54,988 nucleotides of DNA from Spirochaetales bacterium (GTDB lineage: Bacteria; Spirochaetota; Spirochaetia; DSM-2461). The first letter of the stretch is position 1. Each line of letters begins with the position of its first letter. Positions 1-54,988 of this stretch are shown piece after piece. The position numbers were made by a program, and so were the translations under genes. The notes under the pieces were generated by a model, which ran no database searches, was not told the origin of the DNA, and saw only the letters and a list, made by a program, of their open reading frames with translations. The DNA is taken from the NCBI GenBank assembly GCA_016936555.1, contig JAFGXR010000059.1, forward strand, positions 1-54,988, given 5' to 3'.

Positions 1-73
1 CCCGAACACGGAAGTTAAGCTCAACTGCGCCGATGGTACTGCAATTTTGTGGGAGAGTAGGTCGTCGCCAGGC
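1..73 (+). rRNA. rrf: 5S ribosomal RNA, 3' part
   Basis: The first 73 bases carry the conserved second half of bacterial 5S rRNA: the CCGAACACGGAAGTTAAGC segment of loop B/helix III, a GCCGATGGTACTGC segment, and the closing GGGAGAGTAGGTCGTCGCCAGGC. The 5' part, and presumably the rest of an rRNA operon, lie outside the window. A run of six T follows directly at 74-79 and probably ends transcription. The exact 3' end is set by analogy and may be off by one or two bases. Confidence 0.95.
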
Positions 74-115
74 TTTTTTATTTATAATGCCATATTATGG
101 CGGGAGACTTTGAGG

Positions 116-613
116 TTATTCCTCTTTCTCCACTTCCTTTTGAAGAAGACTCACAACAGAGCTGAAAACGCTTTTGTTTTTATCATTCAGTTCCATCAGC
201 GCTTTATGGGCTTCGAGCATCATCAGGGCCAGGCCCCGGTCTCCGGTTACCATTTCAGAAATATCGGATAGAGCTGTTTCCGTAACAGGGCTCTCATCGA
301 GTATGGTAAAGAAGTCATCAAAGCCGATATTCGTCAAAAGAGTCGTTATATCGGGATTAGATGAAATGATAGTCGTCTTTTTCTCGAACTTACTGAGCAT
401 TGTATCGGCGATTTTTGCGAGGATTCCGAGATTAGTGCTGTCGAGATAAAGGGATTCGGTCAAATCGATGACAACGCTTTTATTATCTATTCTGGAGAAG
501 ATGTTTTCCACGAAGGTATCGAATCCGCCGCTGCCCGTATACTTGAGGTTTCCGCTCATTTTGATGAGGTAAAAGGTCTCGCATTCGGCAAACTGATACT
601 TTCCTTCATTCAC
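116..613 (-). CDS. STAS-domain protein (anti-sigma factor antagonist type)
   Basis: This 165-residue protein has an N-terminal STAS-like fold of about 110 residues. Its core segment VVIDLTESLYLDSTNLGILA resembles the region of SpoIIAA-type antagonists that holds the phosphorylatable serine (here in LDSTNLG). The C-terminal 50 residues form a helical tail. The GTG start is chosen because a GGAGAG ribosome site lies just upstream inside the preceding gene, giving an 8-base overlap with the response regulator-phosphatase. That pairing suggests a partner-switch module in which the PP2C phosphatase dephosphorylates this protein. Its downstream partner (anti-sigma factor or other target) is not in the window. 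The family call is good; the target is unknown. Confidence 0.8.
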   Translation of the reverse strand: MNEGKYQFAECETFYLIKMSGNLKYTGSGGFDTFVENIFSRIDNKSVVIDLTESLYLDSTNLGILAKIADTMLSKFEKKTTIISSNPDITTLLTNIGFDDFFTILDESPVTETALSDISEMVTGDRGLALMMLEAHKALMELNDKNKSVFSSVVSLLQKEVEKEE

Positions 614-1904
614 TGGCTGCTCTCCTGACGTTGAGGATTGTTATATCATCGGGGAGGGATCGGGCTGAATTAATCCCGATGTTCTCAATTAATGTGGCTA
701 CCGTGCTGTCAAAGGTGAGCATCTGAAGGAGTTCCTTTTCCTGTTCCTTCAACGCTCTGTCCTTCAGGAGCTCCAGGATTCCGTCGGACATGAAAATGAG
801 AGAAAATTCATCGGGAAGATTAAGGATCTCCTCTTTGTAACGGGCGATTCTCAGCAATCCCACGGGCGGTCCCTTGAAGCGTATGAAATCTTTCGATTTT
901 CTGTCTATCAGCACGGGAAAGGGAAATTGTCCTCCCGTCGAGTAATGAAGTTGATTCGTCTCCAGATCGATCAGCCCGTAGAATATAGTCAGATATTTTC
1001 CCAGATCCTCTTTTATGAGGGTCTGATTTATGACATTGAGAAGTTCATCGGGTTTCAGTATCAGATCAACATTATTATGGTTGTAGCTACCGATAAAGCC
1101 CGAGATCATGGATTTCAGATATACAGTGATAAAGGCGGAAGATGCCCCGTGCCCCGAGACATCGGCAATATAAAAACCTATATAGCGGTCATTGACCTTA
1201 AAATAGTCTACGAAGTCACCGCTTAAATATAAAGAAGGGAAAATCTCTCTGGAGAAAGTGATGCCGCCGATGGCCGTGTTATCTTCGGGCAGCAGTTTGA
1301 ATTGTATTTTCTTTCCCGCTTCCTCGTCTTTTTCTATTATCTCCAGGCTGGCTGCCAATTCCGCCGTACGCTCTGCCACTTTTCTCTCGAGAGTTGTATT
1401 CAGCTCGTTTATTTTCTGTATTGAGATATAGGAGCGCAAAGATGTTATAACAGATGACTTTAATTTACGTGACGTCAGTTCGGATTTGTTTTTGTAATCA
1501 TTGATGTCGTAGTCTATCAGAACCTGTTCCTCCGGCGCCTGTCCCGGCTGTCCGGTACGGAGGATAATTCTGACCATAGTGTTGTTCAGTTCCCTTCTGA
1601 TCTGCTCAACGACTTTCAGTCCCGCGTCATCGGTCTCCATAACGACATCGAGAAGGATGACAGCAATATCCTCCTCCTGCTTCAGGACTTCAATCGTCTC
1701 TTTCCCCGAGTAGGTATTGATAAACTGTATGGGTCTGTTGTCGAAACTGAATGAGTTGAAAACCAGCTCTGTGACGCTGTGCACGCCTTCGTCGTCATCG
1801 GCGATGAGTATTTTCCAGACGCTGCTGTCGTTCATGTCGAATTCGTCATCAGCGCTCGAGAATTCAAGTTCTTCTTCCAGTTCGAAGTTCAAGCTGTCAG
1901 CCAA
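606..1904 (-). CDS. Response regulator with SpoIIE-type PP2C phosphatase domain
   Basis: The 432 residues comprise a receiver domain (about 30-165) followed by a coiled-coil linker (about 165-195) and a PP2C/SpoIIE serine phosphatase domain (about 200-430). The receiver has the acidic pocket ADDDE and a phosphoacceptor Asp near residue 86 in ILLDVVME. It also has an unusual insert, RTGQPGQAPEEQVLIDYDIN, common to long receivers joined to output enzymes. Phosphatase metal motifs are seen as GDFVDYF, DVSGHG and SDGILE. It probably converts a phosphorelay signal into dephosphorylation of the STAS protein encoded immediately downstream. The start is TTG with GAAGG about nine bases upstream. A later Met23 lies close to the receiver domain and is a less likely start. 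Confidence 0.88.
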   Translation of the reverse strand: MADSLNFELEEELEFSSADDEFDMNDSSVWKILIADDDEGVHSVTELVFNSFSFDNRPIQFINTYSGKETIEVLKQEEDIAVILLDVVMETDDAGLKVVEQIRRELNNTMVRIILRTGQPGQAPEEQVLIDYDINDYKNKSELTSRKLKSSVITSLRSYISIQKINELNTTLERKVAERTAELAASLEIIEKDEEAGKKIQFKLLPEDNTAIGGITFSREIFPSLYLSGDFVDYFKVNDRYIGFYIADVSGHGASSAFITVYLKSMISGFIGSYNHNNVDLILKPDELLNVINQTLIKEDLGKYLTIFYGLIDLETNQLHYSTGGQFPFPVLIDRKSKDFIRFKGPPVGLLRIARYKEEILNLPDEFSLIFMSDGILELLKDRALKEQEKELLQMLTFDSTVATLIENIGINSARSLPDDITILNVRRAASE

Positions 1905-2020
1905 GTTTTTTTCCTTCTTCCTAATATAATAATAGTGGAATGAGTTTTAAAAACAATCCCTTAGTGTTTTCTTTTTCCGTCCACTATACTTTTATATATT
2001 AAATATTAAAGGAGTCGCAT

Positions 2021-2689
2021 ATGAGAAAAAAAAGGCAAATATTGATTCTTCTTATTCTGCTGCTGCCTATCCTTTCGCTTTTTTCTTTTGATCCTTCATC
2101 GCTGAACCGGGTTACTTTCATAAATAAAACGGGAGCCGATATCTGGTACGTGTTTCTTTCCCCGGGAGACAGCAGTGAATGGGGGTTTGATATTCTCGGT
2201 TCCGAGCGCGTCCTCGAGAACAACAGTCTGTTGAGCTTTTATGTTTTCTATCCCGATTATTCCGACAATTTCGATATTATGGCTATCGATGAGAACGGCG
2301 ATACCTTCATTCTCTTCGATAAGGAATTCAGCGATGATGAAGAGATTACCGTTCTTATAACTTCAGGGGATCAGGAAGAGAATCCCGGCATGGATTTTAT
2401 CGAAGTGGAGTTTGAAAACCAGACAGATTACGAAATGCTCTATCTCTTCGTTTCTCCTTCCGATTCGGAAATGTGGGGAGTCGATATGATGGATGATGAG
2501 CAGACGATTTCTCCCTATGAAACTCTCAGTATTCTGGCGCCCTACGACGATGAAACCGTCAGCTATGACGTCATGGCCGTCGATGTGGATAATGACGAAT
2601 ACAGATTTACATTGAATGTAAACTGGGATTATACCGATGATGACGGCGTGCTCAGGATTCCCATTGAGATGAGCGATCTTTCAGAGTAA
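2021..2689 (+). CDS. Exported acidic protein with two tandem ~80-residue repeats
   Basis: The function is not recognised. Residues 1-22 are a strong signal peptide (MRKKRQ then a run of I/L ending in LFSFD). The mature part holds two homologous units, about 28-115 and 128-215. The first reads VTFINKTGADIWYVFLSPGD and the second VEFENQTDYEMLYLFVSPSD; each then has E/MWG(F/V)D and later a DIMAID or DVMAVD segment. The protein is very acidic. Each unit looks like a small beta sandwich that could bind a ligand or ion at the periplasmic or cell surface; that is inference. The ATG follows AAAGGAG at good spacing. It ends four bases before a convergent gene. Confidence 0.75.
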   Translation: MRKKRQILILLILLLPILSLFSFDPSSLNRVTFINKTGADIWYVFLSPGDSSEWGFDILGSERVLENNSLLSFYVFYPDYSDNFDIMAIDENGDTFILFDKEFSDDEEITVLITSGDQEENPGMDFIEVEFENQTDYEMLYLFVSPSDSEMWGVDMMDDEQTISPYETLSILAPYDDETVSYDVMAVDVDNDEYRFTLNVNWDYTDDDGVLRIPIEMSDLSE

Positions 2690-2693
2690 AGAT

Positions 2694-3605
2694 CTATTTC
2701 AGCCTGATCAGGGTCTCCCTGTCATAGGGGACCCCGGCTTTTTCCAGATCCCCGATGAACCTCTTTCCGTCCTGAGGATATCCCGCGGTTCTTTTGAGGT
2801 CCGGGATTTTTTCTGTCCAGTAGTCATTGAAGGGAACCATCATCATCTCCCGCAGGTATTTGGAGAAAATGGACGCCAGAGCTGTTTCGAGATAAATATC
2901 GTCACCGCGAACCTGAAATCTCACCGATGAATTGCCGATATCATACTCCGAAAGTCCGGCCGTTTCTTTGCGGATGGCCATGGCTGATCCGGGGAAAAGT
3001 TTCATCAGCCATTCCCCGTAGTATCGGCGGCCGCCCTGCCTGTCAACGGTTATCCGTCTTTTCTCGCCATAAACTCGGCGGAGCAGGGGTGCGAGAAGGA
3101 CCTGACAGGTTTCCCCTTTGTTCCTCCCGGAAAGAAGATGGCTGTTAAAGCGCCTGGCCGGTACGACATCCATGATGAGAGAATCGAGCTTCAGCGATTT
3201 ATTCTGCAGGAATGAACAGAGATCTTTTCCCGATTGTTCTATCTCTTTCCTTGAAGAGTATGCCGGGACGGGGTATTCCTCCAGGTTTTTATACCAGGGG
3301 ATAGAGCGGATTTCCTCAAGATACGCTTTCGGAATATTCAGACCGGAAAGCAGAGACCTCAGGTTTTCCGGAATTGTCTCCGAATAGGAGTAAAGGAATG
3401 ATAAGGCCGTTTTTTCCAGGGGGCCTGGCGTTTTTCCTGAAGTGAATATCTTCTTGCTGTCTCCTATCTGAAGCTTCTGATATTCGCTGAAGACGGCAGA
3501 GAGCTCCGTCGATTCGGAAACTCCAAATGAAACTGCCGCGGCGCAGTAAGGTCCCAGTACCGGACCAAGTGCCGCCTCATCGATTCCGGCGTAATGAGTA
3601 AACAT
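2694..3605 (-). CDS. Divergent RNase HII-like protein
   Basis: The 303-residue protein begins YAGIDEAALGPVLGPY, matching the first catalytic block of RNase HII (usually GxDEAGRGPLAGPV). It has IGDSKKI like the family's LxDSKxL block, SLIMDVVPA as a candidate for the central acidic strand, and ETALASIFSKYLRE matching the last block (AAASILAKVxRD). It is longer than usual RNase HII (about 200-260 residues). The diagnostic GRG tripeptide that senses the 2'-OH of the ribonucleotide is ALG here. It may therefore be a paralogue with altered substrate rather than the housekeeping enzyme. Membership of the fold is fairly secure; RNase H activity is not. Confidence 0.65.
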   Translation of the reverse strand: MFTHYAGIDEAALGPVLGPYCAAAVSFGVSESTELSAVFSEYQKLQIGDSKKIFTSGKTPGPLEKTALSFLYSYSETIPENLRSLLSGLNIPKAYLEEIRSIPWYKNLEEYPVPAYSSRKEIEQSGKDLCSFLQNKSLKLDSLIMDVVPARRFNSHLLSGRNKGETCQVLLAPLLRRVYGEKRRITVDRQGGRRYYGEWLMKLFPGSAMAIRKETAGLSEYDIGNSSVRFQVRGDDIYLETALASIFSKYLREMMMVPFNDYWTEKIPDLKRTAGYPQDGKRFIGDLEKAGVPYDRETLIRLK

Positions 3606-3650
3606 GGGTGTATTGTACTTTCACAAAAGTTTCCGTGACAAGGGAAATCT

Positions 3651-4844
3651 GTGCTTGCCCTTCGGGAACGCTCTATTTATTTTATAGAAATGAGAAAAAG
3701 CGATTTCTACTCGAGGTATAAACTTTCCGATAAAAACCTGGAAGAAGCCGGATTGAAATGGGCCGATCTGGTCGGGATCAGTAAAGATTACGAATCCCTT
3801 CACGATACGCTCGATGCCGTGGGCCGATTTGTCGTCGATCAGATGATCAGCAGTCCCGTTATCCATTCCATAAATTATCGATTGAAAGAAACAGACCACC
3901 TGATGGAGAAAATCGTCAGAAAACGGTCGGAAAAAAAGAGCCGGATCATCACAAAAGAGAATTACCGGACGGAAATCAAAGATCTGATCGGGATCAGGGC
4001 CCTTCACCTGTTCAAGGAGGACTGGCTGAATATCCACAGGTACATCTGCGACAACTGGGACCTGGCTGAGGAACCCGTCGCCTTTGTCCGCTATGGCGAT
4101 AATGAGCGCATTCTCAATTTCTACAAACGGAACAACTGCCAGGTGAGAGAGCACAAATTCGGTTACAGGTCGGTCCATTATACATTGAAGACGAGACCGA
4201 AGAACGAAGACTATCTGGTCGAGGTGCAGGTGCGAACCCTCTTTGAAGAGGCCTGGGGAGAAATCGATCACAGGGTCCGTTATCCCTACGAAATGAACAA
4301 TGAGCTCCTGGTTCGCCTGTCCTCCATTCTCAACCGGCTGGCCGGAGATGCCGATGAGCTGGGCTCCTATATGCGCTTTTTCAAGAAGAAAGAGAAAAAG
4401 AGAATCGCCGAGCACAGACGGCAGCTCGAAGAGAAGAACAAGCTGATCGCGGAGCTCTACAGACAGATCGAATCGCTGGAAATCGGAAATCTGGAAAAAG
4501 AAAGCATCAACCGCAATATCGCCGATCTTTTGCGGGAAGAGGACCGGGAAGAAGAGGAATACGATTATCCCTGGCTCGATTCCTTCCTGGATAGCGAGTT
4601 GTTCAAGGGCATACAGGGGCGCATTGCCGATTATATGAAATCGGAGGATTTCAAACCCCTGGAGATTTCCGAAGAAGATATGAAGCTCCTGCAGAAAACC
4701 CAGAAGGAATTGATGTCCTTAATGGGACCTTCGCCCGAAAAGGTTGAAGCTCTTCTCAGGCAGAAAGGATCTTTCGATATGCCCAATCTGATCGATTTCA
4801 AAGAGAGTGACATTATTGAAGGGGCTCACGAATCGTCGTCGTAG
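3651..4844 (+). CDS. RelA/SpoT-domain (p)ppGpp synthetase
   Basis: The catalytic RelA/SpoT nucleotidyltransferase domain spans about residues 85-245. Visible motifs are IKDLIGIRAL, the FGYRSVHYTLK block (Gly near 171) and EVQVRTLFEEAWGEIDH. No N-terminal HD hydrolase domain and no TGS/ACT regulatory domains are present, so it resembles a synthetase-only alarmone enzyme. At about 397 residues it is longer than usual small alarmone synthetases because of a charged, coiled-coil-like C-terminal half. The reading frame can start at GTG 3651 (AAGGGA upstream) or ATG 3690 (MRKSDFYSRY). The second looks more natural as a protein N-terminus; the first has the better ribosome site. The 3' end overlaps a convergent gene by 19 bases. 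Confidence 0.85.
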   Translation: MLALRERSIYFIEMRKSDFYSRYKLSDKNLEEAGLKWADLVGISKDYESLHDTLDAVGRFVVDQMISSPVIHSINYRLKETDHLMEKIVRKRSEKKSRIITKENYRTEIKDLIGIRALHLFKEDWLNIHRYICDNWDLAEEPVAFVRYGDNERILNFYKRNNCQVREHKFGYRSVHYTLKTRPKNEDYLVEVQVRTLFEEAWGEIDHRVRYPYEMNNELLVRLSSILNRLAGDADELGSYMRFFKKKEKKRIAEHRRQLEEKNKLIAELYRQIESLEIGNLEKESINRNIADLLREEDREEEEYDYPWLDSFLDSELFKGIQGRIADYMKSEDFKPLEISEEDMKLLQKTQKELMSLMGPSPEKVEALLRQKGSFDMPNLIDFKESDIIEGAHESSS

Positions 4845-5914
4845 TATTCCCGGATCTTCAGAAAATCGCCATTAATTTTAAGAAAAAGTTCTACGATTTC
4901 GGGATCGAATGAGATGCCGCTTTCCTCTCTGATGATCTCTATCGCTTTTTCATGGCTGTAGGCAACTTTATAGGGTCTTTCCGAGACAAGGGCGTCATAG
5001 GTATCGCAAAGGGCTACGATTCTGGCTGAAAGGGGGATATCCGTCCCCGCTTTGCCGGTAGGATATCCTGTGCCATCCCATTTCTCATGGTGATAGGTGG
5101 CGATTTCCCGGCCCATGGCCAGAAAATCCTTCCGTCCCTTATATTCTTTCAACGCTTCCCCGGCTATGATCGTATGCTCTTTAATCGATTCGAATTCGCT
5201 GATGGACAGCTTATCCGGTTTCTGGAGGATCATATCGGAAATGGCTACTTTGCCTATATCGTGGAGGATCGAGGAAACGGCCATGTCATCAACAAATGTT
5301 TCGTTCAGACGGGGATCCCTGTCTCCGAATGTCAGCATATATTCCTGAGCCAGCTTTTTCGTATAGGACTCAACCCGTTCCAGATGCTTCCCCGTCGTGT
5401 GGTCGCGCAGTTCGACCAGGGAGGCAATGTGATAAATGGAATCGCGATTATCGATGCGCAGTTCGTGAATCATATTGAGAAGGGTGCTTATATACTCTTC
5501 CCTGTTGGAAAGTGCTCTCATGATATCCGACTTGTCTTTGACAATGCCTATTATGAAATCCTGGTTCATAACCGGTACCCGGGAAAATTTTATCTCGAGA
5601 TAATGCATCTCCTCTTTTTTTCCCCGGAGAATCGGCAGGTGAAATCCTTTGATGAGTATATCTTCGCCGCCTGTGAGCAGTTTGGACAACTCGCCTTTCA
5701 GATCTTCCGAGTGGAGGAGTTTTCCCAGGTTATAGACGATATCGTCGACAGGTGAAATATTCACCATATGATAAAAGGCCGGGTTCGATTTCAGGATATC
5801 TCCCGCCGCGTTGACTTCTATGATTCCGTTGGTACTGGATTCGATAATTGCCTGCAGTTTGCCGTTTTCGACACAGAGATTTTCTATGGTATTCAGGTAA
5901 TTTATACTATCCAT
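4826..5914 (-). CDS. PAS-HD-GYP domain protein (putative cyclic-di-GMP phosphodiesterase)
   Basis: The N-terminal part (about 15-125) is a PAS sensor (IIESSTNGIIEVNAAGDILK). The C-terminal part (about 155-350) is an HD-GYP domain with HDIGK as the metal HD pair, HTIIAGEAL, HHEKWDGTGYPTGKAG carrying the GYP signature, and the closing ALCDTYDALVSERPYK. The domain hydrolyses cyclic di-GMP in characterised members. No membrane segment is seen, so it is probably cytoplasmic and senses through PAS. It is convergent with the alarmone synthetase, placing two second-messenger genes side by side. The stand-alone start ATG 5914 begins MDSINYLNTIENLC. Confidence 0.88.
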   Translation of the reverse strand: MDSINYLNTIENLCVENGKLQAIIESSTNGIIEVNAAGDILKSNPAFYHMVNISPVDDIVYNLGKLLHSEDLKGELSKLLTGGEDILIKGFHLPILRGKKEEMHYLEIKFSRVPVMNQDFIIGIVKDKSDIMRALSNREEYISTLLNMIHELRIDNRDSIYHIASLVELRDHTTGKHLERVESYTKKLAQEYMLTFGDRDPRLNETFVDDMAVSSILHDIGKVAISDMILQKPDKLSISEFESIKEHTIIAGEALKEYKGRKDFLAMGREIATYHHEKWDGTGYPTGKAGTDIPLSARIVALCDTYDALVSERPYKVAYSHEKAIEIIREESGISFDPEIVELFLKINGDFLKIREYYDDDS

Positions 5915-5983
5915 GGCAATACTGTAAACTTAATATACATAACTGTAAATAACTTTAATTTTTACTCAATAAAGCTTAAATCG

Positions 5984-6015
5984 GCTCCGGAAGCCTCTTG
6001 TCCGGCTGCCGGAGC
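5984..6015. repeat. Intergenic hairpin downstream of the Gfo/Idh gene
   Basis: GCTCCGG (5984-5990) and CCGGAGC (6009-6015) are perfect inverted arms. An inner AGCC/GGCT pair extends the stem across one mismatch, leaving an eight-base loop. It lies in the 157-base gap between the stop of the oxidoreductase gene and the start of the PAS-HD-GYP gene, both on the minus strand. No T tract follows on either strand, so it may be a weak terminator or an RNA-stability hairpin. The rest of the gap is AT-rich and probably holds the promoter of the HD-GYP gene. Confidence 0.5.
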
Positions 6016-6071
6016 GGAGAGAATTCATGAGGACAGCATCAATCAGAGATCGTTTTCCGGGAAATCTGAAA

Positions 6072-7040
6072 TCAGGCTCTTCCGTAAATTTTATCGAGTA
6101 TCTCCGTCGTTTTCAGGGCCCACTCTCCTGTGACAGCCGGGGCTCTCTCTTCTCTGACAGCCCGGGAGAAATCGGCAATTAATGGGGCGTGGGCATTGGG
6201 CCGGGGAGAGCAGACCCCATCGGTGGATGTGCCGTCCCTGACTATGCGGTAAAGGCCCAGATTGAGGTTCTCCACGTGAATCGAACCTTCCGATCCGTAT
6301 ATCTCCAGGGTATCTCTCGGTTCCCGGACAGTATGGATCGACGCCAGATTGGCCATGATGCCGCTTTTGAACGTGAGCAGTGCGACAGAGGTATCTTCAA
6401 CGGCCCGATCGAACCGGAGTGTTTTAACAGAGCTTGTCAGATCGGAAATCTCTCCGAAGAGATACTGCAGCAGTTCCAGCCTGTGGCATCCCATATCCAT
6501 CATGGGACCGCCTCCCGATATTTCCGGTTTCAGCAGCCAGTACCGGGCTTCACCTTCCGAGCGGTTGAAGGGTTCGAAATTCTGAACCTGCACATAGCGG
6601 GGAGTGCCGATTGTTCCGGCATGGAGTAACTCCCGTATCTTTTCCACCATGGGATAGAAGCGTCTGTAGTAGGCCACTCCGAAGCGGACGCCGCTGGCTT
6701 TCGCCGCATCGATCATCAGGGCGGCTTCCCTTCTGTCAAGAGCCATCGGTTTTTCGCAGAGGACGTGTTTGCCCTGCTCCATGGCGTAAACCGCCTGTTC
6801 CCTGTGGAGGTTCACCGGAGTCGCGATGTAAACCGCTTCCGCTTCGCTGTCGCGGAACTGCTCCTTCCAGTCCGAAAAAAAACGGCTGAATCCGAAACGT
6901 TCGGCAAAGTCATTCAGAAGAGATGAGTTCCGGCGGCTGACCGAGTGGGCAACCGCTTCGGGCAGATCGTGCAGTGCCGGAGCCACTCGCTTTTCACAGA
7001 TGTCTCCGGCGCCGCAGAGAGCCCATTTCACCGGTTTCAT
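6072..7040 (-). CDS. Gfo/Idh/MocA family oxidoreductase
   Basis: The 322-residue protein has an N-terminal Rossmann fold (WALCGAGDICEKRVAPAL, nucleotide-binding glycines at about 9-12) and the conserved block YIATPVNLHREQAVYAMEQG followed by HVLCEKPMAL, the EKP motif of the family. The C-terminal dimerisation/substrate domain includes GGGPMMDMGCHRLEL. Members oxidise or reduce sugars, sugar acids or inositols with NAD(P). Its start overlaps the stop of the cupin gene by four bases (ATGA), so the two are co-translated. Together with a KdgF-like cupin and nearby uronate genes, a role in uronic or deoxy-sugar acid metabolism is plausible. The substrate cannot be read from sequence. Confidence 0.88.
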   Translation of the reverse strand: MKPVKWALCGAGDICEKRVAPALHDLPEAVAHSVSRRNSSLLNDFAERFGFSRFFSDWKEQFRDSEAEAVYIATPVNLHREQAVYAMEQGKHVLCEKPMALDRREAALMIDAAKASGVRFGVAYYRRFYPMVEKIRELLHAGTIGTPRYVQVQNFEPFNRSEGEARYWLLKPEISGGGPMMDMGCHRLELLQYLFGEISDLTSSVKTLRFDRAVEDTSVALLTFKSGIMANLASIHTVREPRDTLEIYGSEGSIHVENLNLGLYRIVRDGTSTDGVCSPRPNAHAPLIADFSRAVREERAPAVTGEWALKTTEILDKIYGRA

Positions 7041-7375
7041 TTCAGGTCCTCTCTGGGAGGGGAAAACAGATCGAGCAGCACTGAAGGCTCATCGTAGGTC
7101 CAGGCATTGTGTTCCACGCCGACGGGCGCCCTGTACCATTCTCCGGGATGGATATCCTGTATCACTCCGCCTATATTGAAACCCATTCTCCCGCTGACCA
7201 GGTATCCCATCTGCTCCTCTTTGTCGTGTTTGTGCGGGGGAAATGTTTTCCCGGCGGGAAACCTGTATTCTACGATCTGAATGTGTTCGCCAGTGTAGAT
7301 GCGCCGTTCAATATCGCCCTCGACCATTTCCACTTTCATTTGGGCCTGTCCTATAAAGAAATCTTCTGCTTTCAT
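7037..7375 (-). CDS. KdgF-like cupin (unsaturated uronate linearising type)
   Basis: This is a single-domain cupin of 112 residues. Motif 1 is PPHKHDKEEQMGYLVSGRMG, giving the metal ligands H-x-H and E/Q, and motif 2 is APVGVEHNAW. The ending VLLDLFSPPREDL resembles the C-terminus of KdgF, which converts 4,5-unsaturated galacturonate to its open keto form in pectin and alginate breakdown. This is family recall, not a computed match. It is the first gene of a two-gene operon with the Gfo/Idh enzyme and is divergent from a TRAP-type binding protein gene. Many short cupins look alike, so the specific role is moderate confidence. Confidence 0.65.
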   Translation of the reverse strand: MKAEDFFIGQAQMKVEMVEGDIERRIYTGEHIQIVEYRFPAGKTFPPHKHDKEEQMGYLVSGRMGFNIGGVIQDIHPGEWYRAPVGVEHNAWTYDEPSVLLDLFSPPREDLK

Positions 7376-7456
7376 CGTTTACCTCTTTACCTTAAAACTA
7401 TATTACTATTCCCCCGCAAAAAACAATCGGAACTCTCAGGGCCGTCCCCTCCCTGT

Positions 7457-7485
7457 TTGACGGCTTACATTTTCAATGATATGTT
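7457..7485 (+). promoter_or_regulatory. Sigma-70-type promoter of the TRAP binding protein-kinase operon
   Basis: TTGACG at 7457-7462 and TATGTT at 7480-7485 are separated by exactly 17 bases and lie 20 bases before the ATG at 7505. A GGG-containing ribosome site is in between. This fits a vegetative promoter for the operon 7505-11554. Confidence 0.5.
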
Positions 7486-7504
7486 GCTTAAAAGGGTTTG
7501 TTAA

Positions 7505-8503
7505 ATGGGAAAAGCTATCATTGTCCGTATCTGCCTGTTATTCTTCGCTGTCGCGGTATTCTGGGGAAATGGAAAGACAGAATCGGATATCTCACCACTC
7601 CCCGTCGTTTTGAGGCTGGCGGAAACCCATGGCTCAGACTATCCCACAACCCGGGGCGACTATGAGTTCGCGAGGCTGGTCGAAGAGAGATCCGGGGGAA
7701 GAATCCGGATCATCGTCTATCCCGATGCCCGGCTGGGAGAAGAAAGAGCCGTGATCGAGCAGGTGCAGTTCGGCGCCATCGACTTCACCAGGGTCAGCAT
7801 CTCGCCGCTGGCGGCTTTTTCAGAAAACTTCAACGCCCTTCAGATGCCCTATCTCTACAGAAATGCCGACCATATGTGGAATATTCTCAACAGCCCGCTG
7901 GGCGATGATTTTCTCGACAGCCTCTCTCCTGCGGGATTCGTGGGGCTGAGCTGGTTCGATTCGGGCGCGAGAAGCTTCTACAATTCCCTGCGCCCCATAC
8001 GGTCGGTCGATGATTTGAAGGGAATGAAGATCAGGGTGCAGGAGAGCTCCCTTATGGTGGGGCTGGTGGAAGCTCTGGGCGCCGTGGCCACCCCCATGCC
8101 CTTCGGGCTGGTCTACAGCGCTATCCAGACCGGTGTGATAGACGGGGCGGAGAACAACTGGCCCAGCTACTTTTCCACGGAACACTATGAAGTGGCCCGG
8201 TATTTTACAATTGATGAGCACACCAGAGTTCCCGAAATCACGATTGCCAGCAAATTGACTATGGACAGATTATCCGACGAAGACAGGAAAATCATAGTCG
8301 AAGCGGCCAAAGACAGCATGGCATTCCAGAGAAGGGTCTGGGCTGATTATGAAAAAGAGGCGGAAGCGGCTATCGTCGCCAGGGGAAACGAAATCCATTA
8401 TCTGCAGGACAACAGTTCCTTCAGGGCGGCCATGCAGCCCCTTTATGACGAACTCTCCCCCGAACTGCAGAAAATTGTCAAAGAGATCAGGGAAATACAG
8501 TAA
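7505..8503 (+). CDS. TRAP-type (DctP family) solute-binding protein, probable sensor partner
   Basis: The 332-residue protein has a signal peptide (about 1-22) and the DctP fold. Family marks include GRIRIIVYPDARLGEE, the LKGMKIRVQESSLMVG segment that carries the carboxylate-binding Arg, GLVYSAIQTGVIDGAENNWPSY, and a final helical region. Such proteins bind organic acids, often uronates, in the periplasm. No TRAP membrane gene follows. The next gene, five bases downstream, is a histidine kinase, then a response regulator. This suggests the protein presents its ligand to the kinase rather than to a transporter. A separate dctP with its own dctQM lies just after the regulator. The sensor role is inferred from position only. 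Confidence 0.85.
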   Translation: MGKAIIVRICLLFFAVAVFWGNGKTESDISPLPVVLRLAETHGSDYPTTRGDYEFARLVEERSGGRIRIIVYPDARLGEERAVIEQVQFGAIDFTRVSISPLAAFSENFNALQMPYLYRNADHMWNILNSPLGDDFLDSLSPAGFVGLSWFDSGARSFYNSLRPIRSVDDLKGMKIRVQESSLMVGLVEALGAVATPMPFGLVYSAIQTGVIDGAENNWPSYFSTEHYEVARYFTIDEHTRVPEITIASKLTMDRLSDEDRKIIVEAAKDSMAFQRRVWADYEKEAEAAIVARGNEIHYLQDNSSFRAAMQPLYDELSPELQKIVKEIREIQ

Positions 8504-8508
8504 TTGCC

Positions 8509-9987
8509 ATGATGAATATTCTGATCAGTAAAGCATGGAACAACCTCTCCATAAAAAGCAAACTGATTTTCTTTTTCACCATCATCATCCTGAGCGTCTC
8601 CGTCCTCTATTTCTATATACTGAACAATGCTTTCGGCTACCTGAAAATGTATGAGGAGGATCTGGTTAAAACATCGCTCGTCCATACACTCTCCGGTGCC
8701 ATTAAAACCAATAATGAGAAATTCGCCCGGGCCGTGCGGGACTACGGATCGGAAAATGTCGAAGATTTTGAAAATTCCATAGATCAGGTCTGGAGGTCCT
8801 GGAATATGGTTAAAAATGATGTCCGCTCTTCTCCTGATGCCGAATTCGAAATACAGGCAGTACGCTACGGCATGCTGGCCTATCTGGAAAGCGCAAAAAT
8901 ATCTCTTGCTTCGTACAATTCCAATCAGGATATTTTTTCCGAACAGCTTCTGCGGGCCAACAGGATCGAGGATTATATTGAAACATATCTGGACAGATTG
9001 ATAAATGTGAGGCTGGAGGAGAGTTCGAAGCTCCATGAGGGACAGAGGGAAGCTGTGTCCCATATTCAGCGGATCAGTTTTCTGGGAATTCTGGCCATCA
9101 GTCTGTTGAGCCTCGTATTCGGGAATTTCTTTTCGGTGACTCTGACGAAGCCGATCATTGATCTCGCAGCCAACACGTTGAAAATCGCCGAGGGCAATCT
9201 CAACGTCAATAAAGTTTCGGAGAGCTCTCATAATGAAATAACCGTGCTGATCAATTCATTCAACAGGATGAGCCGCAATATCGGCCAGATGGTCGAGAGC
9301 CTGAAGGATAAGGCGAAAATCGAGAAGCAGCATTATGAAGACGAAATGAAACTGATCGATATGGGGAAATCTCTCAGGGAAGCCCAGTTCCTCAGTCTTC
9401 AATCGCAGATCAATCCCCATTTTCTCTTCAATACCCTCAATACCATTGCCAGGACATCCATGTTCGAACAGGCGCCCAAAACGGTCCGTCTTATCGAATG
9501 CCTCTCCAATGTTTTCCGCTATAATCTGAACAATCAGGACAAAACGGTCTCCCTGGAGGAGGAGCTGGAAATTCTGGAGGAGTATATGTTCATTCAGCAG
9601 ACCCGGTACGGCGACCGGCTGAGATTTTCGATCGATAAGAGAATCGATGTCACTCAGATCAGAATTCCCATATTCACCCTGCAGCCGTTGATTGAAAATG
9701 CCGTGAAATACGGGATAGAGCCGAAAGAAGAAGGCGGCAGTATCTCCATCCTTGTAGAGAAAAAAGACCACGGCGTGCTGATCAGAATCGAGGATACGGG
9801 CATCGGATTCGATAGCAGCGAAAAGAGGGAGCGGATGAGTTCCCTTGATTCGACAGGCATAGGGCTGGAAAATGTGAGAAAGAGACTGTCGCTGAAGTTC
9901 GGCGGGAAGGAAAGATTCTCCATCGGCAGCGTTATCGGGGAAGGTACGGTCGTCGAGATTTTCATTCCGGAGGAATGCGATGTTTAA
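8509..9987 (+). CDS. Sensor histidine kinase, YesM/LytS type
   Basis: Two membrane helices (about 17-39 and 183-207) enclose a periplasmic helical sensor of about 140 residues. A HAMP linker follows (about 208-260), then the His_kinase domain with INPHFLFNTLNTI (His304) and an ATPase domain with LIENAVKYG, EDTGIGFD and GIGLENVRKRL. This is the YesM-type layout that works with AraC-type response regulators. It is sandwiched between a DctP-type binding protein gene (5-base gap) and its regulator (8-base overlap), so the three genes probably form one signalling unit for an organic acid or uronate. The start can be ATG 8509 or the adjacent ATG 8512. Confidence 0.92.
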   Translation: MMNILISKAWNNLSIKSKLIFFFTIIILSVSVLYFYILNNAFGYLKMYEEDLVKTSLVHTLSGAIKTNNEKFARAVRDYGSENVEDFENSIDQVWRSWNMVKNDVRSSPDAEFEIQAVRYGMLAYLESAKISLASYNSNQDIFSEQLLRANRIEDYIETYLDRLINVRLEESSKLHEGQREAVSHIQRISFLGILAISLLSLVFGNFFSVTLTKPIIDLAANTLKIAEGNLNVNKVSESSHNEITVLINSFNRMSRNIGQMVESLKDKAKIEKQHYEDEMKLIDMGKSLREAQFLSLQSQINPHFLFNTLNTIARTSMFEQAPKTVRLIECLSNVFRYNLNNQDKTVSLEEELEILEEYMFIQQTRYGDRLRFSIDKRIDVTQIRIPIFTLQPLIENAVKYGIEPKEEGGSISILVEKKDHGVLIRIEDTGIGFDSSEKRERMSSLDSTGIGLENVRKRLSLKFGGKERFSIGSVIGEGTVVEIFIPEECDV

Positions 9988-11554
9988 ACTCCTGATCGCC
10001 GACGACGAACAGCTCGAAAGGGAAGCTCTCCGGTTTATTATTTCCAGAAGCATTGATTCCATTAATACAATTGAAGAAGCCGTGAACGGCCGGGAAGCCA
10101 TCGATCTCGCCTCTGCGACAAAGCCCGATATCATCATCCTCGATATTAATATGCCCGGAATAAACGGCATTGAAGCGGCCCGGAAGATCAGGGAAGCCGA
10201 TGAATCGGTCGCCATTATTTTCCTGACGGCTTTTCACCAGTTCGATTATGCCCACGAAGCCATCAAAGTGGGTGTCGATGATTATATCGTCAAGCCGTCT
10301 TCGGAAAAGAGAATCATCGAAGTTATGATGAAAGTGACATCCCGGCTGATGAAGAGGGCGGGAGAGAGGCAACAAAGGGAAGTCGTCGAACAGAGGCTCG
10401 ATAAGGTCACCGATTATCTCAGTTCGGAATTTATCTATAATCTGGCGACCCGGATTCTCGATGAAGAGAAGGTCGAGCATTACCTGACTCTTCTTGATCT
10501 GGATTTTCACAAGGGCCGCGGTATGGTTATGAAGCTTCTATACAAGTCCTATCCCATACTGACCAGTCAGGAGTCTCAAAAAGAGATTCTCAAAAAAAGG
10601 TGCCTGAGGCTCATTAAAGCGCAATTGAAACAACAGGATATTTCCTGTTGCTTTAATACGGATCTGAACAACATTCTCATTCTGGCCTACAGCGACAGAT
10701 ACAACGGGATCCTGGAATCCGATGACCTTCTCGGGAACAGGATAAGCTCCATAATCGAGAGTATCAGAGACGATTTGAACATCGAAGTCCTTCTGGCGTT
10801 CGGCTCACTTTTCGGAAGGCATGGAAACGCCCTGGAGTCTTACGATGAAGCCAAAAGAGCCTTGAACCGGTCGACCGGGACGCCAGATCAAGCCTCTCCG
10901 GAGGAAGGACTGCCGATCGAGCTGGAGATGGATCTGGAGCAGGCTGTTCTCGCCGTGGACAAAGCCCGGGTCGATGAGCTTTTCGTCAAACTGGAAGAGT
11001 GGGTCCTCTCATCAGGGGCATCTTTTCAAGTGCTTAAAACCAATATTCTGGACTTGACGGTTATTCTCAGGCATTCGGCGGCGCTGCAGTTTCCCGAAGG
11101 AGAGTGTCAGATTGAAACCGCAGAAATAACTGATTCGGGAACGGAGAAGGATATGCTCGCAGGCTTCAGGAGCTTTCTCAATGAATTGATCGACAGGATC
11201 GCCTTGCTGTACGCCAGCGAAAACATACCGGTTATCAAAAAAGCCTGCCGGTATATAGAGGAAAATTACTCCCGGGAAATCGGCCTGGAAGACACGGCTG
11301 CTTTCTGCAACCTCTCAACTTTCTATTTCAGTAAGATATTTAAAGAGCACAAGAAGAAAAACTTTATCAATTATCTCACGGATCTCCGGATCGATGAGGC
11401 CAAGCGGCTGCTGAGCGGGACGGACCTGACCATGAAAGAGATCAGCGACCGGGTCGGTTATAACGATCCCAATTATTTTGCACGGGTTTTCAGAAGAGTC
11501 GAAAACTGCTCTCCCCGTTCGTTCAGGAACAAAAAAATGCTGAAACAGCAATAA
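9980..11554 (+). CDS. Response regulator with AraC-type DNA-binding domain (YesN type)
   Basis: The receiver domain (1-120) has LLIADDEQ, the phosphoacceptor Asp55 in IILDINMPG, and IVKP with the conserved Lys. A long middle region (about 135-410) is typical of YesN-type regulators. Two AraC helix-turn-helix motifs close the protein (about 420-520), including IGLEDTAAFCNLSTFYFSKIF and LTMKEISDRVGYNDPNYFARVF. It overlaps the kinase gene by eight bases with GGAGGA before its ATG. The likely target is the dctPQM operon that starts 138 bases downstream, whose upstream region holds a CTGCAC/GTGCAG inverted pair. Confidence 0.92.
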   Translation: MFKLLIADDEQLEREALRFIISRSIDSINTIEEAVNGREAIDLASATKPDIIILDINMPGINGIEAARKIREADESVAIIFLTAFHQFDYAHEAIKVGVDDYIVKPSSEKRIIEVMMKVTSRLMKRAGERQQREVVEQRLDKVTDYLSSEFIYNLATRILDEEKVEHYLTLLDLDFHKGRGMVMKLLYKSYPILTSQESQKEILKKRCLRLIKAQLKQQDISCCFNTDLNNILILAYSDRYNGILESDDLLGNRISSIIESIRDDLNIEVLLAFGSLFGRHGNALESYDEAKRALNRSTGTPDQASPEEGLPIELEMDLEQAVLAVDKARVDELFVKLEEWVLSSGASFQVLKTNILDLTVILRHSAALQFPEGECQIETAEITDSGTEKDMLAGFRSFLNELIDRIALLYASENIPVIKKACRYIEENYSREIGLEDTAAFCNLSTFYFSKIFKEHKKKNFINYLTDLRIDEAKRLLSGTDLTMKEISDRVGYNDPNYFARVFRRVENCSPRSFRNKKMLKQQ

Positions 11555-11580
11555 ATGAAAGATTCTTTATAAATGAACTG

Positions 11581-11614
11581 CTGCACAAAGGCATAAGTCA
11601 GCAAATAAGTGCAG
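11581..11614. promoter_or_regulatory. Inverted repeat upstream of dctP
   Basis: CTGCAC (11581-11586) and GTGCAG (11609-11614) are perfect inverted arms 22 bases apart, in the 138-base gap between the AraC-type regulator gene and the dctP start at 11693. The spacing would put the two half-sites on one DNA face about 2.7 turns apart. It may be a binding site for the upstream regulator. It is short and could be chance. Confidence 0.3.
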
Positions 11615-11692
11615 AGTTTCATATTTAAGTATAGAGCGCGATTCTTAAAGCGGGCGTACCATAAATTGACTTTAAAAAAGAAGGAGCAATTT

Positions 11693-12712
11693 ATGAAGAA
11701 GATTTTGTTGATTTTATTTGTGATGGTTCTGGCGGCAACAAGCCTTATGGCCGGTGGTCAGCAGGGCGATAAAGGCAGTGCCCCCGCTGAAGAAAAGAAC
11801 GTCACTCTGGTTTATGCCGAAGTTAATAATCTGGAAACCATAGTCGGAAAGACCGGTCTCAAGTTCAAGAAAGAAGTTGAAAGGCTCTCCGGCGGAACCA
11901 TTACGCTTGATATTCAGCACAGCGGTGTTCTCGGGGCCGAACCCGATGTCCTCGATGCCATGCTCGGCGGCGGCGGGACGATCGATATGTCAAGAATCTC
12001 CGCATTTGCCCTGACCAGCTACGGCGGCGAGAAATCCAAACTTCTCTCCATACCCTATACATTTACGGGCAGAGAGCATTTCTGGAAATTCGCCACGAGC
12101 GACCTGGCTCCCGAATTCCTTCTCGAGCCCCACGAAAACGGAACGGGAATCCGCGGTCTTTTCTACGGAGAAGAAGGTTTCCGCCATTTCTTCGGAACCA
12201 GCCCCCTGAACACCATGGCTGATCTGGCCGGTATGAAAATCCGCGTGTCCAACGACCCCGTTGCCCGCGGTATGGTTGAGGGAATCGGCGCATCACCCAC
12301 AGTCGTCAGCTACAGCGAACTCTATTCGGCACTTCAGTCCGGTGTTGTCGACGCCGCTGAACAGCCCATCGCCAACTACTACGGTATGTCTTTTCACGAA
12401 GTGGCTCCCTACATGATCCTCGACGGCCATACTCTCGGAGCCATCCAGGTCATCATCACCGACGAAGCCTGGGATAAACTCTCTCCCAACCAGCAGAACG
12501 CCCTTGTCGAAGCGGGAAAAATCGCATCGGCCTACAACAGAGAACTTTCCGAAGGTGCGGAAAACGAAGTTCTGGAAAAACTGGCTGCTGAAGGTGCTGT
12601 CGTTGTTGAAGTGAAAGACAAAGGACCCTGGCAGAAAGCCTGTGCGGCGGTTATCAAAGAATCCAGCGCGACTAACGCGGCTCTTTACCAGAAAATTCTC
12701 GATATGCAGTAG
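11693..12712 (+). CDS. dctP: TRAP transporter solute-binding protein DctP
   Basis: The start is ATG 11693, which follows AAGGAG and begins MKKILLILFVMVLAATSLMA, a clean signal peptide ending near the GGQQ segment. An upstream in-frame extension has no signal character. The mature protein (about 315 residues) has the DctP fold with ADLAGMKIRVSNDPVARGMV carrying the conserved Arg, and SYSELYSALQSGVVDAAEQP. It delivers an organic acid to the DctQM membrane complex encoded next. With uxuA three genes downstream, a hexuronate such as galacturonate or glucuronate is a reasonable substrate guess. A strong hairpin after the gene may keep its mRNA level above that of dctQM. Confidence 0.92.
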   Translation: MKKILLILFVMVLAATSLMAGGQQGDKGSAPAEEKNVTLVYAEVNNLETIVGKTGLKFKKEVERLSGGTITLDIQHSGVLGAEPDVLDAMLGGGGTIDMSRISAFALTSYGGEKSKLLSIPYTFTGREHFWKFATSDLAPEFLLEPHENGTGIRGLFYGEEGFRHFFGTSPLNTMADLAGMKIRVSNDPVARGMVEGIGASPTVVSYSELYSALQSGVVDAAEQPIANYYGMSFHEVAPYMILDGHTLGAIQVIITDEAWDKLSPNQQNALVEAGKIASAYNRELSEGAENEVLEKLAAEGAVVVEVKDKGPWQKACAAVIKESSATNAALYQKILDMQ

Positions 12713-12721
12713 AGATCGGAC

Positions 12722-12754
12722 ACTTCCGGCTTTTCTTTCAGAGATGCCGGAAGT
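12722..12754 (+). repeat. Hairpin between dctP and dctQ
   Basis: ACTTCCGGC (12722-12730) and GCCGGAAGT (12746-12754) form a perfect nine-base-pair stem with a 15-base loop, ten bases after the dctP stop codon. No T run follows directly. Such hairpins between a binding-protein gene and the membrane genes often protect the upstream mRNA or cause partial termination. Confidence 0.6.
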
Positions 12755-12775
12755 CGTGATCATCAACAGAAACCA

Positions 12776-12805
12776 ATGGCACAGAAACAATTGTTTCTGT
12801 GCCAT
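12776..12805. repeat. Perfect 30-base palindrome before dctQ
   Basis: The 15-base arm ATGGCACAGAAACAA is followed at once by its exact reverse complement, with no mismatch and no spacer. It ends 23 bases before the dctQ start. As RNA it would give a stem of about 13 pairs with a four-base loop; as DNA it is a perfect two-fold site. No T tract follows on the plus strand. Confidence 0.7.
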
Positions 12806-12828
12806 AATAGTATTAATGAGGAGTTAAT

Positions 12829-13356
12829 ATGAAAGCTGTGTTCGAGATGGCTGATAAAATCAAGCCCTTTTATGATCTGATCTACAAAGTGGTCCTCTTC
12901 CTGTGCAAGATGCTTCTGATCATAGATATTGCCATAACTGCCATGGCTGTGACAGGGCGTTACGTGTCGTTCATTCCCGATCCCGCCTGGAGCGAGGAGG
13001 TGGTCCTGACCTGCATGGCCTATATGGCCGTTCTCTCCGCCGCCCTGGCCATCCGGCGCAACGCCCATATCAGAATGACGGCCCTGGACCGGTATCTGCC
13101 GGAGAAACTGATCAGCTTTCTCGATATGTTTTCCGACCTGGCCGTTATGGCTCTGGGATTCGTCATGATCATCGTGGGCTGGAGGTACGCCCAGAAACTG
13201 GGTTCCCGGGGCTTTTACGTGAGTATGCCCGGTGTTTCGCGCTTCTGGATGTACCTGCCCGTCCCCCTCGCGGGAGTGGCCATGATCATTTTCGAACTCG
13301 AAACCATCGTCAATCAGGCGAGGAAAATGATACTCGGGGAGGACCGTGAAAAATGA
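12829..13356 (+). CDS. dctQ: TRAP transporter small membrane subunit DctQ
   Basis: This 175-residue protein has four predicted membrane helices (about 18-38, 56-76, 95-117, 138-158) and the DctQ signature region around WSEEVVLTCMAYMAVLSAAL followed by IRRNAHIRM. It joins DctM in the membrane to form the Na+-driven TRAP transporter. GAGGAG sits before the ATG. It overlaps dctM by four bases, the usual tight coupling of these subunits. Confidence 0.93.
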   Translation: MKAVFEMADKIKPFYDLIYKVVLFLCKMLLIIDIAITAMAVTGRYVSFIPDPAWSEEVVLTCMAYMAVLSAALAIRRNAHIRMTALDRYLPEKLISFLDMFSDLAVMALGFVMIIVGWRYAQKLGSRGFYVSMPGVSRFWMYLPVPLAGVAMIIFELETIVNQARKMILGEDREK

Positions 13357-14645
13357 TCGTTAACAGTATGGCCATCTTCATCCTCCTGGGAAGCTTCCTC
13401 CTTCTGGTCCTCATCCGCTTCCCCATCGCCTATGCGGTCGCTCTGTCCTCGATTCTCTGCCTGCTCTATCAGGGGTTGCCCCTGACGACGGTGGCGCAGC
13501 AGATGGTGAAGGGGATAAGTTCCTTCAGCCTGATGGCGGTTCCCTTCTTCATCACTATGGGGTATCTCATGGGCAGCGGAGGGATTTCCGAGAAACTGAT
13601 CGCTCTCGCCAATGCCTGCGTCGGATGGATGCGCGGCGGCATGGCTATGGTGAATATCGTGGCCTCCTATTTTTTCGGGGGGATTTCCGGATCGGCCGCC
13701 GCCGACACGGCTTCGCTGGGCAGCATCATGATCCCCATGATGGTCGAACAGGGCTATGATGACGATTTCTCCACAGCCGTAACCATCACCAGCTCCTGCG
13801 AGGGGCTTCTGGTTCCTCCCAGCCACAATATGGTTATCTATGCCACGACGGCCGGCGGGCTTTCGGTGGGAAGCCTCTTTCTGGCGGGATATCTCCCCGC
13901 CGCCATTCTGGCCGGTTCACTGATGATCGGGTCCTATATAATTTCCGTAAAAAGAAAATATCCCAAAGGCGACAAGTTCAATTTCCTCAATCTGCTGAAG
14001 CAGCTGGCTGTTTCTTTCTGGGCTCTGGCGGCCATCATCATCGTCGTCGTCGGCGTGGTGGGGGGGATCTTCACGGCGACCGAATCGGCCGCTATCGCGG
14101 TCATTTACAGCCTGATCGTCAGTGTCTTCATTTACAAGGGGCTGGACTGGAAAGGGGTTTGGAAAGTGCTCGATCAGGCGGTCAACACGCTGTCTATCGT
14201 CCTTATTCTGATTGCGACGTCCAGTATTTTCGGATTTCTGCTGACGCGGCTCAATGTGCCGACCCTGGCGGCGCAGACGATTCTGGGATTAACGGAAAAT
14301 CCCATTATTCTGGCTCTGATGCTGAATGTGATCCTTCTGGTTCTGGGGATGATTATGGATATGGCCCCGATTATTCTGATAGCGACACCCATCCTTCTCC
14401 CCATCGCCACAAGCATCGGGATTTCGCCTATCCAGTTCGGCGTCATGATTATTCTGAACTGCGGAATCGGGCTCCTGACGCCGCCTGTCGGTTCTGTCCT
14501 CTTCATCGGTTCGGCTGTTGGAAAAGTACCTATAGAGAGAGTCGTTAAAGCGACACTGCCTTTCTATATTCTGATGATCATCACTTTGATGCTCCTGACT
14601 TTTATACCCTCGATCAGCCTCTTCCTTCCCTCTTTATTCAACTAG
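13353..14645 (+). CDS. dctM: TRAP transporter large membrane subunit DctM
   Basis: The 430-residue protein has 11-12 hydrophobic segments over its whole length and the typical DctM blocks FGGISGSAAADTASLG, GLLVPPSHNMVIYA and FGVMIILNCGIGLLTPPVG. It is the transport channel of the TRAP system, moving an organic acid with sodium ions. Length and order (dctP-dctQ-dctM) are standard. GGGGAGG precedes the ATG, which overlaps the dctQ stop. The next genes, starting 14 bases later, appear to be in the same transcript. Confidence 0.95.
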   Translation: MIVNSMAIFILLGSFLLLVLIRFPIAYAVALSSILCLLYQGLPLTTVAQQMVKGISSFSLMAVPFFITMGYLMGSGGISEKLIALANACVGWMRGGMAMVNIVASYFFGGISGSAAADTASLGSIMIPMMVEQGYDDDFSTAVTITSSCEGLLVPPSHNMVIYATTAGGLSVGSLFLAGYLPAAILAGSLMIGSYIISVKRKYPKGDKFNFLNLLKQLAVSFWALAAIIIVVVGVVGGIFTATESAAIAVIYSLIVSVFIYKGLDWKGVWKVLDQAVNTLSIVLILIATSSIFGFLLTRLNVPTLAAQTILGLTENPIILALMLNVILLVLGMIMDMAPIILIATPILLPIATSIGISPIQFGVMIILNCGIGLLTPPVGSVLFIGSAVGKVPIERVVKATLPFYILMIITLMLLTFIPSISLFLPSLFN

Positions 14646-14659
14646 GCGGCTTGTTGAAA

Positions 14660-15136
14660 ATGGAATTCAGCTTTCAATATAAAGTCAGACCCGGGAATCT
14701 TCTGATTCTCGGGCTGGCTAATACCTACCGGTCCATGGCGGGATTGGTTAATCTTATTTTTACGATCTCGATGATTCTTCTGGCCGTCCGCTTCTGGACC
14801 GACGGCAGTCGGGATGTTAAAATCCTTATTGTTGCGGGAATACTACTGTTTCCTCTGGTTCAGCCTCTTTTTATCTATATGCGCAGCAGAAAGATCGTCG
14901 CCTCGATACCAGATGGTCTGGAAATGAAGATAGACGGTTCGGGAATCAGGGTTATATCGGAGAAGAGCAGCACGCTTATCCCTTTTTCCGACCTGATATC
15001 AGTAAAAAGGGTCGGAGAAATTCTTATTCTCTATACCGGGACAAAGCAGAGTTTTGTCCTTAACAAACAGACTCTCGGTGGGCAGGGACAGGAGCTCTAT
15101 GATTTTCTGTCGGCTCGGAAGGATGCTAAAAAGTGA
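14660..15136 (+). CDS. Small membrane protein with YcxB-like C-terminal domain
   Basis: The start ATG 14660 is preferred: AGGCGG lies ten bases upstream, whereas the in-frame TTG codons at 14651 and 14654 are too close to it. The 158-residue protein has two membrane helices (about 25-48 and 58-75). A soluble beta-rich part follows (about 82-155) with IPDGLEMKIDGSGIRVISEK and LIPFSDLISVKRVGEILILY, resembling the YcxB-like (PH-fold) family. The function is unknown. It lies between dctM and uxuA and overlaps uxuA by four bases, so it probably travels in the uronate operon. Confidence 0.65.
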   Translation: MEFSFQYKVRPGNLLILGLANTYRSMAGLVNLIFTISMILLAVRFWTDGSRDVKILIVAGILLFPLVQPLFIYMRSRKIVASIPDGLEMKIDGSGIRVISEKSSTLIPFSDLISVKRVGEILILYTGTKQSFVLNKQTLGGQGQELYDFLSARKDAKK

Positions 15137-16200
15137 AAATGATCATGCGGTGGTTCGGTGAGGAAAATGACACAGTCACCCTTCAGCAGATAAGACAGGT
15201 TCCCAACATAGACGGCATAGCAGGAGCTCTGCACCACGTTCCGGCCGGAGAAGCCTGGCCCATGGATGAAATACTGGCTCTGAAAAAAAGCATCAATGAT
15301 GCGGGTCTTCAGTTCGAAGTTGTGGAAAGCGTCAACGTCAGCGATGCCATTAAACTGGGAAGCCCCGAGAGGGACGCTCATATAGACAATTACAAAAAGA
15401 CGATCTCCCGTCTCGCCGAAGCGGGAGTCAAAGTCATATGCTACAACTTCATGCCTGTTTTCGACTGGACCCGGTCCAGCCTCGATGCCCCGCTTCCCGA
15501 CGGATCGCAGACCATGGAGTACAACGAGTCCGTAATTGCACAGATCAGGCCCGATACCATTGCCGATTATATGCTGGAAAAAGCCGAAACCTACAGTCTG
15601 CCGGGCTGGGAGCCCGAGAGGATGGCGAAAATCGTCGAGTTGTTTTCAAAGTTTTCCCTCATGACCGAGGAGAAGCTGAGAGAAAACCTGAAGTATTTTC
15701 TCGATGCCATAATGCCGGTCTGCGAAGAGACCGGCGTGGCTATGGCCATGCACCCTGACGATCCGCCCTGGAGCGTTTTCGGTCTGCCCCGCATCTTTAA
15801 GAATCAAAGGGATATGGAAGCGATCATGGCTCTCAACGACAGCAGAATGAACGGCATCACGCTTTGCACAGGCTGTCTGGGAAGCCATCCTGATAACGAT
15901 CTTCCGGCCATGATCGAATCGGCGGTTTCAAAGGGAAAACTGTATTTTGTCCATATCCGGAATATCCGCATTACAAAACCGCGGTACTTTTATGAGGTTT
16001 CCCACTTCAGCGGGGACGGATCGCTCGATATGTACGCCATTCTGAAGGCGCTGTACCAGTCGGGGTTCGATGGATATGCGAGGCCGGACCACGGCAGAAT
16101 GATCTGGGGCGAGCAGGCGAGACCCGGTTACGGTCTCTATGATCGGGCGCTGGGGATCGCCTATATCAACGGGATATGGGAGGCCCTTCAGAAAGGCTGA
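15133..16200 (+). CDS. uxuA: Mannonate dehydratase
   Basis: The enzyme removes water from D-mannonate to give 2-keto-3-deoxygluconate, the common product of glucuronate and galacturonate breakdown. The 355 residues start MKMIMRWFGEENDTVTLQQI and include the family blocks IPNIDGIAGALHHVPAGE-like PNIDGIAGALHHVPAGEAW, CYNFMPVFDWTR, GVAMAMHPDDPPW, CTGCLGSHPDND, FVHIRNIR and GYARPDHGRMIW. The His, Asp and Cys residues in these blocks bind the Mn/Fe ion. GTG 15133 is chosen because AAGGA lies nine bases upstream; ATG 15139 is the alternative. It ends the TRAP operon, supporting hexuronate as the imported substrate. Confidence 0.95.
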   Translation: MKMIMRWFGEENDTVTLQQIRQVPNIDGIAGALHHVPAGEAWPMDEILALKKSINDAGLQFEVVESVNVSDAIKLGSPERDAHIDNYKKTISRLAEAGVKVICYNFMPVFDWTRSSLDAPLPDGSQTMEYNESVIAQIRPDTIADYMLEKAETYSLPGWEPERMAKIVELFSKFSLMTEEKLRENLKYFLDAIMPVCEETGVAMAMHPDDPPWSVFGLPRIFKNQRDMEAIMALNDSRMNGITLCTGCLGSHPDNDLPAMIESAVSKGKLYFVHIRNIRITKPRYFYEVSHFSGDGSLDMYAILKALYQSGFDGYARPDHGRMIWGEQARPGYGLYDRALGIAYINGIWEALQKG

Positions 16201-16950
16201 TTCAGTTCCCGCCGCTTCTTGCGGAATTCCTTAATGGGATAATCCCCCCGGATAAGAACCTCTCCTGTACCCGTGCCGTCCTGTCTGGGGATCTGGGTGT
16301 TGACTATGCGCCGATCCTGATGGGCGACTCTCAGATTAAAAAGACCTGCCAGGTACATGATCAGATCCCGGAGTACCGGGGCCTTCGACAAGTGTTCTCC
16401 TGCCTTTGCCTATGGTGTTGTAGTGAACGAAGGGAAGATGGACGACATCGAGCTGGTTCTCCAGGACGCGGGTGTAGTGGTTCTCCCAGGGATCGATGAC
16501 TGTTTTCCAGTACCGCATATCTTTCAGGTCTTCGAAAAAGGGGGGAGGGGACAGGTTTTCAGGGGAATTTGCCCCCCACCAGATCCAGATTATGCCATAT
16601 TCTTCATGAACGGGATAGGATTGCATTTTCATGTTCGATGGAACAGGGGCGTTCTTCCCGTTTGCGGGAATTTTGACACATTGTCCTGAAGAGTCATATT
16701 CCATACCGTGAAAGGGGCATTGCAGCCTGTCGCCTCCAGTGCATTCCGCACCATGTCCGACATGATCGGCTTTGACGATTCCGCCGAGAGCCAGGGACGC
16801 TCCGCGATGGGCGCAGCGGTCAAAAAAACAGTGGGCTTCTCCGGAACTGTCTCTCCAGAAAACCAGACGTTCGCCGAGCCTGAAGGCTCCGAGGCTTTTG
16901 CTTTTCAATTCCCGTGATTCCAGCACGGCATACCATTGGTTTCTTATCAT
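16188..16950 (-). pseudogene. Rieske [2Fe-2S] ring-hydroxylating oxygenase, broken by one frameshift
   Basis: The first 190 residues (ATG 16950) contain a Rieske cluster site, DRCAHRGASLALG and LQCPFHGMEYD (C-x-H and C-x-x-H), and the start of the catalytic domain with YTRVLENQLDVVHLPFVHYN (two His iron ligands). This frame runs into unrelated residues and stops at 16336. A second frame continues the family pattern as PVLRDLIMYLAGLFNLRV and VAHQDRRIVNTQ and ends at 16188. Joining them needs a one-base change, most simply in the GGGG run at 16378-16381. The repaired protein would have about 253 residues. It may be a real pseudogene or a sequencing error. Its end overlaps convergent uxuA by 13 bases. 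Confidence 0.8.
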
Positions 16951-16984
16951 ATTATTCAGGATAGTTCATAAGGGATTAAAAGCA

Positions 16985-17038
16985 ATGGGTAAATTCAATA
17001 TTGATGAAGAGCCGTACTTTCCCTATTATGGGTCTTAG
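16985..17038 (+). CDS. Possible 17-residue leader peptide before the GH3 gene
   Basis: An ATG at 16985, nine bases after AAGGGA, opens a short frame MGKFNIDEEPYFPYYGS that stops 21 bases before the TTG start of the GH3 gene. The ribosome site and the nearness to a weak TTG start suggest a translated leader that could affect GH3 translation. No conservation can be checked here, so this is tentative. Confidence 0.25.
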   Translation: MGKFNIDEEPYFPYYGS

Positions 17039-17059
17039 TCTTTTAAAACGGAGTTTCCT

Positions 17060-19843
17060 TTGAGTCATTATATAAAACTTGATCAATATAAATACGCCGA
17101 GCTGGCGAGACAGTCCGCCGCAGAAGGGTGCGTCCTTCTGAAAAACGATAACGAAACGCTGCCTGTTAAAAAAGGTGAAACCCTTTCGCTTTTCGGCCGT
17201 TCCCAGTTTCATTATTACAAATCGGGACTGGGATCGGGCGGACTGGTCAATACCAGGTACACCGTCGGCATTCTCGATGCGATTCTGGCTTCCGATGATG
17301 TTTCGCTGAACCGGAGTGTTCTCGAAATCTACGAGAACTGGGTAAAGGAAAACCCCTACGACGAAGGGCAGGGCTGGGGAAAGGTTCCCTGGTCGCAGAT
17401 CGAAATGCCCCTTGAAGAAAAGATGGTTATACAGGCTTCCCGGGAATCGGATCTGGCTCTGATCGTAATCGGGCGGACCGGCGGGGAAGATCAGGATACG
17501 AAAGACGAGCCGGGAAGCTACCGGCTGACCGAAACGGAAGAGCAGATGATTGCTATGGTGTGCCGCCATTTCTCCCGGGCCGCCGTACTCCTCAATACGG
17601 GAAACATCATTGATATGAGCTGGCTCGACACCTGCCGGCCGCCGGCGGTTCTCTCTGTCTGGCAGGGTGGGCAGGAAGGGGGCAACGGTGTCCTCGATGT
17701 CCTGACGGGAGCGGTGAACCCCTGCGGAAAGCTGACTGATACCATTGCCCGGAGGGCGGACGACTATCCCTCGACCGCAAATTTCGGCGATTTGAAAACC
17801 AATATCTATGAAGAAGATATCTATGTGGGATACCGCTATTTTGAAACCTTCGCAAAAGACAGAGTGCTCTATCCCTTCGGTTTCGGCCTTTCCTATACGG
17901 ATTTTGACATTAAAGCAGAGCTGACCGCAGCATCAGCCGAGACCTTTACTGTCCGGGCCGTTGTGTCGAACACCGGATCCCTCCCGGGAAAAGAAGTCGT
18001 CCAGATTTACGGAGAGGCTCCCCAGGGGAAACTGGGTAAACCGGCCAGAGTCCTGCTCGCCTACAGTAAAACCCCGGTGATAGAGCCCGGCCAGTCGGAG
18101 GAACTGATTTTTGATATTTCCAAATCACTTCTGGCTTCCTATGATGACAGCGGTGTTACCGGATACAAATCCTCTTTTCTTCTGGAAGCCGGCGAATACA
18201 GAATCTATGGGGGATCGGATGTCAGAAAAGCGGGATTCATCGGCAGCTTTACGGAAAATCTCAGGGTCATCGAAACTCTTGAGGAAGCCTGTGCTCCTGT
18301 TGCTTTCTTTAACCGGCTGAAACCCGTTCTCCTTGAAGACGGCTCATTCCGGGAAGGAAAACAGCCCGTGTCGCTGAGAACCGTTGATCTGAATAAACGG
18401 ATCGATGAACGGTGCCCTGAAGAGATCCCTTTCACCGGTGACAAAGGATATGCCTTTAGCGATGTCTATGAAGGCAAGGTTTCACTGGACGACTTTATCG
18501 CTCAGCTATCTGATGAAGAGATGGCCTGTATGACCCGGGGCGAGGGGATGAGCAGTCCCAAGGCTACACCCGGAGTGGCCGCCGCTTTCGGCGGTCTGAC
18601 GGAAAGCCTGGCGGAACGGGGCATTCCCGTGGGGTGCTGCGCCGACGGACCCTCGGGAATCCGTATGGATTGCGGGACGAAAGCCTTCAGTCTGCCCAAC
18701 GGAACGGCCCTCGGATGTACATTCAACGATACTCTCGTTAAGGATCTTTTCGTGCAGCTCGGACGGGAGCTGAGAAAAAACCGGATCGAAACCTTACTGG
18801 GACCGGGAATCAATATCCATAGAAATCCCCTGAACGGCCGGAACTTCGAGTATATCTCCGAAGATCCGCTGCTCACGGGAAAAATGGCCGCAGCCCAGCT
18901 GAAGGGAATGGCCGAATCCAATGTGACGGGCACTATCAAGCACTTTGTCGCCAATAACCAGGAGGCGGGGCGCAGCTCTTCCGATTCCGTCGTTTCCGAA
19001 CGGGCTCTGAGAGAGATTTATCTGAAGGGATTTGAAATTGCCGTCAGGGAAGGCGGAGCCTATTCCGTCATGACGACTTACGGCGCGTTGAACGGTATCT
19101 GGACAGCCGGCAATTATGACCTGTGCACGACGGTTCTGAGGGACCAGTGGGGGTTCAGGGGAATAGCCATGACAGACTGGTGGGCCCAGATGAATTTTGA
19201 AGGGGAGGGTCCTTCGAGAAGCAATACCGCGGCCATGATCAGGGCGCAGAACGATATCTATATGTGCGTGGGCGATTCGGCTTCCAATGCCGGCGGGGAC
19301 AACACGCTGGAAATGCTTGAGAAAGGCGTTCTGAAAAGGGCTTACCTGCAGCAAAGCGTCCGGAATATTCTCCGGTTCCTCCTCGATTCGCTGGCTATGG
19401 AGCATCAATCGGGCCGGATCAGCGATGAGGAACTCAATGAGATGAAAGCCGATGTCGATCAGGTCGCCGACCGGGAAGATCTGACCTATTACCGCATCAA
19501 GGCGGAGGGGACAGATATAGACTGCAGCGCCATGAACACATCGGGGGGCAGCGAAGTTCTTTTCGGGATTACCGTCCGGACCTTCGGAATGTACGATCTG
19601 AAAATCCGGTACAAGAGCGATCTCAATGTTCTGGCTCAGGTTTCGGTCAGCATCTTTATGGATAACCAGCTGACCGGTACCCTTGCCCTGCAGGGTACGG
19701 AAGGGGAGTGGAAAGAGCAGACCCTTCCCATGGGTATGATTTTCGGAACGAACCACTTTATCAAGCTGTTTTTCCCTCAGACCGGTCTGGATCTGGATAC
19801 CCTGACGTTCCGGCTGGAGCGGGAGTTCAACCCTCTGGGGTGA
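17060..19843 (+). CDS. Glycoside hydrolase family 3, domain-permuted, with C-terminal beta-sandwich module
   Basis: The 927-residue enzyme has the GH3 domains in reversed order. The alpha/beta sandwich domain comes first (about 1-280, with VIGRTGGEDQDTKDEPGSYR supplying the likely acid/base Glu and the LSVWQGGQEGG block). A fibronectin III-like domain follows (about 290-390). The TIM-barrel domain is last (about 470-780), with CADGPSGIRM, LLGPGINIHRNPLNGRNFEY, TIKHFVANNQE and the nucleophile Asp706 in AMTDWWA. The final 130 residues look like an added carbohydrate-binding beta sandwich. No signal peptide is seen, so it is probably cytoplasmic and acts as a beta-glucosidase or beta-xylosidase. 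TTG is the only possible start after an in-frame stop, with GGAG seven bases upstream. Confidence 0.92.
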   Translation: MSHYIKLDQYKYAELARQSAAEGCVLLKNDNETLPVKKGETLSLFGRSQFHYYKSGLGSGGLVNTRYTVGILDAILASDDVSLNRSVLEIYENWVKENPYDEGQGWGKVPWSQIEMPLEEKMVIQASRESDLALIVIGRTGGEDQDTKDEPGSYRLTETEEQMIAMVCRHFSRAAVLLNTGNIIDMSWLDTCRPPAVLSVWQGGQEGGNGVLDVLTGAVNPCGKLTDTIARRADDYPSTANFGDLKTNIYEEDIYVGYRYFETFAKDRVLYPFGFGLSYTDFDIKAELTAASAETFTVRAVVSNTGSLPGKEVVQIYGEAPQGKLGKPARVLLAYSKTPVIEPGQSEELIFDISKSLLASYDDSGVTGYKSSFLLEAGEYRIYGGSDVRKAGFIGSFTENLRVIETLEEACAPVAFFNRLKPVLLEDGSFREGKQPVSLRTVDLNKRIDERCPEEIPFTGDKGYAFSDVYEGKVSLDDFIAQLSDEEMACMTRGEGMSSPKATPGVAAAFGGLTESLAERGIPVGCCADGPSGIRMDCGTKAFSLPNGTALGCTFNDTLVKDLFVQLGRELRKNRIETLLGPGINIHRNPLNGRNFEYISEDPLLTGKMAAAQLKGMAESNVTGTIKHFVANNQEAGRSSSDSVVSERALREIYLKGFEIAVREGGAYSVMTTYGALNGIWTAGNYDLCTTVLRDQWGFRGIAMTDWWAQMNFEGEGPSRSNTAAMIRAQNDIYMCVGDSASNAGGDNTLEMLEKGVLKRAYLQQSVRNILRFLLDSLAMEHQSGRISDEELNEMKADVDQVADREDLTYYRIKAEGTDIDCSAMNTSGGSEVLFGITVRTFGMYDLKIRYKSDLNVLAQVSVSIFMDNQLTGTLALQGTEGEWKEQTLPMGMIFGTNHFIKLFFPQTGLDLDTLTFRLEREFNPLG

Positions 19844-20630
19844 GCTTTCTGTAGTCCCGGGGCGTCATGCCGCTTATGGATTTAAATATTCTTCCGAAAT
19901 GTGTGATGCTCCCGAAGCCGCACATCCGGGAGATTTGACCGATTCCCTCAGATGATTCCCGCAGAAATCTCTGTGCTCTCAGAGTTCTTATGTGATTGAC
20001 ATAATCAGTTAGCGTGAATCCGGTTTCCCTGTGGAAAAGCCGGCTGAGGTAGGAGGGGCTCATGTAAAACTGATCGGCCAGTGCCGTAAGGGTCAGGTCT
20101 TCCCGGTAATTCTCACCGATAAACCCGATGATCAATCGGACTTTTCCGTTTTTACCATAATCCTGAAGGTCTAAGTTCAATATAAAATCCCTGTGCCTGG
20201 CAATAAGCACCGATATTTCCGCAGCCAGGGATTCGGCCATAATCCCGGAGAAGCTTTTCCCTTCCCTGAATTCTCTATCCATGCGGTTAAGCAGAACGCC
20301 TGTCTGAGCAGCCGGGGCTGAAAGATTGTCAAAGTATACCGCTTCATTGACGGCCCATGAGCGGAGAGCTTCATTCTCTTTCATGTAGAGGGAGTAAATC
20401 TCTGAATCCTGACGGTTTTCCAGTGACTTGTGCAGCAGAAGGGGCGGGATGAGCAGGAAATCCCCTTTATTAAGGGTAAAGATTCTATTGCCCGCAAAAA
20501 CATCCCGTACTCCGTCGATTATATAGAGAATCTCGAAAAATTCGTGAAAATGACGGGTCTGACTGATATTCCGGCTTTTCTTGTATCCCAGGGTGATCGA
20601 ACCGCTTCTGTAGGTGTGCTTTTGATTCAT
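19827..20630 (-). CDS. AraC family transcriptional regulator with cupin sensor domain
   Basis: The N-terminal half (about 10-150) is a cupin-like effector domain (HFHEFFEILYIIDGVRDVFAG then LNKGDFLLIPP). The C-terminal 100 residues hold two helix-turn-helix motifs, LTLTALADQFYMSPSYLSRLF and GIGQISRMCGFGSITHFGRIF, ending with the family's MTPRDYRK. It is convergent with the GH3 gene (17-base overlap) and divergent from the MATE gene by 81 bases. GH3 control is plausible, but the GH3 promoter lies on its far side, so the target is unsure. Confidence 0.9.
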   Translation of the reverse strand: MNQKHTYRSGSITLGYKKSRNISQTRHFHEFFEILYIIDGVRDVFAGNRIFTLNKGDFLLIPPLLLHKSLENRQDSEIYSLYMKENEALRSWAVNEAVYFDNLSAPAAQTGVLLNRMDREFREGKSFSGIMAESLAAEISVLIARHRDFILNLDLQDYGKNGKVRLIIGFIGENYREDLTLTALADQFYMSPSYLSRLFHRETGFTLTDYVNHIRTLRAQRFLRESSEGIGQISRMCGFGSITHFGRIFKSISGMTPRDYRKLTPEG

Positions 20631-20711
20631 TAAGACAAAATATAGTTACTTTGGAGATTATTTGTCAAATACTGTACATAAAATGAATCTTCCTGTCTGT
20701 ATTCTTTTTCT

Positions 20712-22046
20712 ATGAATAAAAAAATGTACTATGAGATTCTTCGCTTCACTCTACCCTGCCTGGCGGAGCTTTTTCTCTTCTCACTTATTTCTGTTGTGAA
20801 TATGGCCATGGTGGGCCGTTTGGGCGCGGCGGCTCTCAGTGCTGTGGGGCTGGCCAGCCAGCCTGTCAGGATTTCCACAGCCCTGTTTCAGGCATTCAAT
20901 ATCGGAGCGACGGCTATGATCGCCCGTTATACAGGAGCGAAGGAATACAGCAAAGCGCGGAATGTCATAGTCCAGACCATCAAGTTCTCTGTCGTCGCCG
21001 GGCTGGTTATTTCGCTTCCCTTTTTTCTTTTTGCCGAGCAGATCGTCCGGTTTATGGGTGCTCAGCCAGACAGTCTGAAAGACGGCATTATCTATATGCG
21101 GTTTATGGCTGCAGGAACTGTATTCCAGGTTATTCCGCTGGCTGTCTCTTCACTCCTGAGAGGGGCCGGCGATTCCCGAAATCCCATGTTCATTAATATT
21201 CTTGCCAATGTCATCAATCTGGTTCTGGGATACGTTCTTATCTACGGGCTGGCTTTTATTCCCTCATACGGAGTCTGGGGCGCCGGTATGGCGGCTACCG
21301 TTTCCAAGGCATCTGCCTCTTTGCTGGCACTTATGCTACTTTTCAAGACCTCACTTCCCGTCAGGCTGGACAAAGACATCTCTCTGGGATGGGATAAAAA
21401 GATACTCAAAGGTATTGTGGGGATCGGTTCTTCATCGGCTGCCGAACAGCTGGTGCTTCGTAGCGGTTTCTTTCTCTATACGAGAATGATAGCCAATCTG
21501 GGAACCGTTTCCTTTGCGGCTCATCAGATTGCGCTGACTGTGTCCAATCTCTCTACCAATCTGGGGCAGGCGCTGGGCATGGCTTCATCCTCATTTACGG
21601 GAAGGCAGCTCGGAGCAGGCCGTCCTGATAAGGCTGTTCACTATGTAAAACTGCTTCATCATGGTGCCTTTCTCCTTTCGCTACTGGTTTCCATCCTCTT
21701 CCTTCTTTCCGGGGATGGTTTAGTGAGGATATTTACGACTGATTTCAAGGTCATAGATGTCTTCGCGCCCATTCTGTTTATACTGGCGGTCATTAATCCG
21801 GCACAGAATACATTTCTCGTTTACAGTGGTTCCATCAAAGGGGCTGGGGATACAAGGTGGCCGCTTCTCGTATCGCTGATCGGTTTGATTTTTGTGCGCA
21901 TTCCCCTTGTTTTCATTACCATCCGGTATCTGAACTGGGGGTTGACCGGGGCCTGGATCGCCACGGCCGTAGAAAAATATCTTGGATACATCATGCTGAG
22001 AATCCGGTTTACCGGAGGGAAATGGAAAGAGGTCAGAATCATCTGA
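20712..22046 (+). CDS. MATE family efflux transporter
   Basis: The 444-residue protein has twelve hydrophobic segments in two homologous halves, the MATE (NorM/DinF) pattern. The start segment LPCLAELFLFSLISVVNMAMVGRLGAAALSAVG-type repeat recurs in part in the second half as EQLVLRSGFFLYTRMIANLG. Internal blocks such as LLRGAGDSRNPM and IKGAGDTRWP are family hallmarks. It probably exports organic cations or drugs with Na+ or H+. No Shine-Dalgarno sequence is visible before ATG 20712 (a T-rich stretch precedes it). It has no evident link to the pectin genes. A weak AAAACC/GGTTTT hairpin lies just after the stop. Confidence 0.92.
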   Translation: MNKKMYYEILRFTLPCLAELFLFSLISVVNMAMVGRLGAAALSAVGLASQPVRISTALFQAFNIGATAMIARYTGAKEYSKARNVIVQTIKFSVVAGLVISLPFFLFAEQIVRFMGAQPDSLKDGIIYMRFMAAGTVFQVIPLAVSSLLRGAGDSRNPMFINILANVINLVLGYVLIYGLAFIPSYGVWGAGMAATVSKASASLLALMLLFKTSLPVRLDKDISLGWDKKILKGIVGIGSSSAAEQLVLRSGFFLYTRMIANLGTVSFAAHQIALTVSNLSTNLGQALGMASSSFTGRQLGAGRPDKAVHYVKLLHHGAFLLSLLVSILFLLSGDGLVRIFTTDFKVIDVFAPILFILAVINPAQNTFLVYSGSIKGAGDTRWPLLVSLIGLIFVRIPLVFITIRYLNWGLTGAWIATAVEKYLGYIMLRIRFTGGKWKEVRII

Positions 22047-22242
22047 AAACCGGTCGGAAAGGGTTTTTAAAGGTTGATTTCTAAAATAATGTCCCCGATT
22101 CCAAAGAATTGGTCCCTTCATAGGCTCAAAAAACGGTCGTATCATTTCAATAATTCAACAGGAAAAAAATCCGGTATCAGATGGGAAAAGAACAGAAGCC
22201 AGGGAGTCATGTTGCTCTAGGCTGCATGATCTCAACTGCCCA

Positions 22243-22256
22243 TGTAAGCGGTTACA
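22243..22256. promoter_or_regulatory. LacI-type operator before the pectin outer-membrane operon
   Basis: TGTAAGCGGTTACA fits the LacI-family operator pattern TGTAA-N-CG-N-TTACA. It lies 25 bases before the ATG of the barrel gene and is the exact reverse complement of the operator at 41356-41369 before uxaE. The remaining bases of the 235-base gap (22047-22281) are AT-rich and show no convincing promoter boxes. Confidence 0.8.
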
Positions 22257-22281
22257 TTTTTTGCCGGATAAAGAGGATTAC

Positions 22282-23784
22282 ATGAAATCATTACAGAAAC
22301 TAAGAAAAAATCTGGCAATAACTCTGCTGCTTCCGGTGCTGGCCGGACACCTGTCAGCGGAAGTGACCGTCGGTGGTAGCGCATCGGCTTTCTATTCCTT
22401 CGGCTTTGCCTCGGAAGAGCAGATGGTGACCACGACTGGAGAACCGGGAATATTCGATGAGAAGAAAAACGGTTATGCCCTTGAAGGAAATATCACCGTC
22501 AAAGGGTCGGTGGAAAACAAACTCGATCTGGCAATCGGATTGAAAACATCATCCATGACCGGATCTCCCTACCTGGATCTTCAGCAGGCGCCGTCCAATC
22601 CCGGACAGTTTGCCATTAAACTGGACCATATCACCTCCCGATTTTATATAAGCGAACTGCTTTTCCCCGGATTGGAAATTGCCGGAGGTGATTTCATGGT
22701 TAATCTGCTCGCTGGAAAATTCACCATGAATGCCGGCGACAACTCCCAATCTCTTCTGGGGCTCGATTCCGCCACAACCATGGTGAAAATGAAATCCAGT
22801 CCGGCCGTCGATCTGGAGATTTCCTATGAATTCCCCGGTTCCGATCAGTTTTACTATGGGGAGAAATCGAGCCTGATACTCCATGGGACGGTGGGCGGTC
22901 TGCTCGGTGAAGATGTTCAGCGTCTTTTCGACAGTGATGGCGGCTTTTCCCAGCACGGAAATGAAGTCCTGGGAGAGTACGCCCCTCAGTTTTTCGCGGA
23001 TTTGACATTGAAGCGCCTCGTTCTCTCTTTCGGGACCTTCTCCGCGTCGGCGTCCTACGCCTATAATGCCCATGGTTTTTACACGGGACATTCCACCGGC
23101 GGGTCGCTTCTGGTCGATGCGGCTCTGATTCCGGGTAAGCTGTTTCTTCCGGTTAGCGTCAGCGGAGCCTTTTATGAGAAAAATATCGATCTTCTCGGTG
23201 GAGCCTCGGAAAGCGCCACTTACGAACTGATCGACGGGACTCCTTTCTCAAATGATACGACCGATTTCAGGGGCTCCTGGAAAATAGGATTCGCCGCTGG
23301 AATCCATTATGTCCCCCAGACTTTCGGAATTGCCGGACCTCCTAAAAACGGAGCGAAGCTCATCGTTTCGGGGGCTTATTCTTCGATCGGACATATCTAC
23401 CGCGATACTCTCACTCTGTTCAGCCTCGCCATAGACGGGCAGTACCATATCACTCCCAAAATCTATATCGGCGGCGGTTTCATTCTGGGAACCCTGGGAG
23501 ATGCTACCTGGAAAACATCAGATTCCGTCTCGACCGCTCTCGACGATTACAACCACACCTTCGCTCTGGCTGACAACTTCGGTTACGAAGCCTATGCGGG
23601 TTTTGATTTCCTCGGTTTCGGCACGATATCGGTGGGATTCGCTCAGAAGAAGGGACTGTCCATGAACTACGGTATCGAATCTAATCAGAGCGGGCTTGTC
23701 AGCTTCAGCCAGAAGGACAGCACTCTCGTCGAAGAACTCTGGGAGACTAAAGCTTTATTTGTCAAAGCCACCATTCAGCTTTGA
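22282..23784 (+). CDS. Outer-membrane beta-barrel protein (porin-like) of the pectin operon
   Basis: The start ATG 22282 follows AAGAGGA and begins a signal peptide (MKSLQKLRKNLAITLLLPVL ending in LSAEV). The mature protein of about 475 residues shows alternating polar and hydrophobic strands, many Gly and aromatic girdle residues, and a C-terminus ending in a strand, FVKATIQL. This is the outline of a spirochaetal outer-membrane channel. It heads an operon with a secreted pectate lyase and a Big2 lipoprotein and sits behind a LacI operator. It probably lets oligogalacturonides cross the outer membrane. No named family is recognised from sequence alone. Confidence 0.7.
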   Translation: MKSLQKLRKNLAITLLLPVLAGHLSAEVTVGGSASAFYSFGFASEEQMVTTTGEPGIFDEKKNGYALEGNITVKGSVENKLDLAIGLKTSSMTGSPYLDLQQAPSNPGQFAIKLDHITSRFYISELLFPGLEIAGGDFMVNLLAGKFTMNAGDNSQSLLGLDSATTMVKMKSSPAVDLEISYEFPGSDQFYYGEKSSLILHGTVGGLLGEDVQRLFDSDGGFSQHGNEVLGEYAPQFFADLTLKRLVLSFGTFSASASYAYNAHGFYTGHSTGGSLLVDAALIPGKLFLPVSVSGAFYEKNIDLLGGASESATYELIDGTPFSNDTTDFRGSWKIGFAAGIHYVPQTFGIAGPPKNGAKLIVSGAYSSIGHIYRDTLTLFSLAIDGQYHITPKIYIGGGFILGTLGDATWKTSDSVSTALDDYNHTFALADNFGYEAYAGFDFLGFGTISVGFAQKKGLSMNYGIESNQSGLVSFSQKDSTLVEELWETKALFVKATIQL

Positions 23785-23799
23785 CCGGGGAGGTGATAC

Positions 23800-26355
23800 G
23801 TGTTTATGAAAGGGAAATATCTGTTTCTGTTCCTGTCTCTGATTATTACGGCATGCTCCCAGCCCTATGCGGAGTATAATCCCGACTCCAGTGCCGAGAT
23901 CGATTATATCGCCAATTCGAACAAGCTGGTTTTCGGAACCAGTACGGGGAGCTTCGGCGATGATCCCCGGGAGAATTTTGTCGATGTCGACCCTGATCGG
24001 GGAATGATCCATCTCTATGCGGGAAATGAAACGAACAGCGCTGGAAAAATCGCCGGAAGCGAAGACGGCATAAGCTTTTCCTTCAAGGAAGTCGATGCTT
24101 TGAAAAATTTCAAACTGAGCGCCAATGTCAAAGTCCTGGGCTTCGGAGGAATCGGAACCGATGGAGAGACCACTTCCAACGGACAGGAGGGATTCGGTCT
24201 GATGGTCCGGGATTATGTTCCCCAGTATCCGGGATATACCCTCGATGAAGTGAAGGCAACGGGAGATTATTACGCCGGCCGGACCGGCGGATCGGGCAAC
24301 ACTGTATTTATCGGAGCGGTGAAGAGAGGCATCAGAGCGGCATATCGTATCGGCGTAACCGGTTCGGAAGAAGTTATAAGCGATCCGCTGGTTATTTCCG
24401 ATTCCTCCCGGTCAGAATTTGAATACATGCCCGGCGATACGGTCCTCGATTATTCGCAGTATGCAACACTTGAGGAGAGACCGGATTTTCCCCTTATCGG
24501 CGGAACCTATAAATTTACCCTGGAAAAGAACAATAGCGGCTTCAATGTCTCCGTCGTACCCCCTGCGGAAAAAGGGGTGGAGATGGAGTTCTTTATTCCC
24601 GAGCCGGACTGTCTGACCGGGATTAATCCAGATAAGTATTATGTCGGTTTTTTTGCGGCCAGATCGGCGGAAATCGAAGTATCGGACATTTTCTATTCCG
24701 AATCGGATTCTGAAGATGATGCTCCGGCAGAAGTTGCTCCTCCTGAGATCATTACACCGCAAATATCCATCGAATCGCCTGCCACAGATGCGGACGGTTC
24801 CTATAAGCTCATTGTCCGGTCCAATGTCCCGGGACATCTGAACGTTATGCAGGGGGCAAATCCCGTTCCCGGAGCCGAATACGTGGAAGGGACGATGATG
24901 ACAGAACCGACATCGAGTGCCGTTGAGCCGTTCTACATGTTTTACATTTCCGTCTATGCTCTCGATGAGGGAGACAATCTCTTCAGGATGGCATTTTACC
25001 CTGATGAAAGTCCGACGATTAACAGCAGCAAAACTATTATAAAGTCCTTTGTTGTCGAAAAGCGCTCCTATTTTGATATCACTACCCCGATTTATGTATC
25101 TCCATCGGGACGATCGTCCGGAGAAGGAACCTACAGCAGTCCTCTGGATCTGCAGACGGCTATCGATTTCGTCCTTCCGGGACAGCGCATTGTCATGAAA
25201 AACGGGAACTACAATATTCTTTCCTTTCACATTCCCCGTCACAACAACGGGAAATACGGCGCCATGAAGAAAATCGAGGCGGAAACCAGAGATCAGGTTC
25301 TGATTGATTTCGATAAAAATCCCGGGGCTTCCGGAGCCGTCGTCGAAGGGAACTACTGGCATATATCGGGAATCCATGTGCTTAACAGCCCGGACAAAGT
25401 GAAAGGTCTGGTCATCATGGGCAATAACAATCTCGTGGAGTGGGTGAAGACATACAATAACGGCGATACGGGGCTGCAGATCAGCGGCAGAAAAACGGAA
25501 CCCAAATCCCTGTGGCCCTTGAACAATACGATCCGGTTCTGCGAGTCCTTCAACAACAAGGATGCCGCCATGACCGATGCCGACGGTTTTGCCGCCAAGC
25601 TGACTGTCGGGGAGGGAAACCGTTTTGAATGGTGTATTTCCCACAATAACGGAGATGACGGATGGGATCTTTTTACCAAAAAGGAAACGGGAACCATTGG
25701 CGTCGTTCACATAGAAAACTGTATTTCCTACCAGAACGGTACACTTATGGACGGCACCCGGTCCAAAGCGGGGCGGAACGGATTCAAGCTCGGAGGCGAA
25801 GGGCTGGGAGTTCCCCATGTGGTGGCCAATTGCCTTTCCTTCCAGAACGGAGCCCACGGCTTTACAAGCAATTCCAATCCGGCGGTTCAGATAAGCGATG
25901 CCACATCTTTCGATAACGGTGGACGGTTCAACTTCAAGGACGGATCCGATTCTAGAAATTTCACCATTTATGACGGATCGGGAACGATCACCGGTCTTCC
26001 GGCGACAATATCGGGACTTCTGTCCCTCTACAGCGACCCCGATGAGGACAGGGACGGTGAGAACCGTAAGGAGGACAAGATCGAGCTGAAGCTTCCGGCC
26101 GATGGCTTCGTCTGGTTCGGCGACGGTTCGGGAAGTAATCCCGGCACGGCGAGTCTCAACAGGAACGGAGACCTGTTCGCTCTGGAGGGAGTCAGATCGA
26201 CGGTTATTCCCCTCTGGGACAGCGGCTACTCCAGGGCGGTTACGGAAGGACCGGGCTACATAAAGAGGAAGGCAGACGGGACTTTTGATATCGGTGATTT
26301 CATGAAGCTCACAGCATCATCGGCTGCGCTCTACAATGTCGGGGCTGAATTCTAA
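23800..26355 (+). CDS. Pectate lyase family 9 lipoprotein
   Basis: The start is GTG 23800, six bases after GGGGAGGTGA (ATG 23806 is the alternative). A lipoprotein signal ends in LIITACSQ, with Cys as the anchor. Residues about 35-310 form a non-catalytic beta-sandwich module (NGQEGFGLMVRDY, then YKFTLEKNNSGFNVSVV). Residues about 420-760 form a right-handed parallel beta-helix with PL9 marks: PLDLQTAIDFVLPGQRIVM, DADGFAAKLTVGEGNRFEWC (Lys as the likely catalytic base, near 597) and NGDDGWDLF for calcium binding. PL9 enzymes cleave polygalacturonate by beta-elimination. It would act at the cell surface or in the periplasm, feeding oligomers to the ABC or TRAP systems. Confidence 0.9.
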   Translation: MFMKGKYLFLFLSLIITACSQPYAEYNPDSSAEIDYIANSNKLVFGTSTGSFGDDPRENFVDVDPDRGMIHLYAGNETNSAGKIAGSEDGISFSFKEVDALKNFKLSANVKVLGFGGIGTDGETTSNGQEGFGLMVRDYVPQYPGYTLDEVKATGDYYAGRTGGSGNTVFIGAVKRGIRAAYRIGVTGSEEVISDPLVISDSSRSEFEYMPGDTVLDYSQYATLEERPDFPLIGGTYKFTLEKNNSGFNVSVVPPAEKGVEMEFFIPEPDCLTGINPDKYYVGFFAARSAEIEVSDIFYSESDSEDDAPAEVAPPEIITPQISIESPATDADGSYKLIVRSNVPGHLNVMQGANPVPGAEYVEGTMMTEPTSSAVEPFYMFYISVYALDEGDNLFRMAFYPDESPTINSSKTIIKSFVVEKRSYFDITTPIYVSPSGRSSGEGTYSSPLDLQTAIDFVLPGQRIVMKNGNYNILSFHIPRHNNGKYGAMKKIEAETRDQVLIDFDKNPGASGAVVEGNYWHISGIHVLNSPDKVKGLVIMGNNNLVEWVKTYNNGDTGLQISGRKTEPKSLWPLNNTIRFCESFNNKDAAMTDADGFAAKLTVGEGNRFEWCISHNNGDDGWDLFTKKETGTIGVVHIENCISYQNGTLMDGTRSKAGRNGFKLGGEGLGVPHVVANCLSFQNGAHGFTSNSNPAVQISDATSFDNGGRFNFKDGSDSRNFTIYDGSGTITGLPATISGLLSLYSDPDEDRDGENRKEDKIELKLPADGFVWFGDGSGSNPGTASLNRNGDLFALEGVRSTVIPLWDSGYSRAVTEGPGYIKRKADGTFDIGDFMKLTASSAALYNVGAEF

Positions 26356-26364
26356 CAGTGAAAT

Positions 26365-26385
26365 AAAGCCGGCGTCGCCGGCTTT
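26365..26385 (+). terminator. Hairpin between the pectate lyase and Big2 lipoprotein genes
   Basis: AAAGCCGGC and GCCGGCTTT are perfect nine-base arms around a three-base loop, ten bases after the lyase stop. A true T run is missing (CTTTCGGGC follows; TTTTT occurs 17 bases on), so it is probably a partial terminator or mRNA-end protector. Confidence 0.5.
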
Positions 26386-26434
26386 CGGGCACGCTGTTTT
26401 TACAGAGCGCCCTATAAAAATAAAGGATGTATAT

Positions 26435-28594
26435 ATGAAACGTTTTGTCTCTTTACTGGCAGCATTGTCTTTCCTGTTTCTGGTTGCGGCCTGCCAGCAG
26501 CCCACAGATCCCACGACGCCGGGAACGATCGATATCGAAGTAACCGGTCTCGAACTGGCCAATAGGGGAAATATCACCGTTGAAACGGATGAAGCACCTA
26601 CTCTCGCCGTTGCCATAACACCTTCTGATGCCAATACGGGCATTTCATGGTCTTCATCTGATAATTCTGTGCTTACGGTTTCATCTTCCGGGCAAATTTC
26701 TCCTGTCGCTCTGGGTACAGCCGTCGTTACTGTCTCATCGACTATAGATCCCAGCATTAGTTCCTCCTGTACGGTAACCATAATCGCCGATGGTACAAGA
26801 GCGGATATGTCGGACTTCGTTCTGATCAATCAGAATGCATCCCCTCTAGACGGAACGACAACAGCCGTACCGGAGTTTATAAATGGAAAGCTGATTCTCC
26901 AGAACAGCGACGGAGCGGCAAAAGTTACTTCCGCGGGACTGGAAGAGGTCACTTTCCTGTATTTCAACGAAGCGCTGAACGGCGATTTCCTCATTCGCGC
27001 CAGAGTTCTGGTCAGCAATCCCGTGGCGGTCAGCACTTCGAAAGGCGCCATGTTGGGAGCCTTTACGCTGGCTGATGCCCACACATTGGAAAAAACCGCT
27101 TATTTCTCTTCCATGCAGATCCGATCGGGCAATGGCGGTGACAGGAACGGATACTCAACCAAGGATAAAAGCGGCGCCCTCGATACGGGAACAAGTTCTC
27201 CCAAGGAGAGCGGGGCCGACGTTCCTTTAAGTGTCGAGAGAATCTATGAAATAAAAAGGGACGCGACCGGCATCACTCTTTCGGTTTTCGCCAGCGACGA
27301 AGAATTCGACGGAACGGAAGTTCCTGTAGATTCGGAACTGCTGGGATACTCGACAGGATCGGAATCGACTCTTCTGTATAATGCCATAACTTCAACAACC
27401 CCTATGTATGGAGCGATAGCCGTGTATGGAGCGACTGTTGAAATTTCCAATCTCACCATCGAATCGGCGGGAACGGAGATCTATTCTTCGAGCCCCGTCA
27501 ATGCCCGGCCCGTTATGGTGGCCAGCGTTTCCATAAATTCCGATTCGTTTTTGAGAAACCCCGTCAGCGATGGTAACGGCGGTTACTCCCTCCATTACCA
27601 GAATACGCTCAGCGGAGCCCAGGCGGATTCAATCGATCTCGATGCTTCGGTTATACCGACCTTCTCCGGGGATTTGACAGTCAGCTGGTCCTCATCGGAT
27701 GACAGTGTCGTTACGGTTGACGGCGATGGTGTGCTGACTTTTCATGGTGCCGGATCGGCTTCCGTAACAGCTACGGCCAACGATGGTACGGGATTCCTCG
27801 ATAGATATTATGTCGGAATCACCTCTGATGCGGTTCCCGTAACGGGTATTGCTGTTTCCGGAGAGTCGACGGTCATGAAAAACCTGTCCACAGGACTTTC
27901 CGCCATTGTCTCTCCCGCCAATGCCACCGATCAGACGGTTTCATGGAGTTCCGATGATGAAACCATTGCTATCGTGGATGCCGCCGGAAATGTTACCGGT
28001 AAAGCTGTCGGCACAACTGTTATCCGGGCCGTAGCCAATGACGGAAGCGGAGTCTCAGCCCCGTTCGACATCGAAGTGATTGCCAGCGCGGGAGAGCTCG
28101 TCTGGAATTTTCAGACTTATCCCACTGATCCGGAAACCTGGCTGGATGATACTTATTACGGAGACAGTAACAGCAATGTCACGACCGATATCAGCTATTT
28201 GAACGGAATCGTTTTCAATACGAGCGATGAAAAAATGAAATTCAGAGCTGTCGAGGCTGACAGACAGCCTCCCTCGGGAACGGACGGCTGGAGCTGGGCT
28301 TATCTGGCAACCGGTGGATCGGGGGATCATATTACAATTTCCGATATTTCCGGTAGCTTCACGGTCTCTATGCATTATGAGACAAATTCCAGTTCAGGCT
28401 ATACGGCGGCCACTGTGAAAATCGACGATGCTCTTGTCGGAACCGGCGCTCAGTCCGTCACTTACGGCGACGCAGTTGAATATGTCTATACGCACACCGA
28501 TACGGGAAGTCCCGTGACTCTGACGATCGGATGCGAAAACAAGGGAATCAGACTGTACGATCTGGTCCTGACCCTGGCCAGCGCGCAACCATAA
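26435..28594 (+). CDS. Lipoprotein with Big2 domains and pectate-lyase-type accessory modules
   Basis: The start ATG 26435 (AAAGGA upstream) begins a lipoprotein signal ending in LVAACQQ. Visible parts, numbered from this start: a Big2 domain (about 35-120, ending GTAVVTVSSTIDPSISSSCT); a beta-sandwich module (about 125-355) resembling the N-terminal module of the pectate lyase just upstream; two further Big2 domains (about 365-500 and 505-580, each with a VSWSS(S/D)D-type strand and an ending such as GTTVIRAVANDGSG); and a C-terminal binding-like module of about 170 residues (LVWNFQTYPTDPETWLDD). No catalytic motif is seen. It probably anchors to the membrane and holds pectin or oligogalacturonides near the cell. 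It is the last gene of the operon. Confidence 0.8.
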   Translation: MKRFVSLLAALSFLFLVAACQQPTDPTTPGTIDIEVTGLELANRGNITVETDEAPTLAVAITPSDANTGISWSSSDNSVLTVSSSGQISPVALGTAVVTVSSTIDPSISSSCTVTIIADGTRADMSDFVLINQNASPLDGTTTAVPEFINGKLILQNSDGAAKVTSAGLEEVTFLYFNEALNGDFLIRARVLVSNPVAVSTSKGAMLGAFTLADAHTLEKTAYFSSMQIRSGNGGDRNGYSTKDKSGALDTGTSSPKESGADVPLSVERIYEIKRDATGITLSVFASDEEFDGTEVPVDSELLGYSTGSESTLLYNAITSTTPMYGAIAVYGATVEISNLTIESAGTEIYSSSPVNARPVMVASVSINSDSFLRNPVSDGNGGYSLHYQNTLSGAQADSIDLDASVIPTFSGDLTVSWSSSDDSVVTVDGDGVLTFHGAGSASVTATANDGTGFLDRYYVGITSDAVPVTGIAVSGESTVMKNLSTGLSAIVSPANATDQTVSWSSDDETIAIVDAAGNVTGKAVGTTVIRAVANDGSGVSAPFDIEVIASAGELVWNFQTYPTDPETWLDDTYYGDSNSNVTTDISYLNGIVFNTSDEKMKFRAVEADRQPPSGTDGWSWAYLATGGSGDHITISDISGSFTVSMHYETNSSSGYTAATVKIDDALVGTGAQSVTYGDAVEYVYTHTDTGSPVTLTIGCENKGIRLYDLVLTLASAQP

Positions 28595-28618
28595 AACAAG
28601 TCAATATATTCTCATTCC

Positions 28619-28651
28619 GAAGGGGCTGATGCAAAAGCCCCTTCTCTTTTT
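28619..28651 (+). terminator. Rho-independent terminator of the pectin outer-membrane operon
   Basis: GAAGGGGCT (28619-28627) pairs with AGCCCCTTC (28636-28644) over an eight-base loop, followed by TCTTTTT. It lies 25 bases after the lipoprotein stop codon and clearly ends the operon begun at 22282. Confidence 0.9.
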
Positions 28652-28706
28652 GCAGGAGCCTTATGTGATAAATAGAGTTGTGAGTCATCTCCTGGATATT
28701 GGAGTA

Positions 28707-29090
28707 TTAGAGTTTTAGAATAATATTTTCAATTAAAGAAACAGTACTCTTTGCTATTTCGAGTGCTTGAATTTTATCCTGATCATTTACTTCTTCATGA
28801 GACGGGTATCTGATCATGACTGAATAATCATTTAGCGGGATAGTCATTTCCCGTATATCAGAAATCCGGTTATTATCACAAAGAGAAATTAATTCATCCA
28901 GATCATGAGTTCTAGGGGGACGGATTTTCCGGGAATACAGAAATGCTTTCAGAGCTTTTTCAACAGATTGCTGACAATGAAAGCATATAATCTCCAATGG
29001 CTCCGGTCTCATTTGTGTCAGGAACTCAGCAGATTTTAAATCTATTTTGCTGTATCCCAGCCATTCTTTAGCTAATTCATTGTTATTCAT
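28707..29090 (-). CDS. HEPN domain protein (HEPN/MNT pair, toxin-type)
   Basis: This is a 127-residue all-helical HEPN protein. Typical blocks are AKEWLGYSKIDLKSAEFL, EIICFHCQQSVEKALKAFL and the PRTHDLDELISLC turn. A C-terminal MIRYPSHEE segment supplies the Arg and His of the family's R-x(4-6)-H-type RNase site, though here only three residues separate R and H. In characterised HEPN/MNT pairs the HEPN partner is an RNase toxin. Its start overlaps the nucleotidyltransferase stop by four bases. Whether it is active is unsure. Confidence 0.85.
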   Translation of the reverse strand: MNNNELAKEWLGYSKIDLKSAEFLTQMRPEPLEIICFHCQQSVEKALKAFLYSRKIRPPRTHDLDELISLCDNNRISDIREMTIPLNDYSVMIRYPSHEEVNDQDKIQALEIAKSTVSLIENIILKL

Positions 29091-29395
29091 AATTCTCGTG
29101 CGTATTCAATGATTTCTGCTTCCATTGTTAATGGAAAAGAGGACCTCTCATCAAAAGTTTTTTTATCATAAACAAGAATATCCAGTGGACTGTTCAATAT
29201 CGGATATATCTCTTTCCGGATCTTCCTGCTGATTTCAATTGGTCTCTGTTCCGGATTTTCAAGAATTACACATAAATCGACATCGCTGTCAGGTTTATTT
29301 GTGTTTTTTGCCCACGAGCCGAATAATAATATTTTAGCCTGGCTATATTGAGTTTTGATTTTGTCAACAGCAGCCTGTAAGGCTAAATCATCCAC
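29087..29395 (-). CDS. Minimal nucleotidyltransferase (MNT antitoxin-type)
   Basis: The 102-residue protein has the MNT core: LLFGSWAKNTNKPDSDVDLCV with the GSxA motif and the DxD metal pair, then ILNSPLDILVYD with the third Asp. In studied HEPN/MNT systems the MNT protein modifies the HEPN toxin with AMP and silences it. Here it is the first gene of the pair. The 84 bases before it are AT-rich and should hold its promoter. The pair sits between two pectin operons and is lower in GC than its neighbours, which suits recent arrival. Confidence 0.87.
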   Translation of the reverse strand: MDDLALQAAVDKIKTQYSQAKILLFGSWAKNTNKPDSDVDLCVILENPEQRPIEISRKIRKEIYPILNSPLDILVYDKKTFDERSSFPLTMEAEIIEYAREL

Positions 29396-29479
29396 AAGTT
29401 ACTCCTATTTTAATAAAATAATACCACATTCTTAATTCTTAATACAGTTAAACAGCTGAAAGAACTATTCGGTCCATAC

Positions 29480-30586
29480 TTAAAGATGCAGATAGGCCAG
29501 AATAAAGGGCGCTATCCCTTTCGCTTCGTTTTCCACAACCGGTTCGGACATGTAATATTCAAATGATCCGTCTCTTTTCTCCTTCCCTCCGAGCCCGGCG
29601 ACAAGACAGGTTCCTCCCAGGTTCATTCTGCCGTCTTTTTCATAGAGATGCTCCCGGCAGATACCTTTGAAAGCAGTCTCGCCATCGATGTATCGGGACC
29701 GGGGTAGTATACCGAGCTGCACGGCTTTTAGAAGTGCGAAAGCGATAATGCTGCTGCCGCTGGTTTCCAGGTAATTCGGTCTGCGGCTCCCCATATCGGC
29801 AATCTGAAACCACATGCCCGATTCATCCTGATATTTCAGAAGGGAGTCAGTGAGCTCTTTGAAAATACCTGAAATGACTTTTTGAAACTCACCATCTTTT
29901 TCATCGAGAAGCTCCAGAACATCGACCAGAGACATATAGAACCACCCGATGGCGCGCAGCCAGAAGTGAGGGGATAGGCCGGTGTTTTTGTCACACCAGA
30001 ACATCTCCTTCGATGTATCGCAGGCGTGAAAGTACAATCCCGTTTTCCTGTCCCGGAGCAATCGGTGAACATTTCTGTACTGGGACAGAATATCGCCGTA
30101 GTTCTTTTTGCCATTGAATCTTTTTTCGTATTCCAGGTAAAAAGGCTGAGCCATATACAATCCGTCGAGCCAGATCTGGTTCGGGTAGAGGGCTTTGTGC
30201 CAGAAATTCCCCTCCGGTGTTCTGGGCTGATTTATCAGCTGATCGTACAGGATATCCATGGCCTTTCGATATTTCTCATCTCCGAAACGGTCGTAAAGAG
30301 CAAAAAGAGCCCGCCCCTCATTGATGTTATCCAGGTTCCAGGCCTCTCTGTCATATGTCAGGATCGTTCCCTCTTCCGTGATAAAATAATCGATGTATTC
30401 TTTCACGAAGTGCAGATACTTGCTGTCTCCTTTTCTTTTATAAAGAGTGAGAAAGGCTGTCATCATACAACCGTCTATATAATTCCAATGGGCTTTTTTT
30501 CCCTGGCGTATCATTTCCTGATTCCAGAGAGGCTTTTCCGGCGTACTCTCCAGTAATTCATCTATGTAACGGTCGACAATCTTCAT
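29480..30586 (-). CDS. GH105 unsaturated (rhamno)galacturonyl hydrolase
   Basis: This 368-residue alpha/alpha-barrel enzyme has the GH105 (YteR/YesR) marks GKKAHWNYIDGCMMTAFL, YDREAWNLDNINEGRALF, FWHKALYPNQIWLDGLYMAQ with the catalytic Asp region, and HFWLRAIGWFYMSLVDVLE. It removes the 4,5-unsaturated uronic acid from the end of oligomers made by pectin lyases. It has no signal peptide and so is cytoplasmic, acting after uptake. It is the last gene of the minus-strand operon and overlaps the preceding gene by four bases. Rhamnogalacturonan versus homogalacturonan oligomers cannot be told apart from sequence. Confidence 0.93.
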   Translation of the reverse strand: MKIVDRYIDELLESTPEKPLWNQEMIRQGKKAHWNYIDGCMMTAFLTLYKRKGDSKYLHFVKEYIDYFITEEGTILTYDREAWNLDNINEGRALFALYDRFGDEKYRKAMDILYDQLINQPRTPEGNFWHKALYPNQIWLDGLYMAQPFYLEYEKRFNGKKNYGDILSQYRNVHRLLRDRKTGLYFHACDTSKEMFWCDKNTGLSPHFWLRAIGWFYMSLVDVLELLDEKDGEFQKVISGIFKELTDSLLKYQDESGMWFQIADMGSRRPNYLETSGSSIIAFALLKAVQLGILPRSRYIDGETAFKGICREHLYEKDGRMNLGGTCLVAGLGGKEKRDGSFEYYMSEPVVENEAKGIAPFILAYLHL

Positions 30587-31431
30587 TTTATCTCCTCTCT
30601 GACTTTCTCAAGAAACTGAAGAGATTCCGGCAAAGTCTCCGGTTTGTTGTTTTCCAGAAGGACGTGAATCCATGGCTTGTAATGTCTTATAAGATCAAAG
30701 AGAAGATGATAGTTCAGCTCTCCACGACCGGCCGGGAGAGTCCCGTCTTTTTTTTTGCCGACCATAATGAAATCCTTGGCATGGATAGCCACCATTTTAT
30801 GAGCGAAGAGTTCGAAAGCTTCTTCCATAAGCCTGTCGCTTTCACACGCCCGGTCCGCCGGGAGGAAATTCACCGGGTCGTATATAATCCCCAGATTCGG
30901 GGAGGGGATCAGTTCCAGAGTCCGTTTCATTCTCTCATGGGAGTAGATCGTATGTTTGTCCGCCACGCCTTCTATGGCGACCAGGGCTCCGGCTTTTTCT
31001 GCTGTTGACACCAGTGCTCTTAAGGTGGTGATGAAGTCCTGGAAGGTTTCTTCTTTGTATATCAGCTCAGTAAAGCTGCAATCGGGATTGGGCGAACCGG
31101 TCTCCGTTCCCACGATGGCGCAACCGAAATCCCGGGCGTAGAGAAGATGCTCTTTGAACCTTGAAAGGGCTCTCTCCCTCTCCAGCCTGTCGGGATGGAC
31201 GGGATTTATATAGCATCCCAGAACGGAAATATTAATGCGGTTCCGCGCAAAGGTGTCCCGGAAATAATTGCCCAGTCCGGGACTGAGTCTTCCCTGATCC
31301 CTGTCAAACCCGTCTATAGCTTTGTTCAATGCCAGCTGAATGCCGGAAAAGCCGAATTCTCCGATTCTGTGGGAGAGTTCCGTAGCTTCCATCTTTCCGA
31401 AATCATGGGCTCTCACACCGATGTTGATCAT
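30583..31431 (-). CDS. TIM-barrel sugar isomerase/epimerase (AP endonuclease 2 family)
   Basis: The 282-residue protein has the xylose isomerase-like TIM barrel. Candidate metal ligands are Glu in VAIEGVADKHT, Asp in LGIIYDPVNFLP, His in MVAIHAKDFIMVG and Glu in HVLLENNKP. Members isomerise or epimerise sugars and sugar acids. Placement between GH28 and GH105, with four-base overlaps on both sides, means it acts on a monomer released by these enzymes, perhaps an unsaturated uronate derivative or a keto sugar acid. The exact reaction is unknown. Confidence 0.85.
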   Translation of the reverse strand: MINIGVRAHDFGKMEATELSHRIGEFGFSGIQLALNKAIDGFDRDQGRLSPGLGNYFRDTFARNRINISVLGCYINPVHPDRLERERALSRFKEHLLYARDFGCAIVGTETGSPNPDCSFTELIYKEETFQDFITTLRALVSTAEKAGALVAIEGVADKHTIYSHERMKRTLELIPSPNLGIIYDPVNFLPADRACESDRLMEEAFELFAHKMVAIHAKDFIMVGKKKDGTLPAGRGELNYHLLFDLIRHYKPWIHVLLENNKPETLPESLQFLEKVREEIK

Positions 31432-32783
31432 GGCTCTTCCTCCTGAATAATTGGAAAGAGGGTATTTTCCCTCCGGCCATTAATCACGATATTCTCAAAG
31501 CGGGAGTCCCGGATAAATCCCTGCAAAAGGGAAGGGCTTTCAGCTTTTGTGTGGAAGAGGTCCATCGCCGGCTCCTCCAGAGTGCAGTCCGGTTTGCTCT
31601 CCGCAGTAAATTCCGATACATGAATTCTCTCTATGGGACTTTCCGGCAGGCCGAGAAAAAAGGCCGCTGAAGAACGGATGTTCCTTGCATGAACATTTTC
31701 TATATCGATATCCCGGATAACCGGTGTTGTTTGAAGATCTATATCTGCCGGAATTTCCAGTGAACTGAGACTTTCCGCCTCTTTTTCTCCGACGCCGCAG
31801 CGGTAGTACATATTCATAACAACCGGTGCCGATACGCCATCCATTTGAAGATTCTTCAGTGTTATGTTTTCCACTGTTCCGCCGCGGCCTCTCCTCGTCT
31901 TGATCCGGATTCCCCGGTCCGTTCCTGTCATGCGGCAGTTTTCCACTGTTATATGGCGGATTCCTCCCGAGGTTTCCGAGCCGATGACCACGGCTCCGTG
32001 GCCGTGCTCCATGGAGCAGTTTTTCACCTCGATATGAGCGGTCGGCCTGCCCACACGGATTCCATCGGCATCCATTCCCGATTTCAGGCAGAGGCAATCG
32101 TCTCCCACATCGAACCGGCAACTGTCCACCTTTACGTATTCGCTCGAGTCGATATCGAGGCCGTCGCTGTTGGGAGCGTCATAGGGGTTGATAAAAGAGA
32201 GATTTTTAAGCACGACATCATTGCAGTAGAGAATATGGGTATTCCAGAAGGGAGAGTCTTTTAAAGTGATGCCTTCCAGGCGGATTCCGCTGCAGTTTTT
32301 AAACTGGACGAGAGAAGGTCTGAGAAATCCGGTTTCCCGTCCTCCTCCGCCTGAACCTCCTCCGGTTTCTCTGTTGAGAGGAATCAGTCTTCCCTGAACC
32401 TCTTTCACTTCCGGGGAAACTATTCCTTTTCTCAGGTCCCTGTAGGAGGACCACCAACGGGCTCCCTGTCCGTTGATCGTACCCCTTCCGGTTATGGTAA
32501 TTCCACTGGCACCTTCCGCGAAAATCAAAGCCCTTAAGGCATAGCATTCCGTGCCTTCCCACCTGGTGTGAACAGCGGGATATAGGGAAAAATCATCGGA
32601 AAAGAGCAGCTCCGCTTCTTCCTCAAGATGCAGATTTAAATGGGAAGGCAGAAGAAGAGGACCGGATAAATGTTTTCCCTTTTTGATGATAATCCGGCCT
32701 TCCGATCCCATAAGGGAATCCATTAATTTCTGTATGAGCGTGAGGTCTTCATTTTTTGAAGGATTCACGATTATTTCTTTCAA
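31428..32783 (-). CDS. GH28 polygalacturonase
   Basis: This is a right-handed beta-helix enzyme of 451 residues with all GH28 signature blocks: NSDGLDID (Asp207), GDDC (Asp228-Asp229), HGHG (His262) and RIKT (Arg293, Lys295). It hydrolyses alpha-1,4 bonds between galacturonates, often releasing monomers from chain ends. A Gly/Ser-rich loop at about 141-149 is an unusual insert. No signal peptide is seen, which points to intracellular action on imported oligogalacturonides. It lies 183 bases after the binding-protein gene of the same operon, with repeat palindromes between them. Confidence 0.94.
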   Translation of the reverse strand: MKEIIVNPSKNEDLTLIQKLMDSLMGSEGRIIIKKGKHLSGPLLLPSHLNLHLEEEAELLFSDDFSLYPAVHTRWEGTECYALRALIFAEGASGITITGRGTINGQGARWWSSYRDLRKGIVSPEVKEVQGRLIPLNRETGGGSGGGGRETGFLRPSLVQFKNCSGIRLEGITLKDSPFWNTHILYCNDVVLKNLSFINPYDAPNSDGLDIDSSEYVKVDSCRFDVGDDCLCLKSGMDADGIRVGRPTAHIEVKNCSMEHGHGAVVIGSETSGGIRHITVENCRMTGTDRGIRIKTRRGRGGTVENITLKNLQMDGVSAPVVMNMYYRCGVGEKEAESLSSLEIPADIDLQTTPVIRDIDIENVHARNIRSSAAFFLGLPESPIERIHVSEFTAESKPDCTLEEPAMDLFHTKAESPSLLQGFIRDSRFENIVINGRRENTLFPIIQEEEP

Positions 32784-32828
32784 TGTTTTTGATCCTGAAA
32801 TATTTGTTATTGAAGATTCTATTGCATG

Positions 32829-32869
32829 CCCTCACCCGGCCTCTCCCGGAGGGAGAGGCCGGGTGAGGG
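32829..32869. repeat. REP-like palindrome, copy 1
   Basis: A 19-base arm starting CCCTCACCCGGCCTCTCCC, a GGA loop, and the exact reverse complement form a perfect hairpin. There is no T run, so it is not a simple terminator. The CCCTCACCC...CTCTCCC pattern resembles short intergenic palindromes seen in many other bacteria (established knowledge, not searched here). Confidence 0.8.
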
Positions 32870-32916
32870 TTTGAAGACGGACTTTTACAACAGCCCCTGA
32901 GGATTTACTCCCTTAT

Positions 32917-32950
32917 CCCTCTCCATTTGGGAGAGGGACGGGGTGAGGGT
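32917..32950. repeat. REP-like palindrome, copy 2 (degenerate)
   Basis: CCCTCTCC (32917-32924) pairs with GGAGAGGG (32930-32937), followed by ACGGGGTGAGGGT, which matches the right end of copy 1 (GGGTGAGGGT). The outer left arm is degenerate (ACTCCCTTAT). It lies 47 bases after copy 1 in the same gap. Confidence 0.7.
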
Positions 32951-32966
32951 GTCTGGAAAAACCGGA

Positions 32967-34397
32967 TCAGCTGTTTAGCTCCGCCAGAACTGCATCGAGG
33001 TCCAGATCGGCTGCCTTGGCCTTGTACTGCTCCTGAGCCTGGGCGGGTGTCAGTCTGCCGACAACGACTTCTGAGAAAATTTCCTGTTTGATCGTCAGCA
33101 GTTCACCGATTCTCTTGATATACATATCGCCGCCCTGGGGGAGCGATAGCTGCAGGGCGTTCTCGCTCTGGATTTTCCGGGACAGAGTGATCAGGTCGGC
33201 CTGGGGCACGAGAGGAGTCCATCCGTTCATAACCAGCGTGGGATCGGAATAGGCTTTGTCGAAAGGCCTGTCGGGGTTCGAGGGCTCGGGGAGCATCATG
33301 TACTCCTTATCGCTCTTCTGGAAGTGCTTCCCTTCGATTCCGTGAGTGAAGAGAGCCTGTCCGGCTCCTTTGTCGAGCATGGTATTCATAAAGGCATCAA
33401 AAACGCCTTCGGGGTTTTTAGCCGCTTTGGTGATAGAGAAAGCCGGTCCGACTCTGTTGATGTAATAAGCATTGGCTATGGGCTCTATGGGGATGACCTG
33501 CGCTTCGGGATGAGCGTTTTGAGCACTGTCGTTGAATCTGACAGCCCAGGTTCCGGACCAGTACTCCATGACACCGGCCTGGCCCTGGTAGATCTTTTCT
33601 CTGGCGGTGGAAGTCTTGTTGGTGAAGATCTCGTTGTCGAGAATCTTTTCCCTATAGAGCTTCTGGAATCTTTCCAGAGCGGGAATCATTTCGGGCTGCA
33701 GGAATCCGTCCACCCATTTTCCGTTTTTCTCCTGGAAGCCGAACATGGCCTCCTGCATAATGAATCTGTTGTAGTAGTCGAACTCATAGCCGGTCTGGAA
33801 GGGAAGGGTGAGACCCATTGTGTCATTCGCTCCGTTTCCATCGGGGTCGTCGTACGTGAAGGCCTTCAGAACGTCGTAGTACTCCTCCCATGTCGTGGGG
33901 ACTTCCAGTCCGAGCTTATCGAGCCAGTCTTTTCTGATATACGTGACGCATCCGCCGCCGTCATATGTGGGAACTCCATAGATATGTCCGTCTTTAAGTC
34001 TGTAGGCTTCCACGAGAGCGGGATCAACAGCTTTCCATTCGGAAGACGCGGCGATATAGTCCTCGAGGGGAACAAGATTGCCGGAAAGCGCATAGGATAG
34101 ATAATCGTTTGTCTGGATTTCGAGAAGATCGGGAAGATCTCCTGCGGCGAATGTGGCTCCCAGAATCTGGGAATACTGATTGTGAGCGGGCTGTACGATA
34201 TCAATTTTGGCGCCCGTCAGGTCGCCGAAAGCCGCGGCCCATTCCTTCTGTCCGTTTTCTTCTGTCAGAATCCGGTCGAAAATGGCTTTGATTTTAACCG
34301 GAGCTGCTCCCTCCTCTCCGCTTTCCTGCTGGCCGTTCGCCAATAGTGATGCTGAGAGCATCAGAAGCGTGGCTAAAAGAACATTGTGTTTTTGCAT
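32967..34397 (-). CDS. ABC transporter solute-binding protein (LplA/YtcQ type)
   Basis: The start is ATG 34397: the earlier in-frame ATG at 34412 is itself part of the GGAGGA ribosome site. A signal peptide (MQKHNVLLATLLMLSASLLA) is followed by GQQESGEE. The mature part is a family 1 sugar-binding protein. It has DGGGCVTYIRKDWLDKLGL and the loop DDPDGNGANDT, which looks like a calcium-binding site. It feeds oligosaccharides, probably oligogalacturonides, to the two permeases encoded upstream. It is a clear paralogue of the binding protein at 38821-40251. The ATPase is absent, as is usual for this class, which shares an MsmK-type subunit. Confidence 0.92.
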   Translation of the reverse strand: MQKHNVLLATLLMLSASLLANGQQESGEEGAAPVKIKAIFDRILTEENGQKEWAAAFGDLTGAKIDIVQPAHNQYSQILGATFAAGDLPDLLEIQTNDYLSYALSGNLVPLEDYIAASSEWKAVDPALVEAYRLKDGHIYGVPTYDGGGCVTYIRKDWLDKLGLEVPTTWEEYYDVLKAFTYDDPDGNGANDTMGLTLPFQTGYEFDYYNRFIMQEAMFGFQEKNGKWVDGFLQPEMIPALERFQKLYREKILDNEIFTNKTSTAREKIYQGQAGVMEYWSGTWAVRFNDSAQNAHPEAQVIPIEPIANAYYINRVGPAFSITKAAKNPEGVFDAFMNTMLDKGAGQALFTHGIEGKHFQKSDKEYMMLPEPSNPDRPFDKAYSDPTLVMNGWTPLVPQADLITLSRKIQSENALQLSLPQGGDMYIKRIGELLTIKQEIFSEVVVGRLTPAQAQEQYKAKAADLDLDAVLAELNS

Positions 34398-34516
34398 AAA
34401 AAAATCCTCCAAAATATTTTGAAGAGCCGCCGGAGCCGCTCCGCAATTCTAAATTCATTTGAGCGTTCGACCCCTCAGACAGAACTCCTTCTGTATCCGA
34501 TGGCCGAGGCAATTGC

Positions 34517-35389
34517 CTAACCTTTTACAGCGCCCAGATTAATTCCCTTAACAAAGTGTTTCTGGACCATGGGATACAGGATCAGAACGGGGATAATCGA
34601 AACCGTTATCGCGGCGTTTTTCAGACTCTGGGTCGCGAAGGAGAACCCTTCGAATCCCTGGGTGTCCGACTCTATGACGAGGCTGCGCAGGAAAACCTGG
34701 AAGTTATGCAGATTGGGTCTCGTCTGGATATAGAGTATGTAGTCGAAGAACTGGTTCCAGTAATAGACCACATAGAAGAGCCCGATAGCTGCGAGACCGG
34801 GTTTCGACAAGGGCAGGACCACTCTGATAAATGTCTGGAGAGGGGAACAGCCGTCAATTTCCGCCGCATCAAAAATGCTCGATGGAATGCTCTCGAAGAA
34901 GTTTTTGAGAAGCAGCAGATAGTAGGCATCCATGGCATGTACCAGAAGAACAGCCCAGAGGGTATTCATCAGCCCCAGATTTCTTACGACCAGGAACAGG
35001 GGGATCATGCCGGCTCGGAAAACCATGGTCACCAGCGCTATACCCATCAGAAATTTCCGTCCCGGTAGATTTTTCTGGGACAGTCCGTAGGCGTAGAACG
35101 AAGTAATGGTCATGGCGATGGCCGTTCCCGATATGGTCGTGATAAAGCTGATGACCAGTGGCCGGAATATGGCCGGCCGGCTCAGGATCAGTTTGTAGGC
35201 GTCCGCCGTTACCGCCTCGGGAAAAATCCTGAAGACAGTTTCCGAAGCTTTCCCGTCAAATGAGTCGATGATGATTTTCAGAATGGGAATCATAATCACC
35301 ATGATGATGGTGAGCATAAAGATCAGATTGACGGTTCTGAAAATGTTGTATCCCGCCGAATTGGAATGAAGACTTTTTCTCTTTGCCAT
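34517..35389 (-). CDS. ABC sugar permease (LplC/YtcP type)
   Basis: The start is ATG 35389, eight bases after GGAGGC; the longer frame has no ribosome site and no conserved sequence. The protein of about 290 residues has six membrane helices. The inner-membrane coupling motif appears as EIDGCSPLQTFIRVVLPLSKPG, the EAA-loop pattern of binding-protein-dependent permeases. The N-terminal RTVNLIFMLTIIMVIMIPIL start is typical of LplC/YtcP. It pairs with the upstream permease; a 119-base gap with weak hairpins separates it from the binding-protein gene. Confidence 0.93.
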   Translation of the reverse strand: MAKRKSLHSNSAGYNIFRTVNLIFMLTIIMVIMIPILKIIIDSFDGKASETVFRIFPEAVTADAYKLILSRPAIFRPLVISFITTISGTAIAMTITSFYAYGLSQKNLPGRKFLMGIALVTMVFRAGMIPLFLVVRNLGLMNTLWAVLLVHAMDAYYLLLLKNFFESIPSSIFDAAEIDGCSPLQTFIRVVLPLSKPGLAAIGLFYVVYYWNQFFDYILYIQTRPNLHNFQVFLRSLVIESDTQGFEGFSFATQSLKNAAITVSIIPVLILYPMVQKHFVKGINLGAVKG

Positions 35390-35402
35390 TTTTATCCGCC
35401 TC

Positions 35403-36320
35403 CTAAAGAACCGACTCACCGCGCAGGCGGCTGGAAATTTTGTTGGCGCTGACAACGAGCGCGAAAGCTATGACCGAACGGAAGAGCCCGACCGCCGTGG
35501 CGTAGCCGAATCGGAACTGAATGATCCCCGAGCGGTAGACATAAGTCTGGATAACATCGGAAACCTTGTAGACCAGAGGATTGTAGAGGACGAAAACCGA
35601 TTCGAAGAGATTGAAAATCTTCGCCAGGTTCATAATGAGAACGATCACGATGACCGGAACCAGTTGGGGAAGTGTAATGTGAATCATCTGTTTCCAGCGG
35701 TTCGCACCGTCCATAATGGCCGCTTCGTAGAGCTGAGGATCCACGCCGGACAAAGCTGCCAGGAAGACGACGGTTCCCCAGCCGACTTCGCGCCAGCTCA
35801 GAATAAAGAGGAAGGTTCCTCTCCAGAGGCCCGGTTCGCCTAGAAAGTATTTCGGTTCGCCACCCAGACCGGAAAGGATTGCGTTGACGAGCCCTCCCTG
35901 ACGGGACAGAAACAGAGTGAACAGCGCGCCGACGACGACCCAGGAGAGAAAGTGGGGAAGATAGATCACAGTCTGGACAACCCTCTTGAACAGTTTGTTC
36001 TTCAGCTCGTTCAGCAGAAGGGATATGCTGATCGTCAGAGTCATCTGAATGACGATGTTTGCCGAACTGAGTATGAGTGTATTTTTAAATGCCCTGGTAA
36101 ATCCTTCACTGGAAAGGGCGTCTCTGAAGTGTTCGAATCCGATAAAATCTCCTACTCCTCTCAAGTCGTAATCGTAAAAGGAGAAGCGCAGCCCGAGCAT
36201 GGGCAGATAATGGAATAACACCAGATAGACGAATCCCGGAAGCATGAGCAGATAGAACATTCTGAATTTCCAGAGTCTGTTCCAGGCGCTTCCGTAAGCG
36301 TAAGCCGATCGGTTCCGCAT
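35403..36320 (-). CDS. ABC sugar permease (LplB/YteP type)
   Basis: The 305-residue protein has six membrane helices. Its N-terminal block RMFYLLMLPGFVYLVLFHYLPM and YDYDLRGVGDFIGFEHF are typical of LplB/YteP permeases. The EAA-like coupling loop reads EAAIMDGANRWKQMIHITLPQL. It is the first gene of the six-gene pectin oligomer operon (permease, permease, binding protein, GH28, isomerase, GH105) and ends 13 bases before the next start. Its promoter region is shared with the divergent AraC-type sensor regulator. Confidence 0.93.
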   Translation of the reverse strand: MRNRSAYAYGSAWNRLWKFRMFYLLMLPGFVYLVLFHYLPMLGLRFSFYDYDLRGVGDFIGFEHFRDALSSEGFTRAFKNTLILSSANIVIQMTLTISISLLLNELKNKLFKRVVQTVIYLPHFLSWVVVGALFTLFLSRQGGLVNAILSGLGGEPKYFLGEPGLWRGTFLFILSWREVGWGTVVFLAALSGVDPQLYEAAIMDGANRWKQMIHITLPQLVPVIVIVLIMNLAKIFNLFESVFVLYNPLVYKVSDVIQTYVYRSGIIQFRFGYATAVGLFRSVIAFALVVSANKISSRLRGESVL

Positions 36321-36395
36321 GGGGTATGTACCTCGCTAAATTAAGTTTCCATTTATTATCTCCTCCCTTTTTTTCATCTGAATAGAGACCAATAA

Positions 36396-36469
36396 TTTGG
36401 AACGGGTCCTGATTCTTTGGATTGGCGGGGGGACAAATTTTTAGGTCCCGCCCAGAAATTTGGAATGGG
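36396..36469. promoter_or_regulatory. Three direct repeats in the permease-AraC divergent region
   Basis: TTTGGAACGGG (36396), TTTGGATTGGC (36416) and TTTGGAATGGG (36459) occur in the same direction. The outer two extend to AATTTGGAA(C/T)GGG and are 63 bases apart, about six helical turns. The middle one is 20 bases from the first. This layout suits an AraC-type activator controlling both sides. The rest of the 215-base gap shows no clear promoter boxes. Confidence 0.55.
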
Positions 36470-36535
36470 CAAACAAAAATTTACAGATGGCTCAAACCGG
36501 GGTAATCTGGTATGATTTTTCATTGAGGAGAGGCC

Positions 36536-38824
36536 GTGCGTCCGTTCAACAGGATTTTCCTGTCCTTTATATCCGCCTATATCGTTCTGATTATGGTTCC
36601 CCTGATTACGGGGATGGCTTTGAACAGCTCCATATCATCGGAGTATGAACAATATGTCAAAGCCTCTCAGCTGACCCATCTGAAGAAGACGCAGGATGTT
36701 CTGGAAAACTTTATCGATGATATTAAATGGTCGACCTATCAGATTGCCGGAAACACCAAGCTGCTGAGGCTTATCGCAGATAAGGACCAGAAGCTGAGCG
36801 GGATCGAACGGTCGGTCCTTATCCGTGAAACCATGATCGAGCTGAACGATTCGCTTCTCTACAATACCTCGTTCAATTCCACCTATTATATCTACCTGAA
36901 AGACCAGGATATGATCATCACGCCTTATTCCATTTACACCCACAGCGACTTCAACGATTCGGTCAATTTTTTCAAAATGGAGAACATCAGCTCACGGGAC
37001 TGGCATACCGCCATCAGCGGCCAGTTTTACAACGGCCGGATTCTGCCTGTCCGGTCGGTCATCATCGAGGATTTTAAGAACAAGAGAATGATCCCCTATG
37101 TCCAGACCGTACCGATCGACCGGACGGGGGGGATGAAAAATATCCAGGGTGCCATTGTCTACCTCATCGGCGAAGCTGATTTTATAAGATTCCTCGAGAC
37201 CGACGAGCTCCCTCCCGGCGGTGTCTCCTACATAGCCGATGATGATAACAATCTTATTACGCTGGTCTCCCGCGGCGGCGGAGACTTTATTCCTCCGGTC
37301 CTGGAGGGGGCTGAGGGGATGATCGAAAGAACCATTGACGGAAAAAAAATGTTTATTATCTATACGACCAGCCGGAAAAACGACTGGAAGTACGTATCGG
37401 TTCTTCCCGAAAAGTGGGTTGTGAAAAGCGTCTCCTTTTTCAGGCTCGTCTCTATAATTCTCATGCTTCTCGCCCTGTTCTTCTGCCTCTCCGCCGCTTA
37501 TGTCATCTCGAACCGCTGGTCCCGGCCGCTTGTCAGCAGTTACCGCTCCATATCCGGGTACCTCAATAAAGAGGGCCGGGAGATGATCTCCCTCAGGTCG
37601 CTGACCAGCAATGTGAGCGAACTGATCCATCAGAGCGAGGATCTGCAGGACGAGCTGATCAGCCGCGAAGTCTTTGTCCACAACGCTTTCGTCAACAGGC
37701 TCATCAACGGTTTTTTCCGCGACCGGAAAGATCTCGAGAAATATCTCGATCACCTGGGTTTCCGTATTTCGGAAAAATATTATTCCGTAGCTATTATCAC
37801 CCAGGGGGAAATGGAATCGGCCGGTACGGCTCAGAGTTTTGAAGAGATCGTCCGCGTGAAGAATTTCCTTAAAACCAGGCTCCAGCAGGATTTCCCCGTC
37901 AGGATCATGATCGCCGAACAGGAGAACAGCGATCTGGTTCTCATTCTCTTAACCGATTCGGACAACCGGGAGGAACACGACAGGACAGCCCGGGAATCCC
38001 TGGGTGATTTTGCCCGCACTCTTCCTCACCTCTATTCGGACTCGCTTTTTATTGCTCTGGGGGAAACGGTGGATTCTCTCCAGAAAGTTCATCACTCCTT
38101 TATGCAGGCCCGCGATGTCCTCTCTCTAAGCGCAGATGATTCCGGAATCCGGATTGTCCACTTCAGCGATGTCGATGAAAAAATTGATGATTTCTACTAC
38201 CCTCTGGAACTGGAATCGAGACTTATAACTGCGGTTAAGGCGGGAAATGAGGATGTTCTCATCAGCCTGATCGATACTCTTGTTTTTGAAAACATGAAAA
38301 AGAGGGTTCTCGAGAGGAGCAAGATGAATAATTTCCTCTATGGCCTTCTCAACAGCTGTTTTCGTATAGAGAATCAGTTATCCGATTCTCTGGGAGAGCA
38401 TGTAGAGAATCTTCCCGACCGCTATGCTGACAACCCCGATTTCGAGAGTCTTAAATCATTTCTCCTGGAAGTCTGCCGTCATCAGAACCGCAGTAAGAAA
38501 AGCCATAATGTCACTCTTGTCGATAAAGTGACGGATTATCTGGAAAAAAATTATGGAAACAGAAATTTAAGTCTCCAGGTCGTAGCGGATCACTTTTCGG
38601 TCAACGAATCCTATCTCTCTTTCTTTTTCAAGGAACAGACCGGAACGAACTTCTCAACCTATCTTGAGAGAATCAGAATAAGCAAGGCAGGGTTCCTCCT
38701 GAAGGAAACCGACGAGCCTATTCATATCATTGCCGGAAAAGTGGGGTACAACAGCGATAAAACCTTCCGGAGAGTTTTCCAGAAGCATCACAATCTTAGT
38801 CCCGGGGTATTCAGGGAAGCCTAG
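36536..38824 (+). CDS. Membrane-bound AraC family regulator with extracellular sensor
   Basis: The 762-residue protein starts at GTG after GAGGAG. A membrane helix (about 9-28) leads to an extracellular sensor (about 30-295, Cache-like), then a second helix (about 298-322). The cytoplasmic part has a linker/YesN-like region (about 340-650) and two helix-turn-helix motifs at the end (NLSLQVVADHFSVNESYLSFFF and PIHIIAGKVGYNSDKTFRRVF). This one-component design senses an external sugar and binds DNA from the membrane. Divergent placement from the pectin oligomer operon makes that operon the expected target. It overlaps the convergent binding-protein gene by four bases. Confidence 0.9.
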   Translation: MRPFNRIFLSFISAYIVLIMVPLITGMALNSSISSEYEQYVKASQLTHLKKTQDVLENFIDDIKWSTYQIAGNTKLLRLIADKDQKLSGIERSVLIRETMIELNDSLLYNTSFNSTYYIYLKDQDMIITPYSIYTHSDFNDSVNFFKMENISSRDWHTAISGQFYNGRILPVRSVIIEDFKNKRMIPYVQTVPIDRTGGMKNIQGAIVYLIGEADFIRFLETDELPPGGVSYIADDDNNLITLVSRGGGDFIPPVLEGAEGMIERTIDGKKMFIIYTTSRKNDWKYVSVLPEKWVVKSVSFFRLVSIILMLLALFFCLSAAYVISNRWSRPLVSSYRSISGYLNKEGREMISLRSLTSNVSELIHQSEDLQDELISREVFVHNAFVNRLINGFFRDRKDLEKYLDHLGFRISEKYYSVAIITQGEMESAGTAQSFEEIVRVKNFLKTRLQQDFPVRIMIAEQENSDLVLILLTDSDNREEHDRTARESLGDFARTLPHLYSDSLFIALGETVDSLQKVHHSFMQARDVLSLSADDSGIRIVHFSDVDEKIDDFYYPLELESRLITAVKAGNEDVLISLIDTLVFENMKKRVLERSKMNNFLYGLLNSCFRIENQLSDSLGEHVENLPDRYADNPDFESLKSFLLEVCRHQNRSKKSHNVTLVDKVTDYLEKNYGNRNLSLQVVADHFSVNESYLSFFFKEQTGTNFSTYLERIRISKAGFLLKETDEPIHIIAGKVGYNSDKTFRRVFQKHHNLSPGVFREA

Positions 38825-40251
38825 ATTTCCCCGTTCAGTTCGGCCAGGATTTTATCCAGGGACAGCTCCGCGGCCTTCTGCCGGTATTCGGAAAGAGCTG
38901 TATCAATGGAAATAGCCCCGGTAATGATCCGGCTGATCATTTCTGGCTTCAGATTCCGCTCGATCTCCAGATAATACCTGTCGTAATAGATTTTACCGAA
39001 TTTGATTTTCTCCTGGCGGGCGTGGGCATTGAGCGTCTTCTGAACAGGAAGAATCACTTCATCGATTTTCATGGGCTGGTTCCAGCCGTTTATAATTTCC
39101 GTCGGAGGGACAAAGCTTTTTGTGAAGAGAACTTTGTAGGGGTCGTTCTGATTAATCAGGAAGCGGGGCTTCCCGTCGGCATAATCCCAATGGTAGCCTT
39201 TGACGCCGTAGGTAAAGAGCGTCTGGATTTCTCCCTTGTCGTACTGGCGGTCGATAAAGCTGCTGAAAACTTTTCCCGGATTTTCCGTATCGGCCGTTAT
39301 GATCAGAAGCGGCGCGACTCTTTTTATGTAATAACCGTCATCGAGAGGCGGAATGGCTACTAGTTCGACTTCCGGTCCCGATACCTGACCGGTCCTTTCC
39401 AGAAGATTTCTGGCCCAGTGATTCCCCCAGTATGTGAAGACACCGACATCTCCGTTTATAAAGCGGTTTCTCGCCGTAAAAGTCGTATTCGTGACAATAT
39501 TGGGGTCGACCAGCCCCTCCTGGTAGATCGTTCTGAGTCGTTCCAGAGCGGCAGCCGTTGCCGGTTCGGTAAAACCGTCCACCCAGGCTCCGCCTTTCCA
39601 GTAGATTTCTACCCGGCCGTCCATCATGACTGCCCGGTTGTACCAGTCTTCGGATCCGGAATTGACATCGGTATAGCCCCTGGTGTCGTCCAGACCGTTC
39701 CCGTCGGGGTCGTTATAGGTAAAGGCTCTGAGCACATTGTGAAACTGATCCCAGGTCCGGGGAATTTCCAGTCCCAGATTGTCGAGCCAATCTTTTCTGA
39801 TATAGGTGACGCAGCCTCCCCCGTCCCGGGCTGGAAATCCGTAGATATGGCCGTCGTGAGACCGGAGATTATCGAGAAACTCATTATCGAAATGACTGAC
39901 ATGAATGGAGTTTTCAATATATCTGTCCAGAGGAAGGGCAATTTCTCTCGATACGAGAAGAGACAGGTATTCAGGCAGAATCTCACAGAGCTCGGGGCTG
40001 TCCTTTCCGGAAAAACTGACCATGAGCTTTTCCATGTACTGCTGATGGGGCGGCTGAACGATATTCAGTTCCATTCCCGTCAGTCGGTTGAATTCATCTA
40101 TGAAAACTTTCTGCCCCTCCCAGTCCTGTATGATATTATCCAGATAGGCTGTAAACCGGTAGGGTTCTTCGGTTTCCGGCGTGCCGGAACCGCAGGTCGG
40201 GAACAGGCTTATTGAAAGAATAAGTAAAATAGCTGGAACGTGATTTTTCAT
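38821..40251 (-). CDS. Second ABC solute-binding protein, without its own permeases
   Basis: The 476-residue protein has a lipoprotein-type signal (LLILSISLFPTCGSG, Cys near 20). The mature part is homologous to the binding protein at 32967-34397 along its length, sharing DGGGCVTYIRKDWLDNLGLE and the DxDGNGxDDT loop (here NDPDGNGLDDTRG). No permease or ATPase gene is adjacent. It overlaps the LacI gene by four bases and is thus co-translated with it. It may use the permeases at 34517-36320 with a different ligand range, or act as a sensor. Both ideas rest on context only. Confidence 0.9.
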   Translation of the reverse strand: MKNHVPAILLILSISLFPTCGSGTPETEEPYRFTAYLDNIIQDWEGQKVFIDEFNRLTGMELNIVQPPHQQYMEKLMVSFSGKDSPELCEILPEYLSLLVSREIALPLDRYIENSIHVSHFDNEFLDNLRSHDGHIYGFPARDGGGCVTYIRKDWLDNLGLEIPRTWDQFHNVLRAFTYNDPDGNGLDDTRGYTDVNSGSEDWYNRAVMMDGRVEIYWKGGAWVDGFTEPATAAALERLRTIYQEGLVDPNIVTNTTFTARNRFINGDVGVFTYWGNHWARNLLERTGQVSGPEVELVAIPPLDDGYYIKRVAPLLIITADTENPGKVFSSFIDRQYDKGEIQTLFTYGVKGYHWDYADGKPRFLINQNDPYKVLFTKSFVPPTEIINGWNQPMKIDEVILPVQKTLNAHARQEKIKFGKIYYDRYYLEIERNLKPEMISRIITGAISIDTALSEYRQKAAELSLDKILAELNGEI

Positions 40252-41243
40252 AGGGGTCCGGTGCTCCCTCGTACGATTAATGATGTATTTATGGTGCTCA
40301 GAACAGGCACATTGCGCCCGTTCAGTATGTCGAGGGTCAGTCTGGCCGCCGCCAGTCCCATGGCGTCGCTCCGGCTGTCAACTGTCGTGATGGACGGTGT
40401 GGAGCACTCCGAGTAGATGGAGTTGTTGAACCCCGTCACGGCAATGTCTTCCGGTATTTTCATCCCCCTTTCCTTTATGCCCTGGATAATCCCGAGAGCC
40501 GTCAGATCCTCTCCGCAAATAACCGCATCGGCTTTAAAGGGGAGGGCGGGAATAAGCGCCGAGGCCTCCCGGGCGGCGGGGAGCCCTTTCGGAATTTCCA
40601 GAACTCTCTTCTCCCGGGGGAGCCCGAGAGACTCCATCGCCCTGATGAAGCCCCTCTCTTTCCTGTTCGAACTGTAGGTCTGCCCCGGTTTGACGAAGAG
40701 AAAAGACCGTCTGCCCGATTCATGGAGCTTCAGCACCGCTTCCTCTATGCCCTTTTCCTCTTCGCAGATCACCGAGTAAATATTGGGGCCGGACACTTTC
40801 TCGTTGACGATGATCAGAGGCACGGATTCGGTTACTTCCCGGATTATACCCTTGAGGTGGGGATTTTTGAAGACGGAGCCCACGAGGATCATGGCGTCGA
40901 CCTGCTTCTGCCGGAGAAGAGATATGTAATTTCTCTGGCCGTCCGGTTCGCCTCCGGTGTTGCAGAGGATGACGTTGTACTGGTAGAGGCTCAGCTCCTG
41001 CTCCAGAGAGTGAATGACAGAGGCGAAATACTGGTCCCGTATGTCGATGGTCAGGATTCCTATTGTCTTTCCGGGGGTTCCGGACAGTCCTCTGGCAAAA
41101 GCGCTGGGAACGTAATTCTCTTCTTTCATCAGTTTGTGAATGCGGTTCCGGGTTTTTTCGCTTACTTTCGGGCTGTTGTTGAGAACCCTGGAGATCGTTG
41201 CGGTTGAAACGCCGGCTTTTTCAGCCAGTTCATAAATGGTCAT
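40248..41243 (-). CDS. LacI family transcriptional regulator
   Basis: The N-terminal helix-turn-helix reads TIYELAEKAGVSTATISRVLN, with the hinge helix at about 50-60 (SAFARGLSG). A periplasmic-binding-protein-like effector domain follows (about 62-331). The gene is divergent from uxaE, and a perfect LacI-type operator lies in the gap; the same operator stands before the pectin outer-membrane operon. It most likely represses both and is released by a uronate intermediate. Start ATG 41243. It is first in an operon with a solute-binding protein. Confidence 0.94.
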   Translation of the reverse strand: MTIYELAEKAGVSTATISRVLNNSPKVSEKTRNRIHKLMKEENYVPSAFARGLSGTPGKTIGILTIDIRDQYFASVIHSLEQELSLYQYNVILCNTGGEPDGQRNYISLLRQKQVDAMILVGSVFKNPHLKGIIREVTESVPLIIVNEKVSGPNIYSVICEEEKGIEEAVLKLHESGRRSFLFVKPGQTYSSNRKERGFIRAMESLGLPREKRVLEIPKGLPAAREASALIPALPFKADAVICGEDLTALGIIQGIKERGMKIPEDIAVTGFNNSIYSECSTPSITTVDSRSDAMGLAAARLTLDILNGRNVPVLSTINTSLIVRGSTGPL

Positions 41244-41355
41244 GCCCTATTATAGCATCATTTTCAGGAATAGTACCGATTACATAGCAGAAAATACTTT
41301 ACAGTCGTTTTAAGTAACTTTGAGGTTCTGAATCGAATTGACTTGCCAAAATAAA

Positions 41356-41369
41356 TGTAACCGCTTACA
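41356..41369. promoter_or_regulatory. LacI-type operator before uxaE
   Basis: TGTAACCGCTTACA fits TGTAA-N-CG-N-TTACA and is the exact reverse complement of the site at 22243-22256. It lies 38 bases before the uxaE start, in the 163-base gap between uxaE and the divergent lacI-type gene, 113 bases from that gene's start. Confidence 0.85.
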
Positions 41370-41406
41370 CTTGTCTTGAGATTCAGGAAACAATCCCGGA
41401 GGTAAT

Positions 41407-42651
41407 ATGATACTGGAAAAATATTCAATCGGTACGGGCGACCGGTTCGGAAGAGAAGCTTCGGCCCAGCTCGGAGCCGTAATGGAAGCCCGGAAGAAAG
41501 GGGTCGAACTGGCCATTGTCTGGAATAAGTCGTTCCGGGAGCATGAGATCATCCATACAAAACCCCTTTCTGTGAGAGAGGCCGCCGATAAAGCTGTCGA
41601 AGAGGCGGGCTGGGACGGCGCCTATTATGTCGATGCGGACCATATCAATCTCAAATCGGTCGATCTGTTTGTCGATTCCTCCGATTTTTTTACTCTCGAT
41701 GTGGCCGACTATATCGGCGTGAGAGCGACGGATGAATCCATTGAAGAGTTTGTGAGACAGCACATCAGTTATGTGGGATCTCTCGCTATACCCGGACTGG
41801 AAAAAGCGGTAACCGTCAGAGAGGAGGATATCCGCAGCGCCGCGGAAAAATATCTCTACGCTGTACAGGAGGCAGGCAAAATCTACCGCCACCTCGTCTC
41901 GGTGAAAGGGGAGGGGCGCTTCGTAACGGAAGTATCCATGGATGAAACGGAAAATCCCCAGACTCCCGAGGAGATGATCTTCATTCTGGCCGCTATCGCC
42001 CGGGAGAGAATCCCCGCCCAGACAATCGCGCCCAAATTCTCCGGCCGGTTCAACAAAGGAGTCGATTACGTGGGCGATCCCGAAGTTTTCGGAAAGGAGT
42101 TCCGCGACGACATGGCGGTTATCGCCTGGGCTGTCGGGGAATTCGGTCTGATGCGCAACCTCAAGCTCAGCATCCATTCGGGGAGCGACAAGTTCTCCAT
42201 CTATCCCCATGTAAGAAAAGCCATGGAGGAACTGGGCGGGGGAATCCACATCAAGACGGCGGGAACGACCTGGTTGGAAGAGCTGATCGGACTGGCGGAA
42301 AGCGGAGGATCGGGACTGGACATCGCCAGAGAGGTCTATGAGAAGGCTTTCGGACGGTTTGATGAGCTGGCGGCGCCCTACGCCACGGTTATCGATATCG
42401 ATAAAGAGCAGCTGCCCGACCCCTCCGTGGTCAACGGCTGGACGGGCCGTCAGTACGCCGATGCGCTTCGCCATGATCAGAGCTGCTCCGGTTACAATCT
42501 GAATTTCCGCCAGCTCCTCCATGTGGGGTACAAGGTCGCATCGGAAATGGGGGAGCGGTATCTGAACGCTCTGGACGAGCACAGGGCCGAAGTGGCCAGG
42601 AACGTAGGAGTGAACCTGCTGGACAGGCATATTGCTCCTCTGTTTCTGTAA
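41407..42651 (+). CDS. uxaE: Tagaturonate 3-epimerase UxaE
   Basis: The 414-residue protein matches the UxaE family as I recall it: start IGTGDRFGREASAQLGAVM, then AYYVDADHINLKSVD, APKFSGRFNKGVDYVGD, KLSIHSGSDKFSIYPHVRKAM, GIHIKTAGTTWLEELIGLA and a closing LLDRHIAPLF. UxaE converts D-tagaturonate to D-fructuronate, letting galacturonate enter the glucuronate/mannonate branch; this fits with uxuA in the same window and no uxaA or uxaB. His and Asp residues in these blocks probably bind the metal. GGAGG precedes the ATG. A LacI operator lies just upstream, so expression should follow uronate supply. Confidence 0.92.
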   Translation: MILEKYSIGTGDRFGREASAQLGAVMEARKKGVELAIVWNKSFREHEIIHTKPLSVREAADKAVEEAGWDGAYYVDADHINLKSVDLFVDSSDFFTLDVADYIGVRATDESIEEFVRQHISYVGSLAIPGLEKAVTVREEDIRSAAEKYLYAVQEAGKIYRHLVSVKGEGRFVTEVSMDETENPQTPEEMIFILAAIARERIPAQTIAPKFSGRFNKGVDYVGDPEVFGKEFRDDMAVIAWAVGEFGLMRNLKLSIHSGSDKFSIYPHVRKAMEELGGGIHIKTAGTTWLEELIGLAESGGSGLDIAREVYEKAFGRFDELAAPYATVIDIDKEQLPDPSVVNGWTGRQYADALRHDQSCSGYNLNFRQLLHVGYKVASEMGERYLNALDEHRAEVARNVGVNLLDRHIAPLFL

Positions 42652-42658
42652 ATAGGCC

Positions 42659-43114
42659 TTATTCGGGAGAACTGTACGGAATGATTATCTTTTCGCAGTT
42701 CTCCCTGTTCAGGCAGTAATACCCCTTCTCTCTCCTTTTTTTATGGAGGGTCATTTCTATATCCAGAGCGAATGATTCATTACCGCTGATCCGGAAAGAT
42801 GAGGTGCTTGTGCCGGATCCGGCCCAGTCCGTGCTGTTCCGGATCGAGCCGGTTATAACAAAGCCGTTTTTCCGGTAAGCATCGTACTCCACGGTATTGA
42901 GGACGCTGTTGAAACCGGTCAGTTCCGTTTTGTATATTATCGCTCCCCCCTCTTCTCCCCGGACGATTTCCGTCCCTGTCTTGCCGAGCCGCTTGAACAG
43001 ATTCAGGGATTCATCGACGATTCTCTCTATGTCTTCTATCAACTGGCGGTCGCTGTTGGCCGGGAGGGTGACGGAGAGTGAAAAGAGAAATAAAAGAATG
43101 ATCATTCTTTTCAT
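42659..43114 (-). CDS. Exported protein of unknown function
   Basis: The function is not recognised. The 151 residues begin with a signal peptide (MKRMIILLFLFSLSVTLPAN). An amphipathic helix follows (RQLIEDIERIVDESLNLFKRLG), then a beta-rich part with a GSIRNSTDWAGSGTSTSSFR segment and two Cys close to the end (CLNRENCEK). It ends seven bases from the convergent uxaE stop and is divergent from the PLP decarboxylase gene. No link to pectin use is evident. Confidence 0.6.
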   Translation of the reverse strand: MKRMIILLFLFSLSVTLPANSDRQLIEDIERIVDESLNLFKRLGKTGTEIVRGEEGGAIIYKTELTGFNSVLNTVEYDAYRKNGFVITGSIRNSTDWAGSGTSTSSFRISGNESFALDIEMTLHKKRREKGYYCLNRENCEKIIIPYSSPE

Positions 43115-43196
43115 CCTATAAAGCTATACCGTAATTTCCGAAATCGCAAGAGCTAACCTTTTTGACCCTCTGCCCAGTCGGAAGTATAATAAACCT

Positions 43197-44624
43197 ATGA
43201 ATGATCAATCAGATAGAGATGGTGAAATTTTAAAAAACCTGTTTTCCGAGGTGGAAGCTTTCCTCTCCACAGACAGGGAATCGTCATGTGCCGACCCCAT
43301 GGACCCGGAAAGACTCAGCAAGCTGCTGCATCTGGATCGGGAAGGCGGAATCGAAGATCCCGAAACGCTGAAGCACTGGGTGGCACAATATTTCAGATAC
43401 GCCGTAAAAACCCATCATTTCGGCTTCAACAACCGCATGTGGGCCGGGGCCAATATCTCCTCTATCGTCGGGGAAATCGCCGCCGCTGTCTCCCAGACCG
43501 ACGCGGGGAGTTACGAAGCGGCTCCCGTATCCGTTCTTATGGAGAAATATATGATCAGGCAGATGCTGGACCTCGCCGGGTTCTCCTCCGGGGAGGGCCA
43601 GATGACAACCGGTTCCAGCAATGCCAATATGATAGCCATGATGTCGGCCCGTAATCTCGTTTCGGAACATATGAAATCGACGGGGCTCTTCGGCCATGGG
43701 AAGCTCTACGCCTTTGTCAGCTCAGACGCTCACTACTCCCTCGACAAAGCCGTCAATATCCTGGGGATCGGGCTCGATCAGCTTGTGAAAATCCCGGTAG
43801 ATGATCACGGGAGAATGGAACTGGCCGCTCTGCAGAGAGAAATGGACCGCGTCATCGCCGGCGGTGGAAAACCTTTCTTCGTTGCGGCGACCATGGGCAC
43901 CACGGTCCGGGGAGCCTATGACCCCCTTCCGGAACTGGTCAGGCTGAGAGAGAAGTATAAATTCTGGCTCCATGCCGACGGAGCCTGGGGCGGAGCCGCA
44001 ATTTTCAGCGACAGCCTCAAGTCGAAATATCTGAGAGGGCTGGATGAGGCTGATTCTTTTACAATGGACTTCCACAAAATGCCCGGCACATCGCTCATCT
44101 GCAACGTCCTTCTTTTCAACAAACGTCCCGGTATCATGGACTTCGTCTGCAATGTGGGAGATAAGAGCTATCTCCACAGAAAAGAGCGGGAAGGGGAAGA
44201 GTACAACCTCGGCGCCTATTCTCTTCAGTGCGGCCGGCGCGTTGACAGCCTGAAATGGTTTCTCGACTGGAAGTTCTATAAAAAAGAGGGCTTTGCCGCC
44301 CGGATCGAAAAATACCACAGGCTTGCGGAGCTGGGAGAGCGGATCGTCGGCGAGACCGATGAACTGGAAATGGTGGTTCCCCGTGAATCCTTCAATCTCT
44401 GTTTCCGCTACAAGGCCGATGGCGATAAAAACCGGTTCAACGAATTGCTGAGAAAGGAGCTGCACCGCAGAGGCCTGACTCTCGTCGCCCAGGCATACAT
44501 AAGGGGAGAGGTCTCCCTCCGTCTCCTGTTGACTCATAAGGATATGGAGGAAGAGCAACTCAGGGACTTCTTCGGGAATGTCGTATTAACCGGCCGGGAC
44601 CTCAGCGGCCTCTCTCAGTTGTGA
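43197..44624 (+). CDS. PLP-dependent group II amino acid decarboxylase
   Basis: The 475-residue protein has the group II decarboxylase fold. VSSDAHYSLDKAVNILGIG places the cofactor-stacking His, FWLHADGAWGGAA the Asp that pairs with the pyridine nitrogen, and FTMDFHKMPG the cofactor Lys294. Members act on glutamate, 2,4-diaminobutyrate, aspartate, cysteine sulfinate or aromatic amino acids; the substrate cannot be set from sequence. It stands alone between a small exported protein gene and a convergent MATE gene (39-base overlap). It could serve acid resistance or polyamine/beta-alanine synthesis. Confidence 0.88.
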   Translation: MNDQSDRDGEILKNLFSEVEAFLSTDRESSCADPMDPERLSKLLHLDREGGIEDPETLKHWVAQYFRYAVKTHHFGFNNRMWAGANISSIVGEIAAAVSQTDAGSYEAAPVSVLMEKYMIRQMLDLAGFSSGEGQMTTGSSNANMIAMMSARNLVSEHMKSTGLFGHGKLYAFVSSDAHYSLDKAVNILGIGLDQLVKIPVDDHGRMELAALQREMDRVIAGGGKPFFVAATMGTTVRGAYDPLPELVRLREKYKFWLHADGAWGGAAIFSDSLKSKYLRGLDEADSFTMDFHKMPGTSLICNVLLFNKRPGIMDFVCNVGDKSYLHRKEREGEEYNLGAYSLQCGRRVDSLKWFLDWKFYKKEGFAARIEKYHRLAELGERIVGETDELEMVVPRESFNLCFRYKADGDKNRFNELLRKELHRRGLTLVAQAYIRGEVSLRLLLTHKDMEEEQLRDFFGNVVLTGRDLSGLSQL

Positions 44625-45962
44625 AAGCCTCCTGTTCAGCAAGGCGAAGAGCATGATCAATCCCAGCACGCCGCCCGTGACATTGGCAATCAGAGAGGCG
44701 GAAAATACCCCCCGTTCCAGAAGGAGGCGGGAGCCGAACCAGGCCAGGGGGATATTGATTACGAAGGATTTGGTGATGGTGACCCCCGCCGAATGAAGGG
44801 GCTTGTTCACGGCGTTCAGGCTCTGGCTGGCGATCATGAGAATCCCCGAGAAACCGTAACCGATGGCCATTATCTTCAGATAGGACGCACCTGCGTTCCG
44901 GACGACGGGGTTCGCGCTGAATAAACCTATAACGGAATCCGCCGTGAAAAGAAAAACGATGAAGATCACGGCACCCCAGAGCAGCGACGCCAGGGCGGAG
45001 AACCGCGCGCCCTCCTTGATCCTGTCTATCTTTTTCGCGCCCCAGTTCTGCCCGGCGAAAGGCGCCATTACGGTTCCGAAAGCGGCGGGTATGCCCATTA
45101 TCAGAAATTCGAGCCTTCCCGCAGCGCCGAAACCGGCCACAACCTCATCGCCGAAACCGGCGAGGATGCGGGTCAGAACGCCCAGAGTCAGGGGATTGAT
45201 CGCCTGGACGAGGGCCGCTGGCACCCCTATGTAGGCGATCTGTTTCCAGTTGGACAGGACTTCCGAACGATGGGGTCTTTCAAAAGAAAGCAGCTTTTCC
45301 CGGAAACCCAGTATGCCCAGGGAAAAGAAAAACGTCGTCAGGCGGGCTATGACCGTTGCCAGGGCGGCCCCGGATATGCCCATGGCCGGGAACGGCCCGA
45401 TTCCGAAAATCATCAGAGGATCCAGAATGACGTTGACGAAAACCGAAGTGATCATGATCAGACTCGGGGTCAGGGTATCGCCGGTCGCACGGATTACATT
45501 ATTGCCGACCATGGGGATGACGACGAAGGGAATTCCGAAATACCAGATGGTCATATAGCTTTTAATCAGATTCAATGTCCGGCCTTCCGCTCCCAGAAGT
45601 GAAAAGAGGGGTTCTATGGTCAGTATGCCGAAAAAGCCGATGACGACAACCACGAGGACCGCCAGAATCAGCCCGTCGGTGGTCAATCGTTTTACCAGAT
45701 GGTTCTTTCCGGCACCGATCGCTCTTGAGACATTGGAGGACAGTCCCACGCCCAGTCCCAGGGCTATGGAGTTGAGGACCATGACGACCGGAAATGTATA
45801 GCTCATGGCGGCCAGTTCCATGGCGCCCAGCCGACCCACGAAATAGGTGTCCACGGCGTTGAAGGCCGACATGGCGATAAAGCCGAAGAGCATGCCGGCT
45901 GCCATTTTTATCAGTATCGGGGGAATCGGGCCTTCGGTCATAATTCTTCTAGCTTTTTTCAA
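44586..45962 (-). CDS. MATE family efflux transporter (MarR-linked)
   Basis: The 458-residue, twelve-helix protein has the MATE repeats VDTYFVGRLGAMELAAMSYTFPV in the first half and AQPSLNAV-like ASQSLNAVNKPLHSAG in the second. It is co-transcribed with, and overlaps by 14 bases, a MarR regulator gene, the usual arrangement for drug-inducible pumps. It differs clearly from the MATE protein at 20712-22046. Confidence 0.93.
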   Translation of the reverse strand: MKKARRIMTEGPIPPILIKMAAGMLFGFIAMSAFNAVDTYFVGRLGAMELAAMSYTFPVVMVLNSIALGLGVGLSSNVSRAIGAGKNHLVKRLTTDGLILAVLVVVVIGFFGILTIEPLFSLLGAEGRTLNLIKSYMTIWYFGIPFVVIPMVGNNVIRATGDTLTPSLIMITSVFVNVILDPLMIFGIGPFPAMGISGAALATVIARLTTFFFSLGILGFREKLLSFERPHRSEVLSNWKQIAYIGVPAALVQAINPLTLGVLTRILAGFGDEVVAGFGAAGRLEFLIMGIPAAFGTVMAPFAGQNWGAKKIDRIKEGARFSALASLLWGAVIFIVFLFTADSVIGLFSANPVVRNAGASYLKIMAIGYGFSGILMIASQSLNAVNKPLHSAGVTITKSFVINIPLAWFGSRLLLERGVFSASLIANVTGGVLGLIMLFALLNRRLSQLREAAEVPAG

Positions 45963-46407
45963 TATTTCCTTCCTTGAGATAGTCGGCTGCGTTTTCCATC
46001 ATGATCTCCATCGTTTCGAAAAACAGGTCCAATCGCTCCGGCTCAATATTCCGGCTCATCAGCTCGGTCCATCTTCCGGTCCGCCTCTTTATTTCCGGCA
46101 CATTCGCCAGAGCTTTCTCGCTCAGCTTTACGATATAGGCTCTTTTATCCTCTCTGTTGACCGATCTTTCCACCAGGCCGTTTTTTACGAGGGGACGGAT
46201 CATTTTGGAGACTGTCGCCTTGTCCACGATCAATATCCGGGCCAGCTTGTCCTGGGACAGCCCACCGGGATGTTTTGACAGAGTCAGAACGATTTTTATC
46301 TGTCCCGAGCCGTGGAGGTCCAGATCCGACAGGCTGTCCTTCAGATAGATCTGCGTGTAGCGGTAGAGTATGGATATGACATTGCCTACGGATTTAAAGT
46401 TAGCCAT
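45949..46407 (-). CDS. MarR family transcriptional regulator
   Basis: The 152-residue winged-helix protein includes KHPGGLSQDKLARILIVDKA (helix-turn-helix), TVSKMIRPLVKNGLVERSV and the wing NREDKRAYIVKLS. The start ATG 46407 (MANFKSVGNV) is preferred to an in-frame start at 46443, because the latter would lie inside a palindrome at 46428-46447 that is probably the operator. It likely represses itself and the MATE pump and is released by a toxic compound. Confidence 0.92.
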   Translation of the reverse strand: MANFKSVGNVISILYRYTQIYLKDSLSDLDLHGSGQIKIVLTLSKHPGGLSQDKLARILIVDKATVSKMIRPLVKNGLVERSVNREDKRAYIVKLSEKALANVPEIKRRTGRWTELMSRNIEPERLDLFFETMEIMMENAADYLKEGNIEKS

Positions 46408-46427
46408 GCAACTAAAATAGCGGAGAA

Positions 46428-46447
46428 ATAGTTGCACGGTCAACTAT
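46428..46447. promoter_or_regulatory. Probable MarR operator
   Basis: ATAGTTG and CAACTAT are perfect seven-base arms around a six-base spacer (CACGGT), 21 bases before the MarR start codon. The size and position suit MarR self-control. The 51-base gap to the upstream symporter gene contains nothing else of note. Confidence 0.6.
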
Positions 46448-46458
46448 CTCTCTGCTTC

Positions 46459-47796
46459 TTATGACATCTTTTCCTTCAGTTTGAGGAGAATCCCCTCATA
46501 GGTTGTCCTGTCGATTGCATAGAATCGGATGATGGCCATGGACAGAACTATGAAAACGACGGGTATTACCGTCAATGTGCTGAGAATGCCCCTCAGGGTC
46601 TGATCGGACTGAACCGGGATATTGGCTGCATAACCGGACCACTGGAGAATCGAAGCTACCGTTATTCCCGCTACGGCGGTGGCCAGTTTCTGGCTGAAGC
46701 TGTAAACCGCATAGGAAATGCCTTCGGCCCGTTTGCCCGTTACAAGTTCGCCGTACTCAATCGTATCGGGAATCATGGCCCAGCCGACTGTCGAGATCGC
46801 CGCGATCCCGAAACTGCTCAGGGCTCCGAAAAGGAAGATCAGCGCCGTCTGGTCGTAGGGGATGAAGTGAAAGACGACCGATCCGGCCACGCCTATGGCT
46901 GAACCTATCAGGTATGTTCCCTTCTTGTCCCATTTTTTCGTGGCCAGGGGGATCATAAGATTGGCCGCCACCATGGAAAGCACGACAATGCCCAGAAAGA
47001 GCGGGAGCATGGCGCTGTCGCCCATATTATAGGTGACGTAATAAATCGCCGAGGTCTCGCGGATGAATACGGCCATATTTCCGATCAGTGACGCGGCGGT
47101 TACGATGAGCAGCTGCCTGTTCTTCAGAAGCAGGGGCCATATCTCGCCGAGTTTGTAGGACTCATCTTTTTTCCGGCTCTCTGATGCCGCTTTCCCTGTC
47201 AGCCTGAAACAGAGGAGAAAGAAGAAAAGTGCCAGAAGGGAGAAGATAGCCGTTACGGAGAAATAGCCCCGGGACGGTGTGGCGAATGACGATACCAGAG
47301 GCTCCGTCGCGACCGAAACGATAATGACGCCGATGAGCATGAAGATCATCCTTATGGAGGAGAGGTCTGTCCGCTCCTGGGGGATGTCGGTTAGAGAAGC
47401 CGTCAGAGAGGAATAGGGGATATTGACCAGCGTGAAGAGCATCCCCCAGAGGATGTAGGTGCCCGCGGCATAGGCGACTTTTCCCCCCATCGGCAGATCC
47501 GGAGCGTAGAACATGGCGACGGTCGCCAGCCCCAGGGGCAGGGAGCCGTAGAGAAGGTACACTCTGGCTTTTCCGTGTTTCGATCTGGTCCTGTCCATAA
47601 GCAGGCCCATGACCGGGTCGTTTACCGCATCCCAGAGCCGGGCGACGAGAAAGATGAAACCGGCTGCCATGGCCGATATGCCCAGCACGTCGGTGTAGAA
47701 AAAGAGAAGGTAGATGACTGTCATCTGAAAGAGAAGGTTCCCCGCCAGATCCCCCATGCCGTAACCGATTTTAGTGGATAATTTCAATTCGCCCAT
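46459..47796 (-). CDS. GPH-family (MelB/YicJ-like) sugar:cation symporter
   Basis: The 445-residue protein has twelve membrane helices and GPH marks: LSTKIGYGMGDLAGNLLFQM at the start, VARLWDAVNDPVMGLLMDRT (loop 2-3) and IPDTIEYGELVTGKRAEGI. Members import glycosides, pentosides or glucuronides with Na+ or H+. It is the last, intact gene of an operon whose first two genes (TetR, GH1) are damaged. A beta-glucoside would be the natural substrate, judged from the GH1 remnant. Confidence 0.93.
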   Translation of the reverse strand: MGELKLSTKIGYGMGDLAGNLLFQMTVIYLLFFYTDVLGISAMAAGFIFLVARLWDAVNDPVMGLLMDRTRSKHGKARVYLLYGSLPLGLATVAMFYAPDLPMGGKVAYAAGTYILWGMLFTLVNIPYSSLTASLTDIPQERTDLSSIRMIFMLIGVIIVSVATEPLVSSFATPSRGYFSVTAIFSLLALFFFLLCFRLTGKAASESRKKDESYKLGEIWPLLLKNRQLLIVTAASLIGNMAVFIRETSAIYYVTYNMGDSAMLPLFLGIVVLSMVAANLMIPLATKKWDKKGTYLIGSAIGVAGSVVFHFIPYDQTALIFLFGALSSFGIAAISTVGWAMIPDTIEYGELVTGKRAEGISYAVYSFSQKLATAVAGITVASILQWSGYAANIPVQSDQTLRGILSTLTVIPVVFIVLSMAIIRFYAIDRTTYEGILLKLKEKMS

Positions 47797-47799
47797 AAC

Positions 47800-48631
47800 T
47801 CACTTCCTGCATTCCGGGAGATAATAGTCTATCATCCCCCTGGTTATTTTTTTTCCGGAGCACAGTTCTCCGTAGAAGCGGCCGCTTTTGCGGATTCTTC
47901 TCTCCTGTGTTTCGTAATCCACTTCGATGAGGCCGAAACGCGGGCCGTAGCCGTCATTCCATTCCAGATTGTCGAGCAGCGACCAGTGATAGTACCGCCT
48001 GACATCGACTCCCTCATCGAGCAGCTTCCGTATCTGGGCCATATGGTCATAGATAAAGCGGGCTCTTTTGGCATCGCGGGCATCGGGAATGCCGTTTTCC
48101 GTTATGTAGACGGGAAGGCCGTACTTCTCAAAGGTTTTCCCGACCGTGCGGTACAGCCCCTCGGGATAGATTTCCCAGCCCAGATCGTTCAGGCGATCAT
48201 CAGGCAGGTTTTCCTCGACCCGGACTTCTCCGAAAAGCGTCGCCGGATTCAGGCTCGAATGGATCAGATGGCGCGAGTAGTAATTTATGCCTATGAAATC
48301 GCAGAAAAGGCCTTTGCCCCGGGGATGGCCCGAGCCGACGGGAAAAGAGAGCCGTCCCTCGACCATGCCCCTTAAAAACAGACTGTGGAACGAATAGTCC
48401 ATGAGCTTCAGGCTCAGTCCGGTAGATTTCCTGATTCATCTCCTTCATCAGGGCGATCTCCTCCTCCACTCTGTTCCAGTGGTCCGCCGCTGTGAGGGAG
48501 CTGGCTCCCCCCTCGATCTTTCCTTTCAGCGACCAGTGGTACCAGTTGCTGTTTTTATCGCCGCCTTCGATCTGGGTGGCCGCCGTGGCGCTTCCCAGAA
48601 GGAAATCCCGGGGCAATTCAATCTCTTTCAT
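47800..48631 (-). pseudogene. GH1 beta-glucosidase with internal deletion and frame change
   Basis: ATG 48631 (GGAGAA upstream) begins a typical GH1 start, ELPRDFLLGSATAATQIEGG, and reads to MKEMNQEIYR, the usual end of the second barrel region. At about 48400-48425 the frame breaks. The other frame resumes with SFHSLFLRGMVEGRLSFPVG and runs through NYYSRHL, VYITENG (nucleophile Glu) and YHWSLLDNLEWNDGYGPRFG to the normal end at 47800. About 200 residues in between, including the NEP acid/base block, are missing. The enzyme cannot be active. It lies in an operon with a truncated TetR gene (ATGA overlap) and an intact symporter. Confidence 0.87.
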
Positions 48632-49089
48632 CTGTTCTCCTTCAATGCGTCGATATACAGGCTCACCTGATGGGCGATGAGTTCCACGCCCCGGTATCCC
48701 GTCTCTCTTATGATGCGGCTGTCCCGCGCGGCCACTCTCTGGGCAAAGCTCCACAGCACATTCGATATGGTGGCAATTGTCAGGGATATATCGATCTGGT
48801 CCCGTATCGATTTGTCGCCGATCCCCCGCTCGAGCATCTCCCTGAGCAGGTCATCGGATTCCAGAATGACGCCCTCGAATCTCTCCCTCTCCTCCTCCGA
48901 TGCGACCGATTCCTTTTCCCCTTTGAAATAGAAGTCGAATTCTCCCAGGTATCTCATGACATCGAGACGGTCGGACATATATTCGATCAGTTTTCCGAGA
49001 AAGGTTTCCAGCCGGTCCAGACCGGACCCCCGAAGCGGAGAAGTTTTTCGTCCGGCGTCTGTTCGGGCAGGACCGGGAGAAACATGCAA
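48628..49089 (-). pseudogene. TetR family regulator, N-terminal DNA-binding domain missing
   Basis: The frame encodes what looks like the ligand-binding/dimer half of a TetR regulator: LDRLETFLGKLIEYMSDRLD, FDFYFKGEKES, SDDLLREMLERGIG and a helical C-terminus. No helix-turn-helix sequence is found in any frame between 49090 and the divergent gene at 49248, a space that is also too short for a normal 60-residue DNA-binding domain. The first residues (HVSPGPARTDAGRK) look like non-native filler read from a TTG. It overlaps the GH1 gene by four bases, so it was the first gene of the damaged operon. Confidence 0.65.
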
Positions 49090-49247
49090 GGTTTATCAGA
49101 TAAAAGTTCTTCTTCATGCATTCCTCAAGATTACTTAAAATGACACAGTGGGTGACATTCTGGTTATTCCGGTTTACCTTCTTTGTCAATTCTATTTGTG
49201 CCGAACAGTATATGGTCTCTCTTGTAAAAGGGGAGTATCTTTACTAT

Positions 49248-49916
49248 ATGAAAAAGCTATTGGTTCTTATTATCATTATTACTTCTCCTCTGAGTCTTTT
49301 CTCTCTGCAGCTTTCAGAGGAGTTGGCCGTCGGATACTACAGCGATCTGGGTGCTACAATCGGGCTTCGCCTGGAAGACAGGGAAACGGATTTTCCTTTG
49401 TTTGTGCAGGTCAGAGGCGGAACTGTTTACCAGTTTGAGCCGGGAAATGCTGAAGATGCGAGAAAAATCTTTATCAATGACAATGAGGGGGGGAATATAG
49501 AGGAGTACGGTCTCTCTTTTCTTTTTGCCCTCGATGCCGGCTGGAAACTTCCCGTTAAGGAGAATCTTACAGCGGAACTGGCATTATCCGGGCTGATTAA
49601 TCACTATGAGGCGCATTTTTCCTTTATAGGGAATAACGAGTCCTTTTCTGTAAAAACCACCACCTGGGGTGTCGGACTCAGCGGAGGGCTGCGGATGAAG
49701 TTTTCCCGAAGCCGAACTTCGCTGAGCGTTAAAGCCGGTCTGGAGTTCTTTCCAAAAACCCGTATCGATGCTCACGGGACATATTACTACAACCCCGACG
49801 GCCTCGATGACAACCCCCGGCAGGATTATATCTACGGAGATGCCGATGAGGCTATCAATCAGCCGTTTCTGAGACCCTCTGTTCAGGTCGGGATTCTCTT
49901 TCCCATCGGGTCCTGA
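49248..49916 (+). CDS. Exported outer-membrane-type beta-barrel protein, unknown role
   Basis: The start ATG 49248 begins a signal peptide (MKKLLVLIIIITSPLSLFS); an upstream extension of the frame has no such property. The mature part of about 200 residues has alternating strands (VGYYSDLGATIGLRLEDRET, LFVQVRGGTVYQF, VGLSGGLRMKFS, SLSVKAGLEFFP) and ends in SVQVGILFPIGS, like small spirochaetal surface barrels. No family is recognised. It stands alone between a decayed sugar operon and rseC. Confidence 0.65.
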   Translation: MKKLLVLIIIITSPLSLFSLQLSEELAVGYYSDLGATIGLRLEDRETDFPLFVQVRGGTVYQFEPGNAEDARKIFINDNEGGNIEEYGLSFLFALDAGWKLPVKENLTAELALSGLINHYEAHFSFIGNNESFSVKTTTWGVGLSGGLRMKFSRSRTSLSVKAGLEFFPKTRIDAHGTYYYNPDGLDDNPRQDYIYGDADEAINQPFLRPSVQVGILFPIGS

Positions 49917-49928
49917 TTTCAGCTGTTC

Positions 49929-50348
49929 CTAGAGTACTCTCAGAATTCTGGGCGTTTCTTTCTCTGCGTTTCTATCCTTTGAAAGCAGGATGAGCCCCAC
50001 AGCTAATGAAAATCCGGCCGCTCCGGCAATTATGCTCTTAGCTGACGACCAGCCAAGAAGATAAGCTGCCGGAATATACATGGCGGCAAATAAAAAGGGC
50101 GGAAGTAGGATTATGCGGAAGAAGGCAAGCAAAGCAACAGATGAGGGGATTTCCATCTCCACCACATTACCTGTCCGCAAAGGAAGATTCTCCGGGTTGT
50201 CTGCCTCTATAAGCCGGGTTTTCCCCTTCCGGCTGCAGTGATCGCAGCTCCCGGACCCGCAGGAATGGGCTTCCCCCGATTCGGAACTGAATGCTTCTAC
50301 ATATATTTCATTATCAGTAATAGTTCTGATTATTCCTTTGTTTATCAT
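49929..50348 (-). CDS. rseC: RseC/MucC family membrane protein
   Basis: This 139-residue protein has an N-terminal soluble part with four Cys in CGSGSCDHCSRKGK, the RseC/MucC signature, followed by two membrane helices (about 70-90 and 98-118). RseC-family proteins are linked to Rnf complexes (SoxR reduction) and often to iron-sulfur redox work. It is divergent from the Rnf/NQR operon here by 107 bases, which supports a shared task. The precise role in this organism is unknown. Confidence 0.88.
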   Translation of the reverse strand: MINKGIIRTITDNEIYVEAFSSESGEAHSCGSGSCDHCSRKGKTRLIEADNPENLPLRTGNVVEMEIPSSVALLAFFRIILLPPFLFAAMYIPAAYLLGWSSAKSIIAGAAGFSLAVGLILLSKDRNAEKETPRILRVL

Positions 50349-50455
50349 ATAAACCCCGTAAATTCCGTTTGTTAAAAAACTACTATTGTTCTACTCTTTA
50401 ATATAGTAAAATCGATAAAAATTGTGAATTTTTCCATTACGTTAAGGGGGAATAC

Positions 50456-51358
50456 GTGTTTCAGAAACAGAATATGATGAGGAAGGTGCTGTATTCGCTT
50501 ATACCGGTCTACCTTTTCTCCATCTATCTATACGGATGGCGGGCACTGGCCATCGCCGCTGTTGTCTTTCCGCTGGGAATTGCGACGGAATTCATCTTTA
50601 CAAAACGCAACAATAAAAAGGTTTCGGAAGCCGTCCTGGTCACCTGCACTCTTTTTACTCTCGCCATGCCGCCCATGATCCCCTTGTGGATTGCCGGTAT
50701 CGGAATTATTTTCGGCGTCATGTTCGGAAAAGCCATCTACGGCGGATTCGGCCGGAATGTGTTCAATCCCGCCATTACGGGACGCCTTTTCATCTACATC
50801 ACTTTTCCCCTGCTCATGACCACCAGCTGGATGACTCCCGGCCGTTTCGGCACCCTCGGAGCCGATGCCGTATCGAGCGCCACATCTCTCGAGCTGATGA
50901 GGTCCGGGCAGATTCCCGAATTGACCAACCTTCTTTTCGGCATCCGCATGGGAACCCTCGGCGGCAGCGCCGTAATTCTGATCGTCCTGGCTGCGATATA
51001 CCTCCTGGTGACCAAAACGGCCAGCTGGCGTTCCATGATAGCCATGCTCGTCTCTTTTCTCGGGCTCCAGGCGATGCTCTATTATACCGGAGTTATTCAG
51101 GCGCCGCCCCTTCACAGCCTCATGTCGGGAAGCGTTCTCTTCGTCGGAGTTTTCATGGTGACCGACCCCATTTCATCCCCCAAGAAAAACCTGGCTCTGG
51201 TGCTTTACGGAATTATCATCGGGGTGTCCGTCGCCCTGATCCGCGACTTCTCCCTTTTCCCCGAAGGAACCAGCTTCGGTATTCTCATGGGGAACATGTT
51301 CGCTCCGCTTCTCGATGAGCTGGCCGCGAAAACGGAAAAGAAGAAGGTGAAAGCATGA
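50456..51358 (+). CDS. Rnf/NQR subunit RnfD/NqrB (FMN-bearing membrane protein)
   Basis: The 300-residue membrane protein has about nine helices and the family block GKAIYGGFGRNVFNPAITGR. The covalent FMN site is DAVSSATSLE with Thr143 in SSAT (SGAT in most relatives). At 300 residues it is close to RnfD and lacks the longer N-terminus of NqrB. It carries electrons across the membrane while the pump moves Na+ or H+. GTG 50456 follows AAGGGGG; a later ATG at residue 7 or 8 is possible. It overlaps the next gene by four bases. Confidence 0.9.
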   Translation: MFQKQNMMRKVLYSLIPVYLFSIYLYGWRALAIAAVVFPLGIATEFIFTKRNNKKVSEAVLVTCTLFTLAMPPMIPLWIAGIGIIFGVMFGKAIYGGFGRNVFNPAITGRLFIYITFPLLMTTSWMTPGRFGTLGADAVSSATSLELMRSGQIPELTNLLFGIRMGTLGGSAVILIVLAAIYLLVTKTASWRSMIAMLVSFLGLQAMLYYTGVIQAPPLHSLMSGSVLFVGVFMVTDPISSPKKNLALVLYGIIIGVSVALIRDFSLFPEGTSFGILMGNMFAPLLDELAAKTEKKKVKA

Positions 51359-51960
51359 AAAAAGACAGTTTGATCTACACGGTTCTCGTAACCGCCGTCT
51401 CGGCTTTTATCTTTGTTTTCCTTCTCTCTCTTGCCAACGGCGCCACCAGTGAAAAAGTCGCTGAAAACCAGCGTGTCCTCGAGGCTAAAGCCTATCTGAC
51501 CGCCGCCGGCATTGCCGTTAAGGAAGATATGGATGTGGAAAAGGAACTGATGACCGTCTTCCCGCAATTCGATAGTGCCAGACCCTATCAGGAAACGACC
51601 CTGAACGGGAAAAAGCTGATCGTCGCTCCTTTTCAGGGCAGCGGGCTCTGGGGAACCATTTATGGTGTACTGGGTATGAGCGCTGACTTCTCCCGCATCG
51701 TCGGGATGGAAATCCTTTCCCATTCGGAAACCCCCGGACTGGGGGGGCGCATCGATGAGGCCTGGTTCAAAGACCAGTTCAGCGGAGAATACGCCGTCGA
51801 CGGCATCGTCATCCGTCACGGTGGCGGAAAAGGCGATACCGATAAGGACAACGGAGAAGTGGACGGGATTACCGGAGCCTCGAGAACAAGCGATTCGCTC
51901 CAGCAGATTATCAATGACCAGATTGATAAGATGAAGTCCGCCAAAGGAGGTATGAACTGA
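51355..51960 (+). CDS. Rnf/NQR subunit RnfG/NqrC (periplasmic flavoprotein)
   Basis: The 201-residue protein has one N-terminal membrane helix (about 7-28) and a periplasmic FMN-binding domain. The block HSETPGLGGRIDE is characteristic. The flavin attachment motif is DGITGASRTSD, with Ser176 where NqrC of Vibrio has Thr. ApbE-type transferases can use either, so it is probably still modified. It passes electrons to the D subunit. Overlap with the neighbours (four bases before, one base after) shows tight co-translation. Confidence 0.92.
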   Translation: MKKDSLIYTVLVTAVSAFIFVFLLSLANGATSEKVAENQRVLEAKAYLTAAGIAVKEDMDVEKELMTVFPQFDSARPYQETTLNGKKLIVAPFQGSGLWGTIYGVLGMSADFSRIVGMEILSHSETPGLGGRIDEAWFKDQFSGEYAVDGIVIRHGGGKGDTDKDNGEVDGITGASRTSDSLQQIINDQIDKMKSAKGGMN

Positions 51961-52571
51961 TGAACGGTGACTCTCCCGCAAAAATACTCAAGGAAAACGT
52001 GTGGACCAATAACCCCATCTTCATACAGATCCTGGGGATCTGTTCCACTCTTGCCGTAACCAATAACCTGACCAATACGCTGATCATGACCCTGGGGGTT
52101 ATGTTTGTCGCGGCTTTCACCAATATAACCGTTTCCCTGCTGAAGCAGGTGATTCCCCGGAAAGTCCGCATGATCGTCCAGACGCTTATCATCGCCTTCT
52201 ATGTCATCATCGTCGACATTCTGCTCCGGGCCTATCTGCCGGAAATCAGTAAATCGCTCGGGCCCTATGTCGGCCTGATCATCACCAACTGCATCATCAT
52301 GGGACGAGCCGAAGCCTTCGCCCAGTCCCACGGGCCTCTTATTTCCGCCTGGGACGGACTGACTTCGGGACTGGGATACATGTGGGTGCTGATGCTCATC
52401 GCCTTTGTCCGGGAGATCCTGGGCTTCGGAACCGTTTTCGGCTATGCCGTTCTCCCGGAGACCTTCACCCCCTGGACCATCATGGTCATGGCTCCCAGCG
52501 CTTTCTTTCTGCTGGGATCGGTTCTCTGGATCGCCAAAGCGATCATACTGAAAAAGGAAAGGGGGAAATAA
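51960..52571 (+). CDS. Rnf/NQR subunit RnfE/NqrD
   Basis: The 203-residue protein has six membrane helices. LKENVWTNNPIFIQILGICSTLAVTN is the standard N-terminal block of RnfE/NqrD, and AYLPEISKSLGPYVGLIITNCIIMGRAEAF carries the Asn-Cys of the conserved helix pair. In the related complexes this subunit and its partner (next gene) hold an iron centre between them. It starts at the stop codon of the previous gene (TGATG) and leaves one base before the next. Confidence 0.95.
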   Translation: MNGDSPAKILKENVWTNNPIFIQILGICSTLAVTNNLTNTLIMTLGVMFVAAFTNITVSLLKQVIPRKVRMIVQTLIIAFYVIIVDILLRAYLPEISKSLGPYVGLIITNCIIMGRAEAFAQSHGPLISAWDGLTSGLGYMWVLMLIAFVREILGFGTVFGYAVLPETFTPWTIMVMAPSAFFLLGSVLWIAKAIILKKERGK

Positions 52572-52572
52572 T

Positions 52573-53166
52573 ATGGCTCCGGAAATTCATCCTATCGTAC
52601 TGCTTTTCGCCTCTGTCTTCACGAGCAACATTCTCCTGGCCAACTTCCTGGGAATGTGTTCCTTCATCTCCATTTCCAAGGACATGAAATCGGCCAACGG
52701 CCTCGGGCTGGCGGTAACGGTTGTGCTCACCATCACTTCCATGCTCAACTGGGTGCTGCTGAAATTCGTCATCATCCCTCTGGACCTGATCTATCTGCGC
52801 TACATCATCTTCATCATCGTAATCGCCGCGACGGTCCAGATCCTGGAGATGATCATCGACCGCGTCTCTCCGGCGCTCTATCTGTCGCTGGGAATTTTCC
52901 TCCCGCTGATTACGGTAAACTGCGCCATTCTCGGCGTGGCCCTTTTCATGCAGATCCGGGAATACAATTTCGTCCAGACCGTTGTTTTTTCCTTCGGTTC
53001 GGGCATCGGTTGGTGGCTCGCCATCATGGCCTTGTCGGCCATCAATAAAAAGATAGAAAAGGCGCCGGTTCCGCCGGCCCTCAAAGGCCCGGGAATCACC
53101 CTGATCACCATCGGCTTCATGGCCATGGCGTTCATCGGATTCTCCGGAATGCTGAGCGTACAGTAA
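52573..53166 (+). CDS. Rnf/NQR subunit RnfA/NqrE
   Basis: The 197-residue, six-helix membrane protein has TSNILLANFLGMCSFISISKD and ISLGIFLPLITVNCAILG-type LSLGIFLPLITVNCAILGVAL, the inverted counterpart of the RnfE/NqrD blocks with their Cys residues. It pairs with the preceding subunit. Length and position in the operon match other Rnf and NQR clusters. Confidence 0.95.
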   Translation: MAPEIHPIVLLFASVFTSNILLANFLGMCSFISISKDMKSANGLGLAVTVVLTITSMLNWVLLKFVIIPLDLIYLRYIIFIIVIAATVQILEMIIDRVSPALYLSLGIFLPLITVNCAILGVALFMQIREYNFVQTVVFSFGSGIGWWLAIMALSAINKKIEKAPVPPALKGPGITLITIGFMAMAFIGFSGMLSVQ

Positions 53167-53179
53167 GGAGGCTCGAGAG

Positions 53180-54289
53180 ATGATGATAATCATAGCGCCG
53201 GTCTCTGTCGCCCTCATCGCGGCTATTCTGGCAGCGGCCATTTCCATCGTGGACAAAATCGTCAACAACTATGGAGAAGTGGAAGTCGACATCAACGACG
53301 GCAAGAAAAAAATCAAATTGAACGGAGGGGAGTCTCTCCTCTCGTCTCTGGCGGGACAGGAAATCTTCGTTCCCTCCGCCTGCGGGGGAAGGGGTACCTG
53401 CGGGGCCTGCAAATGCCAGGTCACCAGTGATGTCGGGCCCTATCTGCCGACGGAAACGCCATTTATGACAAAGGAAAACCTCGCCGACAACATCCGCCTG
53501 GCCTGCCAGGTGAAAATCAAGAGCGACATCTCCATTAAAATCCCCGACGATCTGTTCAACATTAAAAAATACGATTCCATCGTGAAATCCATCGTCGATG
53601 TGACCCATGATATCAAAGAGGTCACCTTCGATCTCCAGGGAGAGGAGATTAACTTCGAAGCAGGAAAATACGTTCAGCTTGTCGTGCCTCCCCACGGGAA
53701 GATCAAAGGATCGACGCAGCGGGCTTATTCCATGGCGTCAAGACCCGGGGAAAAGGATATCGTCAGACTTCTTATCAGACTGGTTCCCGGCGGTATCGCC
53801 ACGACCTGGGTTCATACGGAACTGAAGGAAGGGGACCGGGTTGAACTGGTCGGTCCGTTCGGAGATTTCTTCAGGACGCCGACCGATTCGACCATGATCT
53901 GCGTCGCCGGAGGGTCCGGTATGGCTCCCTTTATGTCTATTCTCTTCGATATGCTCGACACAGGTGAGCTGGACCGCGAAGTCTGGTATTTCTTCGGAGC
54001 CCGGACGGTGAAAGATATGTTCTATCTCGATGAGCTGAGAGAGCTTGAGAAAAAGCTGCCCAACTTCCACTTCGTTCCGGCTCTGTCCGAACCGGAAGAA
54101 GGCACGCCCTGGGACGGCGCGACGGGACTGATTACCGATGTGCTCGATAAGTATCTGAAAGAGGAAATCGGAACGGAAAAGAAACGGGAAGGCTATCTCT
54201 GCGGCAGCCCCGGTATGATCAACGCCTGCAACAATGTCTTTACGGCGAACAAAGTATCGCTCGACGATATCTTCTACGATAAATTCTGA
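53180..54289 (+). CDS. nqrF: NqrF-type NADH dehydrogenase subunit ([2Fe-2S], FAD)
   Basis: The 369-residue protein has an N-terminal membrane helix (about 3-25). A plant-type ferredoxin domain follows, with Cys68, Cys74, Cys77 and Cys109 (ACGGRGTCGACKCQV, then LACQVK). Next are an FAD domain (AYSMASRP) and an NAD(H) domain (VAGGSGMAPFMSIL, then YLCGSPGMINACNNV). This is NqrF, the NADH entry point of Na+-NQR, and is not found in standard Rnf operons, which use RnfC and RnfB. It follows AAGGAGG. Its union with RnfD/G/E/A-like subunits makes this operon NQR-like, but without NqrA. Confidence 0.95.
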   Translation: MMIIIAPVSVALIAAILAAAISIVDKIVNNYGEVEVDINDGKKKIKLNGGESLLSSLAGQEIFVPSACGGRGTCGACKCQVTSDVGPYLPTETPFMTKENLADNIRLACQVKIKSDISIKIPDDLFNIKKYDSIVKSIVDVTHDIKEVTFDLQGEEINFEAGKYVQLVVPPHGKIKGSTQRAYSMASRPGEKDIVRLLIRLVPGGIATTWVHTELKEGDRVELVGPFGDFFRTPTDSTMICVAGGSGMAPFMSILFDMLDTGELDREVWYFFGARTVKDMFYLDELRELEKKLPNFHFVPALSEPEEGTPWDGATGLITDVLDKYLKEEIGTEKKREGYLCGSPGMINACNNVFTANKVSLDDIFYDKF

Positions 54290-54303
54290 TGGAGGTCCTG
54301 TAA

Positions 54304-54756
54304 ATGAAAATGTCACCGGCCATGATAATGGCCCAGGAAAATATGCAGCCGGGGGTCATCACCGAAGAGGGATTCCTCGGAGACGAAACCATCCCCATAG
54401 TGGATATGATCGCCCGTGACGAGGGGGAGATGCGCGATGCCGGATTGTCCTTTGTCGATACGGCGAAGAGACTGGCTTACTTTATGGAAGAAGGCCAGAA
54501 AGGGCTGGGCGAACCGGTTACCATTGATGACAAATGGCTTATCCGCGTCGTCGATCCCCGGGGTCAGCTTCCCTGTCCCTTCAAGGACGGCTTCTTTCAC
54601 AAGATGACGGCTCAGATCACCCGTAAGGAGACTAATGAGTCTGTCGTCGTCACCGATCTTTCCATCCATCTTTTGCGGGAGCATCATTTCATCGAAGGGA
54701 AAGGATCGCGGTTCAGACTTGAGCCTCAGGTCATGAAAAGGGTTCTCTTTGATTGA
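54304..54756 (+). CDS. Uncharacterised last gene of the Rnf/NQR operon
   Basis: The function is not recognised. The 150-residue soluble protein follows GGAGG with ideal spacing, 14 bases after nqrF and before a terminator, so it belongs to the operon. Visible parts are a helical first half (FLGDETIPIVDMIARDEGEM, then LSFVDTAKRLAYFMEEGQKG) and a beta-rich second half with DDKWLIRVVDPRGQLPCPFK (single Cys) and FIEGKGSRFRLEPQ. There is no signal peptide or membrane helix. It could be an assembly factor or a small cytoplasmic subunit replacing part of NqrA. That is inference from position only. Confidence 0.75.
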   Translation: MKMSPAMIMAQENMQPGVITEEGFLGDETIPIVDMIARDEGEMRDAGLSFVDTAKRLAYFMEEGQKGLGEPVTIDDKWLIRVVDPRGQLPCPFKDGFFHKMTAQITRKETNESVVVTDLSIHLLREHHFIEGKGSRFRLEPQVMKRVLFD

Positions 54757-54928
54757 TTGTATCAAGAATATCCGGGGAAAACTTGCTCCGGGTATTTTTT
54801 TTCTATTTTTCATTGTCAGCCTGATTCAGGCTGAAGCTCCTGTAAAACTGGATAATCTGGAAAGCAGGATAAGTCTCGACGGAGATTGGGAGACATGGCC
54901 GGGTCTTGATTCCCGCTCTAAAATTTAA
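54749..54928 (+). CDS. Possible short exported peptide, doubtful
   Basis: A 59-residue frame from a TTG reads KLAPGIFFLFFIVSLIQAEA, a good signal-peptide shape, then KLDNLESRISLDGDWETWPG, and stops. It overlaps the previous gene by eight bases and runs through the terminator hairpin. The ISLDGDWE segment recalls the start of extracellular sensor domains of the 7TM-DISM type. It may be a remnant of a truncated gene or chance. Confidence 0.2.
   Translation: MIDCIKNIRGKLAPGIFFLFFIVSLIQAEAPVKLDNLESRISLDGDWETWPGLDSRSKI
54768..54802 (+). terminator. Rho-independent terminator of the Rnf/NQR operon
   Basis: ATATCCGGG (54768-54776) pairs with TCCGGGTAT (54787-54795) with G-T wobbles, over a ten-base loop, and is followed by eight T. 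It starts 11 bases after the last stop codon of the operon. Confidence 0.85.
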
Positions 54929-54988
54929 TATATAGCGTTTTTCTTCCGATTTATTTTTCTGAAAGGAAATTTAGAAAGGGAGAATAAA

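Follow-up and report, generated by a model that had tools for sequence, protein, structure and literature searches.

The window, a stretch of 54,988 nucleotides (contig JAFGXR010000059.1 of a Spirochaetales bacterium whose genome assembly spans 4.73 Mb and is 95% complete), carries close to its end an operon of RNF/NQR-family genes with the following features:

49929..50348, minus strand: RseC/MucC-type gene (Pfam PF04246, E 8.8e-11), divergent from the operon
50456..51358, plus strand: subunit B, RnfD/NqrB family, 300 aa, GTG start (PF03116, E 9.5e-76)
51355..51960, plus strand: subunit C, NqrC/RnfG family, 201 aa (PF04205, FMN_bind)
51960..52571, plus strand: subunit D, NqrD/RnfE family, 203 aa (PRK09292, 241.8 bits; Pfam Rnf-Nqr)
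52573..53166, plus strand: subunit E, NqrE/RnfA family, 197 aa (TIGR01940, 223.5 bits; Pfam Rnf-Nqr)
53180..54289, plus strand: subunit F, NqrF, 369 aa (TIGR01941, 285.7 bits; Fer2, FAD_binding_6, NAD_binding_1)
54304..54756, plus strand: h150, a conserved soluble 150-aa protein with at most two Cys, directly 3' of nqrF
54764-54799, plus strand: intrinsic-terminator-like hairpin (14-pair stem and T run) at the operon end

The B-C-D-E-F reading frames lie head to tail on the plus strand (50456-54289), with the h150 frame next, and their lengths and Pfam/NCBIfam assignments agree with the five-subunit operon lacking NqrA, RnfB and RnfC that the initial annotation had described. Both flanks are also as described there: the divergent gene matches RseC_MucC in Pfam, and is likewise divergent at 12 related loci, and a strong hairpin-like element directly follows the 150-aa frame. 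No Rfam matches were found near the operon. The 150-aa gene falls within the interval covered by the initial annotation, yet is absent from its account.

Two forms of this pump family are established, RNF and NQR. The top NCBIfam models for subunits C, D, E and F are nqrC, nqrD, nqrE and nqrF, respectively, while subunit B scores 200 bits with rnfD against 190 and 167 with two nqrB models. Scores for B, C, E and F stay under their NCBIfam cut-offs, that of NqrF only slightly (equivalog cut-off 295 for TIGR01941), and subunit D lies above two cut-offs, those of NqrD (PRK09292, 241.8 versus 235) and RsxE (PRK12405, 191.1 versus 184). Subunit B is, as had been proposed, Rnf-sized; it has no NqrB-type N-terminal extension, and its AF2 model superposes on RnfD/NqrB structures with TM scores of 0.75-0.88.

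Judged from conserved positions, the Na+-NQR-type FMN sites of subunits B and C and the four cysteines of D and E are retained. The FMN site of subunit B is Thr143 in SSAT, with the threonine kept in 97/97 members of the clade described below, and that of subunit C is Ser176 in TGAS (T/S in 100/100); Cys28 and Cys111 of subunit D are both kept in 103/103, and Cys29 and Cys117 of subunit E in 107/108 and 106/108. ApbE was found in all 22 genomes tested. NqrF combines an N-terminal anchor, a 2Fe-2S ferredoxin domain (Cys68/74/77/109), an FAD domain and an NAD domain, and we judge the earlier proposal of NADH input, with a probably different acceptor, to be right. The complex is very probably an NADH-driven ion pump, and its cofactors are predicted from the conserved residues.

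An ordinary NQR with its nqrA displaced elsewhere would account for most core subunits scoring nearest to NQR models. However, no NqrA was found in the organism's own genome at E<=0.001, nor in any of 26 genomes of the same order, which gave just two weak matches below the cut-off. Just 4 of the 47 named carrier genomes have a clear NqrA, and there it always belongs to a second NQR operon, which is complete and has a long NqrB. Weak NqrA matches (E 1e-4 to 1e-7) were judged to be RnfC-type by frame length and score, canonical NqrA scoring about 1e-23 or better. The absence of nqrA from the operon thus extends to the whole assembly, but that of RnfB and RnfC does not: a separate, complete rnfCDGEAB operon lies on another contig (C15) and includes the sole rnfC above cut-off, and no convincing RnfB was found at other carrier loci. 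Comparison with related spirochaetes, as the initial annotation had suggested, reveals an NqrA-less B-C-D-E-F operon conserved across the lineage. Because this system is lineage-wide in relatives, and because the operon forms a monophyletic clade, we rule out a displaced nqrA as extremely improbable.

In IQ-TREE analyses of the concatenated core, the operon clade (HYB) and the canonical NQR clade are each supported at 100/100, their sister grouping at 99.1/99, and the split of all NqrF-bearing systems from RNF at 100/100; FastTree trees recover the clade and its relation to NQR likewise. One locus initially counted as a member (L102) clusters with loci on the NQR side and has been left out. 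The core is therefore placed outside NQR, as its sister, and far from RNF, which is at odds with the 'RNF core plus NqrF' hybrid first suggested. The clade extends across Spirochaetota, Clostridia, Thermotogota, Cloacimonadota, Planctomycetota and other phyla, and the operon is a conserved, widespread and almost unstudied relative of NQR.

The clade has lost NqrA, RnfC and part of NqrB. In NQR, the quinone site of NqrB includes N-terminal helices (PMC12174285, PMC9325719). Two such helices are absent from the clade's subunit B, in which a median of 44 residues precede the equivalent of Glu144, as against 113 in NQR. This stands against the complex being an NADH:(demethyl)menaquinone oxidoreductase with quinone reduction at its subunit B in the absence of NqrA, h150 perhaps completing the pocket, as does the lack of any UbiA-type prenyltransferase in 5 of 28 carrier genomes; nor was a conserved quinol-consuming gene seen among the operon neighbours. 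Such a reading would fit the sister relation to NQR and the UbiA-family gene in the other 23 carriers. Glu157 of NqrB binds quinone-site inhibitors, and the equivalents of Glu157 and Gly140 are kept in 68/97 and 66/97 clade members. The organism itself may have quinone, since its genome encodes a DHNA polyprenyltransferase-like gene adjoining a polyprenyl synthase and an Ndh2-like gene. On balance we consider menaquinone reduction unlikely, and lean modestly towards a cytoplasmic, non-quinone electron acceptor.

Genomic context offers a candidate. A rubredoxin gene lies within 13/113 operon loci versus 0/51 controls, the controls having less flanking DNA, and it abuts the operon in six genomes on separate branches (L097, L098/L175, L206, L211, L195 and L218). 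This neighbourhood spans several phyla and requires four Fitch changes on the tree; it concerns a minority of loci and does not extend to the window's own order. Genes for rubrerythrin, ferritin, desulfoferrodoxin or flavodiiron proteins occur at 14 loci and at none of the controls, again with less flanking DNA in the latter. In the organism's own genome, of which 1.11 of 4.73 Mb was covered, neither a rubredoxin nor a rubrerythrin gene turned up. We regard rubredoxin specifically as a credible acceptor, at somewhat short of even confidence. Separately, 14 spirochaete loci have PDH/lipoate genes close to the operon, a recurrence that names no acceptor.

The electrons could also pass to another cytoplasmic acceptor, be it flavodoxin, some flavoenzyme or a VIT1/ferritin-like partner that handles iron, given that genes for a VIT1/rubrerythrin-like and a flavodoxin-like protein lie downstream of the operon in the closest relative (NqrF 97% identical). 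That neighbourhood was noticed in this relative only, whereas rubredoxin recurs across several phyla, and we hold such an acceptor to be improbable. An NADH-driven export of electrons, in which the FMN of subunit C hands them to an acceptor on the outer side, has precedents, as flavinylated extracytosolic proteins have such roles and the same has been proposed for partial NQR/RNF-like systems (PMC8238504). Yet the invariant FMN threonine of subunit B would be needless for an outward-only path, and no conserved secreted partner was seen among the operon neighbours, which makes an exporter a poor prospect. In relatives with NqrF, 4Fe-4S motifs are kept in the NqrA/RnfC subunit, which is compatible with cytoplasmic electron exit.

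The partner that sets the clade apart is h150. Its gene lies directly downstream of nqrF in 101 of 113 loci, and a screen of 296 Spirochaetota genomes found it in 26 of 29 operon carriers and otherwise just as a partial match in one genome (G046); it is missing from some Clostridia and a few spirochaetes. The sequence has no match in Pfam, NCBIfam, PHROGs or PDB sequences. Its AF2 model (pLDDT 95.7) gave no Foldseek match to the PDB at E<=0.001 and a best VIA-align Z of 2.6, so that the predicted fold has no clear PDB counterpart, which does not by itself prove a new fold. h150 is probably a subunit or assembly factor of the complex. The pump is not simply 'reduced', as one of the initial alternatives had it, because this conserved gene accompanies the operon where NqrA/RnfC are lost.

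With confidence about evenly balanced, our best explanation is a redox-driven ion pump of a third type within the RNF/NQR family, which has Na+-NQR as its sister and a cytoplasmic acceptor, likely rubredoxin. NADH would deliver electrons to the FAD of NqrF. The 2Fe-2S cluster of that subunit would hand them to a second 2Fe-2S cluster, located between D and E, from which they would reach the covalently bound FMN of subunit C across the membrane. The FMN and riboflavin of subunit B, close to the cytoplasm, would come next, and the transfer would power export of Na+ (or H+) in the manner of RNF/NQR. Subunit B would release the electrons into the cytoplasm, to a soluble carrier of single electrons, most probably rubredoxin, which would supply rubrerythrin, superoxide reductase and flavodiiron proteins. 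h150 may stand in for NqrA/RnfC as a subunit that has no cofactor and serves for docking or stabilisation.

RnfC of RNF carries an FMN/NAD site and 4Fe-4S clusters. The operon shares with RNF (RnfCDGEAB) a homologous core and the Rnf-sized D/B subunit, and this genome encodes both systems; it differs in lacking RnfB and RnfC, in NADH entry through NqrF and in its separate clade. With Na+-NQR (NqrABCDEF, for example, of Vibrio cholerae), its nearest clade in the concatenated tree, it shares the NqrF input and a BCDE core with its FMN and cysteine sites, but it lacks NqrA, has the extra 150-aa gene, and its subunit B is about 100 residues shorter at the N terminus. The same gene set and order without NqrA has been noted in Pseudothermotoga thermarum and lettingae (PMC4148951) and Clostridium ultunense (PMC5924567), and NqrBCDEF is listed, with NqrA not discussed, for Ca. 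Izimaplasma ZiA1 (PMC6256511). The C. ultunense locus (L209) falls within the clade but has no 150-aa gene downstream. The acceptor question was already raised in genome papers of 2014 and 2018; these three reports describe neither the clade and its breadth nor the 150-aa gene or the rubredoxin neighbourhood, and our literature search found no account of the clade, the h150 gene or the rubredoxin link. Partial RNF/NQR-like flavinylated clusters with NAD(P)H input (PMC8238504) differ in that they fuse NqrF and NqrB/RnfD domains and have just one of the two electron routes across the membrane.

The existence in many anaerobic phyla of a third, monophyletic form that has a partner gene of its own would change the view of NQR origin; the clade is also a natural test of NqrA function and makes the acceptor question testable. 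Tentatively, these may be widespread ion-pumping NADH:rubredoxin oxidoreductases with h150 as docking subunit, by which anaerobes conserve energy while powering oxygen and peroxide detoxification, and the clade branches beside NQR in a tree whose members with Fe-S-bearing NqrA/RnfC subunits may suggest that quinone reduction came late. If rubredoxin is the acceptor, oxygen defence would yield energy to anaerobes through this pump.

The five open reading frames (ORFs) that the initial annotation had read as a hybrid Rnf/NQR pump operon (subunits of the RnfD/NqrB, NqrC, NqrD, NqrE and NqrF types; B to F below) are real and correctly placed according to ORF analysis, and a sixth ORF, encoding a 150-residue protein (h150), completes the transcription unit:

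50456-54756, + strand, operon encoding B, C, D, E, F and h150
54304-54756, + strand, sixth ORF, h150 (150 amino acids)
54764-54799, strong terminator-like hairpin, 3′ of the h150 ORF

Pfam recognizes PF03116, FMN_bind, two Rnf-Nqr proteins and an NqrF-type Fer2/FAD/NAD protein, and assigns the divergent gene beside the operon to RseC/MucC. NQR models give the top NCBIfam scores for C, D, E and F, and the rnfD and nqrB models score about equally for B, most scores lying under the curated cut-offs. Elsewhere in the window, two stretches present in the closest relative are missing: about 480 bp within a family 1 glycoside hydrolase gene (48409-48422) and, at a gene of TetR type, about 630 bp (49036-49077). 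Both genes look broken in sequence. After the operon, an open frame at 54756-54928 has a signal-peptide-like stretch and an SLDGDWE motif before its stop, and may be the remnant of a larger gene.

The proposed absence of NqrA from the operon is borne out, and no NqrA was found anywhere in the genome assembly (GCA_016936555.1; 4.73 Mb, 134 contigs, 95% complete), of which the window is one entire contig. The absence of RnfB and RnfC holds for the operon and not for the cell: the only two PF03116 genes are the window's B and an rnfD on contig C15, which carries a complete rnfCDGEAB operon, and both subunits therefore belong to a separate RNF. The observation made earlier was thus correct, and its interpretation right in part.

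This arrangement is widespread. NqrF of the window's type or a more distant one occurs in 20 of 26 genomes of the order, none of which has a clear NqrA, and NqrF at least 46% identical in 29 of 296 Spirochaetota genomes; clear NqrA genes in this set of 296 are found in other families. Scanning bacteria and archaea, with each species represented by one genome, gave 80 loci, most with the same B-C-D-E-F operon lacking NqrA, RnfC and RnfB, labelled Spirochaetota, Clostridia/Bacillota, Marinitoga (Thermotogota), KSB1, Cloacimonadota, Kiritimatiellota, Krumholzibacteriota, WOR-3, Verrucomicrobia, Planctomycetota, Riflebacteria, Delongbacteria, Neomarinimicrobiota and others; some loci are one genome reached by two routes, and locus counts are not species counts. 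Among 50 scan genomes checked for NqrA (47 of them in the clade described below), four have a clear copy, each within its own NQR operon with an NqrB frame of 394-410 residues, which indicates that both systems are present side by side, as separate complexes. One spirochaete contig (L158:5731-14129) has two tandem NqrA-less operons, the second of which runs off the end of the contig.

In a concatenated B+C+D+E tree that included reference operons of RNF and NQR, the NqrA-less operons, including the window's, and canonical NQR are each monophyletic (100/100) and sisters (joint support 99.1/99), and RNF is split from all NqrF-bearing operons (100/100). Single-gene trees likewise keep RNF apart and recover the NqrA-less clade for B, D, E and F; the C tree and certain sister relations are resolved less well. 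Rooting on RNF is an assumption, consistent with the published view that NQR derived from RNF (PMC4014512, PMC12174285). The window's operon therefore represents a lineage sister to NQR that has a new, conserved gene as its partner.

Two kinds of operon that branch deeper, in an exact order that is less certain (74.1/91), pair NqrF with an RnfC-like protein. One, from Anammoxibacter (L214:3729-10083), is another RNF/NQR mixture, encoding the RnfC-like protein with B, C, D, E and NqrF; this protein keeps two 4Fe-4S motifs and lacks the GxGGAxF motif. The other is L051-L053, with a short RnfC-like iron-sulfur protein 5′ of B in L052 and L053. Together with L050, from the window's genus, these constitute a second type of hybrid found in the window's order, with NqrF about 39% identical and, where read, B without the FMN threonine. 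On the NQR side, the NqrA-like proteins of L200 and L217 still have two 4Fe-4S motifs, as in RnfC and unlike the canonical NqrA proteins checked, and are possible intermediates between the two. These motif patterns suggest that RnfC first lost its NAD site and kept its clusters for a while, before becoming the cofactor-less NqrA in NQR, and that the NqrA-less clade lost the subunit.

Of 113 loci, 101 have the partner gene immediately 3′ of nqrF; in the remaining 12, the contig ends too early (two) or h150 is absent (ten, including Clostridium ultunense). Within Spirochaetota, it is essentially confined to genomes with the NqrA-less operon, being present in 27 of 296: 26 of the 29 carriers and one genome in which a partial h150 is on one contig and a fragment of NqrF on another. 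The protein is soluble and mildly acidic and, having at most two cysteines, is not an iron-sulfur protein. Its AlphaFold2 model is confident (pLDDT 95.7, pTM 0.89) and has no clear match among PDB structures, and its sequence has none in Pfam, NCBIfam or PDB sequences.

Conservation of cofactor sites indicates that the electron path is very probably intact up to the riboflavin of B: the FMN threonine of B (97/97), the FMN threonine/serine of C (100/100) and, almost without exception, the four cysteines of the D/E 2Fe-2S site are kept, ApbE is present in 22 of 22 genomes tested, and the predicted B model fits RnfD and NqrB structures (TM 0.75-0.88). Electrons would pass from NADH through FAD and 2Fe-2S of NqrF to the D/E 2Fe-2S site, the FMN of C, and the FMN and riboflavin of B, and homology suggests that the complex pumps ions.

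It is at the electron exit that the clade differs from its relatives. RNF uses RnfC, missing here, and in NQR two N-terminal helices of NqrB form the quinone site (PMC12174285; inhibitor sites in PMC9325719). This stretch is missing from the clade's B, in which the Glu144 equivalent is preceded by a median of 44 residues (NQR, 113; RNF, 62). Quinone as acceptor would fit the window's genome in having a DHNA polyprenyltransferase-like gene; on contig C14 (L129:2563-6346), an Ndh2/DoxX-like fusion, a polyprenyl synthase and DHNA polyprenyltransferase-like genes are consecutive, resembling the quinone portion of Gram-positive extracellular electron transfer loci. No UbiA-family protein was found in 5 of 28 carriers, which, judged from their genomes, therefore probably make no quinone. 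NqrBCDEF without NqrA was noted in Pseudothermotoga thermarum and lettingae, the acceptor being stated as unknown (PMC4148951), and in C. ultunense, with an acceptor more negative than quinone proposed (PMC5924567), and another report lists NqrBCDEF for Ca. Izimaplasma (PMC6256511); in the literature searched, with subscription papers mostly outside its scope, we found no description of the clade, the 150-residue gene or the rubredoxin link that follows.

The best clue to the acceptor comes from neighbouring genes. In six genomes, a rubredoxin gene on the operon's strand (family confirmed by NCBIfam in five cases and by Pfam in L206) lies directly beside the operon: it follows h150 in Spirochaetota L097 and L098 (L098 and L175 being the same genome) and Phycisphaerae-type L206 and L211, and precedes B in L195 and L218, one Kiritimatiellae and one Verrucomicrobia locus. 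On the NqrF tree, this adjacency shows four changes against 6.9 expected at random, and thus originated or was retained in multiple distinct branches. Rubredoxin genes lie within 13 of 113 loci and 0 of 51 controls (RNF, NQR and other loci), and rubrerythrin, ferritin, desulfoferrodoxin or flavodiiron genes in 14 loci and no controls, the controls having less flanking DNA. In C. ultunense, rubrerythrin AZSU_10385 is seven locus tags past the operon end, AZSU01_10378 (PMC5924567). The link involves a minority of loci, and operon neighbours in the window's own order do not show it. The closest relative has VIT1/rubrerythrin-like and flavodoxin-like proteins within about 3 kb after the operon (L034:1371-2862); the window's contig ends before the matching position.

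Enzymes of the rubrerythrin, desulfoferrodoxin and flavodiiron types usually receive their electrons from rubredoxin, and the step of about 0.3 V from NADH to rubredoxin is sufficient to drive a pump. From this step, the adjacency and the neighbouring enzymes, we infer a cytoplasmic acceptor, most likely rubredoxin, which we rank first, with quinone second.
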